Below are positions 1-29,490 of a stretch of 29,490 nucleotides of DNA, piece by piece. This stretch comes from a virus. The DNA is taken from the IMG/VR virus record IMGVR_UViG_3300036820_000060, positions 1-29,490 of that record. One strand, 5' to 3'. The notes under the pieces were generated by a model, which made no database searches, was not told the DNA's origin, and saw only the letters and a program-made list of their open reading frames with translations. The position numbers were made by a program, and so were the translations under genes. The first letter of the stretch is position 1. Every line of letters starts with the position of its first letter.

Positions 1-133
1 CTCCCAGGCCGCCGACAGCACCCCCCAGCTCCTGGCCGGCCGCGCCGACCTTGTTGTACGACGCGGGATTGACCGGGGAGAATGTGCGCCCCGGCGTCGG
101 CGTCTCTGGCACTCCTACGATTGGGACTCTCAT
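1..133 (-). CDS. N-terminus of a virion core (internal virion) protein, cut by the window edge
   Basis: An open frame starts at ATG 133-131 and runs off the left edge after 44 codons. It begins MRVPIVGVPETPTPGRTF and continues into a Gly/Ala-rich stretch. The ATG overlaps the TGA of the upstream gp14-like gene (TGATG), the junction style used throughout this operon. In T7-like phages the gene after the gp14 type encodes gp15, a large ejected core protein, so position alone suggests a gp15/gp16-like protein. Too little sequence is visible to test this by motif. Confidence 0.7.
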   Translation of the reverse strand, partial: MRVPIVGVPETPTPGRTFSPVNPASYNKVGAAGQELGGAVGGLG

Positions 134-648
134 CAGAAAAGCATATTTCCCCCGCCGCCCCCTCCACCCCCGGTCCCGTAGATGGCGCCAGCGGCCGATC
201 CGGCGCCGCGCAACAGCGTGGCCGCGGCGCCAAGATTGCCCGCTTCCGTGGCCGCCTGCGCGGTGTATTCATCCTGCGTCACCTCCGACTGCCCTGTGAA
301 GTAGGCCATATCCCCCTCGTAGTCGGTATTGAGGGCTCTGCGCTCCAGAAGGCTCGCCTGTTGGCTCTGGACCGTCAGGGGGCTCCCGGTGTCGGTCACC
401 ACCCCAGAGGCGGCGAAAGCGGCCGTCTGCTGGGCCAGAATCTTTTTATTCTCGTCCCGCTCCGCCAGGGATTTCGCCGCCGTGGCCGAGAGCTGGTATT
501 GGTTCTGTGCGTTCTGCTGGGCCTGGTTGTACCGGGCGAGCGCCGCCTCCTGCTGACCCGATTCATAACTGGAATATGCCCCCACGCCGGCGCCGGCCAC
601 GGCAGCGCCCGCGGCTATGTAGGGAAGGGCTGCGACAAGGGCCGGCAT
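133..648 (-). CDS. Internal virion protein, T7 gp14-like
   Basis: The protein has 171 aa. It has an N-terminal hydrophobic Ala/Gly segment (about residues 3-26), then an Ala/Gln-rich helical body with likely coiled coil (about 30-125), and ends in an eight-glycine run before NMLF. This layout (membrane-active N-terminus, helical core, position after the tail nozzle and gp13-position genes) matches the T7 gp14 class of ejected core proteins, which help form the channel for DNA entry. The ATG at 648 is chosen because it overlaps the TAA of the upstream gene by one base; the frame is open further upstream but reads as the antisense-like shadow of the neighbour. Assignment rests on synteny and composition. 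Confidence 0.7.
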   Translation of the reverse strand: MPALVAALPYIAAGAAVAGAGVGAYSSYESGQQEAALARYNQAQQNAQNQYQLSATAAKSLAERDENKKILAQQTAAFAASGVVTDTGSPLTVQSQQASLLERRALNTDYEGDMAYFTGQSEVTQDEYTAQAATEAGNLGAAATLLRGAGSAAGAIYGTGGGGGGGGNMLF

Positions 649-1061
649 TACGCCACCCCCTTGAAAAGATGGACCGTGGGATGGTTCACGACAAAGCCGC
701 GGGCAACATAGAACCGCTCCAGGGACTTGTACGGAGCCTCCGCGAAAATGATCGATCGGTGCTGCGCCTTGGCCGCTTCCTCCGCGGCGGCCAGCAGATG
801 CTGAAGCGCCCGCAGGCCGGCCCTGGGCCTCAGTTTCGGCCTGGTGGTAACCCAGGCCAGCCAGCACATGGCGCAAGAGTTGTCCAGGTAGAGCCAGCCG
901 CAGGCTGCGGGAACGCCGTCCGCCTCGACCACGATTCCACACTTGGGCAGGTATCCCGGCGGCACGTCCAGGACGCCGTGCCCCCGCCACCAGCCTTGCA
1001 GCATGGGGTAATCGTCAGCCTTGAAGCTGCGGCACTCGAAGCGTGGGGTAGAGACTGTCAC
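648..1061 (-). CDS. GNAT-fold protein at the T7 gp13 position
   Basis: The protein has 137 aa from GTG 1061, which lies five bases after the tail nozzle stop; no ATG is suitably placed. GNAT N-acetyltransferase features are visible: a segment RPRAGLRALQHLL (about residues 77-89) resembling the acetyl-CoA-binding R/Q-x-x-G-x-G/A loop and following helix, and near the C-terminus LERFYVARGF, typical of the last GNAT strand-helix. It occupies the slot of T7 gene 13, between tail tubular protein B and the gp14-like protein. Whether it is an active acetyltransferase or a structural derivative cannot be told, because the CoA loop is imperfect. Confidence 0.65.
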   Translation of the reverse strand: MTVSTPRFECRSFKADDYPMLQGWWRGHGVLDVPPGYLPKCGIVVEADGVPAACGWLYLDNSCAMCWLAWVTTRPKLRPRAGLRALQHLLAAAEEAAKAQHRSIIFAEAPYKSLERFYVARGFVVNHPTVHLFKGVA

Positions 1062-1066
1062 GGGGC

Positions 1067-3766
1067 TCAGTCTTTCAATACCTCGAACTTTGTAAAGATG
1101 CCAAGGATGGTCGCGTTGAAGGCGTGGGACACCCGGATATTGAATTGGCCGGAGAAGTCGTTGCCTCCAGGGAACGGCCCGGGCAGCGGTACGTCGATTA
1201 CCCCGTTGGGATGGGTCGTGGCCGCAATGTACTGACTGTTCTGGCCAACCGTGTCGTTGGGGGATCGGAATTGCAGGGTTTGCCACACCGCTTGCTCGGG
1301 GTCGTAGCCGAAATCGATAGTCATAGTGTTCCTGAAGCGGACCACGATCTCACTAATCCTGCGCTGCCGTCCCTGGCTGCTTCCGTCCTGGCCCTGCATC
1401 TCCGGCTTCATCGGGGTCAGGAGGGCGGTGTACGGAACCCCCACCGTCCAGGTGCTCCCCGTGACCAGCGGCGGGAGGGTGACCGTCCCATCGTCACCGA
1501 CCACGATCCCGGCGTACTCGGCCCCGTCCACCACCGCCGTGACCGTCTGGCCAGCAATGTATCCGAATCCGCCGATGGAATTTTGCGGAGGCTCCACGGC
1601 ATAACCGGAAAAGGCGCAGTCCAGCGCGCAGTTGAGCGGTATGGTGGAGCTGTTGCCTTCGGAGAAGTCGTTTGTGAACGATTCGATGTAGCGAATCGGA
1701 GCGCCGTCATCGCCAAACGGGCGATTGACGGTCACCCAAACCTCGTCGGCCCCAGCGCCGTAAATCACAGCCACGCTCTCGAACTTTCCCTGCGTGACGT
1801 ATCTGGCCCACGCCACGATGTTCTGTTCGCGGTTGTAGGTCATAACCGGCATGACCCCATCACCGCGGACAAAATACGCCAGCGGGTCCGGGAGCCTGCC
1901 GAAGTCCATGTAAACGAGTCCGGGCTCGGTGATGTGCTGGGAAAGAAGCGTTAGGTCCGGGGCGATGAAATCGGTCGGCACGATGTACGGGGACAGCTCC
2001 CTCATTTCCCGAACACGCAGGCCGTTGCGCTCCACAAACAGGATGGAATTTTGAAGCAGCATGGGCTGGATGGCCGAGCTGCCGTAATAGCTCTGCGCCC
2101 GCATGGTGACATTGGAGGGAGTGAGGGCCTCGTCCAAATCGCCGGAGGCCATGATGATCTCCTCGCCGGCGGTTCCCAGGTGGATGCGAAGCAGCGATGC
2201 CAGCCAGCAGGCTTGATTCTGTTGGGCGACGGCCGGCTGGAAGGATAGCGCCCCGTCATCGTCGGAGCTGTATTGGAAGTTGTCGAAGTCGGAGGTCACC
2301 GAGCCCCAGACGGTGTTGGGCAGGTAAAGCGTGCCAGAATACAGGATGCGCTGCTCATAGAACCCGATGCATTGAGGATAGCCCCGGTAATCCGAAAAGG
2401 CACCCTCGCTCCAGAGATAACTCGTGGTCGTGTCCTGCGGCGGGATGATGACATCGACGTTCACCTCCGTGGCGCTCACATACCCGGTAACCAGGAAAAG
2501 CCCGGCGATATAGGCGTCCTCGCTCTCCAGGGCCGCGTTGGCGTAGGCGTATTGGGTCGGCGGCACGCCGGTCCAGATTGCGGAGTCGAATGGCGCCCCA
2601 GACATGGTGTAGGCGATCCGATAAAGGACTGGAGGAAATCCGATGTCTGGCGGGTTCTCGGTCCCGCTGGTCGAATAGTTCTGGTCCGAGGCCGCCTGGA
2701 AATCCCGGATCACCGTCCAGGTGGTGCCGCCGTCAATACTGCGCTGGACCTGGACATCGCCCCACCAGAATTGGGAAGTGGTGAACGTCCAATCCCCCTC
2801 GATCTCGATGGTGCCCGAGTACGCGGTCACTCCGACCGTCTGGTTATTGAGGTCGATCAGCTCGCTGGCCGCCTCCCGGAGCTGCTGAAGTTCCCACATC
2901 GAACCGACGTGACCGGCCTGGAATATGCCAGCGGGAGCCCATAGGCCCGCGGCCAGGTCGGCGGCGAAGCTCGCCCCGGAGGTGAATGACGACGTGGCCG
3001 TGTAGATAACGCCGGCGTTCTCGACCGCTGTGTACATCGGGTAATAAAGGTCCGTGACCCAGGCCGGGGCGCTGGCGGTCAATGTTGTGGACCCAGAGGT
3101 GGCTCCCGCCGCCATCACCACAGACTGCACCGCATTCTGGTCGAGGAGCACCGGATACTTCCATTGCGTGGGCTGGATCGACCAGGCCGTGGGCCCAGAG
3201 AAGGTCAGCGTCTGGGGCGGGTAGCTTGGGTTCACCATCCGCATCTCGTCGTTGAGCTGACGAAACTGGACGCTGAACAGGGATTGGTACGGGAACACCG
3301 TGGGAATCTCCATGATGTTCTGTTGAACCCAGTGAGTCGGATCGGCGCTCGGCTGGGCGGGGGTCCCGCTGGTGGTGAACCCAAGGATGCAATAATACAC
3401 CGCGTTATTCCCGGTGTCCTGCGTGTAGGCTCCTATGGCGTAGGCTGTCGATGCCGCGATGGCCGGGGCCGTGGTCACATTGACCGGCTTACCGTTGCTG
3501 TTCCAGAATCGGAAATAGTAATCCCCTGCCTCGATGATATAGGAGAGGGTGGTCGAGTAGTTGAAGGGAATCAGGCGAGAAGGCTTGTTGGCGAACTTGC
3601 ATTGGCCCACGTACTCCGTGCCCGGCCGCAAGGTCGCCCCTCCCCACGGCAGCGGCCGGAAGTTCTGGAGGGTCAGACAGGCGCTATCGTACTTCTGGAG
3701 GTCCGCCCGGCCGTCGAGGAACGGACTCCACTCGCCCGCGGTGAAGTTATTTTGGCTTTTATACAC
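1067..3766 (-). CDS. Tail tubular protein B-like (tail nozzle)
   Basis: This 899-aa protein is one of the largest in the window. Its N-terminus contains the signature common to podovirus nozzle proteins: NNFTAGEWSPFLDGRADLQK, then NFRPLPWGG and LRPGTEYVG. The rest is beta-rich and Gly/Thr/Tyr-rich, as expected for the beta-propeller-containing nozzle that follows tail tubular protein A. The start is GTG 3766 (GTG TAT AAA), two bases after the TGA of the tail A-like gene; GAGGTG around the stop may help reinitiation. It would form the distal part of the short tail tube. The length is somewhat above the roughly 800 residues of T7 gp12. Confidence 0.85.
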   Translation of the reverse strand: MYKSQNNFTAGEWSPFLDGRADLQKYDSACLTLQNFRPLPWGGATLRPGTEYVGQCKFANKPSRLIPFNYSTTLSYIIEAGDYYFRFWNSNGKPVNVTTAPAIAASTAYAIGAYTQDTGNNAVYYCILGFTTSGTPAQPSADPTHWVQQNIMEIPTVFPYQSLFSVQFRQLNDEMRMVNPSYPPQTLTFSGPTAWSIQPTQWKYPVLLDQNAVQSVVMAAGATSGSTTLTASAPAWVTDLYYPMYTAVENAGVIYTATSSFTSGASFAADLAAGLWAPAGIFQAGHVGSMWELQQLREAASELIDLNNQTVGVTAYSGTIEIEGDWTFTTSQFWWGDVQVQRSIDGGTTWTVIRDFQAASDQNYSTSGTENPPDIGFPPVLYRIAYTMSGAPFDSAIWTGVPPTQYAYANAALESEDAYIAGLFLVTGYVSATEVNVDVIIPPQDTTTSYLWSEGAFSDYRGYPQCIGFYEQRILYSGTLYLPNTVWGSVTSDFDNFQYSSDDDGALSFQPAVAQQNQACWLASLLRIHLGTAGEEIIMASGDLDEALTPSNVTMRAQSYYGSSAIQPMLLQNSILFVERNGLRVREMRELSPYIVPTDFIAPDLTLLSQHITEPGLVYMDFGRLPDPLAYFVRGDGVMPVMTYNREQNIVAWARYVTQGKFESVAVIYGAGADEVWVTVNRPFGDDGAPIRYIESFTNDFSEGNSSTIPLNCALDCAFSGYAVEPPQNSIGGFGYIAGQTVTAVVDGAEYAGIVVGDDGTVTLPPLVTGSTWTVGVPYTALLTPMKPEMQGQDGSSQGRQRRISEIVVRFRNTMTIDFGYDPEQAVWQTLQFRSPNDTVGQNSQYIAATTHPNGVIDVPLPGPFPGGNDFSGQFNIRVSHAFNATILGIFTKFEVLKD

Positions 3767-3767
3767 C

Positions 3768-4556
3768 TCAGTTGAAGGTGGACGTCCACCTGGCGCGAAT
3801 CCAGGAGGAGTCGATATAGGGGCTGCGGAGGGCCACCTTCTCGCTGCGCGAGTCGATGGCCAGGGCCCGGCGTAGCATCAGGTCGTATTCCTGGACGAGC
3901 TGGGTCTGGAGCTTCTGGGATTGCTGGAATACCCAGGCCAGGCGCGCGGCCAGCCCCTTGATGATGACCTCCACAAGAGCGGGATCAAGAACGCCCAGGC
4001 CGGGCGGATTGGTGGCGCCCGTGGCCGGGATCGTGACGTCGCGCACGTATTCCAGAAAAGCCTTGGTCTGATTGGTCCAGATCACATCGCCTCGGACCTC
4101 CCAAAAGGGATAGGATGTCACGGTCGAATCCACGTCGTTGAACCTCACCAGACGGATGTAATCGACCGGGAGTTGGAAGGGGTACGGCATCTGCGGGCTG
4201 CCGTACATCCCGGCGGAGACGTTGCCGCCACCCGGCCCGTCGTCGCTGATCGTGTAGTTGGTGTTTCCCGGCGGCCAACCCCCAACGAATTGGTAGGGGT
4301 AGGGGTAATTCGGATTGTCCGGGCCAGGGAAGGCCGGAATCGTCGCTGGGTCCACCAGGCCCTGTCGCTGCGCCAACTGAATCTTGTGCCGGGCGGACTT
4401 CCACCGGCCGCTATTGAGCACGTTCCTGACCATCTGGTTGAAATTTCGGGCGCACTTCGACGCCGCCAGGGAGCCGTCCGTCAGGCTCGAAATGTTCGTC
4501 TGTCCGATCTGGTCAAGCGCCAGGTTGCAGATGTCGGCGTCCGAGATGCGGGGCAT
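3768..4556 (-). CDS. Tail tubular protein A-like (head-tail adaptor ring)
   Basis: The protein has 262 aa. Its N-terminus, ISDADICNLALDQIGQ followed by ASKCARNFNQMVRNVL and SGRWKSARHKIQL, matches the helical core of the T7 gp11 family (adaptor between portal and nozzle): ALxxIG, then a region with C/Y...R...L and a W-rich turn. It sits directly upstream of the nozzle gene, as in T7. The ATG at 4556 is preceded by ATAAACCACCATCCAC instead of a Shine-Dalgarno site, one of the recurring A/C-rich leaders in this genome. The hairpin at 4579-4613 lies just before that leader. Confidence 0.8.
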   Translation of the reverse strand: MPRISDADICNLALDQIGQTNISSLTDGSLAASKCARNFNQMVRNVLNSGRWKSARHKIQLAQRQGLVDPATIPAFPGPDNPNYPYPYQFVGGWPPGNTNYTISDDGPGGGNVSAGMYGSPQMPYPFQLPVDYIRLVRFNDVDSTVTSYPFWEVRGDVIWTNQTKAFLEYVRDVTIPATGATNPPGLGVLDPALVEVIIKGLAARLAWVFQQSQKLQTQLVQEYDLMLRRALAIDSRSEKVALRSPYIDSSWIRARWTSTFN

Positions 4557-4578
4557 GTGGATGGTGGTTTATGTGAAA

Positions 4579-4613
4579 GAGGGCGGAGCGTCCAGTGTGG
4601 ACACCCCGCCCTC
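4579..4613 (-). terminator. GC-rich hairpin between the 178-aa gene and the tail A gene
   Basis: GAGGGCGG (4579-4586) pairs perfectly with CCGCCCTC (4606-4613). A second 5-bp stem, GTCCA/TGGAC, lies inside. On the minus transcript the stem is followed by CTTTCA, so the U-tract is short. It may be a weak terminator, an attenuator lowering tail gene expression relative to capsid, or an RNase III-type processing site. The rest of the 112-base gap holds nothing else recognisable. Confidence 0.5.
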
Positions 4614-4668
4614 CCACAAACTGGAAGCCGCCAACCACGGAGCCCCCAGAGAACTGTTCAGGCGCGGA

Positions 4669-5205
4669 TCAGTTGGCCACGAAGCCCAAGAGAAACAGTA
4701 TCTTGGCGCCGGCGGTCAGCGTCCCCGCGGAGAGAATCTTCGCGATGATGATGGTCTGGTCCACCGTGGTCGGAGGCGGGATGTTCTGCGGAGGGTTGGC
4801 CGCGGAATATGCCGGAACCGTGATGTCGGCGGGGTTATAGGTGGCCGCGCCGCTGCTGGCGCCCGGGGAGCTGTCGAAGTTCAGCGCGGAGGCCGTGTTC
4901 GAGAGCGTGAGGGTGCCGGTGTAGCGGTTGGCGGTCACCGAGTCTCCCACCTCCAGCGTGAGGGTGGTGCCAGGGTTCTGGAAAACCACCCTGCTGTAGG
5001 AGGGAATGAGCCGCTCGCCCTGGTACTGGAGCGACAGGTAAATGAGGTCGTTGGCGGCCTCGGTAGCGCCTGCGCTGATGACGTAGAGGCATTCCGCGAT
5101 GCGAAGGGCGCCGCGGGATGCCTTGGCGAGCTGGTAGCCCACAGCCTGGGACTGCCCAGCCTGCGGGACCTGGCTCGTGTAGAGAGGAGTGTTCCAAATG
5201 GCCAT
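4669..5205 (-). CDS. Unknown structural protein next to the capsid gene
   Basis: The protein has 178 aa. The N-terminus (MAIWNTPLYTSQVPQAGQSQ, residues 1-20) is followed by a short helical stretch and then a Gly/Ser/Thr-rich, beta-type body. The C-terminus, ILSAGTLTAGAKILFLLGFVAN, is hydrophobic. It lies between the major capsid and tail A genes, where T7-like and related podoviruses often carry a head decoration or completion protein, so a virion role is likely by position. AAGGAA ten bases before ATG 5205 is one of the few plausible Shine-Dalgarno sites here. I do not recognise a family. Confidence 0.75.
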   Translation of the reverse strand: MAIWNTPLYTSQVPQAGQSQAVGYQLAKASRGALRIAECLYVISAGATEAANDLIYLSLQYQGERLIPSYSRVVFQNPGTTLTLEVGDSVTANRYTGTLTLSNTASALNFDSSPGASSGAATYNPADITVPAYSAANPPQNIPPPTTVDQTIIIAKILSAGTLTAGAKILFLLGFVAN

Positions 5206-5238
5206 TGTAGTAAGTTCCTTAGTTGACTGGCGTTTTGG

Positions 5239-6174
5239 TTAGCTCGTGGTGGACTCGTCGCAGGAGATCGAGACGACGTAGGGCTCCTGCATCCGGGTGG
5301 CTCCAATGGACATGGAGTAGAACACCTGGACGGAGTAGTTCTTGTCGGCCCGCTCGCTGATGCGGCCCTTCTTGTCCTGGCCGATGGCGAGGAGGAGGCC
5401 GGTCTCCACGAAAGCGATGTTCGTGGTGACGGTGTCTCCGCCGGTGCCACCGCCGGGGATCGAGGAGCTGAGGAGCTGGGTGCGGACGAAATCCATCCCG
5501 AGGAAGTAATTGACCTCTCCGGCAACCAGCGCCTTGACCGGCGCGTAGTGGATGTCCGAGACCTGCTGGACGTTGAGCAGCAGGTTGTCGAGCTGCTGCT
5601 GGCGGTAGGCGAAGACGATCTTCGTGCCCTCCGGATATTCGGCCCGGGCCAAGAGGGACTTGGCCTGGATGAGTTTCGCCAGCGTGAGGCCGGAATTGGC
5701 TCCCGTGCCGCCACCCTGGACGAAGTTGACCGCGATCTGCTGCGCGCCGGGCAGCGTGACCGGGCTGACGATGCCGTTGCCGCCGCCGGTGTCGGCGTAG
5801 GCCGTGCCCGTGGCCGCCGTGATGATCTCCAGGTCCTTCGCGCGCTCGAAGGCCATCGCGAAGTTGTTGGAATAGGCACTCTGGGCGTCGATCAGCAGCT
5901 CCACCTCGTCGAGCTGGTCGATGAGGTCGCTGGCGACGTAGTTGTTGAGGTACGTGGCACGCCGCTGGTGGTTCGTGTCCAGGCGGGGCGTGTCCATGTG
6001 GCGGCTGGTGACGCGAATCGCGGTCGCCGGCCCGATCTGCTCGTAGAAGCGGCTCTTGCCCTTCTGGGACTCGACGCGAACGCGCGAGGCCAGGCGGCTG
6101 GAGGTCTGCTGCCCGAGATACTCCACCATTGCCGAATACTCTTCGACGAAGGCGGTCGTGATTTGGAGGGACAT
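5239..6174 (-). CDS. Major capsid protein
   Basis: The protein has 311 aa, a usual length for an HK97-fold shell protein without a long accessory domain. The N-terminus ITTAFVEEYSAMVEYLGQQ, the arginine-rich TSSRLASRVRVESQKG, DTNHQRRATYLNNYVASD and LIDQLDEVELLIDAQSAYSN resemble the phage capsid family found in podoviruses (Phage_capsid_2-like, from memory). The order portal, scaffold, this gene, tail A supports it. ATG 6174 has no Shine-Dalgarno site; it is preceded by a 346-base hairpin-rich leader, the last hairpin ending ten bases from the start codon. This suggests separate control of the most abundant virion protein. Confidence 0.88.
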   Translation of the reverse strand: MSLQITTAFVEEYSAMVEYLGQQTSSRLASRVRVESQKGKSRFYEQIGPATAIRVTSRHMDTPRLDTNHQRRATYLNNYVASDLIDQLDEVELLIDAQSAYSNNFAMAFERAKDLEIITAATGTAYADTGGGNGIVSPVTLPGAQQIAVNFVQGGGTGANSGLTLAKLIQAKSLLARAEYPEGTKIVFAYRQQQLDNLLLNVQQVSDIHYAPVKALVAGEVNYFLGMDFVRTQLLSSSIPGGGTGGDTVTTNIAFVETGLLLAIGQDKKGRISERADKNYSVQVFYSMSIGATRMQEPYVVSISCDESTTS

Positions 6175-6520
6175 GGGTAGAAGCGGCGACGTATCGCCGG
6201 GGTGGGATGAAACGCTGACGTTTCAGCCGAGTTCCTGAGTTGTCCCCTCGCGGGGGCTCTACTCGTCAGGAAGCCGCTTCCCAGGGCACCCTCGCGGGTG
6301 TTCTCCTCGTGCGCTCAACGAGAACACCGAATGATGTTCACCGACCTTGAGCGCAAGAATAAAATCACCATGCCGGTTCAACCCGGCCGGGAGGCCCACA
6401 ACAGGGAGGGGTTGAGCCTTCAGTCCCTGATCCTATTTATTACCCCGGCGCGACGGATTGCCTTAGGGTTTCAGTTCCCGTCAACGCTGCGTGGCGGCGC
6501 ATCCGCCCAGATGGTGAATT
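6175..6520 (-). promoter_or_regulatory. Structured 5' leader of the major capsid gene
   Basis: This 346-base gap holds no gene. Read as minus-strand RNA it contains a chain of hairpins. GGCTCAACC (6418-6410) pairs 8 of 9 with 6383-6375. The 9-bp perfect repeat TGCGCTCAA/TTGAGCGCA occupies 6355-6347 and 6318-6310. GAGAACAC-type pairing, 8 bp, joins 6327-6320 and 6305-6298. CACCC-GCGA-GGGTG is at 6300-6287, GGAAG-CGG-CTTCC at 6281-6269, CCCC-GCGA-GGGG at 6255-6244, GAAACG-TCAG-CGTTTC at 6224-6209, and CGGCGA-TACG-TCGCCG at 6199-6184. Two loops are GNRA type (GCGA) and one is UACG, but only on the minus strand, which supports the minus transcript as the functional one. An A/T-rich TAATAAAT near 6430-6440 could be a promoter -10, without a clear -35. 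Confidence 0.7.
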
Positions 6521-7504
6521 TCAGCCTTCGGGGAAGGCTGTTTTGAACAGCTCGGTTTTCCGAGCCGCCATCGCGCGGCCTTCTTCGCTGGCAGGAAACT
6601 GCCTGTCCGCCTTGGTGCGGGTCGCGATCTCCTGGGTAAGACGGCGCCCTTCGGCGCGAGCCTCGGCCGCGTTCATCTTCCCGCTGCCGCCAGTCTCACG
6701 AGCCCCGGCGCCGGGACGCTCGACCATCTGTTTCCCCACGGCGGCCAGGGCGCGGATCATCACCGGATCGTTGCCCAGGCCGGGGTGGTCAATGAGCGCC
6801 TTTCCTCCAAACTTCTCTGCGGCCCGGCGGGCGTCGGCCATGTTGGTGTCGTAGTCGGTCCCCCACTCCTTCGCCAGCGCATCCTTGGATGCTTTCAGGT
6901 GGGCCTCGGATTGCGTCCTGAAGGCGTCCATCCCATCCATCGCTTCCAGGGTTGCCTGGTTGACGATGGCGAGAGCCGTCTCCTTGGGGACACCGAGCTT
7001 GAAAAGCGAGTCCTGCCACTTGGCGGCGCGGGCCTGGTCCCACGCTTCCGCCGGTACGGCGCGGTCCCCGATCTTATCGGGCTTGGTGGTGAGGCCGTAT
7101 CCGTCAGCCTTCTCGGGCCGGCCGAGCGCCACGTAGAAGGCATCGCGCTCCGCCTGGGTGGCGTTGGGTCCTGGCGGGATGATGCCTTTGGCTCCGATCT
7201 GACGCTCCAGGCTCTCGTAGCTCTTGGCGAGTGCCTCGGGGCGGCTGAACTTCTTGGCCACGGCCTCCGACACGCCGGCCGCGGTGTGCCAGCCCGGCTT
7301 GAATGAACCGGCGTCGTCAATGTGCTGCCGGATGTCGAATGCGTTCCCGCTTCCCCCGCCGCCGCCCTTGTCGCCGCCATCCCCGGCTCCGCCGCCGCCA
7401 CCCCCCTTGTCTCCGCCGCCTTCGCCACCGCCGCCTCCGGAGTCAACGCCCATGCCGAAGAGGGGCAGAAAAAGAAGAGAGAAGAGGTAGGTGAGGTTTT
7501 TCAT
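6521..7504 (-). CDS. Scaffold / capsid assembly protein
   Basis: The protein is 327 aa from ATG 7504. A glycine-rich low-complexity region (about residues 22-54, with Asp/Glu/Lys) precedes an acidic, mostly helical body. The body includes LGRPEKADGYGL, a segment common in phage scaffold proteins, and ends in a charged helix. The gene directly precedes the capsid gene, as scaffold genes do. One oddity is that the first 17 residues (MKNLTYLFSLLFLPLFG) look like a signal peptide and use T-rich codons unlike the rest. A second in-frame ATG at 7453 (MGVDSGG) would remove them and give 310 aa. The 7504 start has the usual ATGA overlap but with an open frame of doubtful reality. Confidence 0.8.
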   Translation of the reverse strand: MKNLTYLFSLLFLPLFGMGVDSGGGGGEGGGDKGGGGGGAGDGGDKGGGGGSGNAFDIRQHIDDAGSFKPGWHTAAGVSEAVAKKFSRPEALAKSYESLERQIGAKGIIPPGPNATQAERDAFYVALGRPEKADGYGLTTKPDKIGDRAVPAEAWDQARAAKWQDSLFKLGVPKETALAIVNQATLEAMDGMDAFRTQSEAHLKASKDALAKEWGTDYDTNMADARRAAEKFGGKALIDHPGLGNDPVMIRALAAVGKQMVERPGAGARETGGSGKMNAAEARAEGRRLTQEIATRTKADRQFPASEEGRAMAARKTELFKTAFPEG

Positions 7505-7641
7505 GTGAGCGATTTGGGGAGGGTATGGATGAACTGCTGCGCTGCGTAGTCCCCATTTTGGGCGCGGCGGTGAAGAAAGTCATAGGCCAGTCGGTAGCGT
7601 TCCAGGGCGGTGGTCGCGATTGCGATGGAAGCGGTGCTTAA
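7501..7641 (-). other. Open frame without a normal start codon, 5' of the scaffold gene
   Basis: One frame stays open from just after the TAA of the upstream gene (7638) to a TGA that overlaps the scaffold ATG as ATGA. It encodes 46 residues including ALERYRLAYDFLHRRAQ and ends HTLPKSLT. Codon third positions are mostly C or G as in neighbouring genes, and the product looks like a charged helix. There is no in-frame ATG, GTG or TTG; only TTA, ATC or CTG could start it. It may be a small gene using a rare start, a decayed gene, or chance. Confidence 0.3.
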
Positions 7642-7898
7642 TGGAACCTCTCATCGTCCCGCAGGGCGACATAGCCCGGCAGATTCCTATTGCGCTCCCT
7701 TTCCTCCTGCTGGGTGAGCCTTGACCAGGCGGCTCGCATCTCGGCCTCGCGGCTATGTTCCGCCATCTGGGTATTGGCGCCGCGCGCGTGGTCCATCTGT
7801 CGATTCAGGGAATCGAGCTGCGTCTCCAGCGCCTTGATCTTGGCCCACCACGTTTTTCGCCAGATGGCGCCGGACAGCCTGCGGAGTCCCTGGAACAT
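7638..7898 (-). CDS. Small helical protein of unknown function
   Basis: The protein has 86 aa and is rich in charged residues and Gln. The N-terminus MFQGLRRLSGAIWRKTWWAK is basic and aromatic. Residues about 20-75 form heptad-like coiled coil (ALETQLDSLNRQMDHARG). The ATG at 7898 shares a base with the upstream TGA (TGATG), which decides the start against an upstream in-frame ATG at 7997. It is located in the portal-to-scaffold interval, so a small head or assembly role is possible. No family is recognised. Confidence 0.65.
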   Translation of the reverse strand: MFQGLRRLSGAIWRKTWWAKIKALETQLDSLNRQMDHARGANTQMAEHSREAEMRAAWSRLTQQEERERNRNLPGYVALRDDERFH

Positions 7899-8476
7899 CA
7901 GTGGGGATTGACGTTCAGGTGGGTGTTCCGGCCAAAATAGCGAACCGTGGCGTCGTAGGGATGGTTGAGATAGAGCCACTCCACGAATTCTGGCCACAGG
8001 TCGCCGAATGTCTTGTTCATCTCCGGGGCATCCTCGTAGGTCTTGCCCCGGTACTCATCCGCGAGTTGGCGGGTCACGGCTCCGTTGAGGTACGGCAGCC
8101 CATCGTCTCCGATGGTGAAGGCAATTTTCACCTTCACCTCTTTCTCCTCCTGGCGCTCCTCCGTCACCTTCTCGCCATTCACCGTCTTGGTGGTCCTGAC
8201 CGGCACCATCCTGATCTCGGTGCGGTAGAGGCCAGCCTTCAGCACCCCATCCAGCTTTTTGAAGAAGGGGCGCACGTCCCGCAGCCTGGTCTTTTTCTTC
8301 ACCTCCACGGCCGGGGTGTCGGTATCGTCCTCCCCTGCGATGGCCACGTAGTCCGGGGGCCGCTTGGGCTTGGACATCGACTTCTTCAGGGCCTCCGGAA
8401 TATCCGGCTCAACGTCTTTGGTGGGGTCCTTGTCGGATTGCGAGATGTCAATGGCTGAGGTACGAGGTCCTGGCAT
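7898..8476 (-). CDS. Conserved-looking acidic protein between portal and scaffold
   Basis: The protein has 192 aa from ATG 8476, preceded by AAGCCGCCAACC, an A/C-rich leader typical here. An in-frame TTG at 8542 would overlap the upstream gene and is less likely. The N-terminal third is Pro/Lys/Asp-rich and probably disordered (residues 1-60). The C-terminal part is folded and begins around TRLRDVRPFFKKLDG. It includes many charged residues (KVTEERQEEKEVKVKI) and an aromatic WPEFVEWLYLNHPYDA. In this position many podoviruses carry small assembly proteins, but I do not recognise the family. Confidence 0.7.
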   Translation of the reverse strand: MPGPRTSAIDISQSDKDPTKDVEPDIPEALKKSMSKPKRPPDYVAIAGEDDTDTPAVEVKKKTRLRDVRPFFKKLDGVLKAGLYRTEIRMVPVRTTKTVNGEKVTEERQEEKEVKVKIAFTIGDDGLPYLNGAVTRQLADEYRGKTYEDAPEMNKTFGDLWPEFVEWLYLNHPYDATVRYFGRNTHLNVNPH

Positions 8477-8525
8477 GGTTGGCGGCTTTGAGGTTGGGCC
8501 CGGCTTCAGCCGAGATGTGGAACGA

Positions 8526-8852
8526 TCAGCCGCGCTCTGCAAGCCCCGATTTTGCCTTGGGCTTGCGTGCGGTCTTGGGAACGACCGCCAGCTCGGTGTC
8601 CCGCATGGCGACGGCGTGCCGGATTGGCTCTTTCATTCCATCCCTGAAAGCCTGGTCTCCCGCGGGCGCCCCGTAGATGTAACTGGCCTTGTTGAACCCA
8701 AAAGCCTTCATCATGTCGGCCAGGACGATCTTGCCGTCCCGGCTGTTCCACAGGCGCTTGTGGGCCTTGACGAGCTGGCGCTGTGCGGCCCGCCGGCGCT
8801 CCTGCTCCTCCGCAATGGCTGCGTCGGGGGCGGTCCTGTACTCTTCAGCCAT
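8526..8852 (-). CDS. Small head-region protein, Bbp19-like
   Basis: The protein has 108 aa. An N-terminal charged helix (EEQERRRAAQRQLVKAHKRL) is followed by WNSRDGKIVLADMMKAFGF, resembling the core of the Bordetella phage Bbp19 family (a GxxVLxDLxxxxGF pattern). The C-terminus then has GMKEPIRHAVAMRD and a basic tail. Bbp19-type genes sit between portal and scaffold in several podoviruses, as here. ATG 8852 overlaps the upstream TGA (TGATG). The family match is by pattern from memory and is moderately sure; its role in the virion is unknown to me. Confidence 0.65.
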   Translation of the reverse strand: MAEEYRTAPDAAIAEEQERRRAAQRQLVKAHKRLWNSRDGKIVLADMMKAFGFNKASYIYGAPAGDQAFRDGMKEPIRHAVAMRDTELAVVPKTARKPKAKSGLAERG

Positions 8853-9181
8853 CAGGCGTGAGCCGGCGCGGTCGAGTCCTTGTCGTCGGTCGTGATCCGC
8901 AGTTCCTGCGTGCCGCCGCCGACAAAGAAGCCGACGATGCTCCGCAGCCCGAGCGTGGGATACTGGGCGGCGGTGAGGAATAGCGTGGCGCCGGGCGCGA
9001 GGATGTAGCCGGTGGTGGCGCTGGGATCGGTGCCCCCGTTCCCGGTCGATGTCCCGCCGCCATCGACAGAGAGGGTCCAGGTGCCGGTGCCGTTGTTTTG
9101 CAGGGCAATGAATTTGCAGGAGGCGCCCGGAATGAGGACGGGGCCGGCCGAGGTGAAGCCTGTGATGATTTTGGCGAGCAT
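8852..9181 (-). CDS. Small beta-rich protein downstream of portal
   Basis: The protein has 109 aa from ATG 9181, preceded by ATAACCCACCATCCCGCC, another copy of the A/C-rich leader. It is rich in Gly, Thr and Ala, with alternating hydrophobic residues suggesting a beta-sandwich (KFIALQNNGTGTWTLSVDGG, then TLFLTAAQYPTLGLRSIVGF). It looks like a decoration or adhesion type domain, and its style resembles the 143-aa gene at 11945-12376. It lies 14 bases after the portal stop. The frame is open much further upstream, but that part is the shadow of the portal gene. Confidence 0.7.
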   Translation of the reverse strand: MLAKIITGFTSAGPVLIPGASCKFIALQNNGTGTWTLSVDGGGTSTGNGGTDPSATTGYILAPGATLFLTAAQYPTLGLRSIVGFFVGGGTQELRITTDDKDSTAPAHA

Positions 9182-9195
9182 GGCGGGATGGTGGG

Positions 9196-10977
9196 TTATG
9201 CTGCCTTCCCCGACAGTCGCGGAATGGCCGCGGGGGTCGAGGCAGCTTGAGAGAGGGCTTGGGTGGCCCCGCCCTGGGCGGTGGGGCCGAGATTCTTGAT
9301 GGCCTGGCTTCCGGCCATAGCCGCCTGAGCAGACTGGAGGCGCTGGGCAGCGGCCTGCTGCTGGGCGGACATTTGCTTCACCTCGTACTCCGAGCGCAGC
9401 CAGGCGGAGGGGACGCCGGCATTGACCAGGACCTGGCGGGCCGCCTCCGGGCACTTCAAGAGATATACCACGGATGGGTCGAGCTGCATCATCGAGGTGA
9501 TGATCTGCACCGCGGTCGCCAGGGCTTCGTTCTGCACGGCCTTGATGGCGAGCGCGATCTTGGAGACGTAACTGACCTGAAACTCCAGGCTCCGAGGGTC
9601 CAGCCCGGCCGGCATGGGCTTGAATCGCCCGTTTCGGAACATGATGGCGAATACCCGGAAAAGGGTGGGGTTGAGCTTCTCCTTGGTGATTCGGCCGAAG
9701 ATCGGGGAGAAGAGGATCATTCGCTCGTTGACCATCTGCTGGACCTCGAAGGCGGTCTTCTGCTGCTCCATCACCTCCTCGCGGGTCAGGAGCTTGAACA
9801 TATCGACAAAGAAATAGTCCTGGATGACCTTCCGCTTCTGCTGGGTCTTGGTCTCACCCAGGTCCACCCGGTTCTTCATCTCAATCTGCTCGGGCTTATA
9901 GGCTGCCCCCATCGCCGCCTCCCAGTAGGTCACCCCGTCCGGGCGGTTGTCGGGATCGTAGGCCGTGTCGTCGGGCATGATCCAGGAGGGCCTGGCCATC
10001 CGCTCGATCACTACCGCCATGTCCTCCTCCATGCGGTTGACCATCTTGATCTCGGGCATGGCCTGGGTGCCGGGACCCCGGCCATAGGACTCGTTGTTGG
10101 ACCGCATCAGGCGGCAACCGGCATAGGGGTTTTCGTAGTACCCGTCCTCGCGCACGATGTCGTTGTCCTCGATGCAGACGTAAAGGCACTCCCAGGGCCG
10201 GTTCTCTGGAATCGTCGGCCCGTGCTTTACGTCCGCCTTCCTGCGCGGGCGGATCAGCTCGATGAAGTTGAATTGGCGGGCGTGGTCGGACGGCTCGGCG
10301 GAACGGAAGCAGCGAACGAGCTGGGGTGTGAGGGCATCCTCCCCAAACTCCTCCTCGGCCTGGTCGCAGCTCCATTTCCACTTGCGGGCGATGGTGGAGA
10401 TTCGCCCCCGGTTGTCCTCCTTCCAGTAGAAGTTTCCCACCGGGATATTGGTGAAGCCGAGGATGTTGTCCCTGTCGCTCGCATACTCGTCTGTCCGCAT
10501 GAGAGACGATCCGAAGCACCCCCCATCCAGGCAGTCCTCGTGCCACACCTCGTAAAAATTGGAGTTGCCGATCTCCTGGGCCATCCGCTCCGAGCAGTCG
10601 TTGAGCCAGTCCCGGAACTCCTGCGGGGCGTTGTCGTCCTGTGGCTCCAGCCGAAACCAGCGTTCGCTCGGCGGAGTGAGGAACGAGACAAGGCCGGCCG
10701 CGTAAGTGATGAGCGACTGCTCGGCTGTGGTGTCCCACAGGAGGATCGTCTGGGGCTGCCCGGGCGAGAGGAGGGTCAGGATGTTGCCCTTGCGCGGCTG
10801 GATGTAGTTGGCGCACTCCTGCCAACGGGTCCGAAAATTGAGCGCATCGGACTCCATTGAGTTGAACAGGGAGATAACCCGCTGCGCCCGGCTCTTGCCG
10901 GCGCCGAAATTGTCCCTGTCGGAACCATAGTCCTGGCCCTTTGATGGCTGTTTCTTTGGGGCGGTGACAGTCGGCAT
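9196..10977 (-). CDS. Portal protein (head-tail connector)
   Basis: The protein has 593 aa and belongs to the podovirus head-to-tail connector family (T7 gp8 type). Visible signatures are FRTRWQECANYIQPRKG near residue 48, ITYAAGLVSFLTPPSERWF (about 91-109, the conserved LASxLxxxLTPPSxxWF region), NSNFYEVWHEDCLDGGCFG, DNILGFTNIPVGNFYW, and SYGRGPGTQAMPEIKMVNRM in the middle, which is the hallmark G-R-GP...LPDIKxLN-like segment. The C-terminal 60 residues are a Gln/Ala-rich coiled-coil tail. Twelve copies would form the vertex ring through which DNA is packaged. ATG 10977 follows a G-rich stretch that could serve as a ribosome site. Confidence 0.93.
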   Translation of the reverse strand: MPTVTAPKKQPSKGQDYGSDRDNFGAGKSRAQRVISLFNSMESDALNFRTRWQECANYIQPRKGNILTLLSPGQPQTILLWDTTAEQSLITYAAGLVSFLTPPSERWFRLEPQDDNAPQEFRDWLNDCSERMAQEIGNSNFYEVWHEDCLDGGCFGSSLMRTDEYASDRDNILGFTNIPVGNFYWKEDNRGRISTIARKWKWSCDQAEEEFGEDALTPQLVRCFRSAEPSDHARQFNFIELIRPRRKADVKHGPTIPENRPWECLYVCIEDNDIVREDGYYENPYAGCRLMRSNNESYGRGPGTQAMPEIKMVNRMEEDMAVVIERMARPSWIMPDDTAYDPDNRPDGVTYWEAAMGAAYKPEQIEMKNRVDLGETKTQQKRKVIQDYFFVDMFKLLTREEVMEQQKTAFEVQQMVNERMILFSPIFGRITKEKLNPTLFRVFAIMFRNGRFKPMPAGLDPRSLEFQVSYVSKIALAIKAVQNEALATAVQIITSMMQLDPSVVYLLKCPEAARQVLVNAGVPSAWLRSEYEVKQMSAQQQAAAQRLQSAQAAMAGSQAIKNLGPTAQGGATQALSQAASTPAAIPRLSGKAA

Positions 10978-10981
10978 GGGA

Positions 10982-11266
10982 TCAGCCCCCGCCCAGGAGG
11001 GTGTTGCGCTGCTGGGTCAGATTCTGGCGCAGGAGATTCATCCCGCTGACCGATCCCGAGGCGGAGGCGGCTTGGCCCCCCAGGATGGTCGAGGTCAGGC
11101 CGGTCTGTTCCATCGCCTTCTGTTTCGCGTCGGCAGCCGCCTGGACCGCTGCGGCGTTGGAGGCGGTGGGGGGGGCCGGCGGCGCGTAGGTCGTAGCGTT
11201 TCCCGGCGTCCCTCCTTTGCGGCGGAAGGCATGGACCGGCCATTGGGAATCGAAGCGGCGGATCAT
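10982..11266 (-). CDS. Small Ala/Gln-rich protein upstream of portal
   Basis: The protein has 94 aa from ATG 11266, overlapping the upstream TGA (TGATG). It has a basic start (MIRRFDSQWPVHAFRRKGG) and a Pro/Ala linker, PPAPPTA, encoded over a run of eight C/G (11168-11175) that stays in frame. The C-terminus is an Ala/Gln-rich helix ending QRNTLLGGG. C-terminal GMNLLRQN...NTLLGGG resembles small podovirus head proteins of unknown role. The gene stops four bases before the portal start, so the two are likely cotranslated. Confidence 0.65.
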   Translation of the reverse strand: MIRRFDSQWPVHAFRRKGGTPGNATTYAPPAPPTASNAAAVQAAADAKQKAMEQTGLTSTILGGQAASASGSVSGMNLLRQNLTQQRNTLLGGG

Positions 11267-11601
11267 CAGAAAAGGGAGGTGGGTGATCCCGTGGCTGCGC
11301 CAAGAAGGGTTTTCTTCATGGTCAGGGGATTTTGGGCGCCGGCCCACTGTGTTGGATCATAGCCGTAGCTATACCCCGGGTCGATTGTCGCCTTGGTGTA
11401 GCCGATGACCACGCTTGGCGCCATCTCACTGCCGACCCCCGCAGCGGCGGAACTCGCATCGAGGAAGCCAGAGACGCCGCCTTCCTTGAATCCGTTACTG
11501 ACATTTTTGACGGCATTGACGGGGTTGAGGTTGTTGACGAGGCCACCGATTCCTTTGCGTCGGAAAAACGACCTGTGGGGTGCGCGCTCCGGGGCAATCA
11601 T
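11266..11601 (-). CDS. Unknown small protein
   Basis: The protein has 111 aa, and its ATG 11601 overlaps the upstream TGA as ATGA. The N-terminus is basic (SFFRRKGIGG), followed by NNLNPVNAVKNVSNGF and an Ala/Gly/Ser-rich segment. The middle has YTKATIDPGYSYGYDPTQW and the C-terminus is LGAATGSPTSLF. The composition suggests a virion component, not an enzyme. No family is recognised; it belongs to the block between terminase and portal. Confidence 0.6.
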   Translation of the reverse strand: MIAPERAPHRSFFRRKGIGGLVNNLNPVNAVKNVSNGFKEGGVSGFLDASSAAAGVGSEMAPSVVIGYTKATIDPGYSYGYDPTQWAGAQNPLTMKKTLLGAATGSPTSLF

Positions 11602-11948
11602 GGTCTGGCCAAGCGACGGATGGCGGCAAATCTGGTGAATCTCAATTCATTTTTTCGTTCCCATGAGCACCAGGGGAGCGGCCAGGGGACGATTTCCCAG
11701 ATTTTGGCGAGGTCGCCGGCCATCAGGTAAACGTGCCAGCAATCGCACTCCTCGCCGTTAAATTGAACCGCTGGGTTGACGATGGCGGCCGGCGGCGCGC
11801 CCTTGATGACGGGGCGCCCCATGATGAAGAACCGCGGGGCGGAGAAGACGAAGCCGAATCGGAAATGGAAATCGAGGTCCTGCTGGAATGTCCTGGCGCA
11901 GGGCTCCCGGTCGTAGATGGCGCGGGCCTCGGTGTAAGGATGGCTCAT
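11598..11948 (-). CDS. Unknown protein with a cysteine/tryptophan-rich C-terminal half
   Basis: The protein has 116 aa from ATG 11948 (ATGA with the upstream stop); an in-frame ATG five codons earlier is less likely. It begins MSHPYTEARAIYDREPCART and continues FQQDLDFHFRFGFVFSAPRF. It later has GEECDCWHVYLMAGDLAKIW and PWPLPWCSWERKNEL. Such compact His/Cys/Trp-rich phage proteins are widespread, but I cannot give a function. The clustered C-x-C-W-H could bind a metal; that is speculation. Confidence 0.65.
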   Translation of the reverse strand: MSHPYTEARAIYDREPCARTFQQDLDFHFRFGFVFSAPRFFIMGRPVIKGAPPAAIVNPAVQFNGEECDCWHVYLMAGDLAKIWEIVPWPLPWCSWERKNELRFTRFAAIRRLARP

Positions 11949-12376
11949 AGGACGGAAATCCATTGCTTGCCCGTCGCCCCCATAGCGGCAACGACCAGTG
12001 GGCCAGGGGTAAGGGCCGAGACCTGGAGCTGGTAGGACCGCCGGCCAGCCCCCGTCTGGATGAAGTCGATCACGTAGCCGGTGGCCAGCGAGCCGGCCGG
12101 GAAGCCGTCCAGGTTGGTCGATCCTCCTCCCGTCAGCCCGGTGATCGTCTGGCTGAACTGGTAGTTTGGGATCAGGGCCGCCACCGCCGCGGCGGACCCA
12201 AGCGGATCATAGACGCCACCTGGAGGCGTGAGGTCCCCGGCGGGCAGGGCGCTTGTGGGGACGGTCTGGACATCAGCCACCACCCTGGCAAGGGGAGCGC
12301 CGCGGACCAGCTTGTTCGCGGAAGTGGGGGTCGGCGCGGGGCGATTCGCGCGCTTGGTGATGGGGTTGTTGGGCAA
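11945..12376 (-). CDS. Beta-rich putative head protein starting at TTG
   Basis: The protein has 143 aa from TTG 12376. The choice rests on GGGGAGG placed eight bases before this TTG, the best ribosome site nearby; the frame is open further upstream to 12487 only as a shadow of the preceding gene. The N-terminal 30 residues are Lys/Arg/Pro-rich (PNNPITKRANRPAPTPTSAN). The remainder is a beta-type domain including ITGLTGGGSTNLDGFPAG and a C-terminus VVAAMGATGKQWISVL. The look is that of a head decoration or fibre protein, but I do not recognise the family. Confidence 0.6.
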   Translation of the reverse strand: MPNNPITKRANRPAPTPTSANKLVRGAPLARVVADVQTVPTSALPAGDLTPPGGVYDPLGSAAAVAALIPNYQFSQTITGLTGGGSTNLDGFPAGSLATGYVIDFIQTGAGRRSYQLQVSALTPGPLVVAAMGATGKQWISVL

Positions 12377-12377
12377 A

Positions 12378-12392
12378 GGGGAGAGCCTCCCC
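12378..12392 (-). promoter_or_regulatory. Hairpin masking the Shine-Dalgarno site of the TTG-start gene
   Basis: On the minus strand GGGGAG-GCT-CTCCCC forms a perfect 6-bp stem with a 3-base loop. It ends one base before TTG 12376 and contains the only good Shine-Dalgarno sequence of the gene. The upstream stop codon (12397-12399) lies five bases 5' of the stem, so a ribosome finishing that gene would melt it: a simple translational coupling device. Confidence 0.5.
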
Positions 12393-12396
12393 AGCC

Positions 12397-12687
12397 TCAG
12401 ACGGGACCTTCGTTCCTCAGTCCTGCGCGCGGAACCTCGTTGCGTCCGCCGGCGGGCGTCCCGCGCGGGCCGGCCGCGTCGTGCCACTCTCCCTTGTACT
12501 CGTTAGTTGCCTCGTCGTCCATGAATGCGCCTGTGCGTTCGCGGGACGGGATGGGAGAAGGGCGTCCCTCGGAACTGCCGGCGTTGTCGAATGCCTTTCG
12601 CATCCCGATCTCCACGCCGTCCATCGCGCTGGCCATGCCGCAATCCCGTTTTGCCGAGGAGGGCCGACCGTGCGCGCCGAGGTTCAT
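12397..12687 (-). CDS. Unknown polar small protein
   Basis: The protein has 96 aa, with ATG 12687 overlapping the upstream TGA (ATGA). It is Gly/Arg/Glu/Pro-rich and probably largely disordered. Segments include AMDGVEIGMRKAFDNAG, SPIPSRERTGAFMDDEA and TNEYKGEWHDAAGPRG. The start overlap and the fact that it fills the interval between two other genes are the main support. No function can be assigned. Confidence 0.55.
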   Translation of the reverse strand: MNLGAHGRPSSAKRDCGMASAMDGVEIGMRKAFDNAGSSEGRPSPIPSRERTGAFMDDEATNEYKGEWHDAAGPRGTPAGGRNEVPRAGLRNEGPV

Positions 12688-13358
12688 GTTCCCGTTTTGG
12701 GCGGCGGGGGCGTGGGTGTCAAGGCGGGAAAGTCAATCACCTCGCCCAGGGGCTGCTCTGCCGCCGCCTTTTGTGCTTTAACGGGCTGGAAGCCCGGCGC
12801 GGGGGTCTCGGCCGCCACCTCCTCGCCGGCGGCCTTCTTGGCGGTTTCTATGGCCGATGTCAGGGCGTCTTCCAGAACATTGGCCTGGTGGGTGATGTCC
12901 TTGGTCTCGATGGCCACCGGAGCCTGGGATAGCCCGCGGGCTTTGATGAGGTCCAGGTTGGTGCGGGCGAAGGCCACGCCGCCGTTGGCCCGCAGGTCAT
13001 TGAGCAGGTCCTCGGTGATCCGCAGCCTCAACTTGGCCTCGCGGTCCTCGAAGTCAGCGTGGCCACCCCCGTGGCGCATCATCATGGAGGGCTTGATGAA
13101 CTGGTCCACGTCGTACATCTCCCCGTCGAAGAGGACAGCCCGCATCTTGTGGTAGTGGTTGCCGAATTGGTCGACCAGGAGGAACTCGTACCCGGCGATC
13201 TTCAGGGCATCCAGGGAGAACGGCACCGCCGTGATGGTGCGGAACTGCTGCTGGGTGTTGGGCCCGACGTGTCCCTGGATCGTCTTACTGACGTCGGTGT
13301 TGAGGATCGCGTCCCTATCCCGTGACAGGACCTGGCGCCTCTGCGGGCGGTGTGGCAT
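12684..13358 (-). CDS. Unknown 224-aa protein of the terminase-portal block
   Basis: The start is ATG 13358, inside the end of the upstream gene by 44 bases. The folded part spans about residues 15-145 and includes FRTITAVPFSLDALKIAGYE, YEFLLVDQFGNHYHKMRAVL and FIKPSMMMRHGGGHADFEDR. A helix, RITEDLLNDLRANGGVAF, follows. The C-terminal 60 residues are Ala/Pro/Lys-rich and end in PTPPPPKTGT, likely disordered. Abundant His and Met around 68-100 are notable. I do not recognise a family; a virion or assembly role is inferred only from position. Confidence 0.7.
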   Translation of the reverse strand: MPHRPQRRQVLSRDRDAILNTDVSKTIQGHVGPNTQQQFRTITAVPFSLDALKIAGYEFLLVDQFGNHYHKMRAVLFDGEMYDVDQFIKPSMMMRHGGGHADFEDREAKLRLRITEDLLNDLRANGGVAFARTNLDLIKARGLSQAPVAIETKDITHQANVLEDALTSAIETAKKAAGEEVAAETPAPGFQPVKAQKAAAEQPLGEVIDFPALTPTPPPPKTGT

Positions 13359-13632
13359 TTTGGGCTTTCTCCTTTTCGATCAGATTCTGGCCGTGGCGGG
13401 CCATGAGGATAATGACTTCATTGGCGAGCGCCTTGGCCTCTTCCACCGAGTCGATCCCAGCGAAAGAGCGCATCACCATGTCTGTGGAGGGGACGAACAT
13501 GACCAGAAGGTAACCCGCGCCGGTCATGCGGCACGTCCGGTCGATCTCCTCGCGGGCAGCCCGCAGGCGTTCGATGACTGCGGGAGCGGCCCCAGACTCC
13601 TCGGGCAGCCTGGGGATCAGGCCGTCAGCCAT
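13315..13632 (-). CDS. Unknown helical protein
   Basis: The protein has 105 aa from ATG 13632, overlapping the end of the upstream gene by 16 bases and the start of the next by 44. It is predicted mostly alpha-helical: AVIERLRAAREEIDRTCRM, then a hydrophobic patch GAGYLLVMFVPS, then SVEEAKALANEVIILMARHG and a Pro-rich C-terminus. These long overlaps on both sides, all in different frames, are the densest in the window. No function is assigned. Confidence 0.65.
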   Translation of the reverse strand: MADGLIPRLPEESGAAPAVIERLRAAREEIDRTCRMTGAGYLLVMFVPSTDMVMRSFAGIDSVEEAKALANEVIILMARHGQNLIEKEKAQNATPPAEAPGPVTG

Positions 13633-14147
13633 TTCTGGAAGTCAGGAAGCACGAAACCGAGGAGCAGAGCGTTCGCCGTGGCGCGCACACCCTGCTCGCC
13701 ATTGTCGTTGGTGGCGGTCTTGGTGGCGTAGAGTCCCTTCTGGGCATGGACAAGGGACAGCTTAATCTCGGTGATGCCAAATCCGTTGACCCCGGCGGTC
13801 GCGGGAGAGCCATTGTCCGGGGTGGGTTTGACCTGCTCGATGTCCAGGGTGAGGCCCAGCGGGAGGAAAACCGCGTGAGCGGCGGCGGCGGCGAGGGAGA
13901 CCTCGATGGTGGCGCTTTCAGGCTGCTTGCCAGTGATGATCCGGCGGTGGGTGCAGACGACGTGCTTGGTCGTAACAACCATCGCCTTGCGCTTGAACCG
14001 CTGTCCCTGGGCAACGGGTTTTCTGGGAAAGCGCGATCCGCCGAGTTTCTCCTCCTGGGGCGGGGGCACCACCTTGGTTGGCGGCGCAGAGACTAGCCCC
14101 GTGGCCTGAGCGTGGGTTGGCTGTTGGGGTACAGGCGGGATGCTCAC
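13617..14147 (-). CDS. Unknown 176-aa protein of the terminase-portal block
   Basis: The start chosen is GTG 14147, which overlaps the upstream TGA as GTGA; an ATG at 14174 would give nine more residues and a 31-base overlap. The N-terminal 45 residues are Pro/Gln/Thr-rich and disordered, followed by a basic patch FPRKPVAQGQRFKRKAM. A beta-rich domain follows (VVTTKHVVCTHRRIITG, then FLPLGLTLDIEQVKPT). The C-terminus ATANALLLGFVLPDFQKW is helical. The function is unknown; the basic linker could touch DNA or RNA. Confidence 0.65.
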   Translation of the reverse strand: MSIPPVPQQPTHAQATGLVSAPPTKVVPPPQEEKLGGSRFPRKPVAQGQRFKRKAMVVTTKHVVCTHRRIITGKQPESATIEVSLAAAAAHAVFLPLGLTLDIEQVKPTPDNGSPATAGVNGFGITEIKLSLVHAQKGLYATKTATNDNGEQGVRATANALLLGFVLPDFQKWLTA

Positions 14148-14431
14148 TTGGGCGGTGGGTTGGCAGAGAGCCACGCCTGCGAGGCGTAATGCCCGTTCTG
14201 GGCGAGGCTCTGGATGAAGATGCGGGCCTTGGTGTCCTGGGCCGCGGCGGGCTGGGTGGCACTATTGCCGGCCTGGAGCTTCTCGATGAAGCTCACTACG
14301 ACGTCGGCCTCCAGTTGTTCGGGCTTCACTCCCACCAGGACAGCGAGACGCTGGACAGAGGCGGGGATGAGGGAGCTGGGGTCGGGATCGGACGGCTCTG
14401 CGCCGCCGGCCTGTTCGTCGGGGGAGATCAT
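14144..14431 (-). CDS. Unknown acidic/Ala-rich small protein
   Basis: The protein has 95 aa, with ATG 14431 overlapping the upstream TGA (ATGA). An acidic Pro/Ser-rich start (MISPDEQAGGAEPSDPDPSS) is followed by two helices, SVQRLAVLVGVKPEQLEADV and ARIFIQSLAQNGHYASQAWL. The gene lies two genes after the large terminase. No family is recognised. Confidence 0.6.
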   Translation of the reverse strand: MISPDEQAGGAEPSDPDPSSLIPASVQRLAVLVGVKPEQLEADVVVSFIEKLQAGNSATQPAAAQDTKARIFIQSLAQNGHYASQAWLSANPPPK

Positions 14432-14571
14432 GTTTTACGGTATCCGAACAGCTCGCGGAGCTGGGCGCGGATTGGATGGTTTTCAGGCACCTCCAGGATG
14501 TCCAGAACCTCCACAACGATCCGGTATCCAATGCGCCAGGGGATGCGGTCGGTGGGGGGGTTGGCTGGCAC
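14428..14571 (-). CDS. Short gene directly after the large terminase
   Basis: This 47-aa frame starts at GTG 14571, eight bases after the terminase TAG, and ends with a TGA overlapping the next ATG (ATGA). It reads MPANPPTDRIPWRIGYRIVV, then EVLDILEVPENHPIRAQLRE, then LFGYRKT. The sensible hydrophobic/charged pattern, neighbour-like codon use and the exact fit into the gap support it. No function is known. It contains a run of seven C (14554-14560) without loss of frame. Confidence 0.6.
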   Translation of the reverse strand: MPANPPTDRIPWRIGYRIVVEVLDILEVPENHPIRAQLRELFGYRKT

Positions 14572-14579
14572 GATGGCGA

Positions 14580-16187
14580 CTATTGGTGCCTGACCGCGCT
14601 CTTGGCAAGCCCCGAGCGTCGGAACATGGAACGGTTGGACTGGCGGATATGATCGAGGTCGGCAAACACCTCGCCGTCAGGCCCGCGCGGAACGGAGGCG
14701 GAGATAGGCCGGCTGAGGGTGCGCGAGAGGAGTCCCTGTTCAATGGCCTCGGCGGCCACGCGCGCGGCGTCGGTGGGATGACTGGACCAGTCGTGGACAG
14801 GATCGCGCGAGGTGACGCCACCGACCTGGACCTCCTTGGTGTGGTAGCTCTCCAGGGCGGAGATGCCGTAGGAACATCCCGGCTCGTTGAACCAGGACCG
14901 CGCCAGGAGGTCGCGCAGCAGATTGATCCCTGGGCCAATTCCCACAGGCCGGGGAGCCACGATGATGTTCGAGGCCCCTGCCTTCTCCAGCTCATCGCGG
15001 TAGGATGTGCCGGTCCCTGCCGCGTGGCTTTTGCCGTCGTGGGGCAGGATGCAGGTGTCGATGGGGATTTCCGCCTTCTGAATCTCCAGGTACACCTGGC
15101 CCGCGTTCATGTGGCGGACTGTCTTATGCAGGAGCCACAGGCAAGAGCGGCCGACTAGCTGGAAAAGCCAGACGCTGGTGCTGTCGTCGTAGCCTATGTC
15201 CCAGACGGCGAAGACGGGCGCGCCGCGCTCGCGCGGGAAAGGGACGATGTGGCCCTCAGCCCTGATCTCGGACATGATCTCCCCGAATACGGCGCCCTCC
15301 ACCGGTGCGTTGAACGCCTCCTCCACAGTCGAGGGGTATTCCCGCTGCATGAAAATGCCCTGCTCCAGGGCGGTCTTCCAGTACCAAACCCGCTGGCCGC
15401 CGGTCAGCTTGCGGGCGATCTTGACCTCCAGCTTGTCCAGGTAGGCCCTCATCTTGGCCGGAATCCAGGAGGGGTCGCCGGCCAGGGTGTTCCTCTCGTC
15501 CTGCCACCAGGGGAAGAACATGAAGTGAAAGTCCTTCGCTGTCATCTGGTCGGGCGGGGTCTGCTGGGCCCGGACGATCAGCTCGTAGAAGTCCCCGCCC
15601 TTCCCTCCCTTGAAGGTGGACTCCACCCAGACCATTCCCTCGTCGGCGGAGGGGAGAGCGCCGGTCTTGATCTCCTCGGAACGCTCGGGGTCCTCGTGGG
15701 CGATTGGCCCCCACTCCGAGATGTGAAGGATTTGGTTCTGGCCGCCGCGGGCCGCCTTCCCTGCGTTGATGTTCGAGCCATTGGCGAACTCGATCATCGT
15801 GGTGGAGTCGGATATGAGTTTCTCCTTGATCTCGCCATCCAGACTCTCCCACAGGAACCGGCAAATCTTGGTCAGCTTGTCGGAGGCGTTCGGGTGGGTC
15901 AGGTCGATGATCGACATTTGCAGGTGCTCACCGAAGTAGCAGAAGTCGAAGCCGATCACCTCGAAGAGGGTGGAGACGCCGTGCTTGCGGGACTTGAGGA
16001 CCACGATCCGGCGCTGTCCCAGAACGAAGATGGCGTGAAGGATGGCCTCCTGGACCACGTTGGGCCGGAAGGGAATGACGCGCCCTTGCTTGTCCCGGAT
16101 GGTGTAGATGTTCCGGATACGCCAAAGCGGGTCAGCCATGAGCGTAGCCTCAGCCTGCGTGACCGTGACCTGGCCCTCCTGGCTCAT
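14580..16187 (-). CDS. Terminase large subunit (packaging ATPase-nuclease)
   Basis: The protein has 535 aa and both enzymatic domains. In the ATPase domain, the Walker A-like motif is KSRKHGVST (residues 65-73), and Walker B ends in ILHISEW (153-159) with the catalytic Glu 158. The segment QREYPSTVEEAF (281-292) is the conserved Q-x-Y-P-x-x-x-x-E-A-F of this family. The RNase H-like nuclease has VWDIGYDDS (Asp 330), LPHDG (Asp 384) and HDWSSHPTDAAR (Asp 466/473). It pumps DNA into the prohead through the portal and cuts it at the end. ATG 16187 overlaps the upstream stop (ATGA). Confidence 0.93.
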   Translation of the reverse strand: MSQEGQVTVTQAEATLMADPLWRIRNIYTIRDKQGRVIPFRPNVVQEAILHAIFVLGQRRIVVLKSRKHGVSTLFEVIGFDFCYFGEHLQMSIIDLTHPNASDKLTKICRFLWESLDGEIKEKLISDSTTMIEFANGSNINAGKAARGGQNQILHISEWGPIAHEDPERSEEIKTGALPSADEGMVWVESTFKGGKGGDFYELIVRAQQTPPDQMTAKDFHFMFFPWWQDERNTLAGDPSWIPAKMRAYLDKLEVKIARKLTGGQRVWYWKTALEQGIFMQREYPSTVEEAFNAPVEGAVFGEIMSEIRAEGHIVPFPRERGAPVFAVWDIGYDDSTSVWLFQLVGRSCLWLLHKTVRHMNAGQVYLEIQKAEIPIDTCILPHDGKSHAAGTGTSYRDELEKAGASNIIVAPRPVGIGPGINLLRDLLARSWFNEPGCSYGISALESYHTKEVQVGGVTSRDPVHDWSSHPTDAARVAAEAIEQGLLSRTLSRPISASVPRGPDGEVFADLDHIRQSNRSMFRRSGLAKSAVRHQ

Positions 16188-16444
16188 TGCTCGAATTTCA
16201 CGATGCCGTCCGTGTCGGCGGGAGGATCGTCAGGGAGGACCTTCAGTTCCACGATCCAGCACTTTTGGGCGGCGAACCACTCCTGTGCCGCAGCGATGGC
16301 CCGCTCGTAGGTCTGGAACTGGCCGCCTTTGGAAACGAAGTCCGCGTTCCATGTGCCGGCGGCGAAATCGAAGAACATCCAGGAGTAGCCCTGGGGGCGC
16401 TCGGGCGACTGACTTACGGCGAAGATGGAGATGGGGTCTCGCAC
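16184..16444 (-). CDS. Unknown 86-aa protein before the large terminase
   Basis: The start is GTG 16444, overlapping the upstream gene by 31 bases. The protein is compact and aromatic: GYSWMFFDFAAGTWNADFVS, then QTYERAIAAAQEWFAAQKCW, ending IVELKVLPDDPPADTDG and a short acidic tail. The Y-E-x-A-x-x-A-A-Q-x-W pattern resembles small alpha/beta phage proteins of unknown role. It is cotranslated with the large terminase. Confidence 0.65.
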   Translation of the reverse strand: MRDPISIFAVSQSPERPQGYSWMFFDFAAGTWNADFVSKGGQFQTYERAIAAAQEWFAAQKCWIVELKVLPDDPPADTDGIVKFEQ

Positions 16445-16998
16445 GGGACAGGAAGCGGCTTCTTGAGGAGATCGGCGGCGGCGCGGTGGCTCTCGATCAC
16501 GCTTTCCATGAACTCCTGGACGCCTGGTTGCGAGAGGTAAATCCGGTTCAGGCGCGTGATCCGGCGGATGCCCTCGCGGGACCAGATGCGGGGCCCGCGC
16601 TTTCCTGGGGAGAGCCCGGGAGCAAACCTCCCGCCGGCGGCAAGGAAGGTCTCCTCATAGGCTGGGCCATAGGCGAGTTTGAACGCCAGGAGCGATCCCT
16701 TGACGGTGAAACGAGGCTTCCCGTCGTCAGGGTATAGCTGGATAGCCACCTGAGTCCGGCGTGGGATGGCCTTGGTGTTCTCCGGCGGAGGGTTGAGGCC
16801 GATGGGCAGCTCCGCACTCATCGGGCGTCGGCCAGCGCCACCAAGCAAGCGGCGGAACTCCAGGGCTTGCTTGGCGCGGTACGCCTTCTCCCTCTTGGCA
16901 TGGCATTGGCGGCAATCCCGCTGCCCTGGGCGGTGTTTCTCCATGCACCCCTTGGTGGAGCATAGGTCGGGGGACTTTTTGCGTCTGTGAGCAGGCAT
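16414..16998 (-). CDS. Protein with an N-terminal zinc-ribbon-like motif
   Basis: The protein has 194 aa from ATG 16998 (TGATG overlap). Residues 1-40 are basic and carry four cysteines, in CSTKGC and DCRQCHAKREK, a C-x4-C-x10-C-x2-C arrangement suited to bind one zinc ion. A second domain (about 75-150) contains TQVAIQLYPDDGKPRFTVKG. The C-terminal part is arginine-rich and helical (REGIRRITRLNRIYLSQPGV, then FMESVIESHRAAADLL). A DNA-binding role is a reasonable inference from the zinc motif and basic helices. The position between small and large terminase genes is unusual for a plain structural protein. Confidence 0.65.
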   Translation of the reverse strand: MPAHRRKKSPDLCSTKGCMEKHRPGQRDCRQCHAKREKAYRAKQALEFRRLLGGAGRRPMSAELPIGLNPPPENTKAIPRRTQVAIQLYPDDGKPRFTVKGSLLAFKLAYGPAYEETFLAAGGRFAPGLSPGKRGPRIWSREGIRRITRLNRIYLSQPGVQEFMESVIESHRAAADLLKKPLPVPCETPSPSSP

Positions 16999-17201
16999 CA
17001 GGGCAAAAAGAGCTTCTTGGACATATCCGGCCGCGGTTGCGCCGCAACTCCATGTCGGCGGAGCTGGTCCTCGGCGTTGCGGCGGGCAAAGTCCTCGGAA
17101 TACTCCTCGATCTTGGCCAGGGCCCGCATGACCGGACACGTGCCGCGCCTCACGGCGTCCAATAGGGCGATCATCTGCTCCCTGGTGGTGATCTGGGGCA
17201 T
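16998..17201 (-). CDS. Small helical protein
   Basis: The protein has 67 aa, with ATG 17201 sharing a base with the preceding TGA (TGATG). It is nearly all charged helix: TTREQMIALLDAVRRGTCPV, ALAKIEEYSEDFARRNAEDQ, with a basic end. It lies in the terminase gene neighbourhood. No function is assigned. Confidence 0.6.
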   Translation of the reverse strand: MPQITTREQMIALLDAVRRGTCPVMRALAKIEEYSEDFARRNAEDQLRRHGVAAQPRPDMSKKLFLP

Positions 17202-17398
17202 CAGAGTCCTTGCGTTGGGTCCGCTGGCCCCCTGTCGGGCTCGCGTTGCCTCAGCTCCGGCCACGGAGGCGGCGAATATGTGGCAGCGCCGAAGAAATGG
17301 AGCTTCTGCCCGAGCCATCCGTAGGGTCGGAAGAACCAGGTAAAGGCGACGCCGAGCACTACGACCACCCAGAATATGACCAGCGCCTCGATCCTCAC
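17201..17398 (-). CDS. Small single-pass membrane protein
   Basis: The protein has 65 aa from GTG 17398, overlapping the small terminase stop (GTGA). One clear transmembrane helix occupies about residues 5-23 (ALVIFWVVVVLGVAFTWFF), followed by an aromatic patch and a polar Pro/Arg-rich tail. A membrane protein inside a packaging gene cluster could be a holin-like or membrane-targeting accessory; the sequence does not decide. Confidence 0.6.
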   Translation of the reverse strand: MRIEALVIFWVVVVLGVAFTWFFRPYGWLGQKLHFFGAATYSPPPWPELRQREPDRGPADPTQGL

Positions 17399-17805
17399 GG
17401 CTTCTTCGCCTCCTTGCGAATCTTCTGCAAGAGCGAGCCCAGCCCCTCGATCTTGATGGGGTCCGGCTCGTTGTGGCCAGCCATTCGGTTGTCGATCTCC
17501 AACGCCCGGTGGATGTCCGCAGCGGCCAAAGCCTGCCCCTTCTGGGTGATCTCGTCCTCGATCTGTTTGGCGAGCAGCTCCCGCTTGCGCTGACGGCTGA
17601 GAGTCTTGGGCGTCTCGGCGAGAGCCCGGAGCCTGGCTATCTCCGCGACGACTACAGGACGGTTGAGAATCCCCTGGGCTGCCACAGAGACTACATGGGC
17701 GCTACATTTTTGTGTGTGATAGGCGATTCTGTAGGCTTGGGAGGGGGGAGAACCGTCCACGGTGGCCTTGGCGAAGGCCAGCTCCTTGGCTGTGGGGCGC
17801 CTCAT
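17395..17805 (-). CDS. Terminase small subunit
   Basis: The protein has 136 aa. LAFAKATVDGSPPSQAYRIA (about residues 9-28), then SVAAQGILNRPVVVAEIARL, is the helix-turn-helix pattern of Terminase_2-type small subunits (F...G...SQAYR.AY ... A..IL..P.V...I..L). A basic/acidic helix with RQRKRELLAKQIEDEI follows. The small subunit forms a ring that recognises packaging sites and regulates the large subunit. Two membrane/unknown genes and a zinc-motif gene separate it from the large terminase. ATG 17805 overlaps the upstream TGA. Confidence 0.8.
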   Translation of the reverse strand: MRRPTAKELAFAKATVDGSPPSQAYRIAYHTQKCSAHVVSVAAQGILNRPVVVAEIARLRALAETPKTLSRQRKRELLAKQIEDEITQKGQALAAADIHRALEIDNRMAGHNEPDPIKIEGLGSLLQKIRKEAKKP

Positions 17806-18047
17806 GGCTTTGTGGTGCGGGGGGCGATTCGCAGCCACGCCCTTTCCGCGACGGTGGCGCAATGGCCGACGTTGAGGAGGCGGTCGTGCTTCGTGGGCTC
17901 GGTGTCGAACAGATCGCTGAAGGCCAGCTCCGGCCGGCGGGGCAGCTTGATCCAGGTGAGGAGCGCCCAGGAGTCGCAGCGCTCCGGCAGGCGCTTCCAT
18001 TCCTGCCTCCAGCCTGGGCCGCGATCTTTTTTGGTGCGGGGTGTCAT
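17802..18047 (-). CDS. Unknown basic small protein
   Basis: The protein has 81 aa, with ATG 18047 overlapping the upstream stop (ATGA). It is basic at the N-terminus (MTPRTKKDRGPGWRQEWKRL) and continues with WALLTWIKLPRRPELAFSDL and LNVGHCATVAERAWLRIAPR. The pattern of W, H and C in the last third resembles the 146-aa neighbour (both contain R-C-H/C-D-x-W-A/E-L-like segments), so the pair may be related domains. The function is unknown. Confidence 0.55.
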   Translation of the reverse strand: MTPRTKKDRGPGWRQEWKRLPERCDSWALLTWIKLPRRPELAFSDLFDTEPTKHDRLLNVGHCATVAERAWLRIAPRTTKP

Positions 18048-18484
18048 GTGGATGCGATCCCGCGGGCGAGAGCCTCGCGGGCCTTCCTCTGCCACTTGTC
18101 GCGCTTGGCCCAGTAGCGCCGGGCCTGGTGGATGGCGTCAAGTTTGAGCTGGTGGCGGATGTCCTCGTCGGGCTCCTGGTCCCAGAGGTTGCGACAGCAG
18201 AGCGCGGGGCGTCCCTCGAATACGACGGTGGTGGCCAACTCCCAGGCGTGGCAGCGGTCGGGGCGAGCGACCCAGGTCTGGGTGACGCTGCTGACCTCTC
18301 CGCGTTCGGCCTGGGCCTGGTCCAGCGCGAGCCAGAGGTTTTTGTCGATCCACTCCAGGCTCGGCAACTCCGTCATGCTGGGGTCCCAGGTTCCCGCCTT
18401 CGCCGGGGGTGCCGACGCCTTCCCGACCAGCGAGCCCACGAACGGCAGGGCGCCCAGGAGGCCAAGGAATTTTCCGCGTGTCAT
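18044..18484 (-). CDS. Unknown protein with a hydrophobic N-terminus
   Basis: The protein has 146 aa from ATG 18484 (ATGA). Residues 1-24 (TRGKFLGLLGALPFVGSLVG) look like a signal peptide or membrane anchor with a Pro/Ala-rich spacer after it. The remaining domain contains RPDRCHAWELATTVVFEG and CCRNLWDQEPDEDIRHQ, and ends in a strongly basic helix, RRYWAKRDKWQRKAREALAR. No twin-arginine is present. An exported or membrane-attached protein early in this operon is possible. Confidence 0.6.
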   Translation of the reverse strand: MTRGKFLGLLGALPFVGSLVGKASAPPAKAGTWDPSMTELPSLEWIDKNLWLALDQAQAERGEVSSVTQTWVARPDRCHAWELATTVVFEGRPALCCRNLWDQEPDEDIRHQLKLDAIHQARRYWAKRDKWQRKAREALARGIAST

Positions 18485-18681
18485 GTCCGTTGCCTCCGAA
18501 GGCCCTTGTCCGTCTCGATAGCCACCCACCTCACCCCGCCGCGGCTGAATCCGCAAGGCTGGTGCCTTGATTCAATCGGCGTGATCCCCGCATCTCCACC
18601 CTCCCAGGGCGGCGGCTCGACCGGCAACGCCCAAAAACACTCCGGATCGTTCAGAGCCTTGGTTCTCTCCTCGCTGGTCAT
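18481..18681 (-). CDS. First gene of the minus-strand operon, unknown
   Basis: The protein has 66 aa. ATG 18681 is preceded by CCCCAACCACCACCGAA, the A/C-rich leader seen at several first or isolated genes here. The sequence includes SEERTKALNDPECFWALPVE, a Pro-rich turn, and IESRHQPCGFSRGGVRWVAI. It ends with a TGA overlapping the next ATG. The leader and position make it the probable first gene after the divergent region. No family is recognised. Confidence 0.55.
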   Translation of the reverse strand: MTSEERTKALNDPECFWALPVEPPPWEGGDAGITPIESRHQPCGFSRGGVRWVAIETDKGLRRQRT

Positions 18682-18864
18682 TTCGGTGGTGGTTGGGGCT
18701 TAAACCCCGGGGCCGGGATTACCGACCCCAGGGAAGGGACGATTGAAGCGCCCCTTTTTATCGCTTGAGGGCAGCGTGGAACGCTTCACGCCCCGGAGTC
18801 AAGCCCTGTTCCACGCCTCTGGAGCCCAGCGGATTTTGGTTCGGGTCTCAGCGGGTCCCGACAA

Positions 18865-18884
18865 CTCACCCATTACGGGGTGAG
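18865..18884. repeat. Perfect 7-bp hairpin in the divergence region
   Basis: CTCACCC (18865-18871) and GGGTGAG (18878-18884) pair perfectly around a six-base loop. A second, weaker stem, TCGGG/CCCGA, occurs just before it (18841-18861). No U-tract follows on either strand at terminator distance. It could be an operator or part of an untranslated RNA; nothing more can be said. Confidence 0.35.
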
Positions 18885-19083
18885 GGAGCCTTAGCGGCTT
18901 TTGGACTGGGGAGCTGGGTTGCCCATTCACCGGGGCGGCTCGGGTGGCGCTCACGCACACCGCCTTGTTCCGGTCATCACTGGCCTTGCGGCCACGCTGT
19001 TTTGCCCGGGTAGGAATAGGGAAGGCTCGGGAGAGATCGCGGTTTACGGCTACATTCCGGAAGGTTTTTATTCCGACCGTTAG

Positions 19084-19097
19084 ACAGCGCCTCTCGC
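19084..19097 (+). repeat. Third copy of the tRNA-flanking repeat
   Basis: ACAGCGCCTCTCGC here matches ACAGACGCCTCTCGC, which begins at 19276 next to the tRNA 5' end, except for one missing base. It is therefore also an inverted copy of the sequence at the tRNA 3' side (19188-19201), and the tRNA trailer could pair either with the leader or with this downstream copy on the minus transcript. Confidence 0.5.
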
Positions 19098-19187
19098 GCA
19101 TTACCGCTCGGGTCAGCCTCCTGTCAACTCGCCGCTCCGCGATCTCACCGGAGCCGTCCTTCGCGTTCAACGCGCCCGGCACCGATT

Positions 19188-19290
<103 letters not shown>

Positions 19291-19408
19291 TTCGCTCTCC
19301 TGGCGGCTTCGTGGGCCGTGGGGCAGGTTCGTGTTTGTTATCCCGGAGCACACGGGCCGGGCCAGGATGGCGATTGACGGTTTGCGACGGTCATTGGTGA
19401 GGTGCAAG

Positions 19409-19447
19409 AAAAAACCGCCGGTGCCATTCCTGGAAGCAACCGGCGGT
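19409..19447 (-). terminator. Intrinsic terminator, minus strand
   Basis: On the minus strand ACCGCCGGT (19447-19439) pairs perfectly with ACCGGCGGT (19422-19414) around a 16-base loop and is followed directly by six T. It would stop transcripts coming from the right, where no minus-strand gene exists for at least 8 kb. It therefore either ends a short untranslated RNA starting near 19500-19680, or shields the tRNA region from antisense transcription. Confidence 0.75.
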
Positions 19448-19526
19448 CTGAAGATCGCGCCTGTGGCGCATCCCCGATATACCCCTTACAGCCACAACCT
19501 TCCTAGGTCGCGCGGAACAGGCAACG

Positions 19527-19590
19527 AAGAAAAATGAAAATATGCGCTTGACTGCGGGCGCACCCTACCGCAACTTACCGCCAACACGGT
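19527..19590 (+). promoter_or_regulatory. Probable promoter of the rightward operon
   Basis: A block rich in A and T (gaagaaaaatgaaaatatg, 19527-19545) in very GC-rich surroundings precedes TTGACT (19548-19553), a good -35 hexamer with an UP-like element. The -10 is weak: AACTTA lies 18 bases downstream. Transcription would start near 19585, leaving about 100 bases of leader before the DUF932 gene. This is inferred from sequence only. Confidence 0.4.
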
Positions 19591-19683
19591 CAGGACAGTC
19601 ACCAGTCAAGGGCGCCATATCCGGCGCATTTGGGCAACGCCCGCACTTGGGCTCTGGAGGTTTTTCCCGACCGCGAAAACCCA

Positions 19684-20742
19684 ATGATCCAAGGAAAGAC
19701 GATCCAGGAACTCGCGGTGGAAGTCAGCGCGCAGAAAGAGCGCGCGCAGGATTTCCGCGTCAGCCAAGCCGTCCTCGAAATGGACGAGCAGCTCCATCTC
19801 CGCACCATCGGAGGAAAAACGACCACCCAGCTCGACATCGCGCCCCAGCAGCTCATGCACGGGCAGATGGCCGAGAAGCTCGGGGTGCCGGTCAAATACT
19901 ACAACCGCATGATGGCGGAGGCCCCCGAGCTGCTCCGCGAGAACGTCAACCACTGGCTGGCTAGCGGCCAGGATCGCCGGTTCATCCGCACCTTCAGAGA
20001 AGCGGATGGCGCCGCGTCCACGGGCCGGGCCTTCCTGTCCAACGGTTACAAGCCACTGGACAACTACGACCTGATGACCGCCCTGGTCCCGCCCCTGACT
20101 AACACCGGGCTGCGGGCGGCCTCCAGCCAGGTCACGGAGACCAGGCTCTACATGCAGCTCGTGACGGACAAGATCACGGCGGAGGTGAAGCGCGGCGATG
20201 CGGTTCAGCTCGGCCTGGTGGTGTCCAACAGCGAGGTGGGCTCCGGGGCGCTGTCGATTCAGCTCCTCGTTTACCGCCTGGTCTGCACCAACGGGCTCAT
20301 CATGCCGGCCGAGGACCTCCCCGGCTTCCGGGCGGTTCACCTGGGCCGTGGCTTCGAGGGCGATCAGTCGGTTCTCCGCGAGGAGACCCGCCGCCTGACC
20401 GACGCCGCGATCTGGAACCAGGCGCGCGATGTCATCACCGCCGCCGTCAGCCAGGCCAGCCTGGACAACATGGTTCGCAAGCTCCAGGGCATCGCCCAGG
20501 TGCGGCTCCAGGACCCCGAGAAGGCCGTGGAGCTGGTCGCCAAGCGGTACGACCTGGCGGAGGATGAGCGCAAGGGCGTCATGGCCAACCTCATCGCCGG
20601 AGCTGACGTGTCCCAGTGGGGTCTCGTCAACGCCGTTACCTCCCTGGCCAACACCGCGGTCAATTATGACCGCGCCATCGAGCTGGAGACCATCGGGGGA
20701 AAGGTCGCCTCGATCCCGGCAAACACGTTCGGGTTGAACTAA
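19684..20742 (+). CDS. DUF932 family phage/plasmid protein
   Basis: The protein has 352 aa from ATG 19684, without a Shine-Dalgarno site (upstream GCGAAAACCCA). The family pattern is visible: GVPVKYYNRMMAEAPELLRE (about residues 67-86), ENVNHWL, then STGRAFLSNGYKPLDNYDLM (the S-x-x-Y-x-x-L-D-N segment), and LVYRLVCTNGLIMP in the second half. DUF932 proteins are common first or early genes on phages and plasmids; their biochemical role is not established. Here it is the first gene rightward from the divergence region and is followed by its own terminator-like hairpin, which suggests higher or separate expression. Confidence 0.85.
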   Translation: MIQGKTIQELAVEVSAQKERAQDFRVSQAVLEMDEQLHLRTIGGKTTTQLDIAPQQLMHGQMAEKLGVPVKYYNRMMAEAPELLRENVNHWLASGQDRRFIRTFREADGAASTGRAFLSNGYKPLDNYDLMTALVPPLTNTGLRAASSQVTETRLYMQLVTDKITAEVKRGDAVQLGLVVSNSEVGSGALSIQLLVYRLVCTNGLIMPAEDLPGFRAVHLGRGFEGDQSVLREETRRLTDAAIWNQARDVITAAVSQASLDNMVRKLQGIAQVRLQDPEKAVELVAKRYDLAEDERKGVMANLIAGADVSQWGLVNAVTSLANTAVNYDRAIELETIGGKVASIPANTFGLN

Positions 20743-20750
20743 CCGTGTTG

Positions 20751-20790
20751 GGGGCGCCTCGCTCGTGGGGGCGCCCCTTCCCCTTTTTTT
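20751..20790 (+). terminator. Terminator-like hairpin directly before the next start codon
   Basis: GGGGCGCC (20751-20758) pairs with GGCGCCCC (20770-20777) and is followed by TTCCCC and a run of seven T (20784-20790). It has the form of an intrinsic terminator after the DUF932 gene. The ATG of the next gene begins at 20792, one base after the T-run, so this gene would need readthrough or a transcript starting at the very edge of its coding sequence. Confidence 0.75.
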
Positions 20791-20791
20791 C

Positions 20792-21100
20792 ATGACTAAC
20801 CTCGAAAAACCCATTCACCGCGTCACCCGCGGAGCTCTCACTGACTTCTGGGGACCGGATGGTGGCAAGCGCCTGGTGGCCTCCCTTGAAGTGGGGGACC
20901 TCCTGGTTCTGCGGCCACACGGCACCCGCCGGCCCGAGACCGTCAGCCTATTCGACGTGTACCGCTATGCCTTCATGGCGCGCGTGAACGCCGGCAGGCT
21001 GGACAAGGCCCGGGCCAAGAAGAAGGCCATCGCGGAGCGAAAAGAGCGCCGTCGCCTGCTCCGATCCACCCGCAAACCCGCAACGAAGGCCACCGCATGA
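20792..21100 (+). CDS. Unknown protein with a basic C-terminal tail
   Basis: The protein has 102 aa from ATG 20792; an earlier in-frame start would lie inside the terminator hairpin. Residues 1-70 look folded (TRGALTDFWGPDGGKRLVAS, then GDLLVLRPHGTRR and FDVYRYAFMARVN). The last 30 residues are Lys/Arg-rich (DKARAKKKAIAERKERRRLL), suggesting nucleic acid contact. It ends with an ATGA overlap to the next gene. No family is recognised. Confidence 0.65.
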   Translation: MTNLEKPIHRVTRGALTDFWGPDGGKRLVASLEVGDLLVLRPHGTRRPETVSLFDVYRYAFMARVNAGRLDKARAKKKAIAERKERRRLLRSTRKPATKATA

Positions 21101-21423
21101 CCGTCGATGTAACAGTCTTTCATTTGCCGGATGGTCGGCAGACCCAGGAGACCACTGACCTGACTGACGCGCTGCGGCCGCAGTATGACCTGGTGCTCTC
21201 GGTCGGCCTTCGTTTCACTGCGGAGATTCTCACCACCGGCAAGGTCTCGGTGACTCTGGAGGAGGCCGACCTGGGCGACTACGACATCCGCATTTCCGTT
21301 AACGGGCCTGCCGTGCAGGCCGGAATGGCTGAGATGCTTTCGGACTTCGATCCCCATGCCTTCGCGGTCTGGAAAGAGGACATGAGCCTGCCGGCTGAGT
21401 CGCCGGAGGGCGATGCGCCATGA
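21097..21423 (+). CDS. Unknown acidic protein
   Basis: The protein has 108 aa, with ATG 21097 overlapping the upstream TGA (ATGA). It is acidic throughout, with a beta-type centre: LVLSVGLRFTAEILTTGKVS, then VTLEEADLGDYDIRISVNGP. The YDIRISVNGPAV segment resembles conserved hypothetical proteins in phage accessory modules, without known function. It is translationally coupled to the neighbours on both sides. Confidence 0.65.
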   Translation: MTVDVTVFHLPDGRQTQETTDLTDALRPQYDLVLSVGLRFTAEILTTGKVSVTLEEADLGDYDIRISVNGPAVQAGMAEMLSDFDPHAFAVWKEDMSLPAESPEGDAP

Positions 21424-21608
21424 AGGACTACCTCACCATCGGCATTGTCTGGTCGGGCCTGTGCGAAATCTGGGACAACCTCCTGGGCGGCTCGCCCTGG
21501 TTCGGCCCGGTCCCGCTCCTGGTCAGTTTCGTGGTCCGCGCCCTGGCGTGGCCCATCAGCTTCATCCTGCGCCTGCACGCCATCAAGGCCAACTTCATCC
21601 GCAAATAA
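21420..21608 (+). CDS. Small membrane protein
   Basis: The protein has 62 aa. The start ATG 21420 overlaps the upstream TGA (ATGA), with GGAGG ten bases upstream. A hydrophobic, Trp-rich body (WFGPVPLLVSFVVRALAWPI, then SFILRLH) probably forms one membrane helix or a hairpin, with a basic C-terminus (AIKANFIRK) that should remain cytoplasmic. The function is unknown. It is an early-region membrane protein, so it is unlikely to be the lysis holin. Confidence 0.6.
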   Translation: MKDYLTIGIVWSGLCEIWDNLLGGSPWFGPVPLLVSFVVRALAWPISFILRLHAIKANFIRK

Positions 21609-21610
21609 CC

Positions 21611-21883
21611 ATGACAACCGACTCCAATCCTCCAGCCGCGCCCGCCGTGGCGGCAGACACCAGCCGCAAGCGCATCAATAACGGCCCGGCCATCACCCCG
21701 GAGAACTACGAGACGTTCCGCTACTGGCGGCGACTCGGGGCCTCCGCGGGCGTCCTCCTGGACCGCCTGATTGAGTTTGCCCGGTCGCATGACTTCGACC
21801 CGGCTCTCAACCAGGTGGTGCCGGTGGCGCCTCCCGCTGACGAAAAATCGCCGCCCCCAGGCAAGCCCGGAAAGCGGCGATAA
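21611..21883 (+). CDS. Unknown small protein
   Basis: The protein has 90 aa from ATG 21611 (leader GCAAATAACC, no Shine-Dalgarno). A disordered Pro/Ala start is followed by KRINNGPAITPENYETFRYW and RRLGASAGVLLDRLIEFARS, which look like two helices, and the tail is Pro/Lys-rich. The gene is followed by a 64-base gap holding CCAACCACATC, part of the A/C-rich leader of the next gene. No family is recognised. Confidence 0.6.
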   Translation: MTTDSNPPAAPAVAADTSRKRINNGPAITPENYETFRYWRRLGASAGVLLDRLIEFARSHDFDPALNQVVPVAPPADEKSPPPGKPGKRR

Positions 21884-21947
21884 CACGGCCGGCTTTCACC
21901 GTCCGCCCCCACTGTTCCGCGCCAACCACATCTGTCAAGTGAAACCC

Positions 21948-22475
21948 ATGACCCTATACGTGCCGGTCCACAGGTCCGGCCAACGCGCCTTGCCCAAGGA
22001 GTTTAAGTCCGTGGCCCAGGCGTGGGTGCTCACTCAGTCCACACCAGCCGACTGGCGGGTGGAGGAGATGCACGCCGCGCCGCCCGCACACCCGCCGGCC
22101 AGGTGCCCGGCCTCTCTGGAGGTCGGAACCATCCTGGCGCGAGTGCCCGAGTCCTTCCGCTACGATCCCATCATGGTCCAAATCCATGACGCCTACGCCT
22201 TCGGCTTCGCGAATCGCCTGTGGAACAAGCGGGCGGCGGTTCTCCTGGCCTTCCGCGCCAGCATGGAGGCCCAGGAGGCCAGAGGCCACGGCAACCGCGC
22301 CGCGCGCCGGGCTGCCCAGATTGAAACCTCCTCCTGGTTCGACCACCGGACCCGCATGAGTGACGCCGAGCTGGACAAGATGCTCGGGGACCTCCACGAG
22401 CGCCACGGCTCGTCCCGCCAGGACGAGGACGGCCACTCCACCATTTCAGAAACCACCATCCCAAATCCAACATGA
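21948..22475 (+). CDS. Unknown 175-aa protein
   Basis: The start is ATG 21948, with upstream GTCAAGTGAAACCC and no Shine-Dalgarno. An N-terminal alpha/beta-looking part (MTLYVPVHRSGQRALPKEFK) is followed by a helical half containing AFGFANRLWNKRAAVLLAFR, SMEAQEARGHGNRAARRAAQ and MSDAELDKMLGDLHER. The C-terminus is polar. It ends with an ATGA overlap to the SSB-like gene, so the two are likely cotranslated. I do not recognise the family; a role in DNA recombination is possible only by association. Confidence 0.6.
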   Translation: MTLYVPVHRSGQRALPKEFKSVAQAWVLTQSTPADWRVEEMHAAPPAHPPARCPASLEVGTILARVPESFRYDPIMVQIHDAYAFGFANRLWNKRAAVLLAFRASMEAQEARGHGNRAARRAAQIETSSWFDHRTRMSDAELDKMLGDLHERHGSSRQDEDGHSTISETTIPNPT

Positions 22476-23134
22476 GTAAAGACGAACAAATGAGTGTCGC
22501 CCAGGTGCTTGAAATGCCCCCTGGCGACGAATCCACCCCGGCCTGGGTCAACAACCTGGTCGGGCGCGTCCAATCGGTGACGAAGAAACAAACCCGCGGG
22601 GGCAAGGACTACTGGCCCTGCGTGATCGAGGACACCACCCAGGCCCACCTGACCGTGGCCATGACCGTTTGGACCGCCCCGCGGTTTAAGATCGGGGACA
22701 CGATCGAGGTGGGCGGCAGCGGCAACCGCCTGACGCAATACGATGGGGACCTCCAAATCGCCCTGTCCAAGAAGTCGGAGGTCCACGTCATCACCGCCGG
22801 GGCCAATCGCCCAGCGGCTGCGCCACCCGCCGACAACTCGGGCAAGCCGAAGGATGACACCCGCGGCGGTGCTCCAGCCGAGCGTGCCCCGCATCCGGTC
22901 ATCAATGGCCAAACGGTTGGCATGGCCGTCAAGGCTGCCGTGGACATCCTGATCCATAACGCCAACTTCGGACGCCTGGTGCAATCTAAGGATGGCGTCC
23001 ACCTGGAGGCCATTCCCGTTGAGCTCACGGAACTCCGCAAGGACATCAAGACCGTGGCCGCCGAGATCATCGCCGCGGCCCGCGATCTGGAGACCGGAGC
23101 TGTGCCGCCCGCCGGAGAAGAAGTGTCTTTTTGA
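22472..23134 (+). CDS. OB-fold single-stranded DNA-binding-like protein
   Basis: The protein has 220 aa. Residues about 26-107 read as an OB fold: VNNLVGRVQSVTKKQTRGGK, a strand YWPCVIEDTTQ, LTVAMTVW, FKIGDTIEVGGSGNRLTQYD, then DLQIALSKKSEVHVI. A Pro/Ala/Gly/Asp-rich linker (about 112-140) and a helical region follow. The last residues, GEEVSF, resemble the acidic tip ending in Phe by which SSB proteins bind partners (DDIPF in E. coli). Together with the exonuclease gene downstream this suggests an ssDNA-binding protein in a recombination/replication module. The ATG has the A/C leader AACCACCATCCC about 20 bases upstream. Confidence 0.65.
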   Translation: MSKDEQMSVAQVLEMPPGDESTPAWVNNLVGRVQSVTKKQTRGGKDYWPCVIEDTTQAHLTVAMTVWTAPRFKIGDTIEVGGSGNRLTQYDGDLQIALSKKSEVHVITAGANRPAAAPPADNSGKPKDDTRGGAPAERAPHPVINGQTVGMAVKAAVDILIHNANFGRLVQSKDGVHLEAIPVELTELRKDIKTVAAEIIAAARDLETGAVPPAGEEVSF

Positions 23135-23159
23135 ACAACCCACCCAACCACATCATCAC

Positions 23160-23984
23160 ATGAGTACCGATACCATCACCTCGCTCCGCGCCTTTCACGG
23201 TCAGAGCGCCATCAAGAAAAAGTACCTCACCCGCGTCACCAACCACCGCAAAACGGATCAGCTCGTTCAGGGATACGGCTACTGGCAGGACGGCAAAGGC
23301 TGCGCTGTCGGTTGCACGATCCACGGATCGGACCACTACGCCTACGAGAGCGAGATCGGCGTCCCGCGGGTTCTGGCGCTGCTGGAGGACCGGCTGTTCG
23401 AGCGACTGGACGTAACCAACGCCCGCGCATGGCCGGAGCGATTCCTCAAGGCCATCCCTGTGGGCGCCGACCTGTCATTGATCTGGTCCAAGTTCGCCCT
23501 CTGGCTGCTGCTGGACCCTAAGCATGGGGTTTTGAAGTTCGCCAAGCGAGAGGCCACCATCGCATCCATCAAGACCGTGGGGGCGCTTTACCAGAGATGG
23601 GCTGGAGGCGATAAGCCGACGCCCAGCGAATGGGAAAGCGCTCGTTCCGCCGCTTCCGACGCTTCCGCCGCTTACGCCGCTTCCGCCGCTTCCGCCGCTT
23701 CCGACGCTTACGCCGCTTCCGACGCTTACGCCGCTTCCGCCGCTTCCGCCGCTTACGCCGCTTACGACACTTCCGCCGCTTACGCCGCTTACGACGCTTC
23801 CGCCGCTTACGCCGCTTACGCCGCTTCCGACGCTTCCGCCGCTTACGCCGCTTACGACACTTCCGACGCTTCCGCCGCTTCCGCCGCTTACGACACTTCC
23901 GACGCTTCCGCCGCCGAACGCAAGCGGGCGACGGTGCGTATGGCGGACAAGCTCATCGAACTGCTCAAGGAGGCGAAGAAATAG
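23160..23984 (+). CDS. Protein with 29 tandem Ala-Ala-Ser/Tyr-type triplets
   Basis: The protein has 274 aa from ATG 23160, preceded by CCCAACCACATCATCAC. Residues 1-163 form a folded domain: SLRAFHGQSAIKKKYLTRVT, a Cys-containing GYGYWQDGKGCAVGCTIHGS, and LWLLLDPKHGVLKFAKRE. Residues 164-250 are 29 triplets of five kinds (AAY 10, AAS 9, DAS 5, DTS 3, DAY 2). The end is a basic amphipathic helix with ERKRATVRMADKLIELLKEA. Proteins with this N-domain and Ala-rich repeats occur in many phages from memory; none has a known function to me. The repeat would form a long helix or stalk with Ser/Tyr/Asp along one face. Confidence 0.85.
   Translation: MSTDTITSLRAFHGQSAIKKKYLTRVTNHRKTDQLVQGYGYWQDGKGCAVGCTIHGSDHYAYESEIGVPRVLALLEDRLFERLDVTNARAWPERFLKAIPVGADLSLIWSKFALWLLLDPKHGVLKFAKREATIASIKTVGALYQRWAGGDKPTPSEWESARSAASDASAAYAASAASAASDAYAASDAYAASAASAAYAAYDTSAAYAAYDASAAYAAYAASDASAAYAAYDTSDASAASAAYDTSDASAAERKRATVRMADKLIELLKEAKK
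23649..23909 (+). repeat. 29 tandem 9-bp repeats inside a coding sequence
   Basis: The unit is G[C/A]C [G/A]CT T[C/A]C, repeated 29 times without interruption or frame change. All variation is at three positions and each change alters the amino acid (Ala/Asp, Ala/Thr, Ser/Tyr). No synonymous change occurs in 87 codons. ACT appears only in the unit GACACTTCC. Confidence 0.95.
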
Positions 23985-23986
23985 CC

Positions 23987-24766
23987 ATGTCGCACTACTA
24001 CGACCGCTCGGGCGCCTCCCGGCACGAAATCATGGGCAAGTCCACTGGACGGATGCGCCCCACCACCATCAAGGACGCCCGCGAAAACGGCTGGTTGCCT
24101 TCGGTTACGACTGTCTTGGACATCCTGGACAAGCCCCAGCTCACCAAATGGAAGATGGACCAGGCCGCGCTCGCCGTTCGCCGGCTGATCGCCGCCGGCC
24201 GCGCCTTCCCTGGGGATGACAAATCGTTCTGCGAGATCATCCGCAAAGAGTCCATGCAGCAGGTGACGGATGCGGCCGACTTGGGGACGCGCATCCACGC
24301 CGGCATCGAAAAGCTGTTCGGGGGCCTGCCCTACGATGCAGACCTGGAGCCGTATATCCGCAACGTGCCGGCGCTGCTCAAGGAGCACGGCATCGAGATC
24401 GACGGCCACGAGCTGCGCCTGGTCCACGAGGAGCTGGGCTACGCTGGCACCACCGACTTGGCCTTTCACACCCGGGAGGGTCTGCGCGGCATCCTGGACT
24501 TCAAGAGCCGCAAGTCCATCCCCGGCCTGGCGATGGATGCCTATGACGGGCAGGCCACCCAGATCGCCGCCTACCACACCGCGCACTACAAGGTCCCGCC
24601 GTCCGGGATGGACCGCGGAGCCAACGTGTTTGTGTCCACCACCGAGCCCGGCCGCGTTGAGATCGCCTGGCACGATGGGGCCACCCTCGCCAGTGAGTGG
24701 GAGTTTTTCAAACACCTCCTGCGCTGCTGGCAAATCCGCAACCGGCACGAGCCCTCCGCGATATGA
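23987..24766 (+). CDS. PD-(D/E)XK exonuclease-like protein
   Basis: The protein has 259 aa from ATG 23987. It matches RecB-type/phage exonuclease nucleases: LPSVTTVLDILDKPQLTKW (residues 37-55, the substrate-side motif at the start), LGTRIHAGIE (99-108, conserved His 104), AGTTDLAF (153-160, Asp 157), and GILDFKSRK (168-176, Asp 171 and Lys 173 as the D-x-K). A QATQIAAY segment (189-196) follows as in this fold. Two metal ions would cut phosphodiester bonds, and in phages such enzymes trim DNA ends for recombination. The gene follows the SSB-like and repeat genes. Its frame is open far upstream through the repeat, but the AUG choice avoids the Arg-rich artefact. Confidence 0.8.
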   Translation: MSHYYDRSGASRHEIMGKSTGRMRPTTIKDARENGWLPSVTTVLDILDKPQLTKWKMDQAALAVRRLIAAGRAFPGDDKSFCEIIRKESMQQVTDAADLGTRIHAGIEKLFGGLPYDADLEPYIRNVPALLKEHGIEIDGHELRLVHEELGYAGTTDLAFHTREGLRGILDFKSRKSIPGLAMDAYDGQATQIAAYHTAHYKVPPSGMDRGANVFVSTTEPGRVEIAWHDGATLASEWEFFKHLLRCWQIRNRHEPSAI

Positions 24767-25068
24767 GCGGTCCCGTAATCGCAGACGGAGGGCCGGCCTT
24801 CCCTGTACAACGGCAAACCAACCCGCACACCGGCACCGTGGATATGTGGGAGGAGCCTGGCATGACCCTACGTGACTACTTCGCCGCCGCTTCTCTGACG
24901 GGCATTATCGCGGCAGAAGCAAATCCCCACGGCACCTTGTATACCAAGGATAACAGTTGCCGCGCCACGCTGGCGTGGGAGCACGCGGACGAGATGCTGC
25001 GCCAGCGCCGCACTCACTACCTTCCCGGCAATCCCGCCGGGCCAACGAAAGACCAACCACATGGCTAA
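24763..25068 (+). CDS. Conserved phage protein with the G-M-T-L-R-D-Y-F-A motif
   Basis: The protein has 101 aa, with ATG 24763 overlapping the nuclease TGA (ATGA). ADGGPAFPVQRQTNPHTG, then EEPGMTLRDYFAAASLTGII, is a pattern I know from many tailed phages (GGPAFP...G...GMTLRDYFAA.AL). A short helix with AWEHADEMLRQRR follows. The function of the family is unknown to me. Its end overlaps the next gene by eight bases. Confidence 0.75.
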   Translation: MSGPVIADGGPAFPVQRQTNPHTGTVDMWEEPGMTLRDYFAAASLTGIIAAEANPHGTLYTKDNSCRATLAWEHADEMLRQRRTHYLPGNPAGPTKDQPHG

Positions 25069-25375
25069 GAGAAAACCCAAGACCACCGAGCTGCCCCTGG
25101 GGGGAGCCCGTGGCGTGGCCGCGCTGTCGATCCCCGAGATCGACAAGGCGGTGGACGCCTACGAACGCAAGAAGGAGAAGCGGTGCAACGCATCGCCTGG
25201 AGAGATCGCTGCGAAGCGGGACCTACGGGACCTGATCGTGAAGCACCGCGACGAGCTGCCCACCGATGAGGACGGCCACCGCTACTACCGCAAGGATGGC
25301 GTGGACTACCGCATCGAGGAGACGCTCAAGCGCCAAGCCGCCGACGATGGCGAAGTGAGGGGTGAGTCCCTCTGA
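25061..25375 (+). CDS. Unknown small charged protein
   Basis: The protein has 104 aa from ATG 25061, immediately after AAAGACCAACCAC, the A/C-rich leader. The N-terminus is basic (MAKRKPKTTELPLGGARG). A helix, SIPEIDKAVDAYERKKEKRC, is followed by EIAAKRDLRDLIVKHRDELP and a Tyr/Asp-rich DGHRYYRKDGVDYRIEETL. The alternating charge and the YYRxDGVxYxIE element resemble small phage proteins of unknown role. It is followed by a hairpin with a T-run. Confidence 0.65.
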   Translation: MAKRKPKTTELPLGGARGVAALSIPEIDKAVDAYERKKEKRCNASPGEIAAKRDLRDLIVKHRDELPTDEDGHRYYRKDGVDYRIEETLKRQAADDGEVRGESL

Positions 25376-25381
25376 CCCCGC

Positions 25382-25410
25382 GCCGCGGCGGGTATCCCGC
25401 GGCATCTTTT
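25382..25410 (+). terminator. Hairpin with T-run just before a start codon
   Basis: GCCGCGG (25382-25388) pairs with CCGCGGC (25397-25403), followed by ATC and four T (25407-25410). The next ATG is at 25415. It is the second such element placed within a few bases of a start codon in the rightward operon. The T-run is short, so termination would be partial. Confidence 0.55.
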
Positions 25411-25414
25411 AAAC

Positions 25415-25702
25415 ATGAAAACAGGAATAGAGTTTATCGCAGAGGAGCGCCAGCGCCAGGTGCACCAGGAAGGTTGGACCCCCCAACACGACGACCAGCA
25501 CGCGGAGGGCGAGCTGGCGTCGGCCGCTCGTTGCTATCTGCATGAGCTGGCCGCGCGGGTACACCGCGGTCAGCCCTGTATGTCGCCGCCCCCGTCTTGG
25601 CCGTTCGAGACGGCCTCGTGGAAACCAAAGCCCGACGTGGTGCGCCAGCTCGCTATCGTGGGGGCTCTCGTTGCCGCTGAAATCGACCGCCTGCGCCGAT
25701 GA
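25415..25702 (+). CDS. Conserved phage protein, possibly MazG-like
   Basis: The protein has 95 aa. The pattern IAEERQRQVHQEGWTPQHDD, then QHAEGELASAARCYL, and near the end KPDVVRQLAIVGALVAAEID, is shared by many phage proteins (E-x-x-R-Q...E-G-W...D-D-x-H-x-x-G-E-L...A-E-I-x-R-L). The spaced Glu/Asp residues recall all-alpha NTP pyrophosphohydrolases of the MazG group, which would remove nucleotides such as dUTP. The match is partial and no activity is assured. The gene is coupled to the next by ATGA. Confidence 0.7.
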   Translation: MKTGIEFIAEERQRQVHQEGWTPQHDDQHAEGELASAARCYLHELAARVHRGQPCMSPPPSWPFETASWKPKPDVVRQLAIVGALVAAEIDRLRR

Positions 25703-26223
25703 CCATAGGAAAAAAACTGTACGATGCCCTGGCCGCTGCTCGGGCCAGCACACCCTCCGGCAAGCTGACGGAAGAGGAGTGGGTGAAGATCGCCAATGAG
25801 GTGATCGACAAGACCCGACCGCCGGCAGCCCCGCGCAGGGTCAACGTGCTCGGTAAAGGACTGACGGACGACCAGTGGTACGATGATCTAGCCAAGGACC
25901 AAGACCTGGCCGGCATCGACATCCTCGAGGAGGCCAGGAAGTGCAAAATCCACTTCAAGTCCAAGAATATCATCCCGTCGCGCGCCCGCTTCCTTCGCTG
26001 GCTGGCCAAGGTGGACATCTACATCGCCAGGTCCACCGGGCGCCAAGCAACCCCGGAGGCCGTCGCCCAGGAGCCGGTGGGATGGCGTGAGCGCATCCTG
26101 GTAATCTGGCCGGAGTGCTCCTACCTGATCGAGGGCACGCCCCTTTACTGGGAAAGCTGGCAGACCATGACCTCCAAGGAGCGATCCAAGGTGCTCGCCA
26201 TCCTGGCCCAGGGACACCCATGA
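25699..26223 (+). CDS. Unknown 174-aa protein
   Basis: The ATG 25699 overlaps the upstream TGA. The protein is mostly helical and charged, with TEEEWVKIANEVIDKTRPPA (about 24-43), LTDDQWYDDLAKDQDLAGID, FKSKNIIPSRARFLRWLAKV and a C-terminal WQTMTSKERSKVLAILAQG. The PSRARFLRWLAKV region is basic and could form a helix-turn-helix-like DNA contact. It sits in the nuclease/methyltransferase operon, but I know no family. Confidence 0.65.
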   Translation: MTIGKKLYDALAAARASTPSGKLTEEEWVKIANEVIDKTRPPAAPRRVNVLGKGLTDDQWYDDLAKDQDLAGIDILEEARKCKIHFKSKNIIPSRARFLRWLAKVDIYIARSTGRQATPEAVAQEPVGWRERILVIWPECSYLIEGTPLYWESWQTMTSKERSKVLAILAQGHP

Positions 26224-26522
26224 GGCCGGCGCCGCGGCCAACAGAGCCCCAGGTGGCCATCGTCCGGCCCATCCCGGGCGAGCCCACTACCTTCGAGGTG
26301 GCCTCGAAGTCCGAGCCAGGCCAGTGGCACCGAGTTGACATCGCCGCATGGGGAGGCTGCGGGGAGTGCGCCTGCCGGCGCTGGCAGACCGTGTGCTGGC
26401 CATTGATCCGCGACACCCACAGCCTTCCGCCTTCCCGCCGATGCCGCCACTTGCGCGCAGCTCGGGAGATGGCCCTCAATATCGCCATCCAACAACGCTT
26501 GAAAGAGCACCCAACCGAATGA
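26220..26522 (+). CDS. SWIM-type zinc finger protein
   Basis: The protein has 100 aa, with ATG 26220 overlapping the upstream TGA. The sequence GECACRRWQTVCWP...RRCRHLRAARE gives C50-x-C52-x22-C75-x-H77, which fits the SWIM zinc-binding signature C-x-C-x(n)-C-x-H, preceded by a short beta part (EPTTFEVASKSEPGQWHRVD). SWIM domains bind DNA or proteins. A small stand-alone version in a phage operon between an unknown gene and a resolvase-like gene may be a partner of one of them. The motif is clear; the function is inferred. Confidence 0.75.
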   Translation: MRPAPRPTEPQVAIVRPIPGEPTTFEVASKSEPGQWHRVDIAAWGGCGECACRRWQTVCWPLIRDTHSLPPSRRCRHLRAAREMALNIAIQQRLKEHPTE

Positions 26523-27013
26523 CCCGCCTTGCCCCCACCGACCTGGAGAGAATCCTCTCCAAACTGACACCAGCCCAGCAGGAGCGTTTCTGGCGGGATA
26601 ACCCCCAGGTCGCTCACCTGCGCCCGGATGGTCCGCCGTTGCCTCCTTTGGTTGCCGCCGTGGTGGGCATTCCTTTGAAGCCAAGGCGCCGGCTGCGGCA
26701 GTCCCAGAAGCCGCTCCTCAATAAGCTGGAGACTGATTTCCTCGCCTACCACACCGCCGTCCATCCCGACATCAAGCTCCGGCCCCAAGCCAAGCGGTAC
26801 GAGCTGGCGCGCGGCATCTGGTACAAGCCGGACTTCACCACTATCGTCAACGGGACGGAATGGGCGTTCGAGGTCAAAGGCCCCAAGGTGTTCCGGGGCG
26901 GCTTTGAGAACCTCAAGGTGGCAGCGCGGGCATGGCCGGATGTCTGGTGGATACTGGTCTGGAAAGAGGACAGGTATTCCCGAACCTGGAGCGAGCAAAG
27001 GGTGCTGCCATGA
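26519..27013 (+). CDS. DUF1064-type resolvase-like nuclease
   Basis: The protein has 164 aa. The C-terminal two thirds carry the PD-(D/E)XK pattern of DUF1064: NKLETDFLAYH (residues 68-78, Glu 71), WYKPDFTTIV (101-110, Asp 105), WAFEVKGPK (115-123, Glu 118 and Lys 120), and KVAARAWPDVWWILVW (133-148). This family is thought to include Holliday junction resolvase-like enzymes of phages. The N-terminal 60 residues are Pro/Arg-rich. It would resolve branched DNA before packaging. It overlaps its neighbours on both sides by four bases (ATGA). Confidence 0.8.
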   Translation: MTRLAPTDLERILSKLTPAQQERFWRDNPQVAHLRPDGPPLPPLVAAVVGIPLKPRRRLRQSQKPLLNKLETDFLAYHTAVHPDIKLRPQAKRYELARGIWYKPDFTTIVNGTEWAFEVKGPKVFRGGFENLKVAARAWPDVWWILVWKEDRYSRTWSEQRVLP

Positions 27014-27610
27014 AAACACAGTTTGGCGTGATCTACGCGGACCCTCCTTGGCAGTACCAAGATCCGAGCCTTGAACGGGGGGGGGGCTCTGCGCCACTAC
27101 CCGACAATGGCCCACGCTGACATCGCGGCCATGCCTGTGGCTGCGCTGGCCGCCGATGATGCTGCCCTTTTCATGTGGGCCACCTTCCCAAAGTTGGCTG
27201 AGGGCTTGGAGGTCATACGTGCCTGGGGCTTCGAGTACCGCACCTGCGCCTTCGTGTGGATAAAGGCCAACCGCAACTTTCAGATTGGGCAAACCCTATT
27301 GATTCCAGAGGACGAGGTGGACGCTTTTTGGGGAATGGGTAGGTGGACACGATCCAACGCGGAGCTTTGTTTACTCGGGTTGCGCGGGAAGCCGAAGCGC
27401 ATGTCTGGCGGCGTCCACCAGCTCATTTACGCCCCGATAGACCGCCACAGCGCAAAGCCCAGGGAGACCTACCGCCGCATCGAAGCCCTCATGGGGGACG
27501 TGCCGAAGGTCGAGTTGTTTTGCCGCAATCCCGAACCCGGATGGGATGTGTTCGGCAACGAGGTTATATCCACTGTAAACCTCACCCCTTCGTTGGCTTC
27601 GCCTCGATGA
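27010..27610 (+). pseudogene. MT-A70 family adenine methyltransferase, frame interrupted at a poly-G run
   Basis: From ATG 27010 the frame reads MKTQFGVIYADPPWQYQ, with the catalytic D-P-P-W at residues 11-14. It then enters a run of ten G and diverts to a short unrelated end at 27120. The rest of the family sequence continues one frame away from the run: GGALRHYPTM, FMWATFPKLAEGLEVIRAWG, FVWIKANRN, RETYRRIEALMGD and KVELFCRN. With nine G the two halves join as one protein of 199 aa, the normal size for phage MT-A70 enzymes (N6-adenine methylation of DNA). The gene is coupled to the resolvase by ATGA. It could be broken, phase variable, rescued by slippage, or misread in assembly. Confidence 0.85.
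27077..27086 (+). repeat. Ten-G homopolymer in the methyltransferase gene
   Basis: Ten consecutive G follow CTTGAAC, at the point where the two halves of the MT-A70 frame meet. Removing one G restores a continuous reading frame. Comparable runs elsewhere (eight at 11168-11175, seven at 14554-14560) do not break their genes. Confidence 0.9.
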
Positions 27611-27851
27611 CCCGCAGCCGCCCCTCGTGGTCGGCGAGTTGGCCAACCACTGTCTCGATGTGGGCCTCCATGACGGCAATCTTGGTGTTCAAGTCTGCCA
27701 TCGCGGAGTGATCGACTGACGGGATAAAGGCGTGAGCCCCGGCGATGATGGCCATGACCATGATCCGGTCCCACCAAGTCACCCCGCCGCCCCTGCGGCG
27801 CTCGTTCTTCACCACCCGCTCCACCAGGGCCTCGATGTCGTGGTCACTCAT
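27582..27851 (-). CDS. One-helix membrane protein with coiled coil, holin-like candidate
   Basis: The protein has 89 aa from ATG 27851 (ATGA with the lipase stop). The order is a charged start (SDHDIEALVERVVKNERRRG), one hydrophobic helix (WWDRIMVMAIIAGAHAFIP, about 26-44), and a coiled-coil-like tail (ADLNTKIAVMEAHIETVVGQ). It is the last gene of the leftward envelope cassette, and its end overlaps the methyltransferase end by 29 bases on the opposite strand. The small size and position next to the lipase make a holin or spanin-like role possible. There is no family match. Confidence 0.65.
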   Translation of the reverse strand: MSDHDIEALVERVVKNERRRGGGVTWWDRIMVMAIIAGAHAFIPSVDHSAMADLNTKIAVMEAHIETVVGQLADHEGRLRVIEAKPTKG

Positions 27852-28585
27852 GGGGTAGGTCCTGTGGGGTTCGCCCCAGCGGCCAAAGCCACCTCCGCCG
27901 CCACGTAAAGGTCGATGCTGTGGCATTCCGAAGTGTCCAACGGATTGCCCCACGGGGTCAACTCCAGGGCTGGCCCTACGTGGTTGTACGGATCGAGGGG
28001 GCGCAGGAGGTCGAAGTCCGGCACCTTGGGCACCAGGTCCCTGGGGTTGACGGCCCGGCGGGTCTGACCGGCGCAGGTGAGAGCGTATCCAGCCGAGTCC
28101 GAATCGCAGCTCCTTGGCTCCCCCCAGGTGAATATCTGGTCCGCATGCCCCAGGCGCATGGAAAGCTGCCGCACATCCGCCGCCCCCAGGCTGTGCCCAG
28201 CCACCGCCAACTGGTTTAACGGGCCGATCTCCGTCCATAGGCTAGATAGACCCCTCCCGAAGCCCAAAGTGGCCGTAAGTGCAGAGAAACCCCGGTGCAC
28301 GAGCCCTACGCCGCCCTTCCAGGGGCTTGCCACCAGTTCAATCTCCCCGTCTTCCAGCCATTCCACCCGCGTTTGGGTGCCCCGGGAGACGATGATCTGG
28401 CCGGCGCCGACCAGCGGAACGGCCAGGAAGCCGAAGCAGGCGGGGCCGTTGGCGTCGTCTGCCCACAGGTCGACCACCGCCTTGAAGCCCAGGCCGGTCA
28501 GGTCGGGCAATGTCCCGTCAGCCATGAGCGCCGGATCATAGGCGCGGGCGACTAGCTGGACGGCCTGGAGCGGGGTGAAGCTCAT
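27848..28585 (-). CDS. Class 3 lipase (alpha/beta hydrolase)
   Basis: The protein has 245 aa. Lipase_3 features appear in order: VSRGTQTRVEW (about 67-76, the oxyanion R-G-T), GLVHRGF (95-101, the H-x-G-F), VAGHSLGAADVRQLSMRL (128-145, nucleophile elbow with Ser 132), TWGEPRS (153-159, the G-x-P segment), NPRDLVPKVPD with Asp 183, and ECHSIDLYV with His 222. The triad Ser-Asp-His is complete, so an active esterase/lipase on lipid or ester substrates is likely. No signal peptide is present, so access to the envelope would need a membrane partner. Its neighbours are small membrane proteins and a lipoprotein, which suggests a role in host exit. Confidence 0.88.
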   Translation of the reverse strand: MSFTPLQAVQLVARAYDPALMADGTLPDLTGLGFKAVVDLWADDANGPACFGFLAVPLVGAGQIIVSRGTQTRVEWLEDGEIELVASPWKGGVGLVHRGFSALTATLGFGRGLSSLWTEIGPLNQLAVAGHSLGAADVRQLSMRLGHADQIFTWGEPRSCDSDSAGYALTCAGQTRRAVNPRDLVPKVPDFDLLRPLDPYNHVGPALELTPWGNPLDTSECHSIDLYVAAEVALAAGANPTGPTP

Positions 28586-28698
28586 TCGTCGTCAGCTTCC
28601 CGCCCAAGCCACCACAAGAGGCCCACGAAGGCCACGGCACAGATGCCTACGAGGGCCAGGGCGCCGACCAGGAGATTGACCGCCAGGCCCCAGTTCAC
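28582..28698 (-). CDS. 38-aa membrane peptide between the lipoprotein and lipase genes
   Basis: The frame starts at GTG 28698, overlapping the lipoprotein stop as GTGA, and ends with TGA overlapping the lipase start as ATGA. It encodes one strong hydrophobic helix (WGLAVNLLVGALALVGICAV, continuing AFVGLLWWLG) and a short acidic tail READDE. Both overlaps and the near-perfect membrane segment make it convincing despite its size. It may be a small holin-like or anchor peptide that works with the lipase. Confidence 0.7.
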   Translation of the reverse strand: MNWGLAVNLLVGALALVGICAVAFVGLLWWLGREADDE

Positions 28699-29246
28699 GG
28701 GACTGCAACCGGCGGATTGATAGTCGTCGTGGTCGTTGTCCCTGTGCCGTTCAGGATCGATTGCTGGCCCTGGTAGTAGGCAATCCCGTCCGTCAGCCCC
28801 TTGCTGAAGTTTTGGAGGTCCCCTATGGCCACAGAGGTGAAGGCGTTCACCGTGGTGCTGCTGCCCAGCCCCGCCTGTACAAGGGCGTCGATCTCATTGC
28901 CCACGGTGGTCAAGGCTGTGGACGATGATCCGCCGGCCGCGGCCGTCCCCAGGACGAGCTGGCCCTGAGCATTCAGTTGACCCGCCTGATAGGGCGTGAC
29001 CGCCCCAGCCTTCAGGACGGCGGTAAGGTTGGCGGCAAAGGCTTGGACCCCGGCGACGCTGGCGCCCTTCGTCAGCTCGATCCCGGCGAAGGTGCGGCCG
29101 GCCACGTAGGTGGCATCGGCCACGTCGTTGGCCACTTGGGTGGAGAGGCACCCGCTGGACAGGGCGAGGACGGCCATGACGGCGATTGAACAGAGCGCCA
29201 GGATACCGGCGTTGGCTATGTCATTGAGCTTGCGGGAGGACTTCAT
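28695..29246 (-). CDS. Phage lipoprotein
   Basis: The protein has 183 aa. Basic residues (KSSRK) precede a hydrophobic helix (ILALCSIAVMAVLALSSG) ending in the lipobox-like LSSGC with Cys 33 as the expected lipidated residue. The mature part is Ala/Gly/Thr/Ser-rich and includes QVANDVADATYVAGRTFAGI and a C-terminal run of threonines (TTTTTTINPPVAVP). It is directly upstream of the membrane peptide and lipase. It could be an outer-membrane spanin-type or other envelope factor, although the length is more than typical o-spanins. ATG 29246 lies inside the end of the upstream gene. Confidence 0.7.
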   Translation of the reverse strand: MKSSRKLNDIANAGILALCSIAVMAVLALSSGCLSTQVANDVADATYVAGRTFAGIELTKGASVAGVQAFAANLTAVLKAGAVTPYQAGQLNAQGQLVLGTAAAGGSSSTALTTVGNEIDALVQAGLGSSTTVNAFTSVAIGDLQNFSKGLTDGIAYYQGQQSILNGTGTTTTTTINPPVAVP

Positions 29247-29490
29247 TGGGTTTTGGGGACCGTGGTTGTGGCTGAGGGTTGACTGACGAAGCGGTGCGGT
29301 AGGCGATGAGCGTGGCCAAGCCAGCCCCCACGGTCTGAAGCCCGAGAATCACCCAGCCTTTGCGGTCTGTTGGCCACTGGCTGGTCATTTTCTCGGTCAG
29401 GACATCAATCATGGACGCCCCGATGGTGGCGTAGCCTATGGCGTGTCGGGAGAAGTGTCCGGGGCCGTGCGGGGGTTTTGGGGTAACTGG
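29221..29490 (-). CDS. Membrane protein, N-terminus beyond the window edge
   Basis: The frame is open from the right edge to 29221. A start at ATG 29412 would give 63 aa, but the codons before it (HFSRHAIGYATIGAS) read naturally into it, so the gene probably starts outside the window. A membrane helix covers GWVILGLQTVGAGLATLIAY, followed by a Pro/Gln-rich polar tail. It overlaps the lipoprotein start by 26 bases. It is a holin-like candidate by position and type; no family is recognised. Confidence 0.55.
   Translation of the reverse strand, partial: PVTPKPPHGPGHFSRHAIGYATIGASMIDVLTEKMTSQWPTDRKGWVILGLQTVGAGLATLIAYRTASSVNPQPQPRSPKPNEVLPQAQ

Follow-up and report, generated by a model that had tools for sequence, protein, structure and literature searches.

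A ten-G tract at the frame change of a phage MT-A70 methyltransferase gene: a candidate phase-variable switch

The split gene and its neighborhood

We analyzed a 29,490-base IMG/VR contig (the window, by which we mean the whole of this stretch), whose portal, head, and tail proteins place it with the podoviruses, as distant kin of Pelagibacter and epsilon15-like phages. Near its end lies an MT-A70 methyltransferase gene whose reading frame changes at a run of G, with the following features.

26348..27013, plus strand: upstream gene, 221 aa, probable PD-(D/E)XK nuclease (resolvase/exonuclease-like), from motifs, predicted fold, and weak structural matches
26997..27002, plus strand: Shine-Dalgarno-like AAAGGG in the sequence, 7 nt 5' of the ATG at 27010, possibly used by the methyltransferase gene
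27010..27120, plus strand: first ORF as assembled, 36 aa, an open reading frame with the N-terminal half, including the DPPW catalytic motif, followed by an off-frame tail
27071..27610, plus strand: C-terminal half of the MT-A70 methyltransferase (GGALRHYPTM...WDVFGNEV) in the next frame; PF05063, 6.6e-20; phrog_359 DNA methyltransferase, 1e-66
27077..27086, plus strand: G10 tract in the sequence, in codons of the conserved RGGA motif, the point of frame change

The ten consecutive G were read directly from the sequence and form the longest homopolymer in the window. From the ATG at 27010, which overlaps the TGA stop of the preceding gene (ATGA), the frame reads MKTQFGVIYADPPWQYQDPSLERGGG and then departs from the conserved protein, and a TGA at 27118-27120 ends the 36-residue ORF shortly beyond DPPW. 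The frame of the C-terminal half is open from a TTG at 27071 to 27610, and no good start codon was seen for it. One uninterrupted frame would be expected of an MT-A70 family member; here, as assembled, the frames differ on either side of the tract, and both they and the position of the ten G are as the initial annotation had described them, with two MT-A70 halves meeting at the tract.

Read across the tract, the halves give a protein of 199 aa (relatives are mostly 177-191 aa), which bears out the earlier claim that the joined enzyme has normal length. This protein covers positions 1-172 of the 172 in the Pfam MT-A70 profile (85.7 bits against a cutoff of 23.9), and the C-terminal half alone, with which the PHROG 359 match was obtained, covers positions 23-172 (72.2 bits). 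It holds all 18 residues that are invariant across 45 aligned homologues, DPPW among them, and these are spread over both halves; its RGGA lies in the context DPS..RGGA.RHYPTM. The predicted structure is confident (pLDDT 87.5) and, among PDB entries, most resembles METTL3 catalytic domains. Judged from its sequence, 27010-27610 is a complete MT-A70 adenine methyltransferase gene with its halves in different frames, and its product is a predicted N6-adenine DNA methyltransferase. Full-length domain, DPPW, RGGA, HYPTM, size, and predicted fold are all shared with the phage MT-A70/PHROG 359 DNA methyltransferases, but those are single ORFs, whereas the window gene is split at G10. Other than the G run the gene is undamaged, so the lesion is recent, reversible, or artefactual, and we rejected an old pseudogene because no other lesion is present. 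Two marks of a phase-variable gene are found here, namely, a homopolymer at the frame change and a gene that has no other damage and can be read through the tract.

The product of the upstream gene is probably a PD-(D/E)XK nuclease. Its E128, KPD162F, and EVK177G motifs are invariant in five homologues, its AlphaFold core is alpha-beta-beta-beta-alpha-beta, and Foldseek returned weak matches to Hjc, RecU, MGME1, and lambda exonuclease folds (E of 0.004 or worse); searches of Pfam, PHROG, and PADLOC gave no match. We do not read the nuclease-like gene and the methyltransferase as a restriction-modification pair, because four relatives of the former (L124-L127) have no MT-A70 gene in the neighborhood fetched for them. 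On the other side, a class 3 lipase gene (PF01764, 1.2e-10; window 27848-28585, minus strand) adjoins the methyltransferase on the opposite strand.

Long G tracts in phage methyltransferase genes

The tract by itself is unremarkable, because first-order Markov sequences of the window contain about 0.56 G/C runs of at least 10 per window and because nine G in this gene have a probability of 1.6% given the protein and the codon usage of this 64% GC phage. Nine G in the window gene are thus mildly unlikely by ordinary codon choice, for a tract that was noticed post hoc. The element beyond chance is the tract's location: it lies in the RGGA codons of a conserved gene, precisely where the frame switches.

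A search of IMG/VR found 111 relatives of the methyltransferase, of which 80 were kept. Nearly all of these pass through the RGGA junction without a change of frame, and their G runs between DPPW and HYPTM reach 6 at most; none has an insertion at the junction, and most encode RGGA without a long G tract. Occurrences of the exact RGGA..HYxTM motif fell into 22 distinct contexts, one with G7 and one with G9. The latter (L082-L085) comprises four assemblies of one AT-rich phage (GC 31-36%; 99.4-100% identical) that is unrelated to the window phage and carries G9 in the same RGGA codons as the window's G10; from that phage's own codon usage, such a run has a probability of 3e-4 to 1.2e-3. In contrast to the window gene, which is out of frame in a 64% GC genome, this tract is in frame and constant in length in all four assemblies. 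Two further phages, L017 and L018, which are about 80% identical in the MT-A70 region, both have an in-frame G10 elsewhere in the gene (RGGGVTR), where the related L015 has GGT AAG GGA, and L018 has another in-frame G10 in a neighboring C5 methyltransferase gene (L018:3626 and L018:2825; the L017 tract is at L017:2331). The initial annotation had proposed looking for nine and ten G in related phages: both lengths occur in other phages, as G9 in the unrelated L082-L085 and G10 in the diverged L017/L018, but all are in frame and no length variants accompany them. Variants in tract length were seen neither at the window site (by DNA pattern in IMG/VR) nor at the tracts of L082-L085, L017, and L018, and neither a second contig nor a near relative of the window phage was found in INPHARED or, by tract-spanning DNA pattern or portal protein, in IMG/VR. 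A bacterial counterpart was also sought as a long G tract before HYxTM; none of the 17 matches has a visible MT-A70 domain in its translations, most belong to a peptidase-like family with FIWGGRWYHYDTM, and they were rejected. Elsewhere, L081:4604-4804 has three runs of G8-G11 within 200 bases of apparently noncoding phage DNA.

Long tracts may be enriched in these genes. Among 58 distinct, unselected loci, G runs of at least 9 occur in 2 of 59 MT-A70 genes, compared to 0.062 expected from a synonymous-codon simulation, and in 1 of 782 other genes, compared to 1.43 expected; that single case is the C5 methyltransferase gene of L018. Both MT-A70 genes behind the excess come from L017 and L018, whose shared ancestry means that a single event may underlie the enrichment, in which case it is suggestive only. 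Tracts at two different sites in MT-A70 genes, together with the tract in a C5 methyltransferase gene adjacent to one such gene, are the basis for a broader reading, which we put forward only tentatively, that poly-G contingency tracts have arisen recurrently and independently in phage DNA methyltransferase genes and would act as heritable on/off switches of modification.

The C5 methyltransferase of L015, L017, and L018 is itself divided into two overlapping ORFs (L015:5430-3991, minus strand; L017:591-2000; L018:1807-3290), with an identical split position (VVHES*/FTKAKRAQN) in all three diverged phages and a G8 common to their second C5 ORF. We rejected this split as a second case of frameshift or phase variation; because the same overlapping arrangement occurs in all three phages, the ORFs look like separate genes or subunits, resembling either a two-subunit enzyme such as M.AquI or a conserved recoding.

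Explanations for the frame change

By a small measure, we incline to the view that the ten G are a real slippage variant, with the methyltransferase OFF in the assembled sequence. A real tract-length variant is favored because poly-G slippage is established or reported elsewhere. In the pglX (phage growth limitation) methyltransferase gene of Streptomyces coelicolor, a change in G-tract length inactivates the gene, with switching at 1e-2 to 1e-4 (PMC4365076). Like the window gene, pglX belongs to a GC-rich genome, encodes a DNA methyltransferase, and carries a G tract (8 G), but it is a bacterial defense gene of another methyltransferase family, and its switching has been measured. A similar layout is known from the pilus loci bbr_1889/bbr_0113 of Bifidobacterium breve: bbr_1889 was annotated with an out-of-frame G10 and two ORFs, and G9 is in frame and fuses them (PMC9187656), although these are bacterial surface genes in which the length mixture was measured by maximum depth sequencing. 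Propionibacterium acnes has 54 mostly G/C tracts whose lengths follow clades, so that they change slowly (PMC4746626). Poly-G variation in a phage is reported for Klebsiella phage MMNM, where lengths differ between two preparations and one of the differences shifts the frame of a hypothetical gene (PMC11633184); that gene is of unknown function and not a methyltransferase. Together with the recurrence of G9/G10 in other phage MT-A70 genes and the undecayed state of the gene, these precedents indirectly support the phase-variation switch put forward in the initial annotation; against it, no length variants were found and most relatives have not conserved the tract. It further speaks against a switch that there is one contig only, that the four G9 assemblies of L082-L085 agree, and that the out-of-frame state was seen once.

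A miscount in sequencing or assembly, whereby the phage gene would be intact and in frame and the assembler would have added one G, is the most serious rival, less probable than a real variant but far from negligible. G tracts are hard to count, G10 is the longest homopolymer of the window, and published cautions fit such an error: annotated G-tract lengths can differ from true ones (PMC9187656), Sanger resequencing removed homopolymer frameshifts from 454 phage assemblies (PMC3670811), and most singleton frameshifted genes that have homologues are expected to reflect sequencing errors (PMC3711429). However, all eight coding G9/G10 counts available from other viral contigs (L017, L018 twice, L082-L085, and L124) are in frame, and therefore such assemblies usually count these runs correctly, with the window as an exception. 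Moreover, the window has 17 homopolymers of at least 6, and the 16 besides the G10 were not seen to interrupt any gene, on gene calls that were made by codon usage and are hence weak for short genes. The contrast is with contig L096, which has many G8 runs at frame changes; this contig (NZ_BBBG01000004.1, Methanogenium cariaci) carries them within 8 kb and looks like a homopolymer-error assembly. A miscount is thus possible but not the default. The initial annotation had named sequencing or assembly error as the main alternative and slippage in transcription as the third, which was a sensible order.

The frame change could also be a plain recent loss: the gene would be dispensable and would have been knocked out when its mutable homopolymer gained one base, and no switching would be under selection. 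We hold this to be unlikely, but the gene is dispensable, and loss is a live rival, because relatives have lost it by unrelated lesions. L020/L052 have an amber codon near 10073 where their close relatives L023/L037 have serine (TAG versus TCG), L080 carries a stop, and in L044 the DPPW of an otherwise intact gene is disrupted, near 9965, by extra bases and a stop codon. Internal deletions occur out of frame in L063:90-600 and in frame in L064:9900-10255, where DPPWSY joins nearly directly to FWGMG. Against loss in the window phage stand the intact remainder of the gene, the mechanical reversibility of an insertion in a G tract, and the recurrence of long G tracts in this gene family. Under recoding, the ten-G gene would yield some full-length enzyme because the ribosome (by +1 slippage) or RNA polymerase slips on the G run. 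A ten-base homopolymer is a possible slip site, and the out-of-frame TGA comes soon after it, but the conserved out-of-frame G tract at RGGA that conserved programmed recoding predicts was seen in no relative, and we regard this explanation as very improbable.

A proposed switch in phage DNA modification

If the tract is a real slippage variant, the switch would work as follows. Slipped-strand mispairing in replication would add a G to, or remove one from, a slippage-prone tract sitting in the RGGA codons of the predicted N6-adenine DNA methyltransferase gene. The ten G of the assembled, majority sequence would turn the gene OFF, with translation ending after 36 residues, and the full enzyme would come from genomes whose tract length keeps the frame, so that the phage population would mix modified and unmodified members. 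We infer a real G10, a mixed population, and switching that is reversible and selected; the benefit may lie in dealing with hosts whose restriction or methylation-dependent defense varies, and such mixed progeny could allow escape from host restriction.

Switching by poly-G tracts is already known in bacterial methyltransferases and has been reported in a phage, and the window gene is a candidate for a further case; our literature searches found no phase variation of a phage MT-A70. The in-frame G9/G10 tracts in the methyltransferase genes of L082-L085, L017, and L018 are further concrete test cases. If the switch is real, phages too, and not their hosts alone, would generate a mix of modified and unmodified progeny by slippage at homopolymers, and this would affect models of restriction, of methylation-dependent defense, and of phage host range.
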